A stretch of DNA of 64,000 bases. Source: Cyclobacteriaceae bacterium (GTDB taxonomy: Bacteria; Bacteroidota; Bacteroidia; Cytophagales; Cyclobacteriaceae). Below, piece after piece: positions 1 through 64,000 of the stretch (the stretch's first letter is position 1; each line of letters starts with the position of its first letter). The stretch covers positions 62,001 to 126,000 of the forward strand of contig JAEUUF010000013.1 of assembly GCA_016787645.1 (NCBI GenBank), written 5' to 3'. Under the pieces are notes generated by a model. It was not told the origin of the DNA and searched no databases. It saw nothing but the letters and a program-made list of their open reading frames with translations. Position numbers and translations under genes: made by a program.

Positions 1-1372
1 TGAACACCAGGCCAGGTCGCTTGCCTTTGATGGCCCGGTCGATAAAAAGCTGGCCATGCACCGTCGTACCATCCGGTGATTTGAAAATCACCTGCTCGGG
101 CCTTACAAATCCCTGGGATGCAAAGGAAGGGCTTGACAGGGCTGAAAGTGATTCGAACTTCCTGGTTTTTTCTTCGTAACGGGTCACCGCGGCGGGTTGG
201 TTGATGGTAGACCTCATGCAATAAAGCTCCGTCCCCGCCAATGAAGGATACATCTCTATTCCTTCTCCCGATGTTACGGCCAGCACCTTGCCGTCAGCAA
301 CACCGGACTTCCAGATATGCCTGCGGTCGATGTCCTCGCGATTGCCATCAAAGTAGATGTTGGCACCAGCGGCATCCAGTGTATAGCTCTCGACTTCTCC
401 ATTGCCGGGCGTAATGTCCCGGATATCTGAGCCGTCCGGACGGATTGAATACACATGATCCCAGCCTTCATGTTCAGAAAAGAACAACAGCCTGTCAGTC
501 TTTGTCCAGCTCAACAAGGGCGATGGGTACATTTGCGCGAACCCGCCATCATCCGCAGGTGAATTCCAGATGGCGGCTCCTTTTCCTGTGGCGGCGTCAG
601 CCACCCAAACCGAGAATTTTCTTCCTCCCACAAAACTGATCAGTTCGTCAGCCCTGAGGCCGGGCATCCGGATGAAAGCGATGCGTTTTCCGTCCGGCGA
701 CCAAACGGGAATCAAGTCCATGCTCACTTCGGGAGAAATCCAACGGATCTTCTTCGTGGCCAACGTGTAGACGCCGATGAAATTATGGTCGCGGCGATAG
801 CTTACAAAGACGATTTCTTTTCCATCGGGTGAAAAACGAGGGTCGCCATTATTTCCACGGGAGAAAAACAGCTGCGAAGGGACTGATCCTTTTTCCACCG
901 CGATGGTCTGAATCTGCGGTCCCTTCGAAAACAAAAGGTTCTTTCCATCGGGATAGAATACTGGCTCTGATCCAACCGCCAGCTTATAAATTTCATTGGT
1001 AGCGAGCACAGCACACCAGATCGCCTGGTCCACACCTTCCGCCAGGCTGGAAGGATTGGGGCTATGTCCTTCCCGGCTTTGATCACCACCCCGCACAAAT
1101 ATCAATCGTGATCCGTCTGGGGAGAAAGTGAGTTGAGATAACTCCTGGCCATCGTCCTGATCATAGGAAGTCAATTGCCTGGTCTGACCTGTGGTGTTAC
1201 GGAAGAAGATATTGCGCTTACCCCGTTCATTTAGAATCCATGCCAATTGCTTACCGTCAGCGGAGACCGCCAGGCCGGATGCCGAAGGCGCACTCATAAA
1301 TTGGTCGATGGTGGGCTGCGCTAAACCCTGCAGAAAGAGAAAGGTAAGCGCAAGGGTAACGATCGGTTTCAT
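1..1372 (-). CDS. S9-family peptidase (prolyl oligopeptidase/DPP-like), C-terminus beyond the left edge
   Basis: An open frame of 457 codons runs from ATG at 1372 off the left edge. Residues 1-19 (MKPIVTLALTFLFLQGLAQ) form a signal peptide, so the protein is exported. Repeated SPDGK/SPDGSRL/SPDGKEIVFVS motifs between about residues 60 and 300 mark a PD40/WD40-like beta-propeller. The last visible part (EQVIFKSPDGTTVHGQLF...KGKRPGLVF) is the typical entry to the S9 alpha/beta-hydrolase domain. The catalytic Ser-Asp-His lie outside the window. The family cleaves peptides, often after proline, in the periplasm. What is seen fits an S9 peptidase well. A bare TolB-like propeller is less likely because of the hydrolase-entry motif. 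topA lies just downstream of its start on the same strand, 91 bp away. Confidence 0.85.
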   Translation of the reverse strand, partial: MKPIVTLALTFLFLQGLAQPTIDQFMSAPSASGLAVSADGKQLAWILNERGKRNIFFRNTTGQTRQLTSYDQDDGQELSQLTFSPDGSRLIFVRGGDQSREGHSPNPSSLAEGVDQAIWCAVLATNEIYKLAVGSEPVFYPDGKNLLFSKGPQIQTIAVEKGSVPSQLFFSRGNNGDPRFSPDGKEIVFVSYRRDHNFIGVYTLATKKIRWISPEVSMDLIPVWSPDGKRIAFIRMPGLRADELISFVGGRKFSVWVADAATGKGAAIWNSPADDGGFAQMYPSPLLSWTKTDRLLFFSEHEGWDHVYSIRPDGSDIRDITPGNGEVESYTLDAAGANIYFDGNREDIDRRHIWKSGVADGKVLAVTSGEGIEMYPSLAGTELYCMRSTINQPAAVTRYEEKTRKFESLSALSSPSFASQGFVRPEQVIFKSPDGTTVHGQLFIDRAIKGKRPGLVF

Positions 1373-1463
1373 GGAGGATGGTTTTATCAAGGATGAATAT
1401 AGCCATCCCCCCGATGATAAGCAGGTACTAAATGCTGGAAGGAAACGAGAGATTTCCCGGCGG

Positions 1464-3803
1464 CTATTCCTTCTTCCGAGGGAAAAACCTCCGCTTGCTT
1501 TCAGGAGCCTTTTCGGCTAATGCGAGGCATTCCTCAAGGGTGAGGTCAGCGGGCACTTTGTCTTTCGGTATCTTCACATTCTTCTTACCCGCCTTGATGT
1601 AGGGACCAAAGCGGCCATTGAGCACCTGGATGTCGGTGTTCTCCGCGAAGACCTTAATCGTTTTGTTCCTGTCGGACTCCCGTTTGGCCTGAATCAGTTC
1701 CACAGCTCGCTCGGGGGTAATTGTGTAGGGATCTTCTCCTTTGGGAATGGAGACAAATTTCTTGTCATGCAGCACGTAAGGGCCGAATCGGCCGATATTG
1801 GCAACCACGGGCTTCTCTTCAAACATGCCCAGGTCACGAGGCATCTTCATCAACTCAAGTGCGTCCTCAAGTGTGAGGTTTTCAATAAACTGACCATTGC
1901 GGAGGCTGGCGAACTTGGGCTTTTCAGGGCTTCCATCTTCGGGGTTCTCCCCGATTTGTATATAGGCACCAAAGCGACCCAACTTGGCATAAACCTTCTT
2001 ACCGGATTTGGGATCAATGCCGAGCTCACGGCTCTTGTTTGCTACGGATGAACGTTCAACCAGTTCGGTCTTCGTTACCGTCTTGTGAAACGGCCGGTAG
2101 AACTGCTCGATCATGGTTTGCCACTTCACTTTCCCGCTGGCGATCTCATCAAATTCCTGTTCGATTTCCGCCGTGAACGAGTAGTTGGTGATATCGGGGA
2201 AGTGCTCTACCAGGAAATCATTCACCACCATGGCAATGTTGGTGGGAAACAATTTGTTCTTCTCCGCACCGGTAATTTCCGTATCGACCCGTGAACTGAT
2301 TGTATCGTTCTCGAGGGTCAAGGTCTTGTATTTCCGTTCTTCTCCTTCGCGGCTCTCTTTCACGACATACCCGCGTTTTTGAATCGTGGAGATAGTCGGA
2401 GCGTATGTGGAAGGTCGGCCGATACCCAACTCTTCCAGTTTCTTCACGAGTGTCGGTTCTGTATACCGGGCCGGGTGCCGGGAGAATGTCTCCATGGCGC
2501 CCAGTGTCCTTAGGTCGAGTACTTGCCCCACCGTGAGGGGCGGCAACATCCTGCTTCCTTCCTCTCCGCCTTCATCTTCATCCTCATCCCTTGACTCATT
2601 ATATACTTTCAAAAAACCTTCAAAACGGATTACCTCCCCGGTGGCGGTCAAGGTGCGTGGATTGGTGGATATGGAAATCGTCGCGGTAGTCCGCTCCAGC
2701 TCCGCATCCGCCATCTGGGAAGCGATAGCCCGTCTCCAGATCAATTCATACAATCGCTTCGCTCCGCTATCCATCCCGGGGTCCATCACGGAGAAGTCGG
2801 TGGGTCGCACCGCCTCGTGGGCCTCCTGGGCGCTGCTTGATTTCGACTTGTAGGCTCGGTTGAAAACAAATTCCTTGCCGTAAGCGGTTTCAATCTGGCG
2901 CGTGGCGCCCTGTACGGCTTCATCCGAAAGATTCACCGAGTCAGTACGCATGTACGAGATCTTACCCGCCTCGTACAGTTTTTGGGCAACCACCATGGTC
3001 TGCAAAACGGAGAAACCTAATTTCCGGCCAGCCTCCTGTTGCATGGTTGAGGTGGTAAACGGAGGCGCCGGAGATTTCTTTGCCGGCTTTTTCTGAAGGT
3101 CACTGATAGTAAACTTGGCGCCTTTACACGATTCCAGGAATTCCTGGGCTTCTTTCTCGGTGTCGAACTTCTCTCCGAGATCCGCGGTCAACTGTTTGCC
3201 CTTGCCGAGATCGAAGATGGCCGTAACCTTAAAGGAGGATTTAGCCTCAAACCGTTCGATCTCGCGCTCGCGTTCAACGACCAGGCGAACCGCCACGGAT
3301 TGCACGCGGCCTGCTGAAAGTCCGGTCTTTATTTTCTTCCAAAGGATCGGTGACAGTTCAAATCCCACGAGGCGATCGAGCACGCGACGGGCTTGCTGGG
3401 CATTCACCAGGTCAATGTCAATACCGCGAGGATTCTGTATGGCGTTTAGGATCGCCTTCTTGGTGATTTCCGTAAAAACGATCCGGCGTGTCTTTTTGTC
3501 GTTGAGGTCCAGGACTTCCTTGAGGTGCCAGGAGATGGCTTCACCTTCACGGTCTTCATCGGAAGCGAGGTAAACCATTTCCGCCTCCTCAGCCATTTTC
3601 TTCAACTTCGCGATGACTTCCTTCTTGTCCGGGCTTACTTCATACGTAGGCGTAAAGTTGTTTTCAACGTCGATGGCGCCATTTCCTTTCGGTAAATCGC
3701 GCACGTGGCCCATGCTGGAAGACACCTTGAAATCCTTTCCCAGGTATCCTTCAATGGTCTTCGCTTTCGCGGGAGACTCAACAATCACGAGGTTCTTTGC
3801 CAT
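1464..3803 (-). CDS. topA: DNA topoisomerase I
   Basis: This 779-residue type IA topoisomerase relaxes negative supercoils by single-strand passage in the cytoplasm. The TOPRIM domain opens with VIVESPAKAKTIEGYL (residues 7-22) and carries the metal-binding SDEDREGEAISWH at 81-93. The active-site tyrosine is Y284 in KISYMRTDSVNLSDEA. HP-X-RY-TEPTLVKKLEELGIGRPSTYA follows in the central domain. The C-terminal third has TOP1_C repeats (GRFGPYI, GRFGPYV, LGRFGAYIQIG) instead of the zinc fingers of E. coli TopA, which is usual in Bacteroidota. It ends in a basic KRRFFPRKKE. The start at MAKNLVIVES is fixed by the family N-terminus. Length is normal and no lesion is seen. Confidence 0.97.
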   Translation of the reverse strand: MAKNLVIVESPAKAKTIEGYLGKDFKVSSSMGHVRDLPKGNGAIDVENNFTPTYEVSPDKKEVIAKLKKMAEEAEMVYLASDEDREGEAISWHLKEVLDLNDKKTRRIVFTEITKKAILNAIQNPRGIDIDLVNAQQARRVLDRLVGFELSPILWKKIKTGLSAGRVQSVAVRLVVEREREIERFEAKSSFKVTAIFDLGKGKQLTADLGEKFDTEKEAQEFLESCKGAKFTISDLQKKPAKKSPAPPFTTSTMQQEAGRKLGFSVLQTMVVAQKLYEAGKISYMRTDSVNLSDEAVQGATRQIETAYGKEFVFNRAYKSKSSSAQEAHEAVRPTDFSVMDPGMDSGAKRLYELIWRRAIASQMADAELERTTATISISTNPRTLTATGEVIRFEGFLKVYNESRDEDEDEGGEEGSRMLPPLTVGQVLDLRTLGAMETFSRHPARYTEPTLVKKLEELGIGRPSTYAPTISTIQKRGYVVKESREGEERKYKTLTLENDTISSRVDTEITGAEKNKLFPTNIAMVVNDFLVEHFPDITNYSFTAEIEQEFDEIASGKVKWQTMIEQFYRPFHKTVTKTELVERSSVANKSRELGIDPKSGKKVYAKLGRFGAYIQIGENPEDGSPEKPKFASLRNGQFIENLTLEDALELMKMPRDLGMFEEKPVVANIGRFGPYVLHDKKFVSIPKGEDPYTITPERAVELIQAKRESDRNKTIKVFAENTDIQVLNGRFGPYIKAGKKNVKIPKDKVPADLTLEECLALAEKAPESKRRFFPRKKE

Positions 3804-3915
3804 TCAAATCACTTAACCAAAAGGCCCCAAATATCACAAATTTTTAAAAAACCAATTCAGGTGCCCATCTTTGCAGGGCATAACGGCATCACTGTTACGC
3901 ACAATTCAACGACGA

Positions 3916-4401
3916 ATGTCTAAATGGATCTTCCTCCTACGTCACGCGCAAAGCGCTGGTAAACAAGCTGGTCAGCGTGACTATGATCGAGTATTAACAC
4001 CAGAGGGAGAAGAGCAGGCAAGAAAAACCGGATTTCTTTTCATGAGGAATTCCATACGACCCGAATTCATTCTTTCCAGCAGTGCACTGAGGGCAAAAGC
4101 CACCGCAGAGAAAGTGAATGATTATCTCCACCTGCCTCCGGCTTGCCTGTCCTTCCGCGAAGAGTTTTATGAAGCATTTCTCAACACCTGGATCGATGGA
4201 ATTAAGCATTTGCCCAAGGAAATCAACAACGTATTGTGCGTGGGTCATAACCCGGTGATCTCTGGCCTGGCAAGCGAGTTTAGCAAACAACCAATTGATC
4301 TTCCCCCCTCGGGGTTTGCGCTCTTTGAATCAGATTCGGTGAGCTGGCCCGAATTTGACAACCATCTCCGGCAAATCAACTTGGCCTTGAACGCCTCATG
4401 A
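3916..4401 (+). CDS. Histidine phosphatase family protein (SixA-like)
   Basis: A 161-residue cytoplasmic protein beginning MSKWIFLLRHAQSA. The RHA motif at residues 9-11 carries the phospho-accepting histidine, and a second conserved histidine is in VLCVGHNPVISGL. Both are hallmarks of the phosphoglycerate-mutase-like superfamily, and the length fits SixA-type phosphohistidine phosphatases. I chose the ATG at 3916 because the family N-terminus begins there, although the frame is open upstream to 3871. The stop overlaps the next start by 4 bp (ATGA), so it is probably translationally coupled to the arginase-family gene. The substrate is unknown. Small phosphatases of this fold act on phosphohistidine or small phospho-metabolites. 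Confidence 0.85.
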   Translation: MSKWIFLLRHAQSAGKQAGQRDYDRVLTPEGEEQARKTGFLFMRNSIRPEFILSSSALRAKATAEKVNDYLHLPPACLSFREEFYEAFLNTWIDGIKHLPKEINNVLCVGHNPVISGLASEFSKQPIDLPPSGFALFESDSVSWPEFDNHLRQINLALNAS

Positions 4402-5447
4402 GGATGGATATTAACCTCGACTCTTTTGATATCAATGGTCCCGGGCTGGAAGGTAAATTGTTTGGACTTCCCTTCACCCCCGAAACTTCACGCCTCGTCA
4501 TTCTGCCCGTACCCTGGGAAGTAACAGTGACTTACCACCGCGGCACCGTACGTGGCCCTGAGGCAATTCTTCGAGCTTCCCGACAGATCGATTTCTTTCA
4601 TCGCGAACTTGCAGATGCGTGGAAGATGGGTGTCAGCATGGCCGAACTATCGCCGTCGCTCCTGGAAACAAATGATCAACTGCTCGTCCTGGCCGACCGT
4701 TGCCACGAGAACCCGGATAACGCTGGTCCACTCATTGAGAAAATCAACGAAGCCTGCAGCAACCTGAATGTGTTTGTGCGAAACCAGGCAGCTGAATTCT
4801 TGGCACAAGGTAAACTAGTGGCGGTTGTCGGCGGGGATCACAGCACCCCCCTGGGCCTGATGCGTGCCCTCGCTGAAAAACACGACCGCTTTGGCATACT
4901 CCAACTGGATGCCCATGCGGACCTGCGCAAAGCATACGAGGGATTTCTCTTCTCGCATGCATCGATTATGTACAATGCCCTGAAGATGCCGGCCGTGAGC
5001 AAACTCGTACAGGTAGGGATTCGTGACTTCTGCGAGGCGGAATACCAGGTCATCCAGCGGGGCGGAAAACGAATTCAGACTTTCTTCGACGATGATCTCA
5101 AGCACAGGCAAAATGAAGGCACTGCCTGGAAGACCCTTCGCGACGAAATTATCCGGGAACTCCCGGAAAAGGTTTACATCAGTTTTGACATTGACGGGCT
5201 CGATCCCCGCTACTGCCCGCACACCGGAACACCAGTACCCGGCGGCCTGGAATTTCACCAGGCGGTCGACCTGATTCGCGCCGTAGCGGTAAGCGGACGG
5301 ACTATCATCGGTTTCGATCTCAATGAAGTTGCCCCCGGCCCCGATGATGATTGGGATGCTAATGTAGGAGCACGTCTCTTGTGGCAGCTTGGTTGCTGGA
5401 CGGGTGTATCGAATCGGTGGCTCACGTACACACCCCTCAAGGGGTAG
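4398..5447 (+). CDS. Arginase/agmatinase/formimidoylglutamase family hydrolase
   Basis: A 349-residue ureohydrolase-fold enzyme. The three binuclear-manganese motifs are intact: GGDHS at 145-149, DAHADLR at 171-177 and SFDIDGLDP at 262-270. Such enzymes hydrolyse guanidino or formimino groups of arginine, agmatine or formiminoglutamate. The length and spacing fit the Bacteroidota formimidoylglutamase-like group, but the substrate cannot be read from sequence alone. No histidine-degradation genes are nearby. It starts at ATG 4398, overlapping the sixA-like stop by 4 bp; a second Met two codons in is also possible. The gap to the following symporter gene is 46 bp and contains a candidate promoter, so that gene may be separately expressed. 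Confidence 0.88.
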   Translation: MRMDINLDSFDINGPGLEGKLFGLPFTPETSRLVILPVPWEVTVTYHRGTVRGPEAILRASRQIDFFHRELADAWKMGVSMAELSPSLLETNDQLLVLADRCHENPDNAGPLIEKINEACSNLNVFVRNQAAEFLAQGKLVAVVGGDHSTPLGLMRALAEKHDRFGILQLDAHADLRKAYEGFLFSHASIMYNALKMPAVSKLVQVGIRDFCEAEYQVIQRGGKRIQTFFDDDLKHRQNEGTAWKTLRDEIIRELPEKVYISFDIDGLDPRYCPHTGTPVPGGLEFHQAVDLIRAVAVSGRTIIGFDLNEVAPGPDDDWDANVGARLLWQLGCWTGVSNRWLTYTPLKG

Positions 5448-5468
5448 CCTTCCGTGAAATAAAATCCC

Positions 5469-5475
5469 TATTTTG
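5469..5475 (+). promoter_or_regulatory. Candidate -7 promoter element of the alanine symporter gene
   Basis: TATTTTG followed by CGCGC lies 18 bp before the ATG at 5494 and resembles the Bacteroidota -7 consensus TAnnTTTG. The same CTATTTTGC-C-GC wording occurs before the NSS symporter at 8449-8460. No clear -33 TTTG is visible. Confidence 0.4.
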
Positions 5476-5493
5476 CGCGCTTAACCACCTGGA

Positions 5494-6888
5494 ATGAGCG
5501 AACTCATCAACTCTATTGCCACCGGCGTCTGGACGCCTGTCCTCTTCCTGTTGATCTTCGGTGGTCTGTTCTTCTTCCTCTACTCCCGATTGATTCATTA
5601 CCGTTACCTGCATCATTGCATCGATGTGTTGCGGGGAAAATATCATGATCCCAACGACCCGGGTCAGATCAGCCCTTATGAGGCGTTGTCAACCGCACTT
5701 GCCTCCACCGTAGGTATGGGTAACATTGCCGGAGTGGCAGCAGCCATTGCGCTGGGCGGACCTGGCGCCTTGTTCTGGATGTGGGTAACCGCATTCGTCG
5801 GTATGTCCACCAATTTCTTTACAAGCACGCTCTCGGTCATGTACCGGGGAAAAGACTCTGCGGGAATAATCCAGGGAGGCCCCATGTATGTAATTCGCGA
5901 AGCCCTCGGCAAGAAGTGGATGCCGCTCGCCGTCGTCTTCTGCGTCTGCTGCATGGTCGGTTGCCTTCCAATCTTCCAGGCCAACCAACTGACGCAAGCG
6001 ATCATAGATATCGGCGTGGATTCACCAGAAGCAAAAGCGTTGGCCTTTTCCTTGTTGGGTTATGAAATCAATACGCTGAAGTTCAGCATCGGGTTAGTCC
6101 TGACTGTTGTTTCCGGGATTGTGATTCTCGGAGGCATTCAACGAATTGGCAGTTGGGCCGGAAAAATGGTGCCGCTGATGATCATCATTTACTTCGGCTG
6201 CGTGATCACCATACTTTTCATCCACATCGAAAAAGTCCCTGGACTTCTCTGGATGATCGTGACCGAAGCTTTCCAGGGCAATCAATCGATGGCGCCGCCT
6301 GCGTTGGGGGGCGTAGTGGGTGGACTTATTGTGGCTGGTGTACGCCGCGCCTCCTTCTCCAATGAGGCGGGCATAGGAACAGCTCCCATGGCGCTGGGAG
6401 CTTCTCAAAGTAAAGAGCCGATACGTGAAGGGCTAGTCTCGATGATGAGCCCCGCGATTGATACTCTGGTTGTCTGTACACTCACTGCGATGGCGATCCT
6501 GGTTACTGATGTTTGGAGAAGTGCTTCGGGTGTGACCGTAACGGCGATGGCTTTCGAAAGTTCGTTGGGACCTTCCGGCAAATATCTCCTCCTGCTTTGC
6601 GCATTCTTCTTTGCCATCACTTCCCTGTTTTCTTACTCCTACTACGGCAGCAAGGCGCTTTCTTTCCTGATCGGTGTAAAGTACAGCAAGTACTACGACT
6701 ACTTTTATCTTTCCACGATCATCATCGGGGCTGTTTCTTCGATGGCGGATGTGATCAATGTGATTGATATCGCCTATGCCATCATGGCAGTGCCGACCAT
6801 GTTATCCGGGTTGGTGCTTGCCCCCCGGGTGATGAAAGAAGCGAAGAGCTATTTTTCCCGATTGCGGGAAAACAAACTGGAACGCTGA
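5494..6888 (+). CDS. Sodium:alanine symporter family protein (AGCS)
   Basis: A 464-residue inner-membrane protein with about eleven hydrophobic helices. It carries the AGCS signature GMGNIAGVAAAIALGGPGALFWMW in the first third, then GPMYVIREALGKKW and FSNEAGIGTAPMALGAS. The latter is the second conserved region of sodium/alanine-glycine symporters, whose family role is Na+-coupled uptake of small neutral amino acids. Length is standard. It stands alone: the upstream neighbour is a cytoplasmic hydrolase, and the downstream neighbour is convergent with only a 1-bp gap between stops. Substrate assignment to alanine or glycine is by family only. Confidence 0.93.
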   Translation: MSELINSIATGVWTPVLFLLIFGGLFFFLYSRLIHYRYLHHCIDVLRGKYHDPNDPGQISPYEALSTALASTVGMGNIAGVAAAIALGGPGALFWMWVTAFVGMSTNFFTSTLSVMYRGKDSAGIIQGGPMYVIREALGKKWMPLAVVFCVCCMVGCLPIFQANQLTQAIIDIGVDSPEAKALAFSLLGYEINTLKFSIGLVLTVVSGIVILGGIQRIGSWAGKMVPLMIIIYFGCVITILFIHIEKVPGLLWMIVTEAFQGNQSMAPPALGGVVGGLIVAGVRRASFSNEAGIGTAPMALGASQSKEPIREGLVSMMSPAIDTLVVCTLTAMAILVTDVWRSASGVTVTAMAFESSLGPSGKYLLLLCAFFFAITSLFSYSYYGSKALSFLIGVKYSKYYDYFYLSTIIIGAVSSMADVINVIDIAYAIMAVPTMLSGLVLAPRVMKEAKSYFSRLRENKLER

Positions 6889-6889
6889 C

Positions 6890-8329
6890 TTACTTGGCTT
6901 GCTCAACCGGGTACCGGTCGCTGAGGTAAGGGTAATCGAACAACCCATGTTCCTTGATCGCTGACTCGACCTTATGAGGCACAAACTTCTCCCAGCCCAC
7001 TTCACCTTTCCGGATCATGGCCAGCACGTTGTCGGATATAATGTGGAGGTGACTGATATTGGCATCCTGGATGTCTTCCATCCTTCCGTTTTTCATGAGG
7101 AAACGGAACAGGTCACGGGTAGTTTCCGGAAGTGTTTCTTCAAAGTCTTTCAGCGTGAATAGCTCGTTGGAATCTTTCTTCCACGCGGGATAGATATACA
7201 GCTTGATATTATTTCCAAACAAGGTTCCAAAGCTTTCCAGGAGACCACCCCGCAGGTTTTCATACGTCTTCTCTTCGAAAACCTTCTGGAGCGCGTAGAT
7301 GCCCATGATGATTCCAATCTTTTTGCCCTTGGTCGTGCGCGACAAGTAATCGGCCAGGCGATAATATTCGAAGTAGTTCGAGATGAGTACCGTTTGCCCG
7401 AGGGAGCAAATGATATCGGCACGGTGGAGAAAATCCTTCTCATCAATCTTGCCATCTGCGCCGAGGTCATTCAGGGTCAGTTCAGTCAGCACGACAATCT
7501 TGGACCGGTCGACGTCCGGCTCATTCTTGAAGTGACGCCGCGAAGTAAGCAGCATATCCACATTGACGTGCGTTACCGGGCGAAAACGGCCGCGGAGTAC
7601 AAGCAAATTTTTCTTGTACAACGCTTCAGACGGTTGTAGTACAGTACCATCGGGTCCAAACATGGCAGCCTTGGTGAGCCCGTTCTTTACAAGCTTCAAG
7701 GCCATCAACCGGTTGTCTACGTGTTTGAAATCGGGACCACTGATGCGAAGCATGTCGATCTCAATCCGCCGGGTGGTAAGGCCATCGAGCAGGGACATCA
7801 TGATCTGCTCGGGGTCGGTAAGGAACATACAACCATAGAGCATGTTGACACCGACATTCCCAACGGCATATTGCTGCTGCAGCGGATCATTGTCGTGCAT
7901 CTTGATGTGGGCTACACAATCATTAAAGGGGCCCAGAGGGCGTGTCTGAAAACGAAGGCCGATCCAACCTTGCCCCTGGTTGGTGCGCTCATAGTTGAGA
8001 CTCTCTACCGTATCCGCAAAGGAGAAGAACCTGACTTTTTCTGCGCGGTGCGGGAGCCGCTCTAACAACAACGCGTACTCTTTCTCCAGCATGCTGATAA
8101 GCCTCTCCTCGCAGACATACCGGTCACAGACGCCATAAATAGCATCGGAGAATTTCATATCATAGGCGGAGATGGTCTTGGCCACCGTTCCGGAGGCGCC
8201 ACCCACTTTGAAAAAACTGGCCGCCACCTCCTGCCCTGCTCCGATCTCGGCAAACGAACCGTAGATGGACTTGCTCAGGTTGATCTGAAGGGCTTTCTCC
8301 TGCGTGGTGAGTTTCTTGATATCCTCCAT
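6890..8329 (-). CDS. Conserved Bacteroidota protein of unknown function (~480 aa)
   Basis: The 479-residue product has no signal peptide and no membrane helix, so it should be cytoplasmic. It opens MEDIKKLTTQEKALQINLSK, continues YGSFAEIGAGQEVAASFFKVGGASGTVAKTISAYD, and ends with a charged domain (HPHKVESAIKEHGLFDYPYLSDRYP-like). I recall near-identical wording in a family widespread in Bacteroidota that databases often label TonB-dependent receptor. That label cannot be right, because there is no signal, plug or barrel here. Glycine-rich stretches (GAGQE, GGASGT) could bind a nucleotide or cofactor, but I recognise no catalytic motif. It sits alone between two sodium symporters, convergent with the alanine symporter and divergent from the NSS symporter. 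Function unknown. Confidence 0.85.
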   Translation of the reverse strand: MEDIKKLTTQEKALQINLSKSIYGSFAEIGAGQEVAASFFKVGGASGTVAKTISAYDMKFSDAIYGVCDRYVCEERLISMLEKEYALLLERLPHRAEKVRFFSFADTVESLNYERTNQGQGWIGLRFQTRPLGPFNDCVAHIKMHDNDPLQQQYAVGNVGVNMLYGCMFLTDPEQIMMSLLDGLTTRRIEIDMLRISGPDFKHVDNRLMALKLVKNGLTKAAMFGPDGTVLQPSEALYKKNLLVLRGRFRPVTHVNVDMLLTSRRHFKNEPDVDRSKIVVLTELTLNDLGADGKIDEKDFLHRADIICSLGQTVLISNYFEYYRLADYLSRTTKGKKIGIIMGIYALQKVFEEKTYENLRGGLLESFGTLFGNNIKLYIYPAWKKDSNELFTLKDFEETLPETTRDLFRFLMKNGRMEDIQDANISHLHIISDNVLAMIRKGEVGWEKFVPHKVESAIKEHGLFDYPYLSDRYPVEQAK

Positions 8330-8425
8330 GGTCAGGTTAAAAAATGGGGTCTTACAAAGTTAGCTTTCTTCGCACAATCCGTACCAACGGCATCTGCATT
8401 AATTGCGTATCCCCGGCGGTCACTC

Positions 8426-8456
8426 TTTTGATTATTTTGCTTTAAGGTCTATTTTG
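8426..8456 (+). promoter_or_regulatory. Candidate promoter of the NSS symporter gene
   Basis: TTTTG at 8426-8430 and TATTTTG at 8450-8456 are separated by 19 bp, matching the Bacteroidota -33/-7 layout (TTTG, about 19 bp, TAnnTTTG with one base missing). The ATG at 8476 follows 19 bp later. Confidence 0.5.
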
Positions 8457-8475
8457 CCCGCCAAATTCATCCGCC

Positions 8476-9864
8476 ATGTCCAATCGAGGTAACTTTTCCA
8501 GTCGAATCGGGTTCATCCTGGCCGCCGCCGGCTCAGCCGTAGGGCTCGGCAACATCTGGCGCTTCCCCTACCTTGCGGGAACGAACGGTGGCGCAGGCTT
8601 CCTCCTCATCTACCTCATCTGCATTTTCACCCTTTGCTTCCCGGTCATGGTGGGCGAGATCGCTATTGGTCGCAAGGCAGGCAGCGACGCCTATGGCTCG
8701 TACAAGAAACTGGGCGGTGGCACCTGGGGCTACCTCGGTCTCTACGGAATCCTCGCCGGTGTACTGATCCTCTCTTATTATAATGTCGTGGCGGGATGGG
8801 CGTTCGGCTACTTCCTCGAGATCACGTTTGGCAACCTTCTCAATCATGCCGACTTCGGTTCGTTCTTCGGTGAGTATGTCAATTCCATTGGACCGATATT
8901 CATGTTCTCCTTTGGATTTATGGTGATCACCGCCATAATTGTGTCGCAGGGAATTGCCAAGGGTATTGAAGCGGCCAACAAGATCATGATGCCGGGTCTC
9001 TACCTGATACTGATCGGGCTTATCATCTACAGTCTTACCCTTCCGAATGCCAGCGCTGGGGTGGAGTTCTACCTGGTTCCCAAGCTTGACCAGATTACCT
9101 CGAAGACCATTTTCTATGCGCTGTGCCAGGCCTTTTTCTCTTTGTCCCTCGGCATGGGCTGCCTGATCACGTATGGCTCTTATGTCACGAAAGATCAGAA
9201 TATCGTAAAGTCTGCTGCGATCATCTCTATTGCCGATACTTCGGTGGCATTCCTGGCTGGTCTCATGGTATTCCCTTTAGTCTTTTCGCTCGGTGCGGAA
9301 CCGGGGCAGGGACCTAAGCTGATCTTTGTGATTCTGACCCAGGCCTTCCAGAGCATGGGACCTGTGGTGGGCCGCATTGTGGGCGGATCATTCTTCCTAC
9401 TCATCTGCTTCGCCGCACTGACTTCGACCATCTCACTCCTGGAAGTACCCGCCGCTTACTTTGTTGACCAAAAGAAACTGCCCAGGAAGGCCGTCGTGTG
9501 GGGTATGTCGGGACTCATCTTTGTCCTTGGCCTGCCGAGCATGTTCAGCCAGGGTGTGGTTCCCTTCCTGAACAAACTGCCTCTCCACAATGCCCCTGAC
9601 TTCCTCTCCTTTGTATCCGATCTGTGCGATATCATGCTGATCACAGGCGGCTGCCTCATGTGCCTGTTTATTCGCTACAAGTGGAAGATCAATAACATGA
9701 ATGAGGAGCTGGAGATTGGCAATACCGGTTATGTGCAGTCGTGGCTGAGCAAATACCTGACGTTTGCCATAACCTGGGTATGCCCCATCTTATTGGGGAT
9801 ACTTTCCGTGCTTGTGATTACAGACAAGTACTTCGGCCTCGAGTGGCTCTTTGGAGCCGCCTGA
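8476..9864 (+). CDS. Neurotransmitter:sodium symporter (NSS/SNF) family protein
   Basis: A 462-residue inner-membrane transporter of the LeuT fold. TM1 shows the signature GSAVGLGNIWRFPYL with the unwound substrate-site region, followed by NGGAGFLLIYL. TM6 (FYALCQAFFSLSLGMGCLITYGSY) carries the second unwound segment. Eleven to twelve hydrophobic segments are evident, and length is typical for bacterial NSS proteins, which are often 11-TM. It performs Na+-coupled uptake of an amino acid, probably hydrophobic or aromatic, though the substrate is an inference. It is divergent from the 480-aa unknown protein, with 146 bp between the starts, and has its own promoter-like site. The downstream PD40 gene is convergent. 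Confidence 0.93.
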   Translation: MSNRGNFSSRIGFILAAAGSAVGLGNIWRFPYLAGTNGGAGFLLIYLICIFTLCFPVMVGEIAIGRKAGSDAYGSYKKLGGGTWGYLGLYGILAGVLILSYYNVVAGWAFGYFLEITFGNLLNHADFGSFFGEYVNSIGPIFMFSFGFMVITAIIVSQGIAKGIEAANKIMMPGLYLILIGLIIYSLTLPNASAGVEFYLVPKLDQITSKTIFYALCQAFFSLSLGMGCLITYGSYVTKDQNIVKSAAIISIADTSVAFLAGLMVFPLVFSLGAEPGQGPKLIFVILTQAFQSMGPVVGRIVGGSFFLLICFAALTSTISLLEVPAAYFVDQKKLPRKAVVWGMSGLIFVLGLPSMFSQGVVPFLNKLPLHNAPDFLSFVSDLCDIMLITGGCLMCLFIRYKWKINNMNEELEIGNTGYVQSWLSKYLTFAITWVCPILLGILSVLVITDKYFGLEWLFGAA

Positions 9865-9875
9865 GCAATCGGTTC

Positions 9876-10946
9876 CTACTCTACCCAGTCTGCGACAAAA
9901 AGGTTAGTGTCGCGCGTGCCGTTGTTGTTTCGGTTGGAGGAGAAAATGAGCTTCTTTCCATCCGGGGAAAACATAGCAAAAGAATCAAAGACCTTGTCGT
10001 AGGTAATTTGCTGCAGCCCTGTTCCGTCTTCATTGATCATGAACAGGTTGAACTCGAACCCACGGGTTCCTTTATGGTTTGAACTGAAGATGATTCTTTT
10101 GCCATCCGGATGGTAGAAGGGAGCCCAGTTGGCCTTGCCAAGTTTTGTTACCTGCTTTAGACCTGAGCCGTCAGCATTGCAAACAAAAATTTCCATGGCC
10201 GTCGGAGCCACCAGTCCTTTCGCGAGGTTGTCGCGGTATTCTTGTTTCTCCCCTTCTGAACTGAAGCGCGAAGCACGGAAAACAATCTTCTTGCCATCGG
10301 GTGAAAAGAAGGCGCCTCCATCATACCCCAATTCGTTGGTAATTTGTTTTACGTTCGATCCATCGATGTTCATTACATACAGGTCGAGGTCGCCGTTGCG
10401 GGTAGACGTGAATACGATCTTGTCCTTTTTGGGAGAGACCGTAGCCTCGGCATCATAGCCGGGGTTGTTGGTCAACTGCTTGATCATTTTCCCGTTCAGA
10501 TCAGCAATAAAAATGTCATAGGTATCATAGATCGGCCAAAGATATTTGCCGCCGGGTTTGCGCTCAGGGTCCGGGGGGCATGCTTCTCCACCAAGGTGCG
10601 TGGAGGCGTACAGTATGGACTTTCCATTGGGCATGAAGAATGCGCAGGTGGTTCGTCCCATGCCTGTGCTGATCCGTGTGGGCATGTGGCCATCGCTCAG
10701 GTCCAACCCTTCAACCGGCATGTAAAAGATCTGGTCACACCCCAGCCCCCACTTCTTGTTGTTCGACTGAAAGCTTACGCTCTTGCCGTCAAAACTCCAG
10801 TAGGCCTCCGCATTGTCGCCCCCAAAGGTAAGTTGGCGGACGTTGGCCAGGTGCTTCTCCTCGGGGTAATGCGTTGTATTCTGCGCGACACAGAACGTAT
10901 TGATCGAAAGACTAAGTAGTGCTGTAGCCAGTGAATGAAATTTCAT
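9876..10946 (-). CDS. Exported PD40/TolB-like beta-propeller protein
   Basis: The 356-residue protein begins with a signal peptide (MKFHSLATALLSLSINTFCVAQ) and continues with at least five propeller repeats of the PD40 type: NAEAYWSFDGKSVSF, MPNGKSILYAST, SPKKDKIVFTSTRNGDLDLYVMNIDGS, SPDGKKIVFRASR and SPDGKKLIFSSNRN. These WD40-like periplasmic propellers occur in TolB and in S9 peptidases, but no peptidase domain follows, so it is probably a binding or scaffold protein. CPPDPERKPGG near residue 120 is the only cysteine-containing insertion. It stands alone between convergent and co-directional neighbours, and its function is not known. Confidence 0.85.
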   Translation of the reverse strand: MKFHSLATALLSLSINTFCVAQNTTHYPEEKHLANVRQLTFGGDNAEAYWSFDGKSVSFQSNNKKWGLGCDQIFYMPVEGLDLSDGHMPTRISTGMGRTTCAFFMPNGKSILYASTHLGGEACPPDPERKPGGKYLWPIYDTYDIFIADLNGKMIKQLTNNPGYDAEATVSPKKDKIVFTSTRNGDLDLYVMNIDGSNVKQITNELGYDGGAFFSPDGKKIVFRASRFSSEGEKQEYRDNLAKGLVAPTAMEIFVCNADGSGLKQVTKLGKANWAPFYHPDGKRIIFSSNHKGTRGFEFNLFMINEDGTGLQQITYDKVFDSFAMFSPDGKKLIFSSNRNNNGTRDTNLFVADWVE

Positions 10947-11021
10947 GGAGCCGTAGATTTTAGAGTTTGGGGTCCAAAAATAGTGCCATGTCCCAAAGCA
11001 CGCTACCCCCGGAGGGAGAAT

Positions 11022-12704
11022 TTATGCCCTTTTTGCTTCTTCTTCCTTCAGGGTGCGCCGAAGAATCTTCCCGACGTTGGACTTGGGTAGCTCTTTGCGG
11101 AATTCAAAATGCCGCGGAACCTTGTAATTGGTAAGGTTTTCATGACAAAAGGACCGCAATTCATCCTCGGTTAGCGATGCATCGCGCTTCACCACGAATG
11201 CCTTGATGGCCTCCCCTGACTTTGCATCCGGAACGCCGATGGCTGCCACCTCATGCACTTTGGGATGAGAGGCCAGCACATTCTCGATCTCATTGGGATA
11301 CACATTGAATCCGGAAACCTTGATCATGTCCTTCTTGCGGTCCACGATCTTGAAGAATCCTTCTGGATCCATGATCCCGATGTCGCCGGTGCGGAACCAC
11401 TCTTTATGAAAGAATACTCCCTCGTTATCTTTTTGCCAATAACCGCGCATCACCTGGGGGCCGCGTGCGCAGATCTCGCCGGTTTGCCCCTGTGGCAACT
11501 GATTGCCGTCATCATCAAATATCGCCAGCTCGGTCGACGGCATGGGAATGCCAATCGTACCCCGCTTGTGTTTTCCATTCAAGGGATTACAACTGAGTAC
11601 GGGAGAGGTCTCGCTTAATCCATATCCTTCTGCGATCGGGGTACCCGTAACTTCTTCCCATCGTGAAGCCACCACATCCTGCACCGCCATAGCTCCACCG
11701 ATAGCGCCGTGCAGTTGGGAAAAATCACACTTCCTGAATTCCGCATTATCCAGTAACGCATTAAATAGTGTATTCACACCCGTAAGAATAGTGAAGCGAT
11801 GCTTCCGAAGCTCCTTGACAAAACTAGGGATATCACGGGGATTGGTAATCAACACATTTTTTACCCCGGAAGAATACATGAGAACGCCGTTAACCGTCAG
11901 TCCAAAACTGTGGTACAGCGGGATTGCGGTGATCATGATGTCTTCTTTGAAATGCTCACGGAGGTATGGGCTGAACCAATGCGTCACCATCATGTTGTGC
12001 GCAATGATATTGCGATGTGACAACTGCGCACCCTTCGCCACGCCGGTAGTTCCACCCGTGTATTGCAACACCGCAAGATCTTCAGCGTCCACCACCGGTT
12101 TGTTGTACTTGAGACTCTTGCCCCGATCAACAACTTGCATGAACGGGATTGCACCCGGAAGCCGGTAAGCAGGAACAAGTTTCTTGATTTTTCGAACAAC
12201 GAAATTAACGATCGCACCTTTCAGCGGGCCAAGCATGTCACCCAGGCCTGTGACAATGATGTGCCTGGCCTGTATCCGCTCACGAATATGCTCCAGGTGC
12301 TGCGCAAAATTTTCAAGGATGATAATGGCCGATACGCCTGCATCCGTGAATTGGTGTTCCATTTCCCGCGGAGTGTAGAGCGGGTTGGTATTGACGACAA
12401 TCAACCCTGCCTTCCAACATCCGAAGAGTGCTATCGGAAACTGAAGCACGTTGGGCAACTGAATAGCGATGCGATCGCCTTTCATGAGGCCGAGTTCGCG
12501 CTGCAGGTAAGCGGCAAAGGCGGTGGATAACTGATCTACTTGTTGATACGTCAGGCTACGACCCATGTTCACATAAGCCACACGGTCACTGAATTTCTTG
12601 CCGGCGACTTCAACGAGCTCGATCAGGTTGCTGTATTCCAGCGGGCCGATCTCCGGCGGGATGCCATCCGGATAACTCGCCAACCAGGGAAATGACTTCG
12701 ACAT
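11022..12704 (-). CDS. fadD: Long-chain fatty-acid--CoA ligase (AMP-binding)
   Basis: A 560-residue ANL-superfamily enzyme that activates fatty acids to acyl-CoA through an acyl-adenylate. The P-loop-like A3 motif YTGGTTGVAKG is at 215-225, followed by GYGLSETSPVLSCN (A5). Then come FRTGDIGIMDPEGFFKIVDRKKDMIKVSGFNVYPNEIE (A7-A8) and the C-terminal lysine motif PKSNVGKILRR (A10). Length and the LGLMKGDRIAIQLPN region match bacterial FadD. It lacks a signal and acts at the inner membrane face. No beta-oxidation genes are adjacent. Its start at 12704 is preceded on the same strand by the tRNA-like RNA gene, whose terminator separates the two transcripts. Confidence 0.93.
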   Translation of the reverse strand: MSKSFPWLASYPDGIPPEIGPLEYSNLIELVEVAGKKFSDRVAYVNMGRSLTYQQVDQLSTAFAAYLQRELGLMKGDRIAIQLPNVLQFPIALFGCWKAGLIVVNTNPLYTPREMEHQFTDAGVSAIIILENFAQHLEHIRERIQARHIIVTGLGDMLGPLKGAIVNFVVRKIKKLVPAYRLPGAIPFMQVVDRGKSLKYNKPVVDAEDLAVLQYTGGTTGVAKGAQLSHRNIIAHNMMVTHWFSPYLREHFKEDIMITAIPLYHSFGLTVNGVLMYSSGVKNVLITNPRDIPSFVKELRKHRFTILTGVNTLFNALLDNAEFRKCDFSQLHGAIGGAMAVQDVVASRWEEVTGTPIAEGYGLSETSPVLSCNPLNGKHKRGTIGIPMPSTELAIFDDDGNQLPQGQTGEICARGPQVMRGYWQKDNEGVFFHKEWFRTGDIGIMDPEGFFKIVDRKKDMIKVSGFNVYPNEIENVLASHPKVHEVAAIGVPDAKSGEAIKAFVVKRDASLTEDELRSFCHENLTNYKVPRHFEFRKELPKSNVGKILRRTLKEEEAKRA

Positions 12705-12756
12705 ATCGCCCGAAGATGGCTAACAAAAGCTGCGTTTGAAAGTGGGTGGGGCAAAA

Positions 12757-12790
12757 ACAAAACGGGGAGCGCCTTATGGCGACTCCCCGT
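12757..12790 (-). terminator. Rho-independent terminator of the tRNA-like RNA gene
   Basis: Read on the minus strand, an 11-bp arm starting CGGGGAG and ending in CGCC pairs with GGCGCTCCCCG around an ATAA loop (one mismatch), and TTTTGTTTTT follows. It lies 9 nt after the 3' end of the tRNA-like RNA. No T-run exists on the plus strand, which fixes the direction. Confidence 0.85.
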
Positions 12791-12797
12791 TAGAAAG

Positions 12798-12993
12798 CTG
12801 TAGAGGAAGGGCTCGAACCTTCACGAGGCAGTTAGCCACAGGACACGTGATCAACTTGGTGGTCAACCCCCGATCGCCGGTGAAGGCGACCGCTATCCTG
12901 CGTTTATCCCGTATCTGCAAGACCACTTCGGGCCCTGCCGATTCCCTCACCCCCGAGACAGGAGGGCTTGTCTGCCAATTTCAACACCCTACA
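12798..12993 (-). ncRNA. Structured RNA with tRNA(Leu)-like ends and a large internal domain
   Basis: On the minus strand the RNA begins TGTAGGG (12993-12987) and ends CTCTACA (12805-12799). These pair over seven positions like an acceptor stem, and a G discriminator follows. The D-arm (TTG-AAATTGGCAGA-CAA) is almost that of a bacterial tRNA(Leu), and the T-arm GAAGG-TTCGAGC-CCTTC is perfect. An anticodon-like stem CCCTC can pair with GGGGG or GAGGG. Instead of a 12-20 nt variable arm there are about 115 nt more, closed by GGCAG/CTGCC and containing GTGGTC/GACCAC and GGTCGCC/GGCGATC helices. No CCA is encoded. It has a promoter upstream and a terminator downstream. It is not a normal tRNA. 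tmRNA is unlikely, since the G3-U70 pair and an -ALAA tag are absent. The real identity is unknown to me. Confidence 0.65.
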
Positions 12994-13012
12994 GTGTGTG
13001 CGAATTGTGGTT

Positions 13013-13039
13013 CAAAGTAAACACCAGGATGATGCCCAA
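13013..13039 (-). promoter_or_regulatory. Promoter of the tRNA-like RNA gene
   Basis: On the minus strand TTG (13039-13037), a 17-bp spacer and TACTTTG (13019-13013) match the Bacteroidota -33/-7 pattern. Transcription would start about 10-15 nt before the first paired base at 12993, leaving a short 5' leader for RNase P-type trimming. Confidence 0.55.
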
Positions 13040-13059
13040 TTCAATAGATATATAGATTT

Positions 13060-13089
13060 TTTGCATATCATTTAAAATTTATATGCAAA
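13060..13089. promoter_or_regulatory. Palindromic operator between the RNA gene and the Lrp/AsnC regulator
   Basis: TTTGCATAT (13060-13068) and ATATGCAAA (13081-13089) form a perfect 9-bp inverted repeat around a 12-bp AT-only-but-one spacer. It ends 20 bp before the regulator's ATG and starts 20 bp behind the -33 box of the divergent RNA gene. Lrp/AsnC proteins commonly autoregulate from such AT-rich dyads, so this is the likely binding site of the adjacent gene product. Confidence 0.6.
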
Positions 13090-13109
13090 TTGTATCATAA
13101 ATTGAAAAT

Positions 13110-13589
13110 ATGACTAAAAAAGTGGCCCATAACTATACAATTGACAATACGGACCTAAAAATCCTTGACGTTTTGGTCAACGATGCCAAAAAGCCTTACA
13201 CCGAAGTAGCCCGACAGGTATTCGTTTCACAAGGAACCGTGCATGTCCGAATGAATAAGATGATTGAAGCAGGCGTAGTAGAGCGCACTACTTTGAAGAT
13301 TCATTACCATAAACTGGGCTACGACATCACTGCTTTTATCGGTATTTACCTGGAAAAGAGCTCATTGTACGACAAGGTGCTGGAGAAGCTCAAGGCAATC
13401 CCGGAAATCACCAGCATCCACTACACCACAGGCAACTATTCCATGTTTGCCAAAATCCATTGCCGGGATACCAACCACCTCAAGGAGGTCCTCCACGACA
13501 AGATGCAGCAGGTACCCGGTATCGACCGAACCGAGACCATGATTTCGCTGGAGGAATCGCTTGATCGCAACCTCCGCCTGGCCGAATAA
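13110..13589 (+). CDS. Lrp/AsnC family transcriptional regulator
   Basis: The 159-residue product has the usual two parts. The N-terminal winged helix-turn-helix (about residues 8-60) reads DNTDLKILDVLVNDAKKPYTEVARQVFVSQGTVHVRMNKMIEAGVV. The C-terminal RAM/ligand domain (about 70-150) has YDITAFIGIYLEKSS and ITSIHYTTGNYSMFAKIHCRDTNHLKEVL. Members sense amino acids or related metabolites and bind DNA as octamers. The palindrome at 13060-13089 directly upstream suggests autoregulation and possible control of the divergent RNA gene. The suf operon starts 76 bp downstream in the same direction, so read-through or regulation of suf is conceivable but not shown. Confidence 0.92.
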   Translation: MTKKVAHNYTIDNTDLKILDVLVNDAKKPYTEVARQVFVSQGTVHVRMNKMIEAGVVERTTLKIHYHKLGYDITAFIGIYLEKSSLYDKVLEKLKAIPEITSIHYTTGNYSMFAKIHCRDTNHLKEVLHDKMQQVPGIDRTETMISLEESLDRNLRLAE

Positions 13590-13665
13590 ATCATGCGAAT
13601 CTGAACCTTCCGGGGGGATTATTGTTTAATTTTAAGGCTTATTTGAAATTAGTCTAAATAGATAA

Positions 13666-15111
13666 ATGGCTAAGGATGACCATATTATACAGGAGTTCAC
13701 CTCCCGTGAATATGAACATGGCTGGGTTTCGGACCTTGAGGCGGATGCTGCCCCGAAAGGGCTAAGTGAGGATATTGTCCGGTTTATCTCCCGCCGTAAA
13801 TCTGAGCCGGAATGGCTGCTGGAATGGCGCCTCAAGGCATACCGGCATTGGACAACGATGGTCGAACCAAAATGGCCCAATGTCACCTACCCGGCCATCA
13901 ATTACCAGGATATCATTTACTACTCCGCGCCAAAGCAAAAAGCCAGTCCCACCAGCCTGGATGAAATTGACCCTGAACTGCTGAAGACCTTTGAGAAACT
14001 GGGGATCTCGCTCACCGAGCAGAAGCGCCTCAGCGGTATCGCCGTTGATGCTGTGCTTGACAGCGTGTCGGTGGCCACTACGTTCAAGGAGAAGTTGGGC
14101 GAGCTCGGCATCATCTTCTGCTCCTTCAGCGAAGCCGTTCGAGAGCACCCTGACCTGATCAAGAAATACCTGGGCTCGGTCGTTCCGGCTACCGACAATT
14201 ATTTTGCCGCACTCAACTCTGCCGTATTCTCCGACGGTTCATTCTGCTATATCCCCGCCGGTGTCCGTTGCCCCATGGAGTTGTCCACCTACTTCCGGAT
14301 CAATGCTGCCAAGACAGGGCAGTTTGAACGTACCCTGATCGTCGCCGATGAAGGGAGCTACGTGAGCTACCTGGAAGGCTGCACAGCGCCTATGCGCGAT
14401 GAGAACCAGCTTCACGCAGCGGTGGTGGAAATCTACGCCATGAAGAATGCGGAAGTGAAATACTCCACGGTACAGAATTGGTACCCCGGCAACAAGGATG
14501 GCGTCGGGGGCATTTACAACTTCGTCACTAAACGTGGTCTCTGCGCCGGCGATCACGCAAAGATCAGCTGGACCCAGGTTGAAACTGGTTCCGCCATCAC
14601 CTGGAAGTATCCGTCGTGCGTGCTTAAAGGCGACTATTCGGTGGGCGAATTCTATTCCGTCGCTGTAACCAATAATTACCAGCAGGCAGACACGGGCACC
14701 AAGATGATCCACCTCGGAAAAAACACGAAGTCACGAATCGTTTCCAAAGGTATTTCTGCCGGCAAATCGCAAAACAGTTACCGCGGCCAGGTACACGTTC
14801 ACAAGCGAGCCGTTCAATCACGTAATTTCTCGCAGTGTGACTCTCTCCTCCTGGGCGACCAGTGCGGTGCTCATACATTTCCATACATCGATGTGGAAAA
14901 CAGCAGTTCACGCGTGGAGCATGAAGCCACTACCTCTAAAATCGGGGAAGACCAGATCTTTTACTGCCAGCAGCGCGGCATCGATGAAGAATCGGCCGTG
15001 GCGCTGATCGTCAACGGCTACGCCAAAGAAGTGCTGAATCAACTTCCCATGGAATTCGCGGTGGAGGCACAGAAGCTGTTGGCCCTTACACTGGAAGGCA
15101 GTGTAGGATAA
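13666..15111 (+). CDS. sufB: Fe-S cluster assembly scaffold SufB
   Basis: A 481-residue SufB: it contains the C-terminal SufBD core with [23 protein letters not shown] and [43 protein letters not shown]. SufB forms the SufBC2D scaffold that builds Fe-S clusters in the cytoplasm. The motifs CTAP and the conserved C/E residues in [15 protein letters not shown] are present. It is the first gene of a tight operon (sufB-C-D-S-E-DUF59, then a bacilliredoxin), with 15 bp to sufC. The AT-rich leader before the start contains no clear Shine-Dalgarno. Length is as expected. Confidence 0.97.
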
Positions 15112-15126
15112 TCCTCAAGACCCATT

Positions 15127-15885
15127 ATGCTAAAGATTCAAAACCTGCACGCTCAAATTGAAGAGAAACCGATCCTGAACGGAATCAGCCTTACCGTAAA
15201 CGCCGGTGAAGTGCATGCCATCATGGGACCAAACGGTTCGGGCAAAAGCACGTTGGCCGCCACACTCGCCGGGCGCGAAGAATATACGGTGACCCAAGGC
15301 TCAGTGGAATACATGGGCAAGAACCTCCTCGAGATGACTCCCGAAGAGCGTGCCCGTGAAGGGGTTTTCCTCGCTTTCCAATACCCGGTGGAAATTCCCG
15401 GGGTGAGCACCATCAACTTCATGAAGACCGCGCTAAACCAGATCCGCGTACATCGCGGGGAAGCTCCGCTGGATGCCGTCGCTTTCCTCAAGCTCATGAA
15501 AGAGAAAATGAAGCTGGTGGAAATCGATCAATCGTTGCTGAACCGTTCGCTGAACGAGGGATTCTCAGGAGGCGAAAAGAAGCGGAACGAGATTTTCCAG
15601 ATGGCTATGCTTGAACCCCGTTTGTCCATCCTCGATGAAACAGATTCCGGCCTCGATATTGATGCGTTACGAATTGTTGCGCATGGGGTAAATGCCCTTC
15701 GCTCTAAAAACAATGCCACAATCGTGGTTACCCACTACCAGCGCTTGCTGGACTACATTGTTCCTGACTTTGTGCACGTGCTGTATAAAGGGCGCATTGT
15801 AAAATCAGGCACGCGGGAATTGGCCCTCGAACTGGAGGAAAAAGGATATGATTGGATCAAAGCCGACCTGGCCACGGCACGGTAA
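15127..15885 (+). CDS. sufC: Fe-S cluster assembly ATPase SufC
   Basis: A 252-residue ABC-type ATPase that drives conformational change of the SufBC2D scaffold. Walker A is MGPNGSGKSTLAATLAG (about residues 36-52), the signature is LNEGFSGGEKKRNEIFQM, and Walker B is LSILDETDSGLDIDALRIVAHGVN. The H-loop is THYQRLLDYI. It is cytoplasmic, with no transmembrane partner, as expected for SufC. The last base of its stop codon is the first base of the sufD start (TAATG), so the two are translationally coupled. No anomaly is seen. Confidence 0.97.
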   Translation: MLKIQNLHAQIEEKPILNGISLTVNAGEVHAIMGPNGSGKSTLAATLAGREEYTVTQGSVEYMGKNLLEMTPEERAREGVFLAFQYPVEIPGVSTINFMKTALNQIRVHRGEAPLDAVAFLKLMKEKMKLVEIDQSLLNRSLNEGFSGGEKKRNEIFQMAMLEPRLSILDETDSGLDIDALRIVAHGVNALRSKNNATIVVTHYQRLLDYIVPDFVHVLYKGRIVKSGTRELALELEEKGYDWIKADLATAR

Positions 15886-17138
15886 TGGAAGCAGCTACGG
15901 ACAAGAAAAATCTACTGTCACTCCTTGCTGAGGCATTCGATCAGCGTGGGCTGGATCACCATGCCGGTCGCCGAAAAGCCATGGAGTTGTTCTCGGCGAA
16001 AGGATTGCCCACCGCAAAATCTGAAGAATATCGTTTTACCCCGATCGTACGTGCCCTGGAAAGCAATTTCACTGCGATAGCACCTACTAAATCGACCACT
16101 CCGCAGTTCCTCGAACACCTGTGGAGCATGCCCTGCAACCTTGTTGTGTTTATCAACGGAGTTTATTCGGCAACTCATTCTATTCTTCTTGATCCACACA
16201 TCAAGATCACCCGGGCTGAAATAGGAACTACACTGCTGAGCGAAGATCCGTTCGCCTTGCTGAATCACGCATTCGCAGAAACGGAGGTGACGATTGAAGT
16301 GCCCCCCCATCACACGATCGAACAACCCCTGGCTGTGGTGTATTGCTTTGACCAACCTTCCTTCATTTTTGCCAATCCACGATGGACCTGCCGGATCGGA
16401 GCCGGGAGCAAACTCTCCGTCCTGGAATATACTCTTGCTGAATCATCGTCCCCCTACTTCAACAATAAGCAATCATTCATTGAGGTGGGTGAACATACAA
16501 TACTGGAATTGACAACCCTCCAACAAGGAAGTAAAGACGAAGTGCTTGTGAACAACTCCTTGGTCAACATGGCCTCATCCTCACGTGCGTACTGCTACAC
16601 CGGAACATTGGAAGGCAAGCTCGTCCGAAACAACCTCACCTTGCTCATCGATGGCGAAGGTATTGATGCCCACCTCCATGGCTTATACCTGGTCGGCGGC
16701 AGCAGCCTGGTAGACAATCATACCGTGGTTGATCACCGCAAACCCAATTCGCAGAGCAATGAACTATACAAAGGGGTGATGGATGGGAACGGCAAAGCGG
16801 TTTTCAATGGAAAAATATTTGTTCGGCCGGATGCGCAGAAGACAAACGCTTTTCAATCTAATCGCAACATTCTGTTAAGTGAAGCCAGCAACATTCATAC
16901 AAAACCCCAACTTGAAATCTGGGCAGATGATGTGAAGTGTTCACATGGGTGTACTACCGGGCAACTGGATGAAGAAGCACTTTTTTACCTCCGTTCAAGA
17001 GGCTTGGCCAAAGACACCGCCAAAGGGATGCTGCTGAACGCATTTGCCAGTGAGACGCTGGAAGGAATTCCGAATGAATCGATCCGGGCGCAAGTCAACC
17101 AGTTGATTCAAAATAAGCTTCACCCTACCATCGAGTGA
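15885..17138 (+). CDS. sufD: Fe-S cluster assembly protein SufD
   Basis: A 417-residue SufD, paralogue of SufB and scaffold partner. The C-terminal core reads KPQLEIWADDVKCSHGCTTGQLDEEALFYLRSRGLAKDTAKGMLLNAFASETLEGIP, which is diagnostic, and KAVFNGKIFVRPDAQKTNAFQSNRNILLS precedes it. The N-terminal helical part (KGLPTAKSEEYRFTPI) is also typical. I placed the start at ATG 15885, overlapping the sufC stop by one base. An upstream in-frame ATG at 15852 would overlap sufC by 34 bp and adds a non-family sequence. The stop overlaps the sufS start (TGATG). Confidence 0.96.
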   Translation: MEAATDKKNLLSLLAEAFDQRGLDHHAGRRKAMELFSAKGLPTAKSEEYRFTPIVRALESNFTAIAPTKSTTPQFLEHLWSMPCNLVVFINGVYSATHSILLDPHIKITRAEIGTTLLSEDPFALLNHAFAETEVTIEVPPHHTIEQPLAVVYCFDQPSFIFANPRWTCRIGAGSKLSVLEYTLAESSSPYFNNKQSFIEVGEHTILELTTLQQGSKDEVLVNNSLVNMASSSRAYCYTGTLEGKLVRNNLTLLIDGEGIDAHLHGLYLVGGSSLVDNHTVVDHRKPNSQSNELYKGVMDGNGKAVFNGKIFVRPDAQKTNAFQSNRNILLSEASNIHTKPQLEIWADDVKCSHGCTTGQLDEEALFYLRSRGLAKDTAKGMLLNAFASETLEGIPNESIRAQVNQLIQNKLHPTIE

Positions 17139-18379
17139 TGAAGACCGCCGTCACAGCCGCTGAACTGGATATCCCTTCCCTCCGGAAAGCATTCCCTGTT
17201 CTGCACCAGACGGTGAACGGTCACCCGCTCGTTTATTTCGACAACGCCGCCACTACCCAAAAACCTTCAGCAGTCATCAATGCGCTGGTCGATTACTATC
17301 GCGGCTACAATGCCAATATTCATCGCGGCATTCACACCCTGGCAGAAAAGGCAACCCGCGCCTTTGAAGAATCCCGAGTAGCCGCCCAGAAATTCCTCGG
17401 TGCGCGCGAAAAAGAAGAAATCATTTTTGTGCGGGGCGTAACGGAGGCCATTAACCTCGTTGCACAGTCCCTGGGAAGCATCCTTCTTCAGCCCGGTGAC
17501 GAAATCCTGCTATCCGGCATGGAGCACCATTCCAACATTGTCCCCTGGCAATTGGTGGCCGAACTACGTGGCGCTCTGATCAAGGTCATTCCAGTTACAG
17601 AGTCGGGAGAACTGGACATGGCTGCCTTCGAAAGGTCCTTATCTGTCAAAACCAAAATTGTAAGTGTAAACCACGCTTCAAACAGCCTGGGTACCATTAA
17701 TCCGATCGAAACGATAATTCAGAAGGCACACGCTGTCGGGGCAAAAGTCCTGATCGACGGAGCACAAGCCGCGGCTCACCTGGAAATTGATGTTCAGAAG
17801 CTCGATTGCGATTTCTACTGTATTTCCGGGCACAAAATGTACGGTCCAACGGGCGTGGGCGTGCTGTATGGAAAACGGGCGCTTCTTGAACAGATGCCTC
17901 CTTACCAGGGCGGCGGGGAGATGATCAAAGAAGTCACGTTTGAGAAGACAACGTACAACGATATTCCTTACAAGTTCGAGGCGGGAACCCCAAACATTGC
18001 CGATGTGATTGCATTGAAGGGAGCTTTTGATTTTATCAATGGCCTTGGAAAAGAGGCGATTCGTGCCCACGAAAATAAACTCCTTCAATATGCTGTGACT
18101 CGGCTGACCTCTGTGAAAGGCATCCGTCTCATAGGCACAGCCCGGGACAAAGTGAGTGTTCAATCGTTTCTCCTGGAGGGCATCCACCCTTTTGATGTGG
18201 GCCAGTTGCTGGATGCCCGTGGTATTGCTGTTCGCACCGGTCACCATTGTACCCAGCCCCTGATGGATCGTTTCGGAATCGATGGAACTGTCCGGGCCTC
18301 CTTTGCTGTTTACAACACCGAGGCAGAAATAGACAGGCTCTTGGAAGGATTGACACGAATCAATTCATTGCACAGATGA
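17138..18379 (+). CDS. sufS: Cysteine desulfurase SufS
   Basis: A 413-residue PLP-dependent class II cysteine desulfurase that removes sulfur from cysteine and passes it on through SufE. The opening LRKAFPVLHQTVNGHPLVYFDNAATTQKP is the classic SufS/CsdA N-terminus. The PLP lysine lies in YCISGHKMYGPTGVGVLYG near residue 230, and the persulfide cysteine is C371 in VRTGHHCTQPLMDRFG. Start: ATG at 17138, overlapping the sufD stop; a GTG one codon earlier is also possible. The stop overlaps the sufE start by 4 bp. Everything fits a functional enzyme. Confidence 0.97.
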   Translation: MKTAVTAAELDIPSLRKAFPVLHQTVNGHPLVYFDNAATTQKPSAVINALVDYYRGYNANIHRGIHTLAEKATRAFEESRVAAQKFLGAREKEEIIFVRGVTEAINLVAQSLGSILLQPGDEILLSGMEHHSNIVPWQLVAELRGALIKVIPVTESGELDMAAFERSLSVKTKIVSVNHASNSLGTINPIETIIQKAHAVGAKVLIDGAQAAAHLEIDVQKLDCDFYCISGHKMYGPTGVGVLYGKRALLEQMPPYQGGGEMIKEVTFEKTTYNDIPYKFEAGTPNIADVIALKGAFDFINGLGKEAIRAHENKLLQYAVTRLTSVKGIRLIGTARDKVSVQSFLLEGIHPFDVGQLLDARGIAVRTGHHCTQPLMDRFGIDGTVRASFAVYNTEAEIDRLLEGLTRINSLHR

Positions 18380-18810
18380 CCATCGCGGAAACACAAAAGG
18401 AAATCATCAATGACTTTGCTCTCCTCGAAGGAGATCGCGAGATGTCGGTGATGTACCTGATGGACCTGGGGGAAAAGCTCCCGGCCTTCCCGGAGGAGCA
18501 AAGGATTGACGGCAACCTGGTCAAAGGGTGCCAGTCGAAAGTATGGCTCGTGGCCACCCTGAGAAAGGACAGGATTTACTTCAGTGCCGACAGCAATACA
18601 GCCATCACCAAAGGGCTGGTAAGTTTGTTGATTAGGATCTTTAATGGACATTTGCCCGATGAGATCCTTGACGGTGAATTATTCTTTATGAACCAGATTG
18701 GCATGGATCGTTTTATCGGCACACAGCGGAGCAACGGCTTTGCCGCGATGATCCAGCGCATGAAGCAATACGCTAAGGCTCTCAAAACCACTTCTGGAAT
18801 CCAGGCATGA
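18376..18810 (+). CDS. sufE: SufE family sulfur acceptor
   Basis: A 144-residue SufE homologue that takes persulfide sulfur from SufS. The acceptor cysteine is C52 in GNLVKGCQSKVWL, and IDFFALLEGDRE-like and PDEILDGELFFMNQIGMDRFIGTQRSNGFAAMIQRMKQYA segments match the family. I chose ATG 18376 because it overlaps the sufS stop in the ATGA coupling used through the operon. Longer in-frame extension upstream lies inside sufS and has no family similarity. It overlaps the DUF59 gene start by 4 bp. Confidence 0.95.
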   Translation: MTIAETQKEIINDFALLEGDREMSVMYLMDLGEKLPAFPEEQRIDGNLVKGCQSKVWLVATLRKDRIYFSADSNTAITKGLVSLLIRIFNGHLPDEILDGELFFMNQIGMDRFIGTQRSNGFAAMIQRMKQYAKALKTTSGIQA

Positions 18811-19148
18811 GCACCGAAGTCACCACAACGACCCCTTCAACCACCGCGGACCTTCGGGAGAAAGTCATTGCCGCGCTCAAGACTGTCTATGATCCGGAAA
18901 TCCCGGTGGATATTTACGAGCTGGGGTTGATCTACGAGATTACGGTGTTCCCTGTGAATAACGTGCACATCCTGATGACACTTACCTCGCCCAGTTGCCC
19001 TTCTGCCGAAGTGATTCCCGCGGAAGTGAAAGATAAAGTGGAAGATATCGAAGAAGTGAACGAAGTTACCGTGGAGATCACCTGGGACCCGCCCTATTCG
19101 CAGGATATGATGAGTGAAGCAGCCAAGCTTGAGCTGGGATTCTTATAA
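18807..19148 (+). CDS. DUF59/MIP18-family Fe-S assembly protein (SufT-like)
   Basis: A 113-residue single-domain MIP18/DUF59 protein. The core is EKVIAALKTVYDPEIPVDIYELGLIYEITV, with LTSPSCPSAEVIP carrying the conserved cysteine C64, then VTVEITWDPPYSQDMMSEAAKLELGFL. Homologues (SufT, PaaD, human CIAO2) help mature or deliver Fe-S clusters. Its place directly after sufE with a 4-bp overlap supports that role here. A short threonine-rich N-terminal extension (residues 4-13) precedes the domain. It lacks the ApbC/Mrp ATPase half found in some fusions. Confidence 0.93.
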   Translation: MSTEVTTTTPSTTADLREKVIAALKTVYDPEIPVDIYELGLIYEITVFPVNNVHILMTLTSPSCPSAEVIPAEVKDKVEDIEEVNEVTVEITWDPPYSQDMMSEAAKLELGFL

Positions 19149-19189
19149 TTGATTGGATTAGATTTATTAACGACTAAATAGTTTTATTT

Positions 19190-19612
19190 ATGAGCATGTA
19201 CCCCGAACAATTAGTAGCGCCGATGCGGACGGACCTGACGAGCGCCGGATTCAAAGAACTTAAGACACCTACCGAAGTGGACCAGGCTATCCTCAATGAG
19301 AAAGGCACGACCTTGCTGGTCATCAACTCGGTGTGCGGTTGCGCGGCCGGTGCGGCCCGCCCTGGTGTAAAGTGGGCACTGCAGATGACCAAGAAAAAAC
19401 CAGATCACCTCGCCACCGTTTTCGCGGGCATGGATACCGAGGCGGTTACGCGCGCGCGTCAGCTCACACTGCCTTATCCGCCCTCGTCCCCTTCTATTGC
19501 CCTTTTCAAGGATGGAGAGCTGCAGCATTTCATTGAACGCCATCACATTGAAGGCCGTAATGCCCAAATGATCGGCGAACACCTGCTCGAGGTCTTCGAG
19601 GAATATTGCTGA
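19190..19612 (+). CDS. BrxA/BrxB family bacilliredoxin
   Basis: A 140-residue thioredoxin-fold protein of the DUF1094 (YphP/YqiW) family. It shows the diagnostic CGC active site, C49-G-C51, in LVINSVCGCAAGAARPGVKWAL, and closes with SPSIALFKDGELQHFIERHHIEGRNAQMI. In Firmicutes these proteins remove bacillithiol from proteins. In Bacteroidota, where bacillithiol is also made by some lineages, they are usually found with suf genes as here. It lies 41 bp after the DUF59 gene and just before a terminator, so it closes the suf transcript. A role in thiol repair during Fe-S assembly is an inference. Confidence 0.92.
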   Translation: MSMYPEQLVAPMRTDLTSAGFKELKTPTEVDQAILNEKGTTLLVINSVCGCAAGAARPGVKWALQMTKKKPDHLATVFAGMDTEAVTRARQLTLPYPPSSPSIALFKDGELQHFIERHHIEGRNAQMIGEHLLEVFEEYC

Positions 19613-19634
19613 TTTGACCTTGAATCCTGAAGGC

Positions 19635-19657
19635 AGCCCGGTTCTCCGGGCTTTTTT
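19635..19657 (+). terminator. Rho-independent terminator of the suf operon
   Basis: AGCCCGG and CCGGGCT form a perfect 7-bp stem with a TTCT loop, followed by TTTTT. It lies 23 bp after the bacilliredoxin stop. Confidence 0.85.
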
Positions 19658-19724
19658 GTCGCATTAAGGATATTAATTATGAGTGTATGATGAACCAAAG
19701 TCCACCGCCATTGTTGTTACTTCA

Positions 19725-20135
19725 ATGAAAGTCGCCGTCTCCCGTGAAGAAAACTTTAATGCCGCCCACCGGTTGTTTAACCCGGCGTGGACAGATGAGA
19801 AGAATGACGCAGTTTTCGGCAAGTGCAACAATCCCAATTTTCACGGGCACAATTACCGGCTTATCGTGACCGTGGTGGGAGACCCAGACCCATCGACGGG
19901 GTATGTCATGGACCTGAAGACGCTCAGCGAGCTTATTAATGATAAGGTACTTCGACAGTTTGACCATAAAAATCTTAACTTAGATTCTCCGCATTTCCGC
20001 CGCCTGAACCCCACAGCGGAAAACATTGCCGTCGTCATCTGGAACATCTTGAGAAAAGAACTGGACATCCACCTCGAACTCAAAATAAAACTCTATGAGA
20101 CCGAAAGAAATTTCGTTGAATATCCGGCCCATTAA
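19725..20135 (+). CDS. 6-pyruvoyl-tetrahydropterin synthase / QueD family protein
   Basis: A 136-residue PTPS-fold enzyme. Zinc ligands are H15 (FNAAHRL), H40 and H42 (FHGHNY), and the catalytic cysteine is C34 in GKCNNPN. GYVMDLKTLSELINDKVLRQFDHKNLN and the final glutamate-containing LKIKLYETERNFVEY complete the signature. The family converts dihydroneopterin triphosphate either to 6-pyruvoyl-tetrahydropterin (biopterin) or to 6-carboxy-tetrahydropterin (queuosine). The neighbouring folE, which makes that substrate, supports the role but does not decide the branch. Start at ATG 19725 is set by the family N-terminus, and the frame runs open upstream to 19683. Confidence 0.92.
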   Translation: MKVAVSREENFNAAHRLFNPAWTDEKNDAVFGKCNNPNFHGHNYRLIVTVVGDPDPSTGYVMDLKTLSELINDKVLRQFDHKNLNLDSPHFRRLNPTAENIAVVIWNILRKELDIHLELKIKLYETERNFVEYPAH

Positions 20136-20769
20136 GCAGCTGGATGCCGCCTCCGCAACGCATTGGAATACGCCGCTGCGGCCTGACGCTTTCGATCTCA
20201 CCGATGAAGAGAAAATCGAGCGCATTGAAAAACATGTTCGCGAGATTATGCTGACCCTCGGTCTCGACCTCACCGACGACAGCCTGGATGGTACCCCCAA
20301 GCGGGTAGCCAAGATGTATGTGAAAGAAGTTTTCAGCGGCCTCAACCCAAAAAACCGGCCTCACGCGCGGTTGTTTGATAACAAATACAACTACGAAGAG
20401 ATGCTCGTGGAAAAGGACATTACGTTTTATTCCCACTGTGAGCATCACCTGGTGCCTATTTACGGCCGTGCCCACGTCGCCTATTTCTCCAATGGAAAAG
20501 TAATCGGTCTATCCAAGATCAACCGGATTGTTCAATATTACGCCCGTCGTCCGCAAGTGCAAGAGCGCCTGACGGTCCAGATCGGGAAGGAACTTGAAAT
20601 GGCCCTCGGCACAGAACACGTGGGTGTCGTAATCGATGCAAACCATATGTGCGTTGCCATGCGCGGTGTGGGAGATACCAACAGCAAGACGGGAACCGCC
20701 TACTTTTCAGGGAAGTTTAAGGATGAAAATGTGAAGAGAGAGTTCCTCAATTTCATTAACAGCAAATAA
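20095..20769 (+). CDS. folE: GTP cyclohydrolase I
   Basis: A 224-residue type I GTP cyclohydrolase that makes 7,8-dihydroneopterin triphosphate from GTP. The zinc site is complete: C115 and H118 in SHCEHHLVPIYG, and C186 in MCVAMRGV. SKINRIVQYYARRPQVQERLT and the last helix are standard. The N-terminal segment TPLRPDAFDLTDEEKIERIEKHVREIM matches Bacteroidota FolE. The ATG at 20095 overlaps the PTPS gene by 41 bp, an unusually long overlap. The first 20 residues are not strongly family-like, so a later non-ATG start cannot be excluded. The two genes act in sequence and are surely co-transcribed. Confidence 0.95.
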   Translation: MRPKEISLNIRPIKQLDAASATHWNTPLRPDAFDLTDEEKIERIEKHVREIMLTLGLDLTDDSLDGTPKRVAKMYVKEVFSGLNPKNRPHARLFDNKYNYEEMLVEKDITFYSHCEHHLVPIYGRAHVAYFSNGKVIGLSKINRIVQYYARRPQVQERLTVQIGKELEMALGTEHVGVVIDANHMCVAMRGVGDTNSKTGTAYFSGKFKDENVKREFLNFINSK

Positions 20770-20817
20770 GACTTACCCGTTGAGGCGTTTCACCGTATGG
20801 CTTGAGCTAAGTCAAAC

Positions 20818-21213
20818 CTAACGGAGATCAGCCGGCGTGCGATTTAGCCGGAAATAATAAAAGGCAAAAAGTGTTGTCAACACCGTGTGAATCACCACGG
20901 GTGGAATTAGCATGGGCGGATACATTGCACCGTTAACAATTTGAGCGATCAACTGCAACGTGTGATAGACAAGCAGAATCAACACCACATTCTTCAGCTT
21001 GTCATAGGAAGTATTCACTCCTGTCGCTGAAAGGCTGATAAACGCGACAACGAGGATGGCGAAGGAGAAAGCACGCGCAATGGACGCCGACAGCCCTTCT
21101 GCTCCAGGGAAGAAAGCGGCCGGCATAGAAAACATGCCAAATGCGATGATGGTCTCAGCGACCGTATTTAGCCAGAGAATCCATTTCAAATTGCCAGCTG
21201 TAGATGTTGCCAT
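20818..21213 (-). CDS. Small four-helix membrane protein, unknown function
   Basis: A 131-residue protein with four hydrophobic segments: WILWLNTVAETIIAFGMF, AFSFAILVVAFISL, VVLILLVYHTLQLIAQIVNG and PPVVIHTVLTTLFAFYYF. The C-terminus is short and basic. I do not recognise the family. It lies 93 bp downstream of the ECF sigma factor gene on the same strand and might be in its regulon or transcript, but no anti-sigma feature is seen. Confidence 0.75.
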   Translation of the reverse strand: MATSTAGNLKWILWLNTVAETIIAFGMFSMPAAFFPGAEGLSASIARAFSFAILVVAFISLSATGVNTSYDKLKNVVLILLVYHTLQLIAQIVNGAMYPPMLIPPVVIHTVLTTLFAFYYFRLNRTPADLR

Positions 21214-21306
21214 GTTCGTTTATGTTTTGTGGGTGATGGGTTAATTAATAGAATCGCTCCACTATTACCCTTAGACACATCTCCGCAACAAAACGGTCGG
21301 AACGGG

Positions 21307-22110
21307 CTAAACTTTATCCGCTTGGGCATCCATAACCCTCTTGGTGTGGCGCAAATGGAAGAACTGGAGATCAGTCCCCGCCGTATCAAAAGGGTCAATC
21401 GATTTGACAATTTTCGTTCGCAAGTCCAATAGTTCATCCCGCCCGGCGTCGGCAGCCCTACTTACCAGGTCGAGCTTCATCAGCTCTTTTTGAGTCTCAT
21501 GTTTTGAATTGAATACCCCGTTGAGTTCACTGCACTGGTGGCAGATGCCTTCCTTGTTGATGAGCGAACATCGCTTATCAAATATCCGGATCATGGTTTG
21601 CCGGGCGTTGAAGAGCAGGTGCTTGGCCACACCTTCCGTGACCTCCAATATCTCGGCAACCTCTGTAACTTTAAAATCATGGATTTCCTTTAAAAGCAGT
21701 GCTACTTGCTGCTCGATCGGCAATGTCTTCCCGATGCAACTAAAGCAAAAATTGATGTGCTCACGAATTTCAAATGCTCCCTGTGGAGAGGTTTGATGCA
21801 CCTCCATAATGTCTTTCATGAAGGTGGGTGAGACCAGAGCGGCCTCCTTGCCGATGTCTGTTACGTTCTCCGGCCATCGCTTCCTGGAACGCATGAAATT
21901 CCTCGCCAGGTTAGTCGCAATGGTAAATACCCACGTCTTAAGGGTCGAACGACCTTCGAACGTCGGGAGATTCTTCTCGGCCTGGATAAATGTGTCTTGT
22001 ACCAAGTCCTGCGCATCATCGGGGCTGGCTGTCATTCGTAGCAAATACGACTTCAACTGAGGCCGGAATTCCTCAAACGCAATCGTAAACATTTTGCGCT
22101 GGTCAGCCAT
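21307..22110 (-). CDS. ECF sigma-70 family RNA polymerase sigma factor with cysteine-bearing C-terminal extension
   Basis: The 267-residue protein has sigma region 2 at about residues 10-80 (LKSYLLRMTASPDDAQDLVQDTFIQAEKNLPTFEGRSTLKTWVFTIATNLARNFMR). Region 4 is at about 130-185 (LPIEQQVALLLKEIHDFKVTEVAEILEVTEGVAKHLLFNARQTM). A further 80 residues follow, including CSLINKEGICHQCSELNGVFN, a CX8CX2C cluster that could bind zinc or sense redox state. Ordinary ECF factors end after region 4, so this belongs to an extended group. No anti-sigma gene is adjacent. It directs RNA polymerase to a stress or envelope regulon that cannot be named from this window. Confidence 0.9.
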   Translation of the reverse strand: MADQRKMFTIAFEEFRPQLKSYLLRMTASPDDAQDLVQDTFIQAEKNLPTFEGRSTLKTWVFTIATNLARNFMRSRKRWPENVTDIGKEAALVSPTFMKDIMEVHQTSPQGAFEIREHINFCFSCIGKTLPIEQQVALLLKEIHDFKVTEVAEILEVTEGVAKHLLFNARQTMIRIFDKRCSLINKEGICHQCSELNGVFNSKHETQKELMKLDLVSRAADAGRDELLDLRTKIVKSIDPFDTAGTDLQFFHLRHTKRVMDAQADKV

Positions 22111-22232
22111 GATTACCTACGAAAGTAAGCAATCCGAGGGATGCCTTCCTACGTATTGGCCTGGAGATAAGGAGCGTTCCAAAATATAGTTCACCACCCT
22201 AAAGACGGGCAGGCACTTCCACACTTTTTTCG

Positions 22233-22240
22233 TAGTTTCG
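22233..22240 (+). promoter_or_regulatory. Candidate -7 element of the aconitase gene
   Basis: TAGTTTCG differs from TAnnTTTG at one base and ends 27 bp before the ATG at 22268. No convincing -33 box is visible. Confidence 0.35.
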
Positions 22241-22267
22241 CACTCTCACCAAACGCTATCAACATTT

Positions 22268-24670
22268 ATGGTATTTGATCTGGACATGATTAAGAAACTG
22301 TACGCCGCCATGCCAGGGCGTATCGAGAAAGCCAGAAAAGTAGTGGGCAAACCCCTCACGCTGTCAGAAAAAATCCTGTATTCTCACCTCTTCTCCGACC
22401 AGAAGCTCGAAAACTTCGGTCGCGGCAAATCATATGTAGACTTTGCCCCGGACCGTGTGGCGATGCAGGACGCTACAGCCCAAATGGCTTTGTTGCAATT
22501 CATGTCCGCAGGCCGGCCCAAGGTGGCTGTTCCCTCCACTGTGCACTGCGATCACCTGATCGTGGCCAAGAGCGGAGCCAAACAGGATCTCAACGTCGCC
22601 AACTCGGAAAGCAAAGAAGTATTTGATTTCCTGGCCTCAGTGTCCAACAAATACGGCATTGGCTTCTGGCGCCCCGGCGCGGGGATCATTCACCAGGTAG
22701 TACTCGAGAACTATGCATTCCCGGGCGGGATGATGATTGGAACCGATTCACACACCGTCAATGCGGGAGGTCTGGGCATGGTCGCTATCGGCGTTGGTGG
22801 CGCGGACGCGGTTGATGTTATGGCCGGAATGGCCTGGGAACTGAAATTCCCCAAACTGATCGGGATCAAACTTACCGGCAAGCTTAACGGTTGGGCGTCC
22901 GCGAAAGACGTTATCCTTAAGGTTGCGGGTATCCTGACGGTAAAAGGCGGCACTGGCGCCATCGTTGAATATTTTGGAGACGGTGCACAATCGTTGAGCT
23001 GCACCGGTAAAGGAACAATCTGCAATATGGGCGCGGAGATTGGCGCCACCACTTCCACATTTGGCTATGATGCCTCTATGGAGCGTTACCTGAATTCCAC
23101 GGGTCGCGCCGAAGTGGCGAAGATGGCTAACAAAATCAAGCAGCACCTAACCGCGGATCCGGAAGTCTACGCCAACCCGGAAAAGTATTTTGACCAGATC
23201 GTGGAAATCAATCTCTCCACCCTCGAACCGCACCTGAACGGTCCCTTCACACCGGACCTCGCCACGCCCCTTTCCAAGATGAAAGAAGAAGCCGCGAAGA
23301 ACGGCTGGCCGACCAAAGTAGAAGTAGGATTGATTGGTTCTTGCACGAACTCTTCTTATGAAGACATTTCCCGCGCGGCAAGCCTCGCCGTACAAGTAGC
23401 CAACAAGGGCTTGAAAACCAAAGCCGAATTCACAATCACACCCGGTTCCGAGCAGGTGCGGTACACCATTGAGCGCGATGGGTTCATCAAGACCTTCGAC
23501 CGCATCGGCGCCACGGTATTTGCCAACGCCTGCGGTCCCTGTATCGGCATGTGGAGCCGTATGGGCGCTGACAAGAAAGAAAAGAATACAATCGTTCACT
23601 CCTTCAACCGGAACTTTCAGTCGCGTAACGACGGAAACCCCAACACTTACGCATTCGTGGGCTCCCCCGAACTGGTTACTGCCCTCGCGATTGCCGGCGA
23701 TCTCACCTTTAACCCCCTCACCGATTATCTCACCAACGAAAGAGGCGAAAAGGTTAAACTGGATCCTCCGAAAGGCGACGAACTACCCAAGAAAGGTTTT
23801 GACGTCAAGGACCCTGGCTTCCAGGCTCCGGCGAAGGATGGCAGCAAAGTGCAAATCAAAGTGAGTCCCAAATCGGATCGCCTGCAGTTACTGGCTCCCT
23901 TCAAACCGTGGGACGGCAAGAACTTCACCGGGCTTCGCATCCTGATCAAAGCCAAAGGCAAATGTACTACCGACCATATCTCCATGGCTGGCAAGTGGCT
24001 GAAGTACCGCGGTCACCTGGACAACATCTCCAACAACCTGCTGATCGGCGCCACGAACTTCTTCAATGAGAAGATCAACAGTGTGAAGAATGGCCTGACC
24101 GGTCAGTATGACGAGGTTCCGAAAGTACAGCGCGCTTACAAGGCAGCCGGTATTGGTTCGATTGTGGTGGGTGATGAAAACTATGGTGAGGGTTCCTCAC
24201 GCGAGCATGCCGCCATGGAACCGCGTCACCTGGGTGTCAGAGCTATCCTGGTGAAATCCTTCGCCCGCATCCACGAGACCAACCTGAAAAAGCAAGGCAT
24301 GCTGGCATTGACGTTTGCCAACAAGGAGGATTACAACAAACTTCAGGAAGATGATACCATCGATTTCACCGACCTGACTTCGTTCGCTCCAGAGAAACAA
24401 CTGACCCTCGTGCTGAATCATAAAGATGGCAGCAAGGACACCATCAAGGTCAACCACACCTACAACGCCAACCAGATCGACTGGTTCCGTGCTGGGTCAG
24501 CATTGAACCAGATTGGTTCCAGGGCCGCCGCAAGAAAAGCCGCCGCGCCAAAAGCCAAGAAGAAGCCTGCTAAGAAAGCGGCGAAGCCGAAGGCTAAAGC
24601 TAAGGCGAAGAAAGCACCAGCTAAGAAGAAGCCTGTGAAGAAGGCTGCAAAAAAGAAAGGAAGGCGCTAA
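22268..24670 (+). CDS. acn: Aconitate hydratase with a lysine/alanine-rich C-terminal tail
   Basis: An 800-residue aconitase of the mitochondrial-type architecture, interconverting citrate and isocitrate in the TCA cycle. The [4Fe-4S] ligands lie in [18 protein letters not shown] and [16 protein letters not shown]. The swivel domain has [49 protein letters not shown]. The catalytic protein ends at about residue 755. A 45-residue tail then follows (nt 24533-24667), made of K, A and P with [15 protein letters not shown]-type repeats like histone H1 or AlgP tails. The reading frame is continuous, so this is a true extension, not a frameshift. The tail could bind nucleic acid or acidic partners, which is inference. 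A terminator follows. Confidence 0.95.
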
Positions 24671-24683
24671 GCTGACTTCCACC

Positions 24684-24720
24684 AAAAAATGAGCCATCCG
24701 AAAAGATGGCTCATTTTTTT
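24684..24720. terminator. Bidirectional terminator after aconitase
   Basis: AAAAAATGAGCCATC and GATGGCTCATTTTTTT form a long hairpin with a CGAAAA loop. A-run and T-run flank both sides, so it can serve the aconitase gene and the convergent ThuA-fusion gene. Confidence 0.88.
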
Positions 24721-24734
24721 GTCGCTGCCCGCAT

Positions 24735-26879
24735 TCATTTCGCCGGACCCTTTTCGATATAGTCAAGTCTTGCCAATCCCGCGTCGGGGTTCTGGGTATA
24801 CCATCCCGTACCATATTCCAGCATATAAAGTCTTCCGTCGGGGCCGACTTCCAGGTCAATCATCGAATTGGTCTTGATCGAGGGTGCAAAAGGTTCCAGC
24901 CTGTCAAAGTCACCGTTGGGTGCCAGCGTAACGGCTTTCATCCAGCCCCGCATCCAATCGTAAATGATGACTTTGCCATCGTAGTAATCGGGCAGGCGAG
25001 TCTCCTTGGGAAACCGGTCAACATAGTACGCTGGTCCAGCCATTGCATTCCTTCCGCCCTTCCCTACCTGGGGAAACTCAACAGAATTTCCATAGGGATA
25101 CCAAATGAATGCAGGCGATACAGGAGGGAGCTCTCTCAGGCCGGTGTTATTCCGCGAATCGTTGATAGGATGTTGCGGATCAAACGCTGGTCCGCTTTTT
25201 CCGGTGACATAGTCATAGGCGTGATACGGATAATTATTGCCCACAAAAAGCGGCCATCCAAAGAAGCCTGCCTGGCGTGCCTGGTTCAACTCATCATATC
25301 CTCTCGGCCCCCGTGTGGCCAGGCTGTCGTACGATGCATCTGGTCCCACTTCGCCCCAATAGAGATATCCTGTTTTCTGATCGATCGAAATCCGGTAAGG
25401 GTTTCTGTTGCCCATGACATAGATTTCAGGCCGCGTCTTGGGAGTACCCTTCGGGAAGAGATTTCCTTCGGGGATAGAATAACTGCCATCCTCATTGACC
25501 CGGATACGTAAAATTTTTCCCCGGAGGTCGTTCGTATTACCGGAAGATCGACGGGCATCATATTGCTCATGACCCGGTGTATCATTCAGCGGTCCATAAC
25601 CACTATTGACATACTTCTGGCCAGGCTCATCAAAGGGTGTGGCATTATCCCCGGTGGAGAGGAACAAAAGTCCATCTGAACTAAACGCGATCGACCCGCC
25701 GGTGTGACAGCAGATTTCACGTTGGGACTTAACTTCCAGGATGATCTTTTCTGAACTGCGCAAGATTGTGTCACTTTCCAGGGTGAAGCGGGAAAGTCTG
25801 TTTACGGAAGCACTTATCGGACTGTAATAGAGATAAACCCAATGGTTCTTTTCGAAGTTGGGATCCTTGGCCAGGCCCAGCAGGCCCTCTTCCACATTGA
25901 CCCCAGTCGCCTTGGCTTTACAGTAAACATCCAGAAAGCCAACCTGCTTTACCTGCTTTGTGGTGTTCTTATAGAGAAGAATTTGTCCCCTGCGTTGTAC
26001 GATGAGAATGTCCAGGTTGGGCAGGATGGTCATTTCGGTGGGTTCATAGAAGCGGCCGCCGAGGGCAAGTTGAGTCTTGACAAACTGGTTATCCTCTGGC
26101 GGAAACTGCGAGTGCGCTTTACTGTAATCCAGTTTGATGTTCTTGCCCATTGCATATTGAATACCTCCCAGCAAGTGTTTCAGGAACGATTCTTCCTGGT
26201 ATGTCTCTTCGGTATGCCCCATGGCCGTATAGAAAGCGCGGCCCCCATCCACCTCATGATACCAACTCATAGGATGACCGGGACCATTGGTGCCACCTTG
26301 ATAGGAGGCCTCATCGATGGCAATAACCACGTGAAGATCCGGGCTGATTTTCTTGAAGTTGTACAACTCGTCCTTGCGCTGCCAAACCGTATCCGTAAAA
26401 AATGAAGTGGACTGATGATCGCGTTCTTTGATAATGAAGCGCGCTTCCTGGGGTTCGGGGTGGCCATTAAAATACCCGCCGACAAGTCTCCCGTACCATC
26501 CCCAGTCATACTCGGTATCCGCGGCAGCATGAATGCCAACAAATCCGCCTCCTGCCTGTATATAGCGCTCAAAAGCGGCCTCCTGCCGATAGTCGAGCAC
26601 ATCGCCGGTTGTATTCACGAACATGACCGCCGCATACTTCTTGAGATTTGCATCGTTGAATTTGGATGCCTCCTTCGTCGTGTCAATCTCAAATCCATTT
26701 TCATCAGCCAATTTTCTTATGGCTGCCAGGGCAGCGGGAATGGAAGCATGGTGGTAATCGGCATCCCTGGCAAAAACCAGAACGCGCGCCTTGCTTGTCC
26801 GCAAACCATCACAAGATTGCAATTGCAGCATGAGCAGCCATAGGGCGCCCAGCAGGTATCTTTTCATGAGCTTGTTCAT
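24735..26879 (-). CDS. ThuA-domain / PQQ-type glucose-sorbosone dehydrogenase fusion lipoprotein
   Basis: The product is a lipoprotein: MKRYLLGALWLLMLQLQSC gives a lipobox at LQSC. A ThuA-like domain (about residues 25-245 of the mature numbering) follows: RVLVFARDADYHHASIPAALAAIRKL, GGGFVGIHAAADTEYDWGWYGRLVGGYF and YHEVDGGRAFYTAMGHTEETY. Then comes a beta-propeller dehydrogenase domain: ILLYKNTTKQVKQVGFLDV, GGSIAFSSDGLLFLSTGDN, LRGKILRIRVNEDGSYSIPEGNLFP and GYLYWGEVGPDAS. The family oxidises sugars with PQQ. ThuA domains are linked to keto-sugar metabolism. The start is 26879 or 26867; the frame is open upstream to 26975 but that part is not family-like. Both domains seem intact. It faces the outer membrane or periplasm. 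Confidence 0.88.
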   Translation of the reverse strand: MNKLMKRYLLGALWLLMLQLQSCDGLRTSKARVLVFARDADYHHASIPAALAAIRKLADENGFEIDTTKEASKFNDANLKKYAAVMFVNTTGDVLDYRQEAAFERYIQAGGGFVGIHAAADTEYDWGWYGRLVGGYFNGHPEPQEARFIIKERDHQSTSFFTDTVWQRKDELYNFKKISPDLHVVIAIDEASYQGGTNGPGHPMSWYHEVDGGRAFYTAMGHTEETYQEESFLKHLLGGIQYAMGKNIKLDYSKAHSQFPPEDNQFVKTQLALGGRFYEPTEMTILPNLDILIVQRRGQILLYKNTTKQVKQVGFLDVYCKAKATGVNVEEGLLGLAKDPNFEKNHWVYLYYSPISASVNRLSRFTLESDTILRSSEKIILEVKSQREICCHTGGSIAFSSDGLLFLSTGDNATPFDEPGQKYVNSGYGPLNDTPGHEQYDARRSSGNTNDLRGKILRIRVNEDGSYSIPEGNLFPKGTPKTRPEIYVMGNRNPYRISIDQKTGYLYWGEVGPDASYDSLATRGPRGYDELNQARQAGFFGWPLFVGNNYPYHAYDYVTGKSGPAFDPQHPINDSRNNTGLRELPPVSPAFIWYPYGNSVEFPQVGKGGRNAMAGPAYYVDRFPKETRLPDYYDGKVIIYDWMRGWMKAVTLAPNGDFDRLEPFAPSIKTNSMIDLEVGPDGRLYMLEYGTGWYTQNPDAGLARLDYIEKGPAK

Positions 26880-27095
26880 AAGGTGGAGATGTATAACATC
26901 AGTGTAAAATAGCACAACTACTTTCCCCATAAAAAGGGATTTTACAAATACCTGGCTCACTATAACCAAGGACATTCAAAGAGATGCTTCGTGCTCCTGC
27001 GGTCACTCCCCGGCCGACCGTAATTATTACATGATCGGGCCCTAACCTCACGGTTGTACTGAGAGCCTCTTGTAATACTTACTCAATAAATACTC

Positions 27096-27120
27096 ATGTG
27101 TTGCAAAATTTGCAACACAT
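27096..27120. promoter_or_regulatory. Perfect 25-bp palindrome, probable regulator binding site
   Basis: ATGTGTTGCAAA and TTTGCAACACAT are exact inverted copies around a single A. The site sits just upstream of a -7 element for the plus-strand lipoprotein gene and about 215 bp from the start of the divergent ThuA fusion. It has no T-run, so an operator is more likely than a terminator. No regulator gene is adjacent. Confidence 0.6.
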
Positions 27121-27137
27121 CCGCGATAATATCGTCG

Positions 27138-27145
27138 TAGATTTG
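27138..27145 (+). promoter_or_regulatory. -7 promoter element of the BACON lipoprotein gene
   Basis: TAGATTTG matches the Bacteroidota -7 consensus TAnnTTTG exactly. It lies 70 bp before the likely ATG and 17 bp after the 25-bp palindrome, so a protein on the palindrome would affect this promoter. Confidence 0.5.
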
Positions 27146-27215
27146 GTCAGTAATCAATTACAGCAGCTATCACTTCAATCCTATGCTGTCAACCCTTCCA
27201 TATGGATCGAAACTC

Positions 27216-28856
27216 ATGCAGCCAAGGAGCCTTACCTTCTCGCTCTGGCTTACAATTATCCTCCTGGCTTTAGCGGCATGTAAGAAGGAGGAAGGTTTCG
27301 ATGTAATCAAGGCCACTGCAGAGCCAGCCTCACTTGTGCTAACCAGCGAATCACCGTCTGCTGACATCACACTTTTTGCCTCAACACTAACTCAGCCGGA
27401 GCATTTACCGTGGCGTGTTACTGCTCTTTCAAATTGGCTTACGGTAGTCCCGATGCAAGGAGACCTTACTGTAAACAACCAGGCAACGGTAATAGCGAAT
27501 AGCCAATCCCTTTTTACCGGTATACACAACGGGGAGGTCATGATCTCAGTTTCCGGAAAAACAGTTGTCATTCCCGTCACGTTTGAGGTCACCCAATCAG
27601 AGATTATCAACATGACACCTGACTCAATACTGCTGAACTACGACGAGAACAGCAAGAGTGCCGTGCTCAAGAACAACAGTAATCAAACGTTGGCTTGGCA
27701 GCTTACGCCGTCCGCTGCATTTCTATCCGTCACTCCTTCAACCGGTTCATTGGCTGCCAACCAGTCCGTAACCATTACAGTTAATGTTAACCGAAATGGG
27801 CTTGATAATTTAACTTACACAGAGCACCTCAATCTTCTGGTGAACGGGTCACCCAGCGCAGATTTCAAAGTAGTCGTTCTGAATTTTAAGGAAACCAAAA
27901 TACTCCTGGAAGGGCTTGTCATAGACGCGGAATACGATCGGGTACACGATCAACTTGTGGTTGTTACTAATCAATCCAAGCTCCTGAAGGTTGATCCTAT
28001 TTCTAAGGCTATTGCGTCTGTGAATCTTTCGCTACCACCAACCTGTGTTTCCGTCGGAATGAATGGTCAATATGCCGCGGTAGGCCATGACGGGTGGGTC
28101 TCGGTGGTCAATCTGACATCCATGCAGGTAGAATCAACGTATGCCGTTTCAACAAATGCGATTGATATTGTACTGGCCCCCAACTTCTGGGCCTATGTAT
28201 TTCCCAAGACAGATCAATGGGAACATATCCGATGCATCAATCTTCAAAACGGTTCTGAGGTTTTGCACACAGGCTTTTCCATCTACGCCGGCACAAAGGC
28301 CAAACTCCATCCTTCGGGGCAATATATCTACGGAGCAAACAATGGTCTATCCCCAAGCGATGTTGAAAAATACAGTATCAGCGGAGGAACGGCCACCTAC
28401 CTTTACGATAGTCCCTACCATGGAGATTATCCCATGAGCGGCGATCTCTGGATAAGCGATGATGGTAACAGGATGTATACCCGTGGAAGAACGGCCCTGA
28501 ACCTTTCGGCCAATCAAGCCGGTGATATGACTTACGGGGGTACCCTACCAGGCGATGCGGTTGGGATAAAGACCCTCGATCAGACATCGGTCACCAATCG
28601 GGTTTGTGCTGTAATGTTTTCCTATATGACCTATCTACCCGATAGCAACGTCAAGGTTTATTCCTATCCTTTCCTGAATCCCATAGGCACCTTGCCGCTA
28701 CCCTCGTTTATCGGCCCCAATTTTACGATTACGCCCTCTGAAGGGCATTTTGGGTTCTTTCATTCTGATGGAAAGAAGTTCTTTGTGGTCGTGAAGTCCA
28801 GCGCTCCGTTGAATACTCCTTCACCCTGGGCTGTCGCAACCCTGAACGTTGATTGA
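27216..28856 (+). CDS. Lipoprotein with BACON-like domains and a beta-propeller
   Basis: A 546-residue exported lipoprotein. The signal MQPRSLTFSLWLTIILLALAAC ends in the lipobox LAAC. Two immunoglobulin-like BACON-type modules follow. The first is PWRVTALSNWLTVVPMQGDLTVNNQATVIANSQSLFTGIHNGEVMIS; the second is LAWQLTPSAAFLSVTPSTGSLAANQSVTITVNVNRNGLDNLTYTEHLNLLVNG. The remaining 310 residues have propeller-like strands (VIDAEYDRVHDQLVVV, YAAVGHDGWVSVVNL, LHPSGQYIYGANN, DLWISDDGNRMYTRG). BACON domains bind carbohydrate or mucin in Bacteroidota, so surface binding is plausible. I chose ATG 27216 because the signal peptide starts there. Confidence 0.8.
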   Translation: MQPRSLTFSLWLTIILLALAACKKEEGFDVIKATAEPASLVLTSESPSADITLFASTLTQPEHLPWRVTALSNWLTVVPMQGDLTVNNQATVIANSQSLFTGIHNGEVMISVSGKTVVIPVTFEVTQSEIINMTPDSILLNYDENSKSAVLKNNSNQTLAWQLTPSAAFLSVTPSTGSLAANQSVTITVNVNRNGLDNLTYTEHLNLLVNGSPSADFKVVVLNFKETKILLEGLVIDAEYDRVHDQLVVVTNQSKLLKVDPISKAIASVNLSLPPTCVSVGMNGQYAAVGHDGWVSVVNLTSMQVESTYAVSTNAIDIVLAPNFWAYVFPKTDQWEHIRCINLQNGSEVLHTGFSIYAGTKAKLHPSGQYIYGANNGLSPSDVEKYSISGGTATYLYDSPYHGDYPMSGDLWISDDGNRMYTRGRTALNLSANQAGDMTYGGTLPGDAVGIKTLDQTSVTNRVCAVMFSYMTYLPDSNVKVYSYPFLNPIGTLPLPSFIGPNFTITPSEGHFGFFHSDGKKFFVVVKSSAPLNTPSPWAVATLNVD

Positions 28857-28876
28857 ATTACTACGGAGAATACTGA

Positions 28877-30424
28877 TCATACTATTATAATTCTTTGCTT
28901 AACATGATCGGAAAGCCTCAGCGAAAGTGCCACCAGGGTCAGCGTAGGGTTTGGTGCTCCGGAAGTCGCATAGCAAGCTGCACCGGCGACATAAAGGTTC
29001 TGGATACCATGAACCTGGCAGTTGGCATCCACGACCCCTTGCTTCGGGTCATCGCTCATGCGCGTGGTGCCCATGTGGTGCCAGCCGCCGTTAGTGCCTG
29101 CAGGCCACGACATATCATCCTTATCCCTGAATTGCTCGCTCAGCCGCACCCGGCCAAATCCAGCTTTCCCTACCTCTTCACCAATAATTTCATTGATTCG
29201 CCGGATGCTGCGCTTGTCCAGATCAGTCAGCTTCCAATGTAGGTTTGCACGGGGTACCCCGAGCTCATCTACTTCTGTACTGAGTAGTACGCGCGAATTC
29301 GGGTTAGGGGCCTGTTCGAGCCGGGTCTGGAATCCATATGCCCTGGCAATGCTTCCCGTGTTCTCCAACTTACCAAGACTGTCGGCCAAGTCCCAATTCC
29401 TCATCATGTTATCCCATGACTTCTTGGGATCTTCATTCTGGTAGATCTCCATCCGGGGCTTCGTGTTTTTTGTCCAGCTCAACGGATTCGGCCCTGCGGT
29501 ACCATTCAGTATTTTGTTCTCCGCCTGAACTTCCGCCGTGATGGCCAACTCGCACCATATCTTTCCCCAATTGAACAGGTCAGTGGGGAATGGCTTGAGC
29601 AGCCATAACTCCGCCGTGTTAATCTCCAGGTGCTCCATGAAATACCTGCCCACCAGGTCATGATCATTACCCAGGCCTTTCGCAGCCTGTCTGTTCGCCG
29701 CCAGCAGCATCCGTGCATTCTGGATGGCGCCACCGGCAAGGATGAAATGCTTTGCTTTCACCGTGTGCGATTTCCCGGTATGGTTCCTGATGGTCAGCCC
29801 GGTGATCGCTGAAACATTCTCACTGGCATCGATATCCACCACGGTGGCATACGTGTACAGGTGAATATTTTTTGCTTTGATAATGGTGTCTTTGTACGCC
29901 TTGCTCAGCCCGCCACTCCAGCCGTTCACGGGACTGTTCTGCCACATCTTGTGCCAGATCACCTTTTCATCCAGCGGCCATGGATTCAGGTTGGGAACCT
30001 GTTTCTGCCAATAGTCCAGGCCAAACTCATAAGGACCGAGTTTAAGTTTCTCGCAAGCCCGAGCATAAAAAGGGTCAAGGTCCTTTCGGGTAATTGGCCA
30101 CCCGCTGTTCGGCACCCAATCCCGCTTTACAAAATCAATGTTGTCAAACGGAGAGCACATCCCCGCCCAGTGGTTGGTAGTCCCACCGAAGTAAGACATC
30201 CGGTTAGACCGCATTGGGTAGTATTTCTGGCCCGTGTTTTCTCCTTTGTATAAGTCCTGGACTTTGTCGTCATATTCAAAGCCGCCGCTTTCCAGGAGAA
30301 TAACCTTATAGGGCGCATTGATCCAATCGAGGGCCATGCTGATGCCCGCGGCTCCTGCCCCTACGATGCAGAGGTCGCCTTCCAGGATGGATTGGTTCGG
30401 GAGATTTCTCGCGTCGATATGCAC
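28877..30424 (-). CDS. GMC-family FAD oxidoreductase (first copy)
   Basis: A 515-residue flavoprotein. The FAD-binding GxGxxG is G22-A-G-A-A-G27 in DLCIVGAGAAGISMAL, with ESGG at the end of the second strand. MSYFGGTTNHWAGMC and WHHMGTTRMSDDPKQGVVDANCQVHGIQNLYVAGAACYATSGAPNPTLTLVALSLRLSDHV are GMC hallmarks. Relatives oxidise sugars or sugar alcohols, such as the large subunits of fructose, sorbitol or glucoside 3-dehydrogenase. It has no signal peptide of its own. The gene before it (3-bp gap) encodes a Tat-signal small subunit, which would carry it out as a complex. Substrate unknown. Confidence 0.88.
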   Translation of the reverse strand: MHIDARNLPNQSILEGDLCIVGAGAAGISMALDWINAPYKVILLESGGFEYDDKVQDLYKGENTGQKYYPMRSNRMSYFGGTTNHWAGMCSPFDNIDFVKRDWVPNSGWPITRKDLDPFYARACEKLKLGPYEFGLDYWQKQVPNLNPWPLDEKVIWHKMWQNSPVNGWSGGLSKAYKDTIIKAKNIHLYTYATVVDIDASENVSAITGLTIRNHTGKSHTVKAKHFILAGGAIQNARMLLAANRQAAKGLGNDHDLVGRYFMEHLEINTAELWLLKPFPTDLFNWGKIWCELAITAEVQAENKILNGTAGPNPLSWTKNTKPRMEIYQNEDPKKSWDNMMRNWDLADSLGKLENTGSIARAYGFQTRLEQAPNPNSRVLLSTEVDELGVPRANLHWKLTDLDKRSIRRINEIIGEEVGKAGFGRVRLSEQFRDKDDMSWPAGTNGGWHHMGTTRMSDDPKQGVVDANCQVHGIQNLYVAGAACYATSGAPNPTLTLVALSLRLSDHVKQRIIIV

Positions 30425-30427
30425 TGT

Positions 30428-30790
30428 TCAGGAATTGGGTTGCTCAAGTGAAGCGAGGGCACATTGCCGTGCTTCGGTGGCGGAAAGTATCCAGCCATCA
30501 ACAAGAACACGGTTGCCAGAATGAAAATCCTCTGTCACTTTTTGTTCTATGCCGGCGGCATGTTCCTTCAAAAGCCGCACCAGTGCCCGCTGACTCGCTT
30601 CGTCGGGAACTAATTCCCTATACTTCTTTCCAATATTGATGATGGCTTCCTGGTCCCAGATAAGAGACAAGGCGGCGGGTTGCGCGAGAGCTTTGTCATA
30701 CGCAGCTTTCTCGAAATAACTGCACGCCGATGGAATTACCGCCGCCACTGTACCCAGGGAGGTCATTAAGACAAAATCTCTTCTTTTCAC
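30428..30790 (-). CDS. Tat-exported dehydrogenase small subunit (gluconate 2-dehydrogenase subunit 3-like)
   Basis: A 120-residue protein starting MKRRDFVLMTSLGTVAAVIPSAC. RRDFV is a twin-arginine motif before a hydrophobic stretch. The body (LIWDQEAIINIGKKYRELVPDEASQRALVRLLKEHAAGIEQKVTEDFHSGNRVLVDGWILSATEARQCALASL) looks like the small subunits paired with GMC dehydrogenases. It is immediately upstream of the GMC gene, 3 bp apart, and should escort it through the Tat system. It is shorter than the second-copy partner (221 residues). No haem motif (CXXCH) is present. Confidence 0.75.
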   Translation of the reverse strand: MKRRDFVLMTSLGTVAAVIPSACSYFEKAAYDKALAQPAALSLIWDQEAIINIGKKYRELVPDEASQRALVRLLKEHAAGIEQKVTEDFHSGNRVLVDGWILSATEARQCALASLEQPNS

Positions 30791-31013
30791 GGAAAGGGAT
30801 TAGCGATTCACATCAATGTACTGAAAATACACGGAAGAACCCGTGGCCAGTGCCTTACTTTTCAACCAGGGACAGCCATTCACGAATGATTTTTACCACG
30901 GACTTCTCCTTTGCCTTGATGTCCGCCAAGTCCTTGAAGCGTATAAGTCTCCTTCCGTCATATACACTATTTATTTATGCCAGGATAGCCTTGTCAGGAG
31001 ACGGCACAGACGT

Positions 31014-31508
31014 TTAACCATTCTCCCCTCCTGCTGATGTTCCCGAAAAGTATTTCTGAGCTCTGAACGAAAGCGGAATTCCAATGGCCACCATCAAAAC
31101 GAATGCTGCAATAATCGCCCGTTGCAGGTCGAAGGGCCGTTGGGGTACATTAGAAAGCGGGAGAACAATTCGATTCATCACAAACCAGATCACTGCGCCA
31201 TACCCAATGCCCACGACCATTCGATTGGACGTCGTTAGTCTCAACTTCGGATATAACACGAAGAACAAAACGGTCCAGGTAAAAGCGATCAGGTAATGAA
31301 AGACCAACCCGACGATGGCATACCACGCTCCACCGGTAAAAGCCGCTTCACCAAAGGCGCCGCTGGCGATATATCGCATCAGCCGCTCGATGCTTGCGCC
31401 AGCGACGACAGTCTGTATGATGGCAGCGAGGATATCAAGCGTACCTACAAGTACCCACGCACGCATAATCTCCCAGAGGAGTTTCCCGGATTGAATGGCA
31501 CTGCTCAT
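31014..31508 (-). CDS. Multi-pass membrane protein, unknown function
   Basis: The 164-residue product, from MSSAIQSGKLLWEIM, has four hydrophobic segments: AWVLVGTLDILAAIIQTVVAG, AWYAIVGLVFHYLIAFTWTVLFFVLY, MVVGIGYGAVIWFVMNRIVLPL and AIIAAFVLMVAIGIPLSF. The arrangement, with a loop containing RYIASGAFGEAAFTGG, recalls DUF1440-like membrane proteins seen in many Bacteroidota. I chose the inner ATG at 31508 because upstream residues lack family character. It stands alone. The 223 bp between it and the small-subunit gene (30791-31013) hold nothing I can identify. Confidence 0.75.
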   Translation of the reverse strand: MSSAIQSGKLLWEIMRAWVLVGTLDILAAIIQTVVAGASIERLMRYIASGAFGEAAFTGGAWYAIVGLVFHYLIAFTWTVLFFVLYPKLRLTTSNRMVVGIGYGAVIWFVMNRIVLPLSNVPQRPFDLQRAIIAAFVLMVAIGIPLSFRAQKYFSGTSAGGENG

Positions 31509-31604
31509 CGAGGATTGGATTATTGCTATACAATCATAGCGCAATAAAGCCAATCCGACATCCCTGAGGGTCAGTGATATTTGGTCCTCCTGAGTGAACT
31601 TACC

Positions 31605-32243
31605 TCATAGATTTGGCTGCGGCGTGGTGCGGAGATAAGGTTTGATTCGCTTGTGTCCCTTCGGAAACCTGGAAGGAATGTCTTCATCCTTGATGGCTGG
31701 TGCAATCACTACATCTTGTCCTTGCTCCCAATTGGCCGGTGTGGCGACCGAATAATTCGCCGTCAACTGAAGGCTGTCAATAACCCTGAGGATCTCAAAG
31801 AAGTTCCTGCCGGTTGAGGCTGGGTAGGTCAACGTGAGTTTAACCTTTTTGTCAGGACCGATGATGAATACCGAACGGACAGTGAACGTTTCATTGGCAT
31901 TCGGATGAATCATATCATAGAGGGTGGCCACCTTACGGTCTGCATCCGCAATTATGGGGAAATTAACTGTAGTGTGTTGTGTCTCATTGATGTCCTTAAT
32001 CCACTCCTGGTGCGATTTCAACGGGTCAACGCTGACGGCAAGTACTTTGGTGTTGCGACGGGCAAATTCATCCTTCAGCTTTGAGGTTACTCCCAGCTCA
32101 GTGGTGCATACTGGGGTAAAGTCGGCGGGGTGTGAAAAAAGAACTCCCCATGAATTTCCAAGCCACTCGTGAAAATGGACCGTACCCTCGGTTGTCTCTG
32201 CCGTGAAATCAGGTGCGATGTCGCCCAATCGGATCGTTGCCAT
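31605..32243 (-). CDS. Peroxiredoxin, 1-Cys Prx6-type
   Basis: A 212-residue AhpC/TSA-fold peroxidase. The peroxidatic cysteine is C46 in HPADFTPVCTTELG. KVLAVSVDPLKSHQEWIKDI, FPIIADADRKVATLYDMIHP and the C-terminal SVATPANWEQGQDVVIAPAIKDEDIPSRFPKGHKRIKPYLRTTPQP are typical of the Prx6 group. There is no other conserved cysteine, so it uses an external reductant. Its leader contains a terminator-like hairpin 48-69 nt before the start codon, a possible attenuation site. Confidence 0.95.
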   Translation of the reverse strand: MATIRLGDIAPDFTAETTEGTVHFHEWLGNSWGVLFSHPADFTPVCTTELGVTSKLKDEFARRNTKVLAVSVDPLKSHQEWIKDINETQHTTVNFPIIADADRKVATLYDMIHPNANETFTVRSVFIIGPDKKVKLTLTYPASTGRNFFEILRVIDSLQLTANYSVATPANWEQGQDVVIAPAIKDEDIPSRFPKGHKRIKPYLRTTPQPNL

Positions 32244-32587
32244 AGTTGTTTTTGTTTTGGTTGAACATTATTAAATCCTGTAAATCAAAAGAGCCCCACC
32301 AGGGTGGAGCTCAATCTATTCTCTAAAATAAAAATAAATTAATCGCCCGCTACCCCAAGGGAATATCACGCTGCTTACAGCAACAAAGGAGGGTATGGCT
32401 CAAATTCCAATTCATATCTTCATTGAATGGTTCAAAATTAAACAAGAATCGAACTTGTCCAAGTAAAACCGAGTTTATTCCTAAACACAAACCAAGGCAA
32501 GACCAAAAATTCGCTTTCGCAAACCTTTGCACTCAGGCAGGGTATCTCCTGGACTGGTTATTAGTTTGTAATTTGACAAACAATTTT
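32244..32587. other. Divergent gap between peroxiredoxin and alpha/beta hydrolase genes
   Basis: This 344-bp region is AT-rich. It holds the minus-strand hairpin at 32281-32312 and otherwise no recognised gene. A 60-codon minus frame (32350-32532) ends 38 bp before that hairpin but has no family resemblance. Promoters for both flanking genes must lie here, though I see only weak TTTG/TAATTTG candidates. Confidence 0.5.
32281..32312 (-). terminator. Terminator-like hairpin in the peroxiredoxin leader
   Basis: Read on the minus strand, GAGCTCCACC pairs with GGTGGGGCTC (one G-T pair) and TTTTGATTT follows. It is upstream of, and in the same direction as, the peroxiredoxin gene. It is therefore either a leader attenuator or the end of a short upstream transcript. 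Confidence 0.5.
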
Positions 32588-33544
32588 ATGAATACGCGGA
32601 TTATCGTAAGTCTTCTCGCAGTCCTTATCCCACTGCACACCCTCTCCCAGTCCTGGAAAGAAATAGCGGTCAAAGACTCCACCTCTCAACGTACCTTGCA
32701 CGGCACCTTGTTGATCCCTGAAACTAGGGGAAAAATTCCAGTAGCCCTCATCATTGCCGGATCCGGTCCTACCGACCGCAACGGCAACAGTGCCGCGATG
32801 AAGTCAGATTACCTGAAAATGCTTGCCGAGGGGCTGGCAGCCAACGGTATTGCATCCCTGCGTTATGATAAACGGAGCATTGGACAAAGCACGGTGGCTG
32901 TAAAAAGTGAAGAGACGATGGTCTTCGAAGATTTCATCAACGACGCCGGAAGCTGGATTGTCCAGTTGAAGAAGGATAATCGCTTTTCCAAAGTCATCGT
33001 GCTGGGCCACAGCGAAGGTTCATTGCTGGGCATGATCGCTTCGCGCGAATTCAACGCGGACGGATATGTATCCCTGGCCGGCGCAGGACGTCCGATCGAC
33101 CAAGTGCTACGCGAACAACTGGCGGCCAATAAGAACAATCCCGAAGAGCTGATTAAAAATGCCAATGAGATCTTGGATACCCTCAAACTCGGCAGGCGCC
33201 CAAAATTGATAAATCTGTATCTCCTGGCATTGTTCAGACCCAGCATCCAGCCTTTCCTTATTTCCTGGATGAAGTATGATCCAGCATTGGAAATTAAGAA
33301 ACTCACCCTACCCTTGATGATTGTGCAGGGCACCACCGATATCCAGGCCTCCATGGTTGACGCCGAACTTCTTCACCGAGCGGTACCGAAGGCGCGTTAT
33401 TTGGTGGTGGAAGGTATGAACCACGTTTTTCGGGACGCACCGATTGATCGTTCCGAAAACATTAAAGCCTACATGGATGCTACCCGGCCATTAAGCGCAA
33501 CATTGGTGCCTTCACTGGTTGAATTCATTCGCGAGGTGAAGTAA
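32588..33544 (+). CDS. Exported alpha/beta hydrolase
   Basis: A 318-residue protein with signal peptide MNTRIIVSLLAVLIPLHTLSQ. The nucleophile elbow is GHSEG with S142 (VIVLGHSEGSLLGMIA). The acid is in LPLMIVQGTTDIQAS and the histidine in VVEGMNHVFRDAP, so the triad looks complete. An oxyanion-type GSGPTDRNGN follows the first strand. Esterase or peptidase activity on an unknown periplasmic substrate is likely. ATG 32588 is chosen for the signal peptide, although the frame is open to 32423. The stop overlaps the convergent membrane-protein gene by 20 bp. Confidence 0.85.
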   Translation: MNTRIIVSLLAVLIPLHTLSQSWKEIAVKDSTSQRTLHGTLLIPETRGKIPVALIIAGSGPTDRNGNSAAMKSDYLKMLAEGLAANGIASLRYDKRSIGQSTVAVKSEETMVFEDFINDAGSWIVQLKKDNRFSKVIVLGHSEGSLLGMIASREFNADGYVSLAGAGRPIDQVLREQLAANKNNPEELIKNANEILDTLKLGRRPKLINLYLLALFRPSIQPFLISWMKYDPALEIKKLTLPLMIVQGTTDIQASMVDAELLHRAVPKARYLVVEGMNHVFRDAPIDRSENIKAYMDATRPLSATLVPSLVEFIREVK

Positions 33545-33932
33545 GTGTCCTTCCTCTTTCGAGCACATACCCCACCAGGATACCCAGTGGCGGAATAGCC
33601 AGGTAACTCAGTCCGATGGTCATGAAGTATTCTCCGAAGTCCAACTTTGCCATGGGCATAAGGAAGATGGCATCGAAAACCAGGTTGAGCACCATCCACG
33701 ATACACCAACGATAACCCCGTTTCTGACAAAATCCGTTTCAACGTACTTGAAATACCGGTACATCAAGTAACAGCCGGTCCCAACCCCCACCACGGTGAC
33801 GGCAGATTTGAAGGTGGCATATGCCACCACGAGTTCACCGCCAGGCCGGAAGAAGAGGAATGAAAACAAATAAGGAATGAGCCATGAAAGGAAGCCCAAG
33901 AGAAGATTCTTGGTCAGTAGCGACTTTTTCAT
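33525..33932 (-). CDS. Four-helix membrane protein, unknown function
   Basis: A 135-residue protein from MKKSLLTKNLLLGFLSWLIPYLFSFLFF. Further hydrophobic segments are AVTVVGVGTGCYLMYRYF, NGVIVGVSWMVLNLVFDAIFL and YFMTIGLSYLAIPPLGILVGYVLE. Similar small proteins occur in many Bacteroidota genomes without known role. Start at ATG 33932 is preferred to 33959 because the basic MKK precedes the first helix. It overlaps the convergent hydrolase gene by 20 bp. The PLP decarboxylase gene lies upstream on the same strand, ending 72 bp before the start. Confidence 0.75.
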   Translation of the reverse strand: MKKSLLTKNLLLGFLSWLIPYLFSFLFFRPGGELVVAYATFKSAVTVVGVGTGCYLMYRYFKYVETDFVRNGVIVGVSWMVLNLVFDAIFLMPMAKLDFGEYFMTIGLSYLAIPPLGILVGYVLERGRTLTSPRE

Positions 33933-34031
33933 ATCCCTGAAATTTGCAACAAAGGTCAACAGAAGCGTGATGGCAATCCATGACCTTTATCATTGCCGCT
34001 ATCCGCCAGCTCATCGTCCGGCGCCGGAATT

Positions 34032-35513
34032 TCAGGCACTAACCCCGAGCCGGTCATGAACCTTGCGGCCTTCCCGGACAATAATTTCTATGATTTCATC
34101 AATGTCCTTTTCCGTGGTCCTGAAATTAACGATGCAGGCACGCAGGCAGTATTTCTCACTGACTACGGCATTGGACAGAAATACTTCTCCGCCCCGCTGC
34201 AGTTCATTGAGCAGTGACTCATTAAGTCGATTCAGGTAAGATGATTCTTTCTCGTTACCCGGTGGTACAAACCGGAGTGTCGTAATGCTGAGGCTTGTGG
34301 AAATGGCTTCGAGTTCGGGATGATGTTTGGCCAGGTCATATAATCGCCTGGCCATCCGCACATCATTGGCGATCATTTTCACATATCCTTCTCTTCCCAC
34401 CTGCTGAAGGGCCATCCAAACTTTCAAGGCACGGAACCCCCGTGAATTTTGGAAGCCATATTCATAGAAGTTGAGAATCGGCTCGTCCACTCCCGCATTG
34501 AAATTATAGTAGACAGGATGTGAGCTGTAGGTATCCATCAGATGTTGCGGATTCTTCACCAGGGTGCAGCCAACCTCCAGGGGCGCATAAAGCCACTTAT
34601 GCGGATCAAGGGCGATCGAGTCGGCTTTACGAAGCCCGGCCAGGAGCAAATCCTGATCGGGGAGCACAGCGGCCGGCGCACCATAGGCACCGTCAACATG
34701 AAACCACAACTGGTGTTCCTCACAAATCCTCGCAATGGAAATCAAATCATCGATGGCACCCGTACTGACGTCCCCCGCGGTACCAACCACCAGAAATGGT
34801 CGCTTTCCGGATTGCTTGTCTTCAAGTATTCGGGCAGAAAGCGCGTCCACCAACATCCGGTTACTTGCATCCGTTGGAATCCAGCGAAGCGCATTCAGTC
34901 CATGCCCGAATAACACCGCCGCCTTTTCAATCCAGGTGTGTGTGGCTTTGCTGCAATAAAATACCATCTCCCCAGGAGTGTTCAGCAGCCCATTCTCTTT
35001 AAGGCTCTTCGGTGCCTTCGCTGTTCGTGCAGCCAGGAACGCGGTAAAGTTGGCCATATTTCCGCCACTGACCAGGATGCCGCCATATCCTTGGTCCAGT
35101 CCGATCAGTTCCGAAAGCCACCGGATAACTTGTTTCTCAATGGCCGTTGCCATCGGGCTAAGAATGTTGGCGCCGCAGTTCGGGTTAGCGGCCGCTGCCA
35201 GCAGGTCGGACAACATGCCGATTGGCGCGGGTGCACCTGTAATGTATCCCATAAATTTCGGGTGGCCGTTGAACAATGAATGCTCCAGGACAAGGCGAGA
35301 AGCTCGCGACAAGAGTTCAGCAGGCGCAGTTCCCTGGGAGGGCAGCACTTCGTTATTCAGATGAACCTGTACCTGGCTGGGTGTTTCTCCTGGAGTAATG
35401 GGGCCGTCCGGCAGTCTTTCCAGGAAAGCAGCAATCGTATCAACAAGCTGATAGCCCAGCAGTTTGAATTCCGTCGGTGTTATTTCGAGCGGCGCATGAC
35501 GAATGTCGGTCAT
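34032..35513 (-). CDS. Group II PLP-dependent amino-acid decarboxylase
   Basis: A 493-residue enzyme of the aromatic-amino-acid/glutamate decarboxylase group. The PLP lysine is K306 in SIALDPHKWLYAPLEVG. D274 in FHVDGAYG holds the pyridine nitrogen, and H192 in THTWIEKAAVLFGHG stacks on the ring. HPKFMGYITGAPAPIGMLSDLLAAAANPN near residue 85 matches the substrate loop of tyrosine/DOPA-type enzymes. It would release CO2 from an amino acid to give an amine; the substrate is not determined. Cytoplasmic, normal length, single-gene unit. Confidence 0.92.
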   Translation of the reverse strand: MTDIRHAPLEITPTEFKLLGYQLVDTIAAFLERLPDGPITPGETPSQVQVHLNNEVLPSQGTAPAELLSRASRLVLEHSLFNGHPKFMGYITGAPAPIGMLSDLLAAAANPNCGANILSPMATAIEKQVIRWLSELIGLDQGYGGILVSGGNMANFTAFLAARTAKAPKSLKENGLLNTPGEMVFYCSKATHTWIEKAAVLFGHGLNALRWIPTDASNRMLVDALSARILEDKQSGKRPFLVVGTAGDVSTGAIDDLISIARICEEHQLWFHVDGAYGAPAAVLPDQDLLLAGLRKADSIALDPHKWLYAPLEVGCTLVKNPQHLMDTYSSHPVYYNFNAGVDEPILNFYEYGFQNSRGFRALKVWMALQQVGREGYVKMIANDVRMARRLYDLAKHHPELEAISTSLSITTLRFVPPGNEKESSYLNRLNESLLNELQRGGEVFLSNAVVSEKYCLRACIVNFRTTEKDIDEIIEIIVREGRKVHDRLGVSA

Positions 35514-35615
35514 AATGGACAGGGTTAACCAGGTTTAAAATATTTGCTGAATGTAACCAAAGGAATCAATCCTATTGGCCTGGAAAGGTAAACTAAGACA
35601 GTCAACAACAATGGT

Positions 35616-36464
35616 CTACCTAAACTTCTCCACGTTATAAGTTATGTCCACCAATTCAAATTCCCCATAACAAAAGTCTTCGTTCGGGTATTGGTAAATT
35701 AGTTTTGCCTTCGATGGCAGGCGGTATCCGTTGATATCCTTATACTCCGCGATAGGCGTCTTCCACGGGTAGTTGTTGTACACTTTACCGTCGGTTTCAT
35801 ACCGGTCATTACTCACAAAATTGACCAACTCACCGGACTCCGTGAAGAAAAGAGTGGCCCCAATGGTGATTGAACCGTTGGTATACCTGGCGCGAACCGT
35901 CAAACTGTCCACGGGCTCCCACTGAATATTCTTGCTGATCAAAGTCGCGGGTGCCATTACACACATATCGTTAAACAAGGTTACCGTCTCACCCTGGTCC
36001 ATTTTTTCTCCACGGGCATTGACCACCTCCACCAGGCCGGCCACCCTGATCCGGAAGGTGGCGTGCTCATCCTGGTACAAATGCAACCCGTAGGCAGGAA
36101 TTCCCATCTTCTTTGCTTCAATGTAAAACAGCCTAGCCGGCTTATCCACAAAATTGTACTGAACCGAAGTCAGGGGCATGAATGCTTCATCGGGCTTTCC
36201 ACGAATCCCTCCTTTGAATTCCACACGGTAGTTATAAATCTTTGGTCTACCGAGTGAACCGGTGACGCGAATATATTTTTGAACAATCAGCGGAAGGTGA
36301 TGCATATCGGCTTCCGCCAGTAAATCCACCTTTGAGGCAGTTGAGCTCCCGAGATGATGTCGTACTGTTTCTTCGTACGTCGAATGGAACGCACGTGTGT
36401 ATATCCAAAGGGCAAAGACCAGGATGAGAAGGGCGACAAGGAGCAATACTTTAGTCATTTTCAT
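35616..36464 (-). CDS. DUF6544-type protein with N-terminal anchor
   Basis: A 282-residue protein with an N-terminal membrane anchor (MTKVLLLVALLILVFALWIY). A soluble domain follows with LPLIVQKYIRVTGSLGRPKIYNYRVEFKGGIRG, FIEAKKMGIPAYGLHLYQDEHATFRIRVAGLVEVV and FNDMCVMAPATLI. The end reads WKTPIAEYKDINGYRLPSKAKLIYQYPNEDFCYGEFEL. This wording is that of a family I know as DUF6544, of unknown function, probably periplasmic. It lies 34 bp after the next membrane-protein gene on the same strand and may form an operon with it. Confidence 0.75.
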   Translation of the reverse strand: MKMTKVLLLVALLILVFALWIYTRAFHSTYEETVRHHLGSSTASKVDLLAEADMHHLPLIVQKYIRVTGSLGRPKIYNYRVEFKGGIRGKPDEAFMPLTSVQYNFVDKPARLFYIEAKKMGIPAYGLHLYQDEHATFRIRVAGLVEVVNARGEKMDQGETVTLFNDMCVMAPATLISKNIQWEPVDSLTVRARYTNGSITIGATLFFTESGELVNFVSNDRYETDGKVYNNYPWKTPIAEYKDINGYRLPSKAKLIYQYPNEDFCYGEFELVDITYNVEKFR

Positions 36465-36498
36465 GAATTTCAGTCATGATGGCGATCTATACTACCCA

Positions 36499-37518
36499 TC
36501 AGGTATTGTCCGAAATGGCTGAAATACCCCAAAATATCAATGAAGTAATCACTAACAGAGCAAAATAATTAATAAACTTTGATTTGCCGTGTTGTTCAAG
36601 CGGTTGGTAGACGGGCTCCAAAACAATGGCTCCCTCAATAACGGGGTAGTTGTTTTTGTCGAGAACATAGCGATTGTCCAGTTTGCTGTGATCAAAATAC
36701 TTTACACTGTCTACCGCGAATCCAAGTATCTTCTCACGGCAGGAGGCAAAAAATTTGGCTTCCTGGCTCCGGATGTCGGAATCGGATTGATCGCTATCAT
36801 ATCGTTCCACGTACTCCACTTGGATCCACGCGTCAAACAAGGTATCCGCCCGCTGCGTGTTAATGGGAATAAGGCCGTAGAAGGTTACCGTGTGACTGTT
36901 ATCTCTCGTCTCGTGATAATCAAATGTCAGCGATTGGCGAGGTACAATTTCCAGCGATCGGAATAAGAGAAAATTGGACGGAGCCTTCCGAATGTCCCTT
37001 ACAGAACCGACGGTAACGACCTTTTCAACCTGAAGGTTGTAGAGATCGATGCTCATCAACGTGGTCAACAGGACGCCGACCATGTAGACGATCGGAACGG
37101 CCACCACGGATCGACCATCCAGCTTTGCAGGCTTTGCGTGGTAAAGATAGAACGGAACATAACTGAATATGGCTGCCAGAACCATCCACGGTGTGTAGCT
37201 CTGCGCCGGCGGCATTGGATGTTTTGCGAGGAGAATATGAAAGGACAGAAAAAGAAGTCCGACACTCCAGGAGTAAGCCAGATAGACCAGGATAAGTCGC
37301 TTGCGAAGGCCCCTCGGGCTCATGGCCACCACTTCACCGTGCATGCCGACCGAGACCAGGTATAACCCGTAGAAGAAGGCAATCAGAACACCCGCCCAAA
37401 CAAAAGGAGAGCCTACCAACTCCTTTGCCTGAAATGTTGTGATCGCCCAGGCAATCGTAGCCACGCCGGCAGCTGCCATCAGCAAATATCCAAGGGTACG
37501 TTTCGTTTGAGGTGTCAA
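36499..37518 (-). CDS. Polytopic membrane protein with a soluble domain, unknown
   Basis: A 339-residue protein with about six membrane helices in the first half: LGYLLMAAAGVATIAWAI, FVWAGVLIAFFYGLYLVSVG, ILVYLAYSWSVGLLFLSFHIL, WMVLAAIFSYVPFYLY and VVAVPIVYMVGVLLTTLM. A 150-residue hydrophilic part follows, then a terminal helix FINYFALLVITSLIFWGISAI. No motif was recognised. It precedes the DUF6544 gene on the same strand with a 34-bp gap. Confidence 0.75.
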   Translation of the reverse strand: MTPQTKRTLGYLLMAAAGVATIAWAITTFQAKELVGSPFVWAGVLIAFFYGLYLVSVGMHGEVVAMSPRGLRKRLILVYLAYSWSVGLLFLSFHILLAKHPMPPAQSYTPWMVLAAIFSYVPFYLYHAKPAKLDGRSVVAVPIVYMVGVLLTTLMSIDLYNLQVEKVVTVGSVRDIRKAPSNFLLFRSLEIVPRQSLTFDYHETRDNSHTVTFYGLIPINTQRADTLFDAWIQVEYVERYDSDQSDSDIRSQEAKFFASCREKILGFAVDSVKYFDHSKLDNRYVLDKNNYPVIEGAIVLEPVYQPLEQHGKSKFINYFALLVITSLIFWGISAISDNT

Positions 37519-37581
37519 CTCAAGCTGGTTTCATGGATCAAATTATGAAAATTCCACTTTTAGAAGAATGATTAACTCTGT

Positions 37582-38742
37582 CTACCTTATCGCAACGGCA
37601 TGCTCTCGCTCGGCGATGAAGGCCTTGTCGATATTGTCCAGTATCCTTTCATCGCTGACGCCCGTCCGGTTGAATAGGATCACACTACCCACACCGAGAT
37701 TCGGATAGACTCGCAGTTCCACGTAATACCCACCTCCGCCACCGGCGTGGGCAAAGTACCGGTTTCCTTTCAGCACACCCGTAAACCAGGAATGTGCCAT
37801 GCCGGTGGGCTGCCCATTCACCACTCCCTCACGGAACAAGATCTCTTTATACGAATCATTCAACAATACAGAATTGGCTTTCAGTAAGGCTTGAGCATAT
37901 TTTACCAGCGAAGGACCCGTTCCAAACAATCCGCCATAAGCCACCCCATTATTGTAGAAGGGTTTGAACGGCTTCCAACCTCCCTCCCTCTCCCCCATGA
38001 ACGTTGCCTTGTCGATGAGAAAAGTAAAAATGGCGTTGTAAAAAGAAAACCATTTCTGATAACCCACGGCGTGAACGGAGGTGTCCAGGGTGAAGTTCAA
38101 CTCCCGCCGATCAACTCCGCTGCGGTCGACGATATTAGTTTCAACATAATCCTCGAACGACTGGCCGGAAACTTTCTCGATCAACTGACCCAGCAATACA
38201 TACCCGAGGTTCGAGTATTTGAATTTCGTTCCCGGTTCGAAGTCCAGGGTGGAATGCTTCCGGAAAACTTCAGCAAAGAACTCATCGCGGTTGAATCCCT
38301 TGTGCTCCTCCACGCGGTGTATCCATCGCAGGGGAAGCGGATTGGGAATGCCCGAAGTGTGACTTAACAACTGCTCAACCGTGATTTGTTTTGGGTAGGG
38401 AAACCCCGGGAGGTAGTCAGCTGCTGGTTTATCCAGCGCAAGTTTTCCATCCTGGGCAAGTTGAAGAACCGCCAGCGCCGTAAACGTTTTGGTGACTGAA
38501 TACACATGATACCGGGTGGACGAATCCACTGCGGTATTGGTTCGTACGTTTTTCACCCCGGAATGAAATTCATAAATAATTGAATCCGTATCAAAGAAGA
38601 TGTATTGAAGCGATGGGGACTTTCCCCCATTCACTTGTTCCTGCAGGTATTGTTTAATGGAAGTCATGGGTATTGATCTTGAAGTTACAAATGCGGTGAG
38701 TCCAAAAGAAAAGAGCAAGACAATGAACAATGTCGTTTTCAT
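37582..38742 (-). CDS. Exported serine hydrolase, beta-lactamase class C-like
   Basis: A 386-residue periplasmic protein with signal peptide MKTTLFIVLLFSFGLTAFVTS. The penicillin-binding-protein fold shows S82-V-T-K85 (YHVYSVTKTFTALAVLQL), then YSN in FKYSNLGYVLLGQLIEKVSG, and a late HAGGGGGYYVEL in place of KTG. These make it an esterase/D-aminopeptidase-like member more probably than a true beta-lactamase. Its start overlaps the stop of the upstream outer-membrane protein gene by 4 bp, so the two are coupled. Substrate unknown. Confidence 0.88.
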   Translation of the reverse strand: MKTTLFIVLLFSFGLTAFVTSRSIPMTSIKQYLQEQVNGGKSPSLQYIFFDTDSIIYEFHSGVKNVRTNTAVDSSTRYHVYSVTKTFTALAVLQLAQDGKLALDKPAADYLPGFPYPKQITVEQLLSHTSGIPNPLPLRWIHRVEEHKGFNRDEFFAEVFRKHSTLDFEPGTKFKYSNLGYVLLGQLIEKVSGQSFEDYVETNIVDRSGVDRRELNFTLDTSVHAVGYQKWFSFYNAIFTFLIDKATFMGEREGGWKPFKPFYNNGVAYGGLFGTGPSLVKYAQALLKANSVLLNDSYKEILFREGVVNGQPTGMAHSWFTGVLKGNRYFAHAGGGGGYYVELRVYPNLGVGSVILFNRTGVSDERILDNIDKAFIAEREHAVAIR

Positions 38743-39392
38743 CCTTTCTGCGGTTTAAGGGTTAAAAGTCCGCCAAATACGAGTTGGAAAAACAGGCCAT
38801 CCACTCCGGATGTATACACCTCGGTTTGGTGTCCCTCCATATACCTCCAGGAGTTGGCGCCCACTGCAACATGGTAGACGACTTTCAAGCCGGTAAAAAG
38901 CCCGCTGGGACTTACCCGCTGAATTAACAGGGATACCGGCACAGCTACGGATAGGTTATGAAAGACCGTAGTGTTCAAGCGATCACTTCCGGAATAGTGG
39001 TTGTCAGTTACCGCCAGGTGGTGCAGGCTGTAGGCAAACCCCGTCTGAAGGCTGAGCTTTGCCCTCGACCCGATGGACCAACGGTAACCGGCCAGGATAT
39101 TCGCGTTGATTCCCGTGAGGATACTCCCAAATTCATCTGTATCCTTCTTTCCATCGAGATAGTTGAATTCCATTCCGACTTGAATGTGCTTCAATTGATA
39201 CAATGCACCCGCTCCCAAGGTGGGAACCCAGGCGGGAGACACACTCTCCTCACGGTTAAAAGGTTTTGGGGCAAAACCCTTCATTCCGCCCATCAGGTAG
39301 AATTGTACTTCGGGATTGATTTTCGCCGACTGAGCCCATGCCCCCGTTGCTCCTGCCAATGTCCATAGAAAAATTACCATCAATCGTTTCAT
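38739..39392 (-). CDS. Outer-membrane beta-barrel-like protein
   Basis: A 217-residue protein with signal peptide MKRLMVIFLWTLAGATGAWAQ. Alternating amphipathic strands (VGMEFNYLDG, NANILAGYRWSIGSRAKLSLQTGFAYSLHHLAV, FTGLKVVYHVAVGANSWRY, LFFQLVFGGLLTLKPQKG) point to a small porin-like barrel. The C-terminus is not the canonical aromatic end. It is first in a two-gene unit with the serine hydrolase. Upstream lie tandem TTATC-N4-GATAA palindromes and, on the same strand, a Crp/Fnr regulator gene that probably controls it. Confidence 0.72.
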   Translation of the reverse strand: MKRLMVIFLWTLAGATGAWAQSAKINPEVQFYLMGGMKGFAPKPFNREESVSPAWVPTLGAGALYQLKHIQVGMEFNYLDGKKDTDEFGSILTGINANILAGYRWSIGSRAKLSLQTGFAYSLHHLAVTDNHYSGSDRLNTTVFHNLSVAVPVSLLIQRVSPSGLFTGLKVVYHVAVGANSWRYMEGHQTEVYTSGVDGLFFQLVFGGLLTLKPQKG

Positions 39393-39453
39393 AATGCTGC
39401 GTTTGGTTTGTGTGGAAAATCTGATTTTGAACTTCTCTTTCGGGAAGCCGTGC

Positions 39454-39466
39454 TGTAACCGTTACA
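39454..39466. promoter_or_regulatory. Short palindrome upstream of the barrel protein gene
   Basis: TGTAAC and GTTACA flank a single C, 62 bp before the start codon at 39392. It could be a second operator in this control region. Confidence 0.35.
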
Positions 39467-39499
39467 CTGCAAAGAAACGGGAGGTGGGAACCGCGGTGA

Positions 39500-39535
39500 T
39501 TATCATTTGATAAGAAGGCACTTATCAAATGATAA
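39500..39535. promoter_or_regulatory. Two tandem FNR-spaced palindromes, likely sites for the adjacent Crp/Fnr regulator
   Basis: TTATCATTTGATAAG (39500-39514) and CTTATCAAATGATAA (39521-39535) are exact inverted copies 6 bp apart, and each holds its own TTATC-N4-GATAA dyad. The 5-4-5 layout is that of FNR-type sites (TTGAT-N4-ATCAA). They lie 108-143 bp before the barrel/serine-hydrolase operon and 10 bp after the stop of the regulator gene. No T-run follows, which argues against a terminator. Confidence 0.6.
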
Positions 39536-39544
39536 GAAAACTGT

Positions 39545-40168
39545 TTACTTCCTGGTCAGTTCGTTACGCAAACGACTGAAAGAAACCGGGGTGATGCCCA
39601 GGAAAGAAGCAATGATGGTGTGGGGAATAAGGTTCTCCAGGTTGGGATAATTTGCTCTGAAAAAGTTGAGCCGGTCTTTGGCGGTATACGACCGGAACAA
39701 TACTTCGTAATCCAGCCCTTTCATGAATTCTTTCTCTACTACGCTCCGGCCAAATCTTCGAATCTCCTCATGAGCATCCATTAATTCACTGAAGGTCCCG
39801 GCCGGAACCTTGACAAACCGGCAATCCGTGAGGGCTTGCAACGAAAAAATACTCTGCCCATCACGTGTCCGGGTAAAGTGCGGGGTGATGACCACCTCGT
39901 TCTGAAAGATCCCGGTTGTAAGTTGCTGCTGATCTTCATCGGTATTGAACCGGTGTGAAACGCCGTCGAGTTGGAAATACTCGAATGCGTTGAAGCGCCT
40001 CTCCGGGAAGATGATATCACTCTTTCGAAAAGACTCCAGGCTTCCATTCTCAAAAATCGTCGCAACTCCCGCCGCAGACACCGGCGAATACCGATTCAAC
40101 ACCCGACCGAGTGTACTTAGATACTCCAGCTTTGGATCAATGTCGCTACTCACTTTCGAATGTTGCAA
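39545..40168 (-). CDS. Crp/Fnr family transcriptional regulator
   Basis: A 207-residue regulator. The N-terminal cyclic-nucleotide-binding-like barrel spans about residues 25-125 (IIFPERRFNAFEYFQLDGVSHRF, IFSLQALTDCRFVKVPAGTFSELMDAHEE). A C-terminal DNA-binding part contains NYPNLENLIPHTIIASFLGITPVSFSRLRNELTRK, whose ITPVSFSRLRNEL is the recognition helix of this Bacteroidota group. No FNR-type cysteine cluster is seen at the N-terminus, so it is probably not an oxygen sensor of the FNR kind. The tandem palindromes just downstream, before the barrel gene, are its probable target. Confidence 0.88.
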   Translation of the reverse strand: MQHSKVSSDIDPKLEYLSTLGRVLNRYSPVSAAGVATIFENGSLESFRKSDIIFPERRFNAFEYFQLDGVSHRFNTDEDQQQLTTGIFQNEVVITPHFTRTRDGQSIFSLQALTDCRFVKVPAGTFSELMDAHEEIRRFGRSVVEKEFMKGLDYEVLFRSYTAKDRLNFFRANYPNLENLIPHTIIASFLGITPVSFSRLRNELTRK

Positions 40169-40218
40169 TTTCTTAACTAAACTACTGATCCTCTACCATC
40201 GGGTCAACTACCCTGAGA

Positions 40219-40878
40219 TCACAATGACTCACTTTCGCCGCTCAGTTCCTGCATCACCATTCGCAATTCATTGAGCATCATCGCCGTCGCTCCCCAGACC
40301 ACCTCGTCTTCAATGAGAAAATGAGGTGCGTTGAGGCGGTACACACGAGCCGCCGTAATTTCCCGCACCGTTACGGCATCTTCACGCAGCAATCCACTCA
40401 AGGTGCCCTCCAGGACTCGCACGACCTCGATGGGATCGGGTGTGAACAAAGGTTTTGAATGCTGGATTCCAACCACCGGAGTGACAAGAAAATTGCTGGG
40501 TACCACAAAGAAATTACTTAAGGTGCCAATCACTTCAATATCACTTCCTCGAATACCAATCTCCTCTTCACCTTCCCTTAACGCGGTTTCAATGGCAGTT
40601 TCTCCTGGTTCCGCTTTCCCGCCCGGAAGACTCACCTGCCCGCTATGAGCACCCAGGTATTCGGGACGCTTCGTGAGCGGAAATTTGATTTCGCCTTTGT
40701 CAGGGTACAACAGGATGAGTACACTGCCCGGCTTAGGCGGAGATTTATGTTCAAACACTGGGCGAAGCTCTCCCACTGGCGTAGCCCGCAATGGTTCGTG
40801 AGCAACTGCACCTGGCAATGTTCCGGTTGCTAGTCGACGACGAAGCTGCTCAACAACCAGGTCAAACGTTAACGGCAT
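40219..40878 (-). CDS. Nudix hydrolase, CoA pyrophosphatase-like
   Basis: A 219-residue protein. The Nudix box GX5EX7REUXEEXGU spans residues 87-109: G-KAEPG-E-TAIETAL-RE-GEEEIG, preceded by HSGQVSLPG. The upstream LGAHSGQVSLPGG and downstream FFVVPSNFLVTPVVG features match the CoA diphosphatase group (NudL/YeaB), which cleaves CoA or acyl-CoA to 4'-phosphopantetheine and 3',5'-ADP. Metal-binding glutamates are all present. Its start overlaps the stop of the TPR lipoprotein gene by 10 bp. Confidence 0.9.
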   Translation of the reverse strand: MPLTFDLVVEQLRRRLATGTLPGAVAHEPLRATPVGELRPVFEHKSPPKPGSVLILLYPDKGEIKFPLTKRPEYLGAHSGQVSLPGGKAEPGETAIETALREGEEEIGIRGSDIEVIGTLSNFFVVPSNFLVTPVVGIQHSKPLFTPDPIEVVRVLEGTLSGLLREDAVTVREITAARVYRLNAPHFLIEDEVVWGATAMMLNELRMVMQELSGESESL

Positions 40879-41975
40879 GATTTCATCAGATCAGGAGTGA
40901 CCATGGCATCGCCGGCCCGGTCAGAAATAACAAACTCCTTGCAGGCCTTTTGCTTTTCATTGTTCTTCAGGTAGGCCATGCCGAGATAGAAGTGGGTACG
41001 TTCAACATACGGATCCCGGTCAATGGCCTGGGAAAGGAGCTTGATCGCCCGGCCATAGTCCCCATTCAGCAGGTAGTACACTCCCTTGTTACGGTACGCC
41101 CATCCATTGTCCGGGTCCATCAGGATGCTCCGGTCAATTTCCGTTAGTCCTTCCGCCAATTTGTTTTGCATCAAAAGAACGAACCCGCGGTTATTGACAA
41201 AATAAGGCTGATTCGGTGAGATGGCCAGGGCCTTTTCAATCTCCTTCAGAGCGGCGTCCTGGTCACCCCGGGCAATCGCAATCATCGCGCGCGTGTTGTA
41301 GATGTTGGCTTCCGCAGCGTTGATGTACTCCGCTTTCTTCAGGTCAGCTTCAGCCTCATCAAACTTCCTCCGGTAATAATTCACGGTGCCACGGTTAACC
41401 AGCAACTCGGCATTGGCCGAATCCATGGCAATGGCCCGGTCAAAGGCCGTCAGCGCATCGTCGTAGTTACGCAAGCGTGTGGCTACCAATCCTTCAGCGA
41501 AATATACCACCATGGTGTCTGGCTTGGCCTGTTTGATTCGCTTTACATCCTCCATGGCGGCATAGTACTCTTTCAGTTCGATGTTGGTGTTGACACGATT
41601 GAAGTAGGCCGGCAGGTAGGTGGGGTCGCAGGCGATCGCCCGATCATAATACTTCTTCGCCTCCTCCCAGTTGTGGCTTTGAAAGGAAATTGTTCCCAGG
41701 TTGTTGAGCGCATCAACAAAGCAGGGATCCAGTTTGAGCGCTTCATCAAAATAACGGGATGCCTCCGCGGTATTCTGCTCCTTGAGCGCACCGTTACCTT
41801 TGAGAAGAAACTGCTGGAGTCGTACTTCCTTGGAGGGCGTGCACCCGGCAATGCTGACCAGTAGTAGAAAAACGACAATTCTCAAACCCGTGCCCTTGGC
41901 GGACAGGCCGGTGAATGGCCACGACGCCAGGGTATAAAAATGGTTAGGGGACAAAACAGGTGGAAAAAATACCAT
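40869..41975 (-). CDS. TPR-repeat lipoprotein
   Basis: The protein has a lipoprotein signal (LRIVVFLLLVSIAGC) and then about eight tetratricopeptide repeats. They include AEASRYFDEALKLDPCFVDALNNLGTISFQ, WEEAKKYYDRAIACDPTYLPAYFN, YDDALTAFDRAIAMDSANAELLVNRG, YGRAIKLLSQAIDRDPYVERTHFYLGMAYLK. TPR arrays scaffold protein complexes, here at the periplasmic membrane face. The annotated ATG at 41975 adds 30 unusual residues (MVFFPPVLSPNHFYTLASWPF...). A TTG at 41885 would start exactly at the signal peptide and looks more natural, so the true start is uncertain. It overlaps the Nudix gene by 10 bp. Confidence 0.85.
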   Translation of the reverse strand: MVFFPPVLSPNHFYTLASWPFTGLSAKGTGLRIVVFLLLVSIAGCTPSKEVRLQQFLLKGNGALKEQNTAEASRYFDEALKLDPCFVDALNNLGTISFQSHNWEEAKKYYDRAIACDPTYLPAYFNRVNTNIELKEYYAAMEDVKRIKQAKPDTMVVYFAEGLVATRLRNYDDALTAFDRAIAMDSANAELLVNRGTVNYYRRKFDEAEADLKKAEYINAAEANIYNTRAMIAIARGDQDAALKEIEKALAISPNQPYFVNNRGFVLLMQNKLAEGLTEIDRSILMDPDNGWAYRNKGVYYLLNGDYGRAIKLLSQAIDRDPYVERTHFYLGMAYLKNNEKQKACKEFVISDRAGDAMVTPDLMKSCR

Positions 41976-42201
41976 TACACGTAAGCGTAAATTTATGAAG
42001 AAAACTACTCTCCTCTTGAACTAAAACCAATTACGCAACAGGGTTTGGAAGTACTTCTATATCTTAAGAAGTCAGTTCACCAGTAAAGCTGGGCTAAGCG
42101 ATCGACCGGTACAACTGCATGATTTTACAGCCCAGCGGACAAAGCCTTGGGCTTCAAATAACGTGGAAATGGTGACCTGGGCCCAACAACATTTAGAAGG
42201 A

Positions 42202-42234
42202 TTTTGAAATCTCGCGTTCTCCCCCTTTATTCGC
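42202..42234 (+). promoter_or_regulatory. Candidate promoter of the histidine operon
   Basis: TTTTG (42202-42206) and TATTCGC (42228-42234) are 21 bp apart, near the Bacteroidota -33/-7 pattern. The leader-peptide ATG at 42243 follows only 8 bp later, so the transcript would be almost leaderless. An unrelated 8-bp inverted repeat (GCTGGGCT, AGCCCAGC) lies upstream at 42088-42136. Confidence 0.35.
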
Positions 42235-42242
42235 GCCAGCAA

Positions 42243-42314
42243 ATGAATACGACGCAAAACATCCACCTGCATCATCACCACACCCATCCAGGGCATGGCA
42301 GGCATATGTTTTGA
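42243..42314 (+). CDS. hisL: Histidine operon leader peptide (attenuator)
   Basis: A 23-codon reading frame from ATG 42243 to TGA 42312-42314. Eight of its residues are histidine; codons 8-21 read HLHHHHTHPGHGRH. Such runs of regulatory codons are the mark of attenuation leader peptides (HisL of enterobacteria). It is followed after 24 bp by a perfect terminator hairpin, then hisG. When charged His-tRNA is short the ribosome would stall in the run. Otherwise it reads to the stop and covers GGCAGGC at 42297-42303, an exact copy of the terminator's 3' arm that could pair with its 5' arm. It is too short to be predicted as a normal gene. Confidence 0.88.
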   Translation: MNTTQNIHLHHHHTHPGHGRHMF

Positions 42315-42335
42315 TTGATCCATAAAGATTCCATC

Positions 42336-42370
42336 AAAGAGGCTTGCCAGACCGGCAGGCCTCTTTTTTT
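42336..42370 (+). terminator. Attenuator terminator of the histidine operon
   Basis: GAGGCTTGCC (42339-42348) pairs with GGCAGGCCTC (42354-42363), extended by AAA/TTT, and a T-run follows. It sits between the His-rich leader peptide and hisG. The alternative partner GGCAGGC lies in the leader at 42297-42303, giving the two mutually exclusive hairpins that attenuation needs. Confidence 0.88.
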
Positions 42371-42404
42371 ATAACTATTTCATTCCACCACAGGTCAAGA
42401 AATC

Positions 42405-43268
42405 ATGAAATTACAACGACTGCGGATTGCCGTTCAGAAAAGCGGAAGACTTCGCGATGGCTCCATGAATTTGCTCAAGGAAGCAGGCATTTCATTCAGC
42501 AACGGAAAGGACCAACTCAAAGCCCCATCTTCCAATTTTCCTGTAGAACTGATTTTTCTACGGGATGATGATATTCCGCAATATGTGGAAGACCGTGTCG
42601 CCGACGTTGGCATTGTGGGTGAAAACATTTTTATAGAAAAACAACGCAAGAACGATCCCATCAAGAAACTCGGTTTTGCTCAATGCCGGCTCTCGATTGC
42701 GGTGCCCCGCGGAACGGCTTACACCGGCCTCGATTGGCTCGAAGGAAAAAACATTGCTACGTCATACCCGGAGATCGTTCAACAGTTCCTCACCCGGCAT
42801 CGTGTCAAGGCTGGAATCCACGTCATCAGTGGTTCGGTGGAAATTGCACCGGGCATTGGGTTGGCGGATGCCATTGTTGACATTGTGAGTACCGGGAGCA
42901 CACTGCAAAGCAATGGGTTGCAGGAAGTGCAGCCTATCATGGACAGCGAAGCACTCCTCATTGCCGGCCCGGGCCTTGAAACCGAACGACGGGAAATTCT
43001 CGATCAATTGCTCTTCCGTATTGAAGCGGTGAATTCCGCCCGCAACAACAAGTACATCCTGCTCAATTGTCCGGACGAAGCCATCGAACGAATCAGCCAG
43101 GTCATCCCGGGTATGAATAGCCCCACCATCATGCCGCTGGCCCGCAAAGGCTGGTCTTCGTTGCACTCGGTCGTCAATGAAAACGACTTCTGGAGCCAGA
43201 TCGACCAACTGAAGGCTGCAGGAGCGGAAGGTATCCTGGTTATCCCTATCGAAAAAATGATCCGATAG
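42405..43268 (+). CDS. hisG: ATP phosphoribosyltransferase, long form
   Basis: A 287-residue HisG, first enzyme of histidine synthesis, condensing ATP with PRPP. RLRIAVQKSGRLRDGSMNLLKEAGI opens the catalytic domains. YVEDRVADVGIVGENIF and IVDIVSTGSTLQSNGLQEVQPIMDSEALLI contain the PRPP-binding motif (DIVSTGSTL). The C-terminal ACT-like regulatory domain (about 215-287) is present, with MNSPTIMPLARKGWSSLHSVV, so it is the long form that needs no HisZ; none is found nearby. It is under the leader-peptide attenuator just upstream. Confidence 0.96.
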   Translation: MKLQRLRIAVQKSGRLRDGSMNLLKEAGISFSNGKDQLKAPSSNFPVELIFLRDDDIPQYVEDRVADVGIVGENIFIEKQRKNDPIKKLGFAQCRLSIAVPRGTAYTGLDWLEGKNIATSYPEIVQQFLTRHRVKAGIHVISGSVEIAPGIGLADAIVDIVSTGSTLQSNGLQEVQPIMDSEALLIAGPGLETERREILDQLLFRIEAVNSARNNKYILLNCPDEAIERISQVIPGMNSPTIMPLARKGWSSLHSVVNENDFWSQIDQLKAAGAEGILVIPIEKMIR

Positions 43269-43270
43269 TT

Positions 43271-44554
43271 ATGCGCCTCATCAAATACCCCCCTGAAACA
43301 CAATGGCCTGAACTGGTGCGAAGGCCCGCGATCGAATCATCTCAACTCGATGAAACCGTGCGAAGCATCCTCCGCGATGTCAGAATTCAAGGTGATGATG
43401 CCTTACACCGATACAGCCTCGCTTTTGACAGAACCAAGATCAATGACTTGAGGGTTCATGAATCCGAACTTAAAGCGGCAGAAAGCAAGCTGCCAAAGGA
43501 GTTAACTACTTCTATCCTTCTTGCCGCCGACAACATCCAACGGTTTCACAAAGCGCGTATTGCAGACGACGTGAAGGTGGAAACCTCACCTGGCGTTTTT
43601 TGTTGGACAAAGAGGGTTCCGCTCCAGCAAGTAGGAATCTACATACCGGGAGGAACTGCCCCCTTGTTCTCGACCGTACTCATGCTGGGCATCCCGGCAG
43701 CCATCGTAGGCTGTCCACAGGTGATACTTTGTACACCGCCCAACCCGGATGGTTCCATTCACCCTGCCATTCTTTTCGCCGCGCGTGTTTGCGGAATCAA
43801 GCACATTTTCCGGGTCGGCGGGGCACAAGCGATTGCCGCCATGGCGTACGGAACCCAGATGGTTCCATCGGTTGATAAAATCTTTGGTCCCGGCAATCAA
43901 TACGTGACGAAGGCAAAGCAACTTGTGAGCCAGGAAGGTATCGGTATTGACTTTCCGGCCGGTCCTTCCGAACTGATGATTGTCGCCGACGGCTCTGCCC
44001 GGCCCGAGTTCATCGCCGCCGACCTGCTCTCACAAGCCGAGCACGGACCCGACAGCCAGGTGATGCTTGTCGCACTCGACGATCAACTCATTGACGCAGT
44101 ACAGCAATCGTTGAAAAATCAAATGGAGCAATTGCCGAGAAAAGGAATTGCATCAAGATCGCTGGAAAACGGATACATCATCCGCTTGAAAGACAGGTCC
44201 GAGGCTATGCGATTTGCCAACTCCTATGCGCCAGAGCACCTGATCCTTAATACTGAAGACGCGGACCAACTTGCCCAGGAAGTCATCCATGCCGGGTCGG
44301 TATTCATTGGGCCCTGGTCGCCAGAAGCGGCGGGAGATTATGCGTCCGGTACCAACCATACCCTGCCAACCAGTGGATTTGCAAAAGTATACGGCGGGGT
44401 ATCGTGCCAAAGCTTCGTAAAGGAAATCACCTTCCAGTCCATTACCCGCGAGGGCATCCACCAACTCGGTCCCTCCGTGGCGCTCATGGCGGAAGCCGAA
44501 GGACTCCAGGGACATAAAAATGCCATCGACATCCGTTTAGCCTATGAACAATAA
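43271..44554 (+). CDS. hisD: Histidinol dehydrogenase
   Basis: A 427-residue zinc enzyme performing the last two steps, L-histidinol to L-histidine with 2 NAD+. IYIPGGTAPLFSTVLMLGIPAAIVGC, RVGGAQAIAAMAYGT, IFGPGNQYVTKAKQLVS and DFPAGPSELMIVADGSARPEFIAADLLSQAEHGPDSQ carry the nucleotide and zinc sites, with Q and H in QAEHG. HTLPTSGFAKVYGGVSCQSFVKEIT closes the core. It follows hisG by 2 bp and overlaps hisC by 11 bp. Normal length. Confidence 0.96.
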   Translation: MRLIKYPPETQWPELVRRPAIESSQLDETVRSILRDVRIQGDDALHRYSLAFDRTKINDLRVHESELKAAESKLPKELTTSILLAADNIQRFHKARIADDVKVETSPGVFCWTKRVPLQQVGIYIPGGTAPLFSTVLMLGIPAAIVGCPQVILCTPPNPDGSIHPAILFAARVCGIKHIFRVGGAQAIAAMAYGTQMVPSVDKIFGPGNQYVTKAKQLVSQEGIGIDFPAGPSELMIVADGSARPEFIAADLLSQAEHGPDSQVMLVALDDQLIDAVQQSLKNQMEQLPRKGIASRSLENGYIIRLKDRSEAMRFANSYAPEHLILNTEDADQLAQEVIHAGSVFIGPWSPEAAGDYASGTNHTLPTSGFAKVYGGVSCQSFVKEITFQSITREGIHQLGPSVALMAEAEGLQGHKNAIDIRLAYEQ

Positions 44555-45581
44555 GATCACGGCACTGGCGCGCGAAAGTGTCCTTGCCCTTACGCCCTAC
44601 CAATCAGCCCGAGATGAATTCAGGGGCCAGGCCTCCTTGTACCTTGACGCTAATGAAAATCCGTTTGTTACCGGATTCAACCGTTACCCGGATGCCCGGC
44701 AGCAGCGCCTGAAGGAGGCGGTGGCCAAACTAAAGAAAGTATCCCCTGCACAGTTACTCCTTACCAACGGCAGCGATGAAGCCATTGACCTTCTCATCCG
44801 TGCCTTCTGCAATCCTGGAAAAGACACCATCATCATACCGCAGCCCACCTATGGCATGTATGCGACCTACGCAGCAATTAATGATGTGTCCATCAAAACA
44901 GTTAATCTCAAACCAGACTTTACGCTCGACATGGATGCGGTGCAAGCCGCCATCACTCCTTCCACCAAGATGATTTTCTTGTGCAGCCCCAACAATCCCA
45001 CCGGGAATCTCCTGGCTGAGTCCGCGGTGATTTCCCTTTTGAATACTTTCAAGGGACTCGTCGTGGTGGATGAGGCGTATATCGACTTCACGGGCAAGCC
45101 CGGATGGATACGCCAACTGGGCAAATACAGAAACCTCGTTGTGCTACACACCTTTTCAAAGGCCTGGGGACTTGCTGGCCTTCGACTCGGAGCATGCATC
45201 GCCGATCCTGAGGTGATCGAATTAATCACCAAGATCAAACCGCCCTACAACATATCATCCTATAGTGAACAAAGAGTTATCCGGGAAATCTCAAGCAACC
45301 GAAGTAAAGTTAAGCAACAGGTGAGCTTACTCATTCGCGAACGAAAGGCGCTGGCCAGGGCATTGAGCCAAATTCCGATAGTTAAACACATCTACCCTTC
45401 TGATGCGAATTTTCTTTTGGTTAAGGTACTCGATGCGGAAACCACCTACTGGAAGTTGATCGAACAAGGAATTGTTGTGCGCAACCGCTCCGGCATGATG
45501 CATTGCGACAATTGCCTCCGCATCACGGTGGGTACACCGATACAAAACCGACGATTAATTAATGTCATGAACCAACTATGA
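44544..45581 (+). CDS. hisC: Histidinol-phosphate aminotransferase
   Basis: A 345-residue PLP aminotransferase that transfers an amino group from glutamate to imidazole acetol phosphate. The PLP lysine is K206 in [18 protein letters not shown], with CSPNNPTGN (about 147-155), [10 protein letters not shown] and the C-terminal [20 protein letters not shown]. The start at ATG 44544 overlaps hisD by 11 bp, and the stop overlaps hisB by 4 bp. It belongs to the class I/II aminotransferase group. No anomaly. Confidence 0.95.
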
Positions 45582-46693
45582 AGCGCGCCTTATTTATTGA
45601 CCGCGACGGAACCCTCATCGTGGAGCCTCCCGATGAGCAAGTGGATAGCCTGCAAAAACTGGAATTCATCCCCTTCGCCATTACTGAACTGGGCCGCATC
45701 GCTCGCAGCGGTCTGTATGAGCTAATCATGGTCACCAACCAGGATGGTCTTGGCACTGCACGTTTCCCGGAGGATACCTTCTGGCCCGCGCATAAGAAAA
45801 TGATGACCCTCCTGGAAAACGAGGGCATCCACTTCAGTAAAGTACACATTGACGGGTCCTTGCCGGAAGAAAATAAACCTACCCGAAAGCCCGGTCTTGG
45901 CATGCTTACTGAATACCTGACTGGCGAATATGACCTCGCCAACAGTTACGTTGTCGGCGACCGCCTCACCGACATCCAACTGGCTAAAAATCTGGGAGCA
46001 AAAGGTATCTTGCTTGGCAATGAATCCAAGCGACTCCAGGTAGAACAAGAACAACTACTGGAGTGCTGTGCGCTGGTAACGATGTCGTGGGAAGAAATCA
46101 GGAGAAAGTTATTGAGCGTCCGCAAGGCCACGGTGCGAAGAACAACCAAAGAAACTGATGTTGCTGTCAACCTGATCTTGAATGCATCAGGAAAGGCATC
46201 GATCAACTCCGGGCTAGGCTTCTTTGACCACATGCTTGAACAATTGGCCCGGCATGGAAACATGGACCTCGAAGTCACCGTCAAAGGCGACCTTCACATT
46301 GACGAGCACCATACTATCGAGGATACCGCTCTTGCCCTTGGCACCGCATTCCGCGAAGCGCTGACCGATAAGCGCGGGCTTGCTCGTTATGGCTTTTGTC
46401 TTCCTATGGACGATTGCCTCGCCCAGGTAGCCGTTGACTTTGGTGGACGGCCATGGCTGGTGTGGAAAGCTGAATTCAAACGGGAGAAGATCGGTGATGT
46501 TCCCACTGAACTCTTCTTTCACTTCTTCAAGTCATTCAGTGATACCGCTCAATGCAACCTGAATATCCAGGCGGATGGCCATAATGAGCACCACAAGATC
46601 GAATCCATCTTCAAGGCCTTCGCGCGTGCCATCCGGATGGCCGTAATGGATGATAACACCGGGAGTTTACCCAGCACCAAAGGAACCCTATGA
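45578..46693 (+). CDS. hisB: Bifunctional histidinol-phosphatase / imidazoleglycerol-phosphate dehydratase
   Basis: A 371-residue fusion. The HAD phosphatase domain (about 1-165) has the nucleophile motif FIDRDGTL with D8 and D10, then VTNQDGLG and the later [16 protein letters not shown]. The dehydratase domain (about 175-371) has [31 protein letters not shown] and [12 protein letters not shown] with its metal-binding histidines. The zinc-binding CxH-CxC loop of the E. coli phosphatase is replaced by [17 protein letters not shown], without cysteines, as I recall for Bacteroidota HisB. Overlaps hisC and hisH by 4 bp each. Confidence 0.95.
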
Positions 46694-47277
46694 AAACCGT
46701 CATCATCAAATACCAGGGAGGCAACGTGCAATCCGTTGCCTTTGCCCTCGAACGGCTCGGCGCTTCTGCCACGGTGACGGATGATGCCGACACCATACGT
46801 ACTGCCGACAGGGTGATCTTCCCGGGAGTGGGCGAAGCCGGCTCCACGATGAAGTACCTGCGCGAACGGAAACTGGATCAGTTGATTCCTTCCCTTGAAC
46901 AGCCTGTCCTGGGCATTTGCCTCGGCATGCAGTTAATGTGTCGATTTTCAGAAGAAAACAACACCCGATGCATGGGTATCTTCGATGTTGATGTAGTAAA
47001 ATTCCCCGCCAAACCACTCAAAGTGCCGCATATGGGCTGGAACTCACTTCATAACACAAAAGACTGGATTGGCGACAGCCTGGATGGTAAATTTGCATAC
47101 TTTGTACACAGTTTTTTTGCACCCTTGAATCCCTGCACCGTAGCAGAGGTCACGTATGGTCGACCGTTTAGCGCAGCCCTCCGAACGAACAACTTCTTCG
47201 CCGTGCAGTTTCACCCCGAAAAATCGGGCGACAGCGGCATGCGGATTCTAAAAGCCTTTCTTGACCAATCCGCCTAA
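46690..47277 (+). CDS. hisH: Imidazole glycerol phosphate synthase, glutaminase subunit
   Basis: A 195-residue class I glutamine amidotransferase that supplies ammonia to HisF. The nucleophile is C77 in [11 protein letters not shown]. The His-Glu of the triad lies in [15 protein letters not shown], and the oxyanion-strand glycine is in [10 protein letters not shown]. Start overlaps hisB by 4 bp, and hisA follows 2 bp after the stop. Length typical. Confidence 0.95.
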
Positions 47278-47279
47278 TC

Positions 47280-47993
47280 ATGAAAATCATTCCTGCGATC
47301 GACATTATTAAAGGTAAGTGCGTGCGCCTCACCCAGGGCGACTACGGTAAAGTCAAGGTATACCGCGAAAGCCCACTGGAGGTAGCCAGGGAATTTGAAG
47401 ACGCCGGCCTGGAATACCTCCACCTGGTTGACCTCGATGGCGCGCGAAAGGGCAAAGTAGTCAACTGGGCGGTGGTGGATTCCATCCAGGCCAACACAGC
47501 ACTGCGCGTTGATTTTGGCGGAGGGGTAAAGACCGAAGCCGAAGTAGAACACTTGCTTGACCTGGGCATTGAGCAGATCAATATTGGCAGCATCGCCGCA
47601 CGTGAACCCGATACGTTCTCCAATTGGCTGCAGAAATATGGCCCCGAAAATTTTATCTTGAGCGCCGACGTGAAGGACGAGTTGGTCCTTTCCCATGGAT
47701 GGACCGAACAGACCTCCATTTCCATCTACAACCTGGCGGCACGATTCGAAAAAGATGGCTTGGAGTTCCTCACCTGCACCGACATCAATTCGGATGGTAT
47801 GTTGCAGGGACCAAACTTCGGGCTATACAAAAAACTGAAAAAAAGGCTCCCCAACCTCAAGCTCATCGCAAGCGGCGGGATCAGCTCAGCCGATGATCTT
47901 ACCGAGCTTGCTTACATTAATATGCATGCGGCCATCGTCGGAAAGGCCATCTATGAGCACAAGATCAACTTGCAAGAGCTCAAAAATATCTGA
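47280..47993 (+). CDS. hisA: ProFAR isomerase
   Basis: A 237-residue TIM-barrel isomerase that converts ProFAR to PRFAR. The catalytic D8 is in [22 protein letters not shown], and D129-like second-half acid is in [17 protein letters not shown]. The two phosphate-binding half-barrels DFGGGVKT and [11 protein letters not shown] are clear. It lies 2 bp after hisH and 5 bp before hisF. No anomaly. Confidence 0.95.
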
Positions 47994-47998
47994 GGCCC

Positions 47999-48751
47999 GT
48001 GCTGACCAAACGAATTATCCCGTGCCTCGACATCAAAGACGGGCGCACGGTGAAGGGAGTGAACTTCGCCGATCTCCGCGATGCCGGTGATCCTATTGAG
48101 TTAGGCGCACGGTATGCCAGCCAGGGTGCCGATGAACTTGTGTACCTGGACATTACCGCCACCCAACAAGACAGAAGGACCTTTTCAGCTCTGGTCCGTG
48201 AAATCGCCCGCCACCTGGATATTCCTTTCACCGTGGGCGGAGGTATTTCGTCGATCAACGATGTTGCACCGCTGCTGGAGGCAGGCGCCGACAAAGTGAG
48301 CATCAACTCCGCCGCCGTAAGGAATCCACAACTGATTGACGAACTCGCGAGGGAATTCGGTTCGCAGATGGTGGTACTGGCCATCGATGCCCGGAAATCC
48401 GGCAATCAGTGGCAAGTGTTCACCAACGGCGGAACTCAACCCACAGAAAAAAAACTTTTCAGCTGGGCCAAGGAAGGACAAGAGCGGGGCGCAGGAGAAA
48501 TCCTCTTCACCAGCATGGATCATGACGGTATGAAACAAGGCTTTGCCATTGATCCGATACAGAAACTTAGTCGTTTACTGAACATCCCGGTGATTGCCTC
48601 CGGGGGTGCCGGCCGCCAAGAAGATTTTCTTTCCGTCTTCAAACTGGGTGAAGCCGACGCCGCATTGGCAGCAGGCATTTTTCACTTCGGCCAACTGTCG
48701 CTTCCAACCTTGAAACAGTATCTTTCCAAAAATGGCGTGATTGTACGCTGA
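47999..48751 (+). CDS. hisF: Imidazole glycerol phosphate synthase, cyclase subunit
   Basis: A 250-residue TIM barrel that makes imidazole glycerol phosphate and AICAR from PRFAR and ammonia. D11 in [23 protein letters not shown] and the second acid in [12 protein letters not shown] are the catalytic pair, and FTVGGGISS and [11 protein letters not shown] bind phosphate. The start is GTG at 47999, five bases after the hisA stop; the first ATG would be far inside the barrel. hisIE follows by 6 bp. Confidence 0.95.
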
Positions 48752-48757
48752 CCCATT

Positions 48758-49357
48758 ATGACACCCCAAATTGATTTCAATAAAATGGGCGGGCTCGTCC
48801 CGTGCATTGTACAGGATGCTGATACCGACAAGGTGCTCATGCTAGCCTTCATGAACGCGGAAGCTTTGCAAATCACCCTTCGCGACAAGCGGGCCACCTT
48901 CTTCAGCCGGTCACGCCAGAAGCTTTGGACCAAGGGCGAAACCTCAGGAAACTACCTCGAGGTAGTCGACCTCATCGTAGACTGCGATCAAGATACCTTG
49001 CTGCTGAAAGCAAAACCCCACGGTCCAGTCTGCCACACTGGAAAGGATACCTGCTTTGGTGAAGTAAACACCGTGCAGGGACTGGGGTTCCTCGAGACAA
49101 TAATCCTCCAACGAAAATCAAACCCCAAGGAAGGGTCGTATACCAACAAGTTGCTCAACGGAGGAATCAATGCCGTCGCTCAAAAAGTGGGTGAAGAAGC
49201 GGTTGAACTGGTCATTGAAGCTAAAGACAACCACCGCGACAAATTTCTCAATGAAGCAGCCGACCTGATGTATCACTACCTGGTACTGCTCGCGGCAAAG
49301 GACGTGAAATTGGAGGAAGTGAGTGCTGTGTTGCGGGATCGACACAAACAAGGATAG
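48758..49357 (+). CDS. hisI: Phosphoribosyl-AMP cyclohydrolase / phosphoribosyl-ATP pyrophosphatase
   Basis: A 199-residue bifunctional HisIE. The cyclohydrolase part (about 1-105) carries VLMLAFMNAEALQITLRDKRATFFSRSRQKLWTKGETSGNYL and the zinc motifs DCDQDTLLLKAKPHGPVCHTGKDTCFG. The pyrophosphatase part (about 110-199) has SYTNKLLNGGINAVAQKVGEEAVELVIEAK with the conserved EEAVE and DLMYHYLVLL. It completes the pathway from PR-ATP to ProFAR. It is the last his gene; the nitroreductase follows by 40 bp, with no terminator seen between. Confidence 0.95.
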   Translation: MTPQIDFNKMGGLVPCIVQDADTDKVLMLAFMNAEALQITLRDKRATFFSRSRQKLWTKGETSGNYLEVVDLIVDCDQDTLLLKAKPHGPVCHTGKDTCFGEVNTVQGLGFLETIILQRKSNPKEGSYTNKLLNGGINAVAQKVGEEAVELVIEAKDNHRDKFLNEAADLMYHYLVLLAAKDVKLEEVSAVLRDRHKQG

Positions 49358-49397
49358 GTCCTTATTACCGGAAGTATCCATCAAAATACTCACCGCT

Positions 49398-50090
49398 ATG
49401 CCTGAAACAAAACTCATCGACGGATTTGAATTCATTCGCTACCAGCCGGCCTCATTTTCCAATGACGAGGCCAGGCACAGAAGCGATGCATTCTATCAGT
49501 GGCTGAACACCCGGCGCACCGTCCGCGATTTTTCGGATCAGCCAGTAGACCGAAAGATCATTGAGAACGCCATACGGGCTGCATCCTCCGCCCCATCCGG
49601 AGCCCATAAACAACCGTGGACCTTCTGTGTCGTGTCGGATTCGCGCCTGAAGCAGCAAATCCGGGTAGCCGCGGAAAAAGAAGAGTATGAAAGTTACCAC
49701 GGACGAATGACCCCGGAGTGGCTGGAAGACCTCCGCCCGCTTCAAACGGACTGGCACAAACCTTTTCTTGAAATTGCTCCTTACCTCATTGTGGTGTTCA
49801 AGAAATCCTATGATCTCCTTCCTGACGGTTCCAAAAAGAACAACTACTATGTCAATGAATCCGTCGGCCTGGCTTGCGGGTTCTTGCTAACCGCCTTGCA
49901 TCATGCCGGGCTCTGTGCACTTACCCACACGCCAAGTCCCATGAATTTTCTGGGAAAAATCCTAAACCGCCCGGAAAATGAACGTCCCTTCTTGCTGATC
50001 CCGGTCGGACATGCAGCCGAACAGACTTATGTGCCTAAACTGAAACGGAAGCAGCTGGAAGAAGTGGCGGTATTCTACGAAGGGAATTAG
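49398..50090 (+). CDS. Nitroreductase / iodotyrosine deiodinase-like flavoprotein
   Basis: A 230-residue FMN reductase-fold protein. RRTVRDFSDQPVDRKIIENAIRAASSAPSGAHKQPWTFCVVSD is the standard FMN-binding N-terminal motif. LACGFLLTALHHAGLCALTHTPSPMNFLGKIL and ERPFLLIPVGHAAEQTYVP match the BluB/IYD-like branch. It would reduce nitro, quinone or halogenated compounds with NAD(P)H; the substrate is unknown. The start at ATG 49398 fits the family, although an upstream in-frame ATG exists at 49323. The stop overlaps the convergent flavoprotein gene by 4 bp. It may be co-transcribed with the his operon. Confidence 0.88.
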   Translation: MPETKLIDGFEFIRYQPASFSNDEARHRSDAFYQWLNTRRTVRDFSDQPVDRKIIENAIRAASSAPSGAHKQPWTFCVVSDSRLKQQIRVAAEKEEYESYHGRMTPEWLEDLRPLQTDWHKPFLEIAPYLIVVFKKSYDLLPDGSKKNNYYVNESVGLACGFLLTALHHAGLCALTHTPSPMNFLGKILNRPENERPFLLIPVGHAAEQTYVPKLKRKQLEEVAVFYEGN

Positions 50091-51565
50091 AAAACAATAT
50101 CCTCGTACTTTCCTCCTACGCACCGGCGACACGACAGGCGACCGCTCAGTGCGCCCGGCTTCAAAGTAGATTTTCCCATGAGCATTCGCACGCACTCCTG
50201 GATTCCTTCCGTAATGGACGGGTGCGGGTGTACACATTCCGCCAGCTCCTCCACTCCCCGATTCATCGAGATGAGCACGGCCACCGCCTGGATAGCGCTT
50301 GAAGCATGATTGCCCACCACTTTCATACCGAGAATCTTCATATCCCCATCGTTTGTCACCAACAGCTTGATGAAACCCTGGGTATTGCGCTTGGCGATGG
50401 CGCGCGGGATCGTGCTGTATTCCAGCGTCACCACCTGGTAGTCGATTCCTTTCTCATGCGCCTGGATCTCGTTCATGCCGACGCCAGCCACCTCCGGGCT
50501 CAAAAACATGATGGTGCTGATGTTTTCGTATACGAGCTTTCGATCTGGCTTGCCAAACATCCGCTCCACAGCATAACGCCCCTCCAGTTCGCCCACGTTC
50601 ACCAGTGAAATATCCGCTGTCAGGTCGCCCACCGCAAAGATGTTGGGCACGTTGGTCACGGTGTCATTATTCTCAATACCCCGCTTACTGATGTGAATGC
50701 CCACCTTGTCATCCCAGAGATCTTCCAGGTTGGGAACACGGCCAACGGAAACAAGCGCCTTCTCCACGTTAAATATTTGTCGGGTGTTGTCAGTGTATTC
50801 CAACTCATACTCTACACGTCCATTCACTTTCTCCATGCGTACCAGTCGGGAGTTGCGGTGGATCAGCACACCGTTGTTCTCCATGTTGCGCTCGATGATG
50901 CGAACAACATCCTCATCTTCAAAGGGAAGAATCCGGTCCCCCTTGTCGATGAGGTGAACCTTGGTTTTTCCAAATCCACTGAAGATGGTAGCGTATTCGC
51001 AACCGATCACCCCCGCCCCGACGATAACCATGCTCTCCGGGAAGTCCGTCATATTTTCAATACCATCGCTGGTCATCACAATCTCTTCATCGATGGGAAG
51101 TTCCGGCAGGTACCGTGGCCGGCTCCCGGTAGCCAATACGATAAACTCTGCCCAGACTGTTTCGGTATGCGCCCCATGGGTAATCTGGATGACGTTCTTG
51201 TCCAGCAGCCGCGCCTCACCCGTCTTGAATTCAAACCCGAACTGAGCGCTGTGACCCAGTTTGTTCATTTGTTCTTCCAGGAGTGACTTGCGCTCGGCAA
51301 CGGCGCGTCTAACTTCGGATTGTATTTCAGAATAGTTGATTGAGGGAACCGGGATGTTATACCGCTTCAGGCTTTTCCGAAACGCGGAGGCCTCCCGGGA
51401 AAGCTCCCACCACGTCTTTGACGACAACGCGCCGTTGGTAATACCCGCACCGCCGACACGGTTGCGCTCAATAATAAGAACCTTCTTCTTGAAATCGAGT
51501 CCACGCATTGCGGCAGCATAACCAGAGGGGCCTGCTCCAATCACAACAAGGTCATAACGGTTCAT
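50087..51565 (-). CDS. Lpd/SthA-like NAD(P)/FAD oxidoreductase lacking the redox cysteines
   Basis: A 492-residue class I flavoprotein disulfide reductase homologue. FAD motif MNRYDLVVIGAGPSGYAAAMRG, second Rossmann VIVGAGVIGCEYATIFSG, and NIFAVGDLTADISLVNVGELEGRYAVERMFG are intact. At residues 36-51, where dihydrolipoyl dehydrogenase has GGTCLNVGCIPSK, this protein reads RVGGAGITNGALSSKT, without either cysteine. The C-terminal HPHPSITE keeps the histidine-glutamate pair. It therefore cannot work by thiol-disulfide exchange. A transhydrogenase-like hydride transfer (compare SthA) is the best guess. The C-terminal 25 residues (SGRLSCRRCVGGKYEDIVF) form an odd extension with a CRRC pair. Confidence 0.88.
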   Translation of the reverse strand: MNRYDLVVIGAGPSGYAAAMRGLDFKKKVLIIERNRVGGAGITNGALSSKTWWELSREASAFRKSLKRYNIPVPSINYSEIQSEVRRAVAERKSLLEEQMNKLGHSAQFGFEFKTGEARLLDKNVIQITHGAHTETVWAEFIVLATGSRPRYLPELPIDEEIVMTSDGIENMTDFPESMVIVGAGVIGCEYATIFSGFGKTKVHLIDKGDRILPFEDEDVVRIIERNMENNGVLIHRNSRLVRMEKVNGRVEYELEYTDNTRQIFNVEKALVSVGRVPNLEDLWDDKVGIHISKRGIENNDTVTNVPNIFAVGDLTADISLVNVGELEGRYAVERMFGKPDRKLVYENISTIMFLSPEVAGVGMNEIQAHEKGIDYQVVTLEYSTIPRAIAKRNTQGFIKLLVTNDGDMKILGMKVVGNHASSAIQAVAVLISMNRGVEELAECVHPHPSITEGIQECVRMLMGKSTLKPGALSGRLSCRRCVGGKYEDIVF

Positions 51566-51680
51566 AGATTCGGGTGGTGTAAAGTCTCTGCGTCAGGACT
51601 TGGGTAAGGTAAAGGTTAAATATAGAAAGGCCTCCGCCATACCGCAACATGGTATGGCCCCAAAGGATTATCTTTAGGCC

Positions 51681-52256
51681 ATGCTCGATCTTCTCGACGG
51701 ATGGGACAGGGACCTGTTGATTTTCTTCAATCAATTGCATGCCGATGCATTGGATCCCATCGTCTACTACGCCACGAAAACTGAATTCTGGCTACCCCTC
51801 TACCTCTACCTTATCTTTCTCGTCTTCCGTGATTACCGAAAAGTAGCCTGGCTTGTACTCTCCGGTGTGGTCATTTCCATATTGTTATCTGACCAAATCA
51901 CCTCAGGACTCATGAAGCCATTGTTCGGCCGCCTGCGACCTTCACACGAGCCAACGCTAGAAGGCGTGATTCATCTTGTTAATGGGTATCGCGGAGGACT
52001 ATATGGATTCGCTTCCAGCCATGCCGCTAACACCTTTGGTATTGCAGTGTACTTCTATCTCCTGATGCGTAACCGCTACCGGCTTACCTGGCTACTATTC
52101 GTGTGGGCGGGTATTATGTCCTACACGCGGATTTACCTGGGCGTGCATTACCCTGGTGATATCCTGGTCGGAGGACTGGTTGGCTTGATGTCCGGTTATT
52201 TCGCCTTCCGGTTTTATGAATGGTTAAAGAACCGCTACGGCCCAAAGGCACCGTGA
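51681..52256 (+). CDS. PAP2 family phosphatase
   Basis: A 191-residue inner-membrane protein. The three PAP2 motifs are KPLFGRLRPS (KX6RP), FASSHAANTF (the PSGH-like loop) and TRIYLGVHYPGDI (RX5HX3D). Five to six hydrophobic segments surround them, so the active site faces the periplasm. Family members dephosphorylate phosphatidic acid or undecaprenyl diphosphate; this size fits either. A -7-like TATCTTTA lies at 51669-51676, only 5 bp before the ATG, suggesting a nearly leaderless message. It is divergent from the flavoprotein gene. Confidence 0.9.
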   Translation: MLDLLDGWDRDLLIFFNQLHADALDPIVYYATKTEFWLPLYLYLIFLVFRDYRKVAWLVLSGVVISILLSDQITSGLMKPLFGRLRPSHEPTLEGVIHLVNGYRGGLYGFASSHAANTFGIAVYFYLLMRNRYRLTWLLFVWAGIMSYTRIYLGVHYPGDILVGGLVGLMSGYFAFRFYEWLKNRYGPKAP

Positions 52257-52259
52257 CCG

Positions 52260-52748
52260 TTACTTACCGAACAGTTTCGAAAAGACCTGTCCGATACTTC
52301 CGATGGTCGTCTTGGGCGTAGCCGGCAACATCCCGGAGATGTCCAACTGGCTATTCCCCGTCATCCCCCTCAGCATTTGCTGAAGATCGAAATCGATGTC
52401 CCGCGGGTCATTGGTCTTCTTGATCACCTGGTTCATGACCGGGGGGACAATCTGGTCGGCTACCGAACGAGCCACATCTGGTGCAATGTTGAACTTTGAA
52501 CTCAGGCTGGACGTGACAGTCTGAATGATCGAGTCGATCACCGGGCTGGTTGCCTTGGTAGATCCCGCCTGAAACAATGAAATCACCTGTTCCATGTTGC
52601 CCCGGGTAACCTGACCTTTCAACCCATTGAAAATCTGGTTAGTAACTTCCTTGATCGCTGCGTTGTTGAGTTGATCGGGAATCGCCTTGTTCCCCACGAT
52701 CGCCTGTCCGGCATTTTGCTCTACGAGCTTGAGTAATTGGTCCAACAT
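52260..52748 (-). CDS. Conserved hypothetical protein, DUF937-like helical
   Basis: A 162-residue soluble, mostly helical protein from MLDQLLKLVEQNAGQAIVGNKAIPDQLNNAAIKEVTNQIFNGLKGQV. It is rich in Q, N, S and T, with LDISGML and TIGSIGQVFSKLFGK at the end. The N-terminal layout resembles DUF937-type proteins (DLLGQLVG-like), which bind nothing known. No signal, membrane segment or catalytic motif. Start at ATG 52748 is preferred over 52778 because the family-like part begins there. Function unknown. Confidence 0.72.
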   Translation of the reverse strand: MLDQLLKLVEQNAGQAIVGNKAIPDQLNNAAIKEVTNQIFNGLKGQVTRGNMEQVISLFQAGSTKATSPVIDSIIQTVTSSLSSKFNIAPDVARSVADQIVPPVMNQVIKKTNDPRDIDFDLQQMLRGMTGNSQLDISGMLPATPKTTIGSIGQVFSKLFGK

Positions 52749-52851
52749 CTCCTTATCGTTTTCTTTAACTGCACACAAATTACAGTTAATCCGAATTCTT
52801 GTTTCGTGTAATCTTGGAGGAATTATTACATGGTTTTGGGAGGAGCCGCTG

Positions 52852-52914
52852 GGTACTAGGTACTAGGTACTAGGTACTAGGTACTAGGTACTAGGTACTA
52901 GGTACTAGGTACTA
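52852..52914. repeat. Perfect tandem repeat, nine copies of GGTACTA
   Basis: Nine exact 7-bp units fill the gap between the DUF937-like gene and ribE. Because CTAG recurs every 7 bp, a stop codon falls in all frames on both strands. A short inverted pair GGTACTGGG (52922-52930) and CCCAGTACC (53012-53020) follows. Copy number is likely to vary between strains. Confidence 0.97.
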
Positions 52915-52949
52915 GGCGCTGGGTACTGGGACCTTGGTGTGACCCTAGA

Positions 52950-53026
52950 GTGAACAGCAGAGCGTTGAGCTTTGAGCTTTCAGCCAAAAGCCTTCAGCCA
53001 AGTGCCCAGAGCCCAGTACCTAGGCC
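52950..53026. repeat. Degenerate 7-bp repeat island overlapping the end of ribE
   Basis: Eleven consecutive heptads can be read from 52950, among them GTTGAGC, TTTGAGC, TTTCAGC, CAAAAGC, CTTCAGC, CCAGAGC and CCAGTAC; most end in GC. The final unit contains the ribE stop codon (53020-53022). Confidence 0.75.
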
Positions 53027-53610
53027 CTTCCTCCAAGCAGTCTCTGAATGTATTTCCCCAGGATATCAAACTCCAGGTTCACCCGGTCACCTACTTTGAC
53101 CTCATTAAGGTTGGTGTGGGTGTAGGTAACGGGGATGATCGCGACCGAAAACGAATTGTCAGAACAGCCAAAGCAGGTCAGGCTAATGCCATTGACGCAA
53201 ATTGAACCCTTTTCCACGGTGACAAAACCTTTATCCTTGGCATGCTCAAAATCAAAACGCCAGCTACCACCTTCATCTTTGATGAGTTTGACCACGGCAG
53301 TCGTATCCACATGGCCCTGCACGATGTGCCCGTCAAACCGGCCATTGTTGAGCATGCTGCGCTCAAGATTGACCATGCTGCCCACCTCCAACTCACCCAG
53401 GTTCGACTTATCCAGGGTCTCTTTGACCGCGGTTACCCAGTGCTTCCCCTCTTCGAGTTTCGTCACCGTAAGGCAAACGCCGTTATGGCTTAGACTTTGG
53501 TCCACCTTCAATTCGCGGCTGATTTCGCTTTGAATCTGAAAATGACGATTGGTACCCTCTTGGGCAATCCGTGTTACCTTTCCGAGTGCCTCAATAATTC
53601 CAGTAAACAT
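53020..53610 (-). CDS. ribE: Riboflavin synthase
   Basis: A 196-residue riboflavin synthase alpha subunit with two lumazine-binding repeats. The first begins MFTGIIEALGKVTRIAQEGTNRHFQIQ, with the N-terminal MFTGI that defines the start at 53610 (the frame is open upstream to 53694). SLSHNGVCLTVTKLE and GDHIVQGHVDTTAVVKLI-like wording, then GSICVNGISLTCFGCSDNSFSVAIIPVTYTHTNL, mark the two active-site segments. It dismutates two lumazine molecules to riboflavin. It ends GGRA in a repeat island. The M20 gene lies 7 bp upstream on the same strand, so they may be co-transcribed. Confidence 0.95.
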   Translation of the reverse strand: MFTGIIEALGKVTRIAQEGTNRHFQIQSEISRELKVDQSLSHNGVCLTVTKLEEGKHWVTAVKETLDKSNLGELEVGSMVNLERSMLNNGRFDGHIVQGHVDTTAVVKLIKDEGGSWRFDFEHAKDKGFVTVEKGSICVNGISLTCFGCSDNSFSVAIIPVTYTHTNLNEVKVGDRVNLEFDILGKYIQRLLGGRA

Positions 53611-53617
53611 CGCTGAG

Positions 53618-55258
53618 TTACTTCTTCTCCAGTTTCTGAACGGCTTCTTTCTGATCTGCGCGGATCGTCGGATATACAATCCCCAATTGTTCAAGATAGG
53701 TCTTGTACTTAGCCGGGTTGTAGTACAACGGCTTTAATTTAGGCGTGTACTCAGCCATTATCTTTTGATTCAGGTAAATCGCCGGCTGATCCTTTTCACC
53801 GATCAGCGGCACGTATTTCTGATCTTTAGTCTGTTCCGTGCGGTAGTACTCCCATGCGTTCTTGATGATTTCAGGCTTGAGGAGCATATCAAGAAGTGTC
53901 ATCACCTCCGCTTTCGCTCCATAAACAATGCCTTTGTGCGCGATGGGAGTGGCCATGGAAATGGCATTGGACCAATGGTGACCAGGAAGTCCTGGAATGT
54001 TGGACGGATAGCGGAGGACAACGGTAGGTAACGACCAGCTGATGTCAGCAATGTCATCGGAGCCACCCCCCATGGCCATCAATTGACGACCCATGACATT
54101 GACAGAACCGACCGGAGCGGGCAGCCCGATCGTATCGATCTTGGTGGCAAGGCCCTCCACCTTGGGAGCTTTCAGTTCAATCTGTGTGGCTTTCGCCAGT
54201 AATTGGTCCTCCTCCGACCATTTCGGCAACCCGACAATCTTCATATTGGAATACATCGCTTCCGCAATCGGTTTGTTGAAGTGTCCAGGCCAGGCGGACC
54301 CCAGGATTTCGTAGGTGAACTTAGTGTCGGTCATCATGGCGGCACCTTCGGCAATCTTGACACCGATGTCAAACAACTTCTTGATATCCGGATAAGTCCG
54401 CTCGCGGAAGTAGTACCAGACCGATGCCTTCGAAGGAACTACATTGGGCTGGTCACCACCATCGGAGATCACATAATGAGACCGCTGGGTTAGCTCGAGG
54501 TGTTCGCGGCGAAAATTCCAGCCGATATTCATCAGCTCGACAGCATCCAGGGCCGAACGGCCACGCCAGGGCGCACCGGCGGCGTGAGCGGCTGCGCCTT
54601 CGAAATTGAAACGCACACTTACCAGACCGTTGCTGCCGGCATCGCCGTAACCAACACCGAGGTTATTGGCCACATGGGTGAAGATACACGCGTCCACATC
54701 CTTGAAATAACCGGCACGCACATAGTAAGCTTTGGTGCCCACCAGCTCTTCCGCGATCCCGGGCCAAAGCATAATGGTTCCCGGGATCCTTTCACGCTCC
54801 ATGATTTTCTTCAATGCCAGGGCGGAAATAATATTCAGCGCTTGTCCTGAATTGTGACCCTCGCCGTGTCCGGGGGCGCCATCGACGATGGGATCATGGT
54901 AAGCCACGCCGGGTTTCTGGGAAGCTTTGGGAATACAGTCGACATCCGAACCCAGGGCAATCACGGGCTTACCGCTGCCCCAGGTGGCGATCCACGCCGT
55001 GGGAATACCCGCCACACCTTTTTGAACTTTGAATCCATTCTTCTCCAGCAAGTTGGTGAGGTAAGTGAATGTCTCCCATTCCTGGAAGCCCAACTCGGAG
55101 AAACTGAACAGCATATCATTTATCTGCTGCCCGAGGACAGCATTCTTTTCTACTTCCTGTGCTGCTTCTGCTTTTAATTTTTCAAGGTTTTGAACCTCCT
55201 TTTGAGCGTAAAGCGCTGTGGAGAGAAGGAGAGTGAACCAGGTCAGGTACAACTTCAT
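53618..55258 (-). CDS. Exported M20-family amidohydrolase (AbgB-like)
   Basis: A 546-residue protein with signal peptide MKLYLTWFTLLLSTALYAQ. The metal-binding dimetal peptidase motifs are in ALGSDVDCIP, DGAPGHGEGHNSGQALNIISALALKK, and MLWPGIAEELVGTKAYYVRAG. The dimerisation domain with FNFEGAAAHAAGAPWRGRSALDAVELMNIG follows, then SVNVMGRQLMAMGGGSDDIADISWSLPTVVLRYPSNIPGLPGHHWSNA. This order is that of p-aminobenzoyl-glutamate or amino-acid amide hydrolases (AbgB group). The signal peptide makes it periplasmic, which is unusual for AbgB but common in Bacteroidota. The substrate is unknown. Confidence 0.88.
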   Translation of the reverse strand: MKLYLTWFTLLLSTALYAQKEVQNLEKLKAEAAQEVEKNAVLGQQINDMLFSFSELGFQEWETFTYLTNLLEKNGFKVQKGVAGIPTAWIATWGSGKPVIALGSDVDCIPKASQKPGVAYHDPIVDGAPGHGEGHNSGQALNIISALALKKIMERERIPGTIMLWPGIAEELVGTKAYYVRAGYFKDVDACIFTHVANNLGVGYGDAGSNGLVSVRFNFEGAAAHAAGAPWRGRSALDAVELMNIGWNFRREHLELTQRSHYVISDGGDQPNVVPSKASVWYYFRERTYPDIKKLFDIGVKIAEGAAMMTDTKFTYEILGSAWPGHFNKPIAEAMYSNMKIVGLPKWSEEDQLLAKATQIELKAPKVEGLATKIDTIGLPAPVGSVNVMGRQLMAMGGGSDDIADISWSLPTVVLRYPSNIPGLPGHHWSNAISMATPIAHKGIVYGAKAEVMTLLDMLLKPEIIKNAWEYYRTEQTKDQKYVPLIGEKDQPAIYLNQKIMAEYTPKLKPLYYNPAKYKTYLEQLGIVYPTIRADQKEAVQKLEKK

Positions 55259-55392
55259 GGATAGATAGGTTTTTTGGTTAAGTCAGAAAGATAGCCATTT
55301 GAATAGGCAGGACAACTCCCATTCATGTAAGGAATCATTGATCATGAAACCCCATCCACCCCCTTTGCCGTTCAGTAGCGTATCAATACACT

Positions 55393-55878
55393 ATGCGAGC
55401 CCTTGCCCATGACTTCTCAGGAGTTGTCCACCTGGTCACTGCCCTGCTGGCCCTTGGTTTTGGGACATTGGTGCTGGCTCGCGAAAAAGGAACCCGGCTT
55501 CACAGGATCACCGGCTACATGTATTTAGGTTCGATGTCGGCGTTGAACGGCACCGCCCTGCTCATCTACCGGCTCTTTGATGGCTGGGGTCCCTTTCACT
55601 ATGCGGCCCTGCTTAGCATGGCTACGTTGCTGATGGGTTTTCTGCCCGCTTTCTTCCGAATGAGAAACTGGATTCGGTGGCACGTTGCCGGGATGTACTA
55701 TTCTGTGATCGGCCTTTACGCGGCCTTCGTCTCCGAGATCGTCACCCGCATTCCTGGCCTGCCCTTCGGACTCATGACTGCTCTTGGTTCAACGATCGTC
55801 ATGATGATTGGCGTGATCCTTTTCAATAAATTCCAAAAGGCATGGTTACAACATGAAGTTGTCAACCGTGAACCGTAA
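55393..55878 (+). CDS. Small membrane protein, DUF2306-like
   Basis: A 161-residue inner-membrane protein with four helices: GVVHLVTALLALGFGTLVLA, RITGYMYLGSMSALNGTALLIY, YAALLSMATLLMGFLPAFF and ALGSTIVMMIGVILFNKF. KGTRLHRITGYMYLGSMSALNGTALLIYR is the DUF2306 hallmark. Its C-terminal residues (VVNREP) and stop codon are supplied by a 7-bp repeat island at 55859-55900, so the end of the protein seems to have been shaped by the repeat. Function unknown. Confidence 0.8.
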   Translation: MRALAHDFSGVVHLVTALLALGFGTLVLAREKGTRLHRITGYMYLGSMSALNGTALLIYRLFDGWGPFHYAALLSMATLLMGFLPAFFRMRNWIRWHVAGMYYSVIGLYAAFVSEIVTRIPGLPFGLMTALGSTIVMMIGVILFNKFQKAWLQHEVVNREP

Positions 55879-55900
55879 ACGGTGAACTGTCAGCTGTGGT
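55859..55900. repeat. Degenerate 7-bp repeat island at the end of the DUF2306-like gene
   Basis: Six heptads of the form NNGTNAN: TTGTCAA, CCGTGAA, CCGTAAA, CGGTGAA, CTGTCAG, CTGTGGT. The stop TAA of the upstream gene is within the third unit. Confidence 0.75.
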
Positions 55901-55917
55901 GGCTCAATGAACCCAAC

Positions 55918-55949
55918 ATCCACACCTCAACACTTCAACACATTAGCAC
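55918..55949. repeat. Four degenerate 8-bp repeats upstream of cysS
   Basis: ATCCACAC, CTCAACAC, TTCAACAC and ATTAGCAC follow one another without a gap, 32 bp before the start codon of cysS. Confidence 0.6.
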
Positions 55950-55958
55950 CTTCTTTAC

Positions 55959-55966
55959 TATCTTCG
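55959..55966 (+). promoter_or_regulatory. Candidate -7 element of cysS
   Basis: TATCTTCG differs at one position from TAnnTTTG and ends 15 bp before the cysS ATG. It follows directly on the octad repeats. Confidence 0.4.
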
Positions 55967-55981
55967 CGCGTTATTTGAATC

Positions 55982-57487
55982 ATGAACCTGTCCGAGCAGT
56001 ACCCCATCCATCTTTCCAATTCCCTCTCCGGCAAAAAGGAGAAATTCGAACCGCTCGTTCCGGGCTTTGTAGGTATGTATGTCTGCGGACCCACGGTCTA
56101 TAATTACGTCCACCTGGGCAACACCCGCACCTTCCTTACCTTCGATACCGTCAGCCGCTATTTCCGGTTCCTGGGGTACAAAGTGCGCTATGTGCGCAAC
56201 ATTACCGACGTTGGCCACCTGGAGAGCGATGCCGACGAGGGTGAAGATAAGATCGGCAAGAAAGCACGACTGGAGGAACTTGAGCCGATGGAGATTGTCA
56301 AACGGTACACGGAGGACTTCCACAACGTGATGCGGATTTTCAACATCCTCCCGCCCAGCATCGAACCTTCGGCGACGGGTCACATCGTTGAGCAAATCAA
56401 TATCACGAAGAAGCTGATCGACCTTGGCCTGGCTTACGAGACCAATGGATCGGTCTACTTCGACGTCAAGAAATACAACCAGTCACACCACTACGGCATT
56501 CTATCGGGTCGCAACATCGACGAGCTCATGGAGAGCGGCCGCGATCTCGACAGCCAGGATGAAAAGCGGGAGAAAGTTGACTTTGCCTTGTGGAAAAAAG
56601 CCTCTCCTGCCCACATCATGCGTTGGCCTTCCCCCTGGGGCGAGGGTTTCCCCGGCTGGCACATCGAGTGCACGGTGATGAGCACGAAATATCTCGGCGA
56701 AACGTTCGACATCCACGGCGGCGGGATGGACCTTAAGTTTCCGCACCATGAGTGTGAAATCGCACAGGCCACCGGAGCCAATGGAAAAACACCCGTGCGC
56801 TACTGGCTGCACTCCAACATGCTTACCGTCAATGGGCAGAAGATGAGCAAGTCGCTCGGCAATAGTTTCCTTCCTTCTGAATTGTTTACCGGCAATCACC
56901 CGATGCTCGAGCGCGGCTACACGCCCATGACCGTGCGTTTCTTCATGCTGCAATCACATTACTCCAGCACACTCGATTTCTCGAACGAAGCACTGGGAGC
57001 CGCGGAGAAAGGCTATAAGAAACTGGCGAACTCACTGAAGCTCATCAAATCAATAGAACATCCCGGCAACGCTACGCCCGACAAGGAACTGAATGAAGCG
57101 CTGCAAACGCTCGTCGCTGATTGCTATAAGAACATGAGCGACGATTTCAACACCGCTAAAACGCTGGCCGTATTGTTTGAGATGTCCTCACGCATCAATG
57201 ACATGAAGTCGGGCAATGTAAGCCTGAATAAAATTGAACCGGCCGTTTTTGAGTCATTCAAAAAGGCCTACATCGGCTTCATGGAAGACGTACTGGGTCT
57301 GCAGGAAGAAACTTCTTCGGACGACAAGCTCCTCGACGGAACCATTCGCGTACTGATTGAGTTAAGGAAGAAAGCCCGCACCGACAAAAACTTCGCCCTC
57401 TCCGACAAAATCAGGGACGATTTAAAAGCGATTGGAGTTCAATTGAAGGACGGGAAAGACGGGGAGATAACGTATACCATTGAATAA
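55982..57487 (+). CDS. cysS: Cysteinyl-tRNA synthetase
   Basis: A 501-residue class I aminoacyl-tRNA synthetase. The HIGH-equivalent HLGN lies in [25 protein letters not shown], whose C also binds zinc. [39 protein letters not shown] contains the other zinc ligands, and [10 protein letters not shown] is the KMSKS loop. The C-terminal anticodon-binding domain with [21 protein letters not shown] is complete. It charges tRNA(Cys) in the cytoplasm. The start at ATG 55982 gives [15 protein letters not shown]. Normal length. Confidence 0.97.
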
Positions 57488-57520
57488 GTCATTCTTTCTA
57501 TAAACAAGTTCCCAAGACAG

Positions 57521-57618
57521 GCTCTTAGCTTTTGGCCGTTGGCAATAAAGGGCAGTGGGACAATTGAATCACACGAGATACCAGCCAATAGCCAAAGGCC
57601 AACAGCCAACACCCAGCC
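57521..57618. repeat. Inverted 7-bp repeat islands between cysS and yidD
   Basis: Left: GCTCTTA, GCTTTTG, GCCGTTG, GCAATAA (57521-57548). Right: ATACCAG, CCAATAG, CCAAAGG, CCAACAG, CCAACAC (57578-57612). The right units are roughly reverse complements of the left, so the two arms can form a long imperfect hairpin. The right arm abuts the yidD start. Confidence 0.7.
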
Positions 57619-57870
57619 ATGCTGAAGAAGTTGTTCATATTACCTGTCCGTATTTACCAGGCAACTCTTTCCCCCCTGCTCGGTTCGCATTGCCGGCATA
57701 CGCCATCGTGTTCTCAATATATGATAGAGGCTATCCAGGAATGGGGACCACTCAAGGGTATGTGGCTGGGTGCGAAACGGATCGGGCGATGCCATCCCTG
57801 GGGTACCAGCGGCTACGACCCGGTACCGAAGAAAGATGAGGTGACCACCGCAAAGTCGCCAAGACGCTAA
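57619..57870 (+). CDS. yidD: Membrane protein insertion efficiency factor YidD
   Basis: An 83-residue Yid[71 protein letters not shown] holds the full signature with [10 protein letters not shown] and RCHPW. It is an amphipathic membrane-bound protein that assists YidC insertion. Normal YidD proteins end shortly after the DPVP region. Here [13 protein letters not shown] is added, and the last nine residues are encoded by an 8-bp repeat element (57841-57925), which also supplies the stop. No rnpA, rpmH or yidC neighbour is present, unlike the classic gene order. Confidence 0.92.
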
Positions 57871-57925
57871 GGTCCGCAGAGGCTTTTCCTTTGCGCTCCT
57901 TCGCGCCATTGCGTCTTCGCGGTGA
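57841..57925. repeat. Inverted octad repeat element, copy 1
   Basis: Left arm: CGCAAAGT, CGCCAAGA, CGCTAAGG, then TCCGCAGAGG. Right arm, read in reverse: CGCGAAGA, CGCAATGG, CGCGAAGG, then AGCGCAAAGG. The arms converge on CTTTTC. A related element is at 60511-60634. The left arm encodes the last residues and stop of yidD. Confidence 0.8.
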
Positions 57926-58037
57926 TTTCCCCACCATGCGGGTTAACGCTACCTCTCCACTCACCCTATTTCGCGCACTTTTTTTTCAAAATATCCCCTA
58001 CATTTAAAAGCTTATCCAAGTCTTTTACCTGTAGCAC

Positions 58038-59780
58038 ATGTCCGCATTTCAAATCAAGAAGAATTCGAAGCAGTATGACGTGGTGATTGTCGGCTCTGGC
58101 GCCGGTGGTGGCATGGCCGCCTACATACTTTCAAAGGCTGGCGTGAAAGTCGCTCTTCTCGAAGCCGGCCCCATGTATGACCCGCGCAAGAATGTCAGCC
58201 AGTTGAAATGGCCATGGGAATCTCCCCGCCGTGGCGCTGGCACCAACGAGCGCTCCTTCGGCGACTTCGATGCTGCTTACGGCGGATGGAACCTGGATGG
58301 CGAGCCCTTCACCAAAACCAAAGGCACCCAGTTCATGTGGTTCCGCGCCCGCATGCTGGGCGGTCGTACCAATCACTGGGGCCGTATCTCCCTTCGCTTC
58401 GGGCCCAAGGACTTCAAACGCCGCAGCATCGATGGTCTCGGCGACGACTGGCCTATTGGCTATGACGATGTTGCACCCTTTTACGATCGCGTTGACCGCC
58501 TCATCGGTGTCTTCGGCACTAAGGAAAATATCCCTAATGAACCCGACGGCATCTTCCTACCACCACCCAAGCCGCGATTGCACGAGCTGATCATAAAAGA
58601 AGCAGGCACCGCCGCGGGCGTACCCGTTATCCCCTCGCGCCTCTCCATTCTCACCAAAGCACTGCCCGACAATCCTGATCGCAAGGCTTGCTTCTATTGC
58701 GCCCAGTGTAACCGCGGCTGCACGATCTACGGCGATTTCTCCTCCTCCTCGGTCCTCGTTAACCCTGCGCTGCAAACCGGCAACATCGATGTGATCGCCA
58801 ACGCCATGGCGCGCGAAGTGATCACCAATGATGAAGGACTTGCCACCGGCGTCTCCTACGTTGACAAGATGGATATGCAGGAGTATGTTATCTCCGGCAA
58901 GGTGGTGGTGCTCGCCGCCAGCGCCTGCGAGTCGGCGCGACTGCTCCTCAACTCAAAATCAGCAAAACATCCCGCAGGCCTCGCCAACTCCAGCGGTGTG
59001 GTGGGTAAATACCTCCACGACTCCACCGGTGCAGGACTGGGTGGCGTTATTCCAAAATTATTTGGACGCAAACGCTACAATGAAGACGGTGTTGGCGGTC
59101 TGCACGTCTACAGCCCCTGGTGGCTGGACAACAAGAAACTGAATTTCCCCCGCGGTTACCACATTGAATACGGCGGCGGTATGGGCATGCCCGGGTATGG
59201 TTTTGGTTTTGGAATGCAGAACACCAACGGCAAGTTCCCGGCGCGCGGCGGCGTACAGAAGCAGGCCGGCGGCTACGGCGCTTCACTCAAAGACGACTAT
59301 CGCTATTTCTACGGTGCAGGGTTCTACATGGACGGCCGCGGTGAAGCGATAGCGCGCGAAGACAACTATTGTGAGATCGATCCCACCACCGTCGATAAAT
59401 TCGGCATCCCCGTCTTGCGGTTCAATTATACCTGGAGCGACCACGAAATCAACCAGGCCAAGCACATGCAGGAGACCTTCCAGGAGATTGCTCACAAAAT
59501 GGGCGCCGTTGTACCTCCTTCTCCCGGAAAGGAGAGCAACTACGGCCTCACCCAGCCCGGGCAGATCATCCACGAGGTAGGCACCGTGCGCATGGGCAAT
59601 GATCCAAAGAAGTCAGCGTTGAACAAATACAACCAGGCCCACGACTGCAAGAACCTCTTCGTCGTCGATGGTGGACCGTTTGTCTCCCAGGCCGACAAGA
59701 ACCCTACTTGGACCATACTCGCCCTGTCGATGCGTGCGTCGGAGTATATTATGGAGGAGATGAAGAAGCAGAATCTTTGA
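58038..59780 (+). CDS. GMC-family FAD oxidoreductase (second copy)
   Basis: A 580-residue flavoprotein. The FAD motif VVIVGSGAGGGMAAYILSKAGVKVALLEAG has GxGxxG at 19-24. FMWFRARMLGGRTNHWGRISLRF, CFYCAQCNRGCTIYGDFSSSSVLVNPA (a cysteine-rich insertion, C-X2-C-X3-C) and HEVGTVRMGNDPKKSALNKYNQAHDCKNLFVVDGGPFVSQADKNPTWTILALSMRASEYI are typical of sugar 3-dehydrogenase or gluconate 2-dehydrogenase large subunits. No signal peptide. The following gene gives the Tat-exported small subunit. The stop codon TGA is the first unit of a heptad repeat. Confidence 0.88.
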   Translation: MSAFQIKKNSKQYDVVIVGSGAGGGMAAYILSKAGVKVALLEAGPMYDPRKNVSQLKWPWESPRRGAGTNERSFGDFDAAYGGWNLDGEPFTKTKGTQFMWFRARMLGGRTNHWGRISLRFGPKDFKRRSIDGLGDDWPIGYDDVAPFYDRVDRLIGVFGTKENIPNEPDGIFLPPPKPRLHELIIKEAGTAAGVPVIPSRLSILTKALPDNPDRKACFYCAQCNRGCTIYGDFSSSSVLVNPALQTGNIDVIANAMAREVITNDEGLATGVSYVDKMDMQEYVISGKVVVLAASACESARLLLNSKSAKHPAGLANSSGVVGKYLHDSTGAGLGGVIPKLFGRKRYNEDGVGGLHVYSPWWLDNKKLNFPRGYHIEYGGGMGMPGYGFGFGMQNTNGKFPARGGVQKQAGGYGASLKDDYRYFYGAGFYMDGRGEAIAREDNYCEIDPTTVDKFGIPVLRFNYTWSDHEINQAKHMQETFQEIAHKMGAVVPPSPGKESNYGLTQPGQIIHEVGTVRMGNDPKKSALNKYNQAHDCKNLFVVDGGPFVSQADKNPTWTILALSMRASEYIMEEMKKQNL

Positions 59781-59833
59781 CCAGTGACCAGTAACCAGTG
59801 ACCAGTAACCAGTGACCAGTAACCAGTGATTAC
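59778..59833 (+). repeat. Tandem heptads TRACCAG filling the gap between the GMC and small-subunit genes
   Basis: Seven units of TGACCAG or TAACCAG and one diverged TGATTAC run from the GMC stop codon itself to one base before the next ATG (59835). Since each unit contains TGA or TAA, stops occur in all three plus-strand frames within any 21 bp. Confidence 0.9.
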
Positions 59834-59834
59834 G

Positions 59835-60500
59835 ATGGACAGAAGAAAATATTTGAAGACCCTCGCTCTTGGAACCGTTTCGACCGGGGTTATTCTCGAG
59901 TCGTGTTCACCGGCCGAGAAGGAAGCGGCGGCCGTTCCCAACGTGGATGCCACCGCAGGGCCGGACCGACAGCCCGCGGAACTGGAGCGTTATCGCAAAT
60001 TGATGGCGGAGACATTCTTCTACGAGCATGAAATGAAGACGATCACCGTGCTGTCGGACATCATCATTCCGAAGGACGACGTCTCCGGCAGTGCCACCGA
60101 TGCGAAAGTGCCGGAGTTCATCGAATTCATCGTGAAAGACATGCCTCACCACCAGCTGCCCATGCGCGGCGGGCTGAAGTGGCTGGACGTGCAGTGCATG
60201 AAACGGTTCGACAAGTCATTTGTCGACTGCACGGCCGCTCAGCAGATTGAAATGGTCGATGAAATTGCCTTCCCGGAAAAGGCGAAGCCTGAAATGGAGC
60301 AAGGCGTCGCCTTCTTCAACCGCATGCGCGACCTCACTGCCACAGGATTCTTCACCAGCCAGATCGGTGTTAAAGACCTCGGTTATGCCGGTAACACCCC
60401 CACCCGATGGGATGGCGTACCACAGGATGTACTGGATCAGTATGGCATGAAGTATGATGAGAAGACATTGAAAGAATCTGTTAAGTTTGACGAAACCTAA
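59835..60500 (+). CDS. Tat-exported small subunit, gluconate 2-dehydrogenase subunit 3 family
   Basis: A 221-residue protein starting MDRRKYLKTLALGTVSTGVILESC. RRKYLK is a twin-arginine motif, and LESC resembles a lipobox, so it may be a Tat-exported lipoprotein. The body (HEMKTITVLSDIIIPKDDVSGSATDAKVPEFIEFIVKDMPHHQLPMRGGLKWLDVQCMKRFDKSFVDCTAAQQIEMVDEIAFPEKAKPEMEQGVAFFNRMRDLTATGFFTSQIGVKDLGYAGNTP) is the subunit-3 family. It escorts the cofactor-bearing GMC partner. An upstream GTG at 59826 lies in the repeat and is less likely. No haem site. Confidence 0.88.
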   Translation: MDRRKYLKTLALGTVSTGVILESCSPAEKEAAAVPNVDATAGPDRQPAELERYRKLMAETFFYEHEMKTITVLSDIIIPKDDVSGSATDAKVPEFIEFIVKDMPHHQLPMRGGLKWLDVQCMKRFDKSFVDCTAAQQIEMVDEIAFPEKAKPEMEQGVAFFNRMRDLTATGFFTSQIGVKDLGYAGNTPTRWDGVPQDVLDQYGMKYDEKTLKESVKFDET

Positions 60501-60510
60501 GTTCGTTGGT

Positions 60511-60634
60511 TCATTGCGATTCTTTGCGACGTTGCGTCTTAGCGGTGGTCACCGCCACCCAAGGTTAATGCGCACGTTCCACCGAACGAGTAAGTAACCA
60601 CCGCAAAGGCGCAATGACGCGAAGGTCCGCCGAG
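60511..60634. repeat. Inverted octad repeat element, copy 2
   Basis: Right arm (60600-60634): CGCAAAGG, CGCAATGA, CGCGAAGG, TCCGCCGAG. Left arm (60511-60560), in reverse complement: CGCTAAGA, CGCAACGT, CGCAAAGAAT, CGCAATGA. Arms point away from each other, opposite to copy 1. They flank a 40-bp unrelated core. The element fills the gap before the MocA-type gene. Confidence 0.75.
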
Positions 60635-60666
60635 AGTTGTTTTGTATCTATATAATTGATTTGAAT

Positions 60667-62100
60667 ATGAAGAAGAGGGATTTCTTAAAGACACTTGGAC
60701 TAGCGTCCATCGGCTTCACGCTTGTCCCACGTCACGTGTTGGGTGGGCCGGGATATGTGGCACCCAGCGATAAACTCCGTGTGGCCGGCATCGGCGCTGG
60801 CGGCAAGGGCGACAGCGACCTTCGAAAGTTCTTTGAAAGCGGGAAAGCTGAGATCGTTGCCCTCTGTGATGTGGACGACCGCCAGGCCGTGAAGTCACGG
60901 GAGCGGTTTCCGAAAGCTCCCTATTATAAGGACTACCGCCAAATGCTCGACAAAGAGCACAAGAACATCGACGCCGTGAGCGTCTCCACCCCCGATCACA
61001 GTCACGCGGTGCAGGCCATGGCGGCGATGTCGCTGGGCAAACATGTATACGTGCAAAAACCCCTCGCCCACGATGTCTATGAAGCGCGTATGCTCACGCA
61101 GGCGGCGAAGAAATACAAAGTCGTGACCCAGATGGGCAACCAGGGCAGCTCCGGCGACGGCGTGCGTCAATTGAAAGAGTGGTACAAGGCCGGGTTGCTC
61201 GGCGATGTGACCGAAGTGTACTGCTGGACCAACCGGCCCGTGTGGCCGCAGGGTATTGCATGGCCCAAGGAGAAGGCCACGGTTCCCACCGAACTCGATT
61301 GGAATCTCTGGCTCGGTACAGCACCCTACAAAGAATATGTCGATGGCCTCGTCCCCTTCAACTGGCGCGGGTGGTGGGATTATGGCACCGGTGCTTTGGG
61401 CGACATGGGTTGTCATATTATCGAGCCAGCTTTCAGCGTATTGGGACTTGGTTATCCGACGGATGTGACCGCCAGTGTTGGATCTGTTTACACGGGACCA
61501 TTCCGCCGCGGGTATTTCCCGGAGAGCGGACCTCCCTCCTCGCACATCATTTTTACATTCCCGGCGCGCAATGGCCGGCCTGCCGTGAAGCTGCATTGGA
61601 TGGACGGCGGCATCCAGCCCGAGCGGCCGGAAGAGCTGGGACCCAACGAACCTTTCGGCGACAGCGATGACCGCGGCAATGGTGTATTGTTTGTGGGTAC
61701 GAAAGGCAAGATGACTTGTGCAACCTACGGGTTAGAACCTAATCTCCTTCCCACATCGCGCAACAAGGAAGTGAGCATCCCGCAGACCGAGAAGCGTGTG
61801 AACGGCGGCATGGAAGGACACTACGCCCATTGGGTGGAAGCCTGCATGGCAGGTTACGGGAAGATGGAGCTCAGTTCCGGCTTCGAGATTGCCGGTCCGC
61901 TCACCGAGACCGTGCTGATGGGCAACCTCGCCATCCGCAGTTACGACTTGCGTGTACCCAAGGGGGACAAGCCCAACCAGTACGACTACCCAGGCCGAGG
62001 CATCAAGCTGCTGTGGGACGGCGACAACATGAAAGTGACGAACTTCGAGTTGGCCAACCAGTTTGTGAAGCGGGAGTACCGGGAGGGGTGGAAGCTGTAG
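60667..62100 (+). CDS. Gfo/Idh/MocA family oxidoreductase, Tat-exported
   Basis: A 477-residue protein from MKKRDFLKTLGLASIGFTLVPRHVLG, with a KRDFLK Tat-like motif; only one arginine, as in many Bacteroidota homologues. A Rossmann domain (VAGIGAGGKGDSDLRKFFESGKAEIVALCDVDDRQAV) and the motif YVQKPLAHDVYEARML, the EKP-equivalent with the catalytic lysine, follow. WWDYGTGALGDMGCHIIEPAFSVLGL marks the C-terminal sheet domain. It uses NAD(P) to oxidise or reduce a sugar derivative in the periplasm. Being next to a GMC/small-subunit pair suggests a shared keto-sugar pathway. The start at 60667 is chosen for the signal; the frame is open from 60637. Confidence 0.9.
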   Translation: MKKRDFLKTLGLASIGFTLVPRHVLGGPGYVAPSDKLRVAGIGAGGKGDSDLRKFFESGKAEIVALCDVDDRQAVKSRERFPKAPYYKDYRQMLDKEHKNIDAVSVSTPDHSHAVQAMAAMSLGKHVYVQKPLAHDVYEARMLTQAAKKYKVVTQMGNQGSSGDGVRQLKEWYKAGLLGDVTEVYCWTNRPVWPQGIAWPKEKATVPTELDWNLWLGTAPYKEYVDGLVPFNWRGWWDYGTGALGDMGCHIIEPAFSVLGLGYPTDVTASVGSVYTGPFRRGYFPESGPPSSHIIFTFPARNGRPAVKLHWMDGGIQPERPEELGPNEPFGDSDDRGNGVLFVGTKGKMTCATYGLEPNLLPTSRNKEVSIPQTEKRVNGGMEGHYAHWVEACMAGYGKMELSSGFEIAGPLTETVLMGNLAIRSYDLRVPKGDKPNQYDYPGRGIKLLWDGDNMKVTNFELANQFVKREYREGWKL

Positions 62101-62149
62101 AATAAGACATATCGGACATTGGATGTCCCCTATATTAACATTGTGCGTA

Positions 62150-62647
62150 ATGCCACGGGACAGATTGAGTCAAATATTGACTAAACTATTATATCCCATT
62201 CTTGCATTTATTGCACTCACGATGAATTCATGCCTATATAGTGATGAAAAAGCTACTAAGGACCTGACCGTGTATTCTTATGACAAAATGAAGTATGCCT
62301 TGGCTATCAAGTATAGAACAGAAGGGAGAGGCAATATTCATACATTCGACTTTTCGAAATATGAATTGGATGATGCCGATTGGATTTATACAAACAGAAT
62401 TAAAGGCCAAATCACAAGTGACAGCATAATATTTACGCACTATCAAGATGAACTGGAGTACCCTTGGAGTCAATCCAACCTCAAAGGGACTGTGACATTT
62501 GACAGCCTATCTGTGAAAATTGAACTCATGATGCCGGAATATGATGATGGAGTGAATATTAGCCGATGGGTTCCTTACAAGTTTAACGGAGAATATAAAC
62601 TCACATTATCAACTGAGAGACCTCCAATCATAGACAAAAAACCTTAG
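62150..62647 (+). CDS. Putative lipoprotein, unknown function
   Basis: A 165-residue protein from MPRDRLSQILTKLLYPILAFIALTMNSC, where MNSC is the probable lipobox. The remainder (KMKYALAIKYRTEGRGNIHTFDFSKYELDDADWIYTNRIKGQIT) is hydrophilic, Asp/Tyr-rich and shows no motif I know. Base composition is more AT-rich than in the neighbouring genes, which could mean recent acquisition. It is separated from the MocA gene by 49 bp. Confidence 0.6.
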   Translation: MPRDRLSQILTKLLYPILAFIALTMNSCLYSDEKATKDLTVYSYDKMKYALAIKYRTEGRGNIHTFDFSKYELDDADWIYTNRIKGQITSDSIIFTHYQDELEYPWSQSNLKGTVTFDSLSVKIELMMPEYDDGVNISRWVPYKFNGEYKLTLSTERPPIIDKKP

Positions 62648-62791
62648 ACTGCGGCACGCTGCACTACGCACAACCGTGTGCCTGCCCGCTCTTTCCTGCA
62701 TACAAGCGATTACCCGTTCAAGAGCTTGTGTAAAATTAATAAAGGCAGGCGGGCCAGGAATTCGCTCTTGAAATAAATAGTTAACTTACTA

Positions 62792-63529
62792 GTGAAATTG
62801 TTCCCTTCGACCTTAAACGAGAAGGCATTGAATTCCCGGATTATCATTCTTGGTCTCTTGATACTTGGACAACCCGGGTGCTCGGAAGAGCCGGTCGACG
62901 CTGCCTTAAAGGGCACATGGGTTGACAGTGAAAGTTTACCCCTGCAATTCATGGAATTTAGTTCAACAACCAAAGGCAGGTTCGGCCTTTTCAGTAAAGC
63001 TTCTGAACGATATATCAATTTCAGCTACCGGCTGCTTTCTGATAAAATAGCCATTGACATTGAAGGTGATGCATCCGGGGAGACGATACACAACATCACC
63101 TTGAACGGAAAAGAGAGCTTTGAAATATCCGGAATTACCGCGCTGCCGGGAACATCCACGAGGGTCTTTACGAGAAAAACAATGCTTACCGGCAATGGAT
63201 CCAAAGTCATTTCTCTTGGCAAGGATGATATCTATTTTGATTTTGATGATGGTTACAGCCTGCAAGCGCATAAGACCGAAGATGGACGATGCCCGCAAGG
63301 CGCGGTTTGCATATGGCAAGGATATGCCGCCGCTGAATTCAATTTCGTCGGGGATGGAAATGTAACCTCCACATTCCACTTAAGCACTTACGAACTCCTG
63401 CCCCAGTTGAGAACCGATACACTAATACAGGGCCTAACGTTTACCTTAACGGACATCACCCCCTATCCCGGAATCGGGAAACAAATCAAACCCGAGGATA
63501 TTAAGGTTATCGTAACCGTTGAGAAATAG
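62792..63529 (+). CDS. Putative lipoprotein, unknown function
   Basis: A 245-residue protein with an N-terminal hydrophobic run IIILGLLILGQPGCSEEP, where GQPGC is a lipobox-like end. A beta-rich body follows, with KGTWVDSESLPLQFMEFS, ITLNGKESFEISGITALPGTSTRVF and RCPQGAVCIWQGYAAAEFNF. The last includes two cysteines and a conserved-looking CIWQG. The start is GTG at 62792 or a TTG (62831) at NSRIIIL; it cannot be decided. Not recognised. Confidence 0.6.
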   Translation: MKLFPSTLNEKALNSRIIILGLLILGQPGCSEEPVDAALKGTWVDSESLPLQFMEFSSTTKGRFGLFSKASERYINFSYRLLSDKIAIDIEGDASGETIHNITLNGKESFEISGITALPGTSTRVFTRKTMLTGNGSKVISLGKDDIYFDFDDGYSLQAHKTEDGRCPQGAVCIWQGYAAAEFNFVGDGNVTSTFHLSTYELLPQLRTDTLIQGLTFTLTDITPYPGIGKQIKPEDIKVIVTVEK

Positions 63530-63551
63530 ACGCTTCCGTGCAGACCGCCCC

Positions 63552-64000
63552 ATGAAGCACCCAATCAAAACGTGGACACTTCGGCTGATGGCAACGGGCC
63601 TGCTCGTAGCCGCCTTGTTGTTCGCCATCATTTTAAATCCCGGTTTGGTCTATGCCCACAAGACGACGTACAAGCACCTTACCATCTATCACGACAGACC
63701 ACTTTCCCCTACACTAATCGACAAATTCAACCAGGCAGCGGCCCTTGTAGCGGCCAGCTCCGTACATAATCCAAAACTCACACTTGACATTTGCCTGCAC
63801 GACAATTCAGTATATCCCCAACTCATGCAGTCCTTGCGTGGACCGGCCTTTGCGTGGGGTTTTTACAACAAGGTTGTGCTGCAAGGAACGGCACACGTTG
63901 ACAGCAATTACGTTGAACTCAATGGCTACCGCTGGAACATGACCCAGCTGCTCGCCCATGAAATGACCCACTGTTATCAGTTTAATCAACTGGGCTTCTG
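63552..64000 (+). CDS. Exported zinc metalloprotease-like protein, cut by the right edge
   Basis: An open frame of 149 codons from ATG 63552 continues off the window. Residues 1-35 (MKHPIKTWTLRLMATGLLVAALLFAIILNPGLVYA) form a signal peptide or anchor. Near the visible end, QLLAHEMTHCYQFNQLG gives the HExxH zinc motif of gluzincins. The intermediate part (YKHLTIYHDRPLSPTLIDKFNQAAALVAAS) is not recognised. It is likely a periplasmic peptidase of unknown substrate. No downstream information is available. Confidence 0.7.
   Translation, partial: MKHPIKTWTLRLMATGLLVAALLFAIILNPGLVYAHKTTYKHLTIYHDRPLSPTLIDKFNQAAALVAASSVHNPKLTLDICLHDNSVYPQLMQSLRGPAFAWGFYNKVVLQGTAHVDSNYVELNGYRWNMTQLLAHEMTHCYQFNQLGF

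Follow-up and report, generated by a model that had tools for sequence, protein, structure and literature searches.

A gene for a tRNA-like RNA was found on the minus strand of the window (the whole 64,000-nt stretch of DNA that was analysed), where positions 12797..12993 encode a complete cloverleaf with a 7-bp acceptor stem, D arm, anticodon arm, T arm, G73 and C74. At 197 nt, this RNA is among the longest members of its family. On one side lies a divergent gene for an AsnC-type regulator, followed by sufB, sufC and sufD (window 13110-17138); on the other lies a minus-strand gene (11022-12704) that looks like a long-chain fatty acid-CoA ligase. Features of the locus are as follows:

13110..13589, plus strand: divergent AsnC-type regulator gene (Pfam PF01037, PF13404)
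13039-13037, minus strand: -33 box TTG, from sequence
13013..13019, minus strand: -7 promoter box TACTTTG, 17-bp spacer to the -33 box
12797..12993, minus strand: tRNA-like RNA from position 1 (T) to encoded C74, from sequence and alignments
12987..12993, minus strand: acceptor stem 5′ strand TGTAGGG (U1, G2, U3), pairing with CTCTACA
12968..12984, minus strand: D arm of Leu type, loop AAATTGGCAGA; the D stem covaries
12950..12966, minus strand: anticodon arm CCCTC-CTGTCTC-GGGGG (5-bp stem, 7-nt tRNA-Asp-like loop)
12823..12949, minus strand: giant variable arm, 127 nt here, from alignment
about 12914..12942, minus strand: 29-nt insertion, in this genome alone among 25 aligned rows
12911-12909 with 12831-12829, minus strand: 3-bp helix CGG/CTG flanking the internal loop, covarying beyond shuffles
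12903..12908, minus strand: GATAAA strand of the conserved internal loop GAYAAA/CTAA
12838..12902, minus strand: inner helix GCAGGA/TCCTGT and apical region with GGGTTGACCAC motif, from covariation
12901-12896 with 12843-12838, minus strand: strands GCAGGA and TCCTGT of the inner helix, conserved and nested
12832..12835, minus strand: CTAA strand of the internal loop, from alignment
12806..12822, minus strand: T arm GAAGG-TTCGAGC-CCTTC, from covariation alignments
12799..12805, minus strand: acceptor stem 3′ strand CTCTACA, from covariation
12797..12798, minus strand: G73 discriminator (12798) and encoded C74 (12797), no C75A76
12753..12790, minus strand: intrinsic terminator, from sequence

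TAnnTTTG is the Bacteroidota-type -7 promoter box, and it occurs in 55 of 91 intergenic regions against 8.75 in shuffles, while a hairpin and T run lie downstream of 93 of 202 homologues against 13 in shuffles. Among the 60-nt leaders of the family, 43 of 202 contain the hexamer GTTCTT, which we take to resemble the boxA of rRNA leaders (2.35 in shuffles).

ARAGORN called no tRNA on the window and Rfam gave no match at gathering score there. A search of 12700-13100 returned only two weak Rfam matches (E 2 and 7.6), almost wholly upstream of the RNA, and none of 19 Rfam matches on 11 loci with family members fell on a member. The RNA did not match the tmRNA model (ARAGORN, Rfam), and a tRNA with a group I intron was rejected because the cloverleaf is complete, with the insert in its variable arm, and no Rfam intron model matches.

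The RNA family and its fold

Sequence comparison is decisive: the RNA is genuine, it is one of a large family, and both the family and its fold are established. An initial DNA search gave matches in 26 of 39 genomes, own genome counted. The 25-sequence alignment was converted into a covariance model and used in an order search (241 genomes) and a phylum search (395 genomes), yielding tallies of 224 and 327, in both of which ordinary tRNAs are counted. Ordinary tRNAs reach about 60 bits in the phylum search (23-47 bits for the genome's own, Leu highest), and long-arm bacterial members score 87-171 bits. A pattern scan of named genomes found at least 120 stretches. Hymenobacter, Spirosoma, Algoriphagus, Chitinophaga, Mucilaginibacter, Pedobacter and Saprospiraceae were among the matches listed, as were two MAGs titled Flavobacteriales and one titled Ignavibacteriales; in the order search, the small-genome families f8 and f21 gave nothing clearly over ordinary tRNA scores. 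No Rfam family matched it on the window or the 11 loci, and it is undescribed in the titles and abstract openings that our literature search covered, a body of text with few subscription papers and no bioRxiv preprints.

From about 152 loci, 206 distinct bacterial sequences were parsed and 205 kept after one was dropped on a stem test; the kept set includes three with a misread anticodon loop and L199:303-414 (24 bits, no G73), a decayed copy or non-member, and is redundant, with many rows drawn from a single genus or a single tandem array. Of 161 fetched loci (151 distinct), 45 contain the RNA in multiple copies. One 77-nt family member (L132:539-615, genome G036, family f13) lacks the long variable arm; its loop is CTATCTC.

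MFE folding of the single sequence was not above chance (z -0.87; 37/200 shuffles equally good). Across the 25 homologous sequences, 96.6% of cells pair, changes on both sides occur in 14 of 30 pairs and no covariation measure was reached by shuffles (0/500). In 104 distinct rows from named organisms, fitted to the covariance model, 20 of 29 pairs show such changes (0/500 shuffles) and every modelled stem (six in all) contains two or more of these pairs; 20 of the 104 rows fail one of five anticodon-stem pairs. The variable arm is 39-127 nt long in 200 readable bacterial members and longest here. Four of its parts are constant: the basal stem, the 3-bp helix, the GAYAAA/CUAA internal loop and the inner helix, the last of which varies in length. 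The arm helices were tested on the 117 sequences, out of 204, in which the motif is unambiguous. Every pair of the 3-bp helix and, in the inner helix, pairs one and three beat all 1000 shuffles; inner pair two, read in the fixed register of the test, did not. A palindromic repeat around CCCGATAGCTATCGGGA was observed in two settings, the D loop of a degenerate RNA copy upstream in L011 and the variable arms of copies in L122. The arm of L011 contains a near match to it, as if a small mobile repeat were tolerated at these places.

Much of the preliminary description of this locus agrees with these results. It had proposed a gene running from promoter (-33 and -7 boxes, 17-bp spacer) to intrinsic terminator, with tRNA(Leu)-like ends and an extra domain at the variable-arm position; the boxes and terminator are there, as are the 7-bp acceptor stem, Leu-type D arm and T arm, and a 127-nt variable arm sits within a complete cloverleaf. 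Neither a confident Rfam match to a known class nor a lack of compensatory changes, outcomes that it had named as refuting, was observed. The details of its internal fold fared less well. The supposed pseudoknot CAGGA/TCCTG is in fact part of the nested helix GCAGGA/TCCTGT, and GGCAG/CTGCC and GTGGTC/GACCAC drop out of the conserved fold, as they need the 29-nt insertion; GACCAC itself is conserved in many alignment rows that have no such insertion. GGTCGCC/GGCGATC survives as a peripheral hairpin, but in only part of the family. Two of the identities it had entertained can be set aside: an interrupted tRNA, given the complete cloverleaf and the five Leu isoacceptors elsewhere in the genome, and a divergent known ncRNA, given that no known class matches in Rfam on the window or the 11 loci.

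Phages also carry the RNA, often near tRNA genes. In a phage database, one of 50,697 records matched, a 636-kb uncultured phage; plasmid records gave no match to the RNA. A pattern scan of IMG/VR found at least 120 stretches; its contigs are viral by prediction, and host DNA may be among them. A match scoring 75 bits or more is present in 79 of the 81 viral loci examined, some of them truncated at a contig end. ARAGORN found at least one tRNA or tmRNA gene in 22 of 33 viral loci, seven or more in 12 and an ordinary tRNA-Asp in six; one of its calls in L402 is the RNA itself, labelled tRNA-Asp(gtc). Short phage forms of 91-96 nt in total (L402:2909-3004; 96-nt forms in L354, L366, L370 and L397) have a variable arm near ordinary length and may be ancestral or reduced.

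The regulator gene, of Lrp/AsnC type, is a frequent companion. Its best NCBIfam model is AsnC (2.5e-47; 160.6 bits, below the curated cut-off of 227) and its best solved structure is E. coli AsnC 2cg4 (E 3e-34), the next reaching 4.7e-23 and E. coli Lrp 1.2e-8. In a first count, all 91 detected AsnC-type genes were divergent from the RNA and 112-252 bp away; of the 131 distinct loci whose upstream sequence extends to 700 bp or more, 98 have an AsnC-type gene as divergent neighbour and 33 have none adjacent. Position alone suggests that the AsnC-type protein may regulate the RNA. A SufB cluster lies near the RNA in 29 loci.

Anticodon loop and identity bases

The preliminary description had rightly seen that the loop CTGTCTC is not a Leu anticodon: it is of tRNA-Asp type, CUGUCUC here against CUGUCAC in the genome's own tRNA-Asp, with position 37 the sole difference. 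In the 201 readable loops of bacterial members, U35, C36 and C38 are invariant, G34 is found in 176 (A, C or U in the other 25) and U33 in 172 (absent from 29), and position 37 is U in 176, C in 19, G in six and never A; the sole clear copy listed for genome G143 has U34. Bacterial members longer than 100 nt carry U1-A72 in 203/204, G2-C71 and U3-A70 in 204/204, G73 in 203/204 and C74 in 204/204, with the full CCA encoded in 18/204. The D loop has GGCAG in 201/204 bacterial members, which implies no U20a in our numbering. Exceptions to the combination of U1-A72 and no U20a are L166:191-315 and three of 59 distinct phage copies with A1-U72; G34, U35, C36 and C38 are present in all 59.

The family resembles bacterial (type II) tRNA-Leu in its D arm and core, and the model's five best ordinary matches in the genome are Leu tRNAs, but its variable arm (39-127 nt), its anticodon loop, G73 and U1-A72 set it apart from tRNA-Leu. 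tRNA-Leu has a Leu anticodon and A73; this identity was rejected on the NUC loop, G73 in 203/204 members and the five Leu isoacceptors elsewhere in the genome. To tRNA-Asp(GUC) the likeness lies in the anticodon loop save position 37, G73 and G2-C71, and the difference in the body, the variable arm and U1-A72 for G1-C72. The allo-tRNAs and selC* tRNAs, reviewed in PMC7609411, are likewise unusual long-arm bacterial tRNAs; the RNA has 7/5 acceptor/T stems, unlike the 8/4 or 9/3 of allo-tRNAs, and a far larger arm, and that class was rejected on its stems.

Several features point to tRNA-like maturation. The 7/5 acceptor-T stack, the TTCGA T loop and a 3′ end like that of local tRNAs match, in sequence, what tRNA processing calls for, and the 38 own tRNAs printed all end N73-C74, nine of them encoding the whole CCA by reading. 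C74 and the local-tRNA-like 3′ end suggest that the RNA is probably matured like a tRNA. Decoding tRNAs carry U33 and a purine at position 37; with U33 not kept and position 37 never A, decoding is unlikely, and the RNA probably does not read codons. Apart from this RNA, the genome encodes an ordinary tRNA-Asp and a full set of five Leu isoacceptors.

PMC9976931 gives G73, G34, U35, C36 and C38 as AspRS determinants, G1-C72 and G2-C71 as conserved in bacterial tRNA-Asp, and U1-A72 as conferring amidation of Asp-tRNA, which G1-C72 and U20a oppose. As expected of a putative AspRS substrate, the family has G73, U35, C36 and C38; in place of the G1-C72 of tRNA-Asp, however, 203/204 members have U1-A72, which may weaken AspRS recognition. 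U1-A72 and the lack of U20a are the features predicted for a GatCAB substrate. Among the 38 own tRNAs printed, U1 occurs only in tRNA-Asn, which carries U1-A72, and tRNA-Gln. The AspRS of RNA-positive and RNA-negative genomes (30 genomes; 29 sequences read, G303 missing) showed no difference at the anticodon-domain sites compared, which we take to be discriminating.

GatB, GlnRS and asparagine synthetases across genomes

Eighty genomes were hand-picked for completeness and spread before any GatB result: 47 RNA-positive (best E 2.3e-24 or lower) and 33 RNA-negative (best E 8.8e-15 or higher, or none). AsnRS is present in all 80. GatB was found in 47/47 RNA-positive and 19/33 RNA-negative genomes (a fragment in G112 counted), and GlnRS exceeded the cut-off in 28/47 and 16/33, respectively. 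All 36 genomes without GlnRS have GatB, as expected if GatCAB must make Gln-tRNA there.

When the genomes were split by GlnRS, a division decided after the GatB counts had been seen, intact GatB accompanied GlnRS in 28/28 RNA-positive and 1/16 RNA-negative genomes (Fisher 7e-11, a value that, like the one below, overstates independence because the genomes are related). These 16 RNA-negative genomes comprise G083, where GatB and GlnRS are present and the RNA was not found, G112 (f15), whose GatB is reduced to a frameshifted stretch of about 105 aa on contig C99 (L342), and 14 without GatB. Set against this relatedness, the RNA and GatB are jointly absent from G264 and G609 (f23) and from G279 and G373 (f24), and both are present in the other sampled members of f23 (two) and f24 (three).

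AsnA was found in 4/47 RNA-positive genomes (one under the curated cut-off) and 4/33 RNA-negative genomes. AsnB-type paralogues over the TIGR01536 cut-off do not separate the groups (41/47 and 26/33), and those of RNA-positive genomes might make asparagine. A narrower test, chosen after that result, used as query the 560-aa protein of G264, which has an E. coli-like length and which we take to be like E. coli AsnB: close homologues occur in 0/47 RNA-positive and 11/33 RNA-negative genomes, one of the 11 (G291) with a stop inside the match. Where GlnRS is present, AsnA or a close AsnB homologue was found in 0/28 RNA-positive and 10/16 RNA-negative genomes (Fisher 3e-6), leaving 6/16 of the latter with neither the RNA nor a dedicated asparagine synthetase. 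The 36 genomes without GlnRS show no such contrast (4/19 RNA-positive, 3/17 RNA-negative), and the 17 RNA-negative ones manage without the RNA while having GatB. The link to GatCAB and asparagine is strong in genomes with GlnRS, but indirect.

Part of the background is set out in PMC4206432, which reports GatCAB kept beside AsnRS and GlnRS in 67-68 of 547 genera, suggests asparagine synthesis on tRNA-Asn in those without asparagine synthetase, some Bacteroidetes included, and considers GatCAB perhaps vestigial in delta-proteobacteria with asparagine synthetases.

Candidate role and alternatives

On balance, we favour the reading that this tRNA-like RNA does not decode and instead serves tRNA-dependent asparagine formation, being charged by AspRS and amidated by GatCAB. 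This reading draws on U1-A72 together with the aspartate-identity bases, the AsnC-type neighbour and the pattern of GatB and asparagine synthetases in genomes with GlnRS. The RNA would be transcribed under control of the divergent regulator, then trimmed and CCA-tailed as a tRNA. AspRS would recognise the aspartate-type anticodon loop and G73 and attach aspartate, and GatCAB would recognise U1-A72 and amidate Asp-RNA to Asn-RNA. Kept from translation, as U33 and position 37 suggest, the RNA would supply asparagine, freed or handed on. The large arm with its GAYAAA/CUAA loop would probably act as an AspRS-GatCAB docking site or as a block to ribosome entry. Counting against this reading are the 25 of 201 loops that lack G34, a strong Asp determinant, the U1-A72 that stands where tRNA-Asp has G1-C72, the phage copies with A1-U72, the likeness of AspRS in both groups of genomes and the 33 loci with no adjacent AsnC-type gene; so do G083, the six genomes with GlnRS that have neither the RNA nor a dedicated synthetase, the other AsnB-type paralogues and the missing contrast among genomes without GlnRS.

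Such a route would resemble tRNA-dependent asparagine biosynthesis by the Asn transamidosome (AspRS, tRNA-Asn and GatCAB) in U1-A72, the Asp-type determinants, the use of GatCAB and the lack of dedicated asparagine synthetases in the RNA-positive genomes with GlnRS that were tested. It would differ in its carrier: there a decoding tRNA-Asn, with a non-discriminating AspRS needed; here a dedicated RNA with an Asp loop and a giant variable arm, unfit for decoding. There is also a likeness to asnC and asnA of E. coli, which are arranged divergently: in both cases an AsnC-type regulator adjoins a gene for asparagine formation (proposed, in our case), but its partner here is an RNA gene rather than asparagine synthetase A. 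E. coli AsnC activates asnA, and asparagine lowers that activation, according to PMC8707732.

The preliminary description had also offered an unusual tRNA-like regulatory RNA, the best of its options: "tRNA-like" stands, and "regulatory" survives as a rival, in which a tRNA mimic binds AspRS or GatCAB, or acts with AsnC, and senses aspartate or asparagine supply without itself being an intermediate. (That description did not include the Asp-type identity of the loop, the U1-A72 pair, the AsnC-type gene transcribed divergently or the occurrence across many bacteria and phages.) The divergent AsnC-type gene, the large structured arm with its conserved internal loop and the occurrence of multiple copies at 45 of the 161 loci would suit a regulator. 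A pure binder, however, would have no need of the near-invariant U1-A72 and encoded C74, and the near-confinement of intact GatB to RNA-positive genomes among those with GlnRS suggests a substrate; we regard this alternative as unlikely.

Rather improbable, in our judgement, is that GatCAB makes asparagine on ordinary tRNA-Asn via a non-discriminating AspRS, the RNA accompanying the pathway in another role. The genome's own tRNA-Asn does carry U1-A72, and PMC4206432 makes this suggestion for bacteria with AsnRS, GlnRS and GatCAB and no asparagine synthetase. Against it, the RNA itself combines U1-A72 with an Asp loop, the AspRS sequences of RNA-positive genomes have no distinguishing feature, and GatB and the RNA are both absent from 15 of the 16 RNA-negative genomes with GlnRS (the G112 remnant taken as lost).

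Some non-decoding tRNAs donate amino acids to acceptors such as cell wall, lipid or peptide, and the identity bases and non-decoding loop also fit donation of aspartate or asparagine. No transferase stood out among the neighbour clusters found in at least five loci, most of them named by eye only, and the missing asparagine synthetases of RNA-positive genomes with GlnRS fit amino-acid supply better, which makes donation quite doubtful.

A decoding or suppressor tRNA with an oversized variable arm, reading Asp codons or misreading, could claim the formal anticodon GUC, the phage copies near tRNA genes and the ARAGORN label of the L402 form; the absence of U33 from 29/201 loops, the lack of A37 in 201/201 and the ordinary tRNA-Asp in the genome and in 6/33 viral loci scanned make it very unlikely. 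Least credible is a carrier for glutamate-to-glutamine conversion, for which the GatCAB link and the U35 and C36 shared with Glu anticodons might speak, since G2-C71 and C38 are not the Glu set of PMC9976931, the GatB link holds where GlnRS is present and the neighbour is AsnC-type.

Asparagine formation on the RNA remains the reading we prefer. We hold a wider version of it only tentatively, as plausible rather than as something to assert: the RNA would be a tRNA descendant gone from translation, with support of the conversion of aspartate to asparagine as its sole role, taking the place of asparagine synthetase in much of Bacteroidota, next to an AsnC-type regulator, and carried by phages to raise asparagine supply. 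To our knowledge, the known amidations of amino acids on tRNA all happen on decoding tRNAs. If the proposal is true, a separate RNA kept for amidation would be a new type of RNA cofactor, and it would bear on why some bacteria with AsnRS and GlnRS keep GatCAB, a point raised in PMC4206432.
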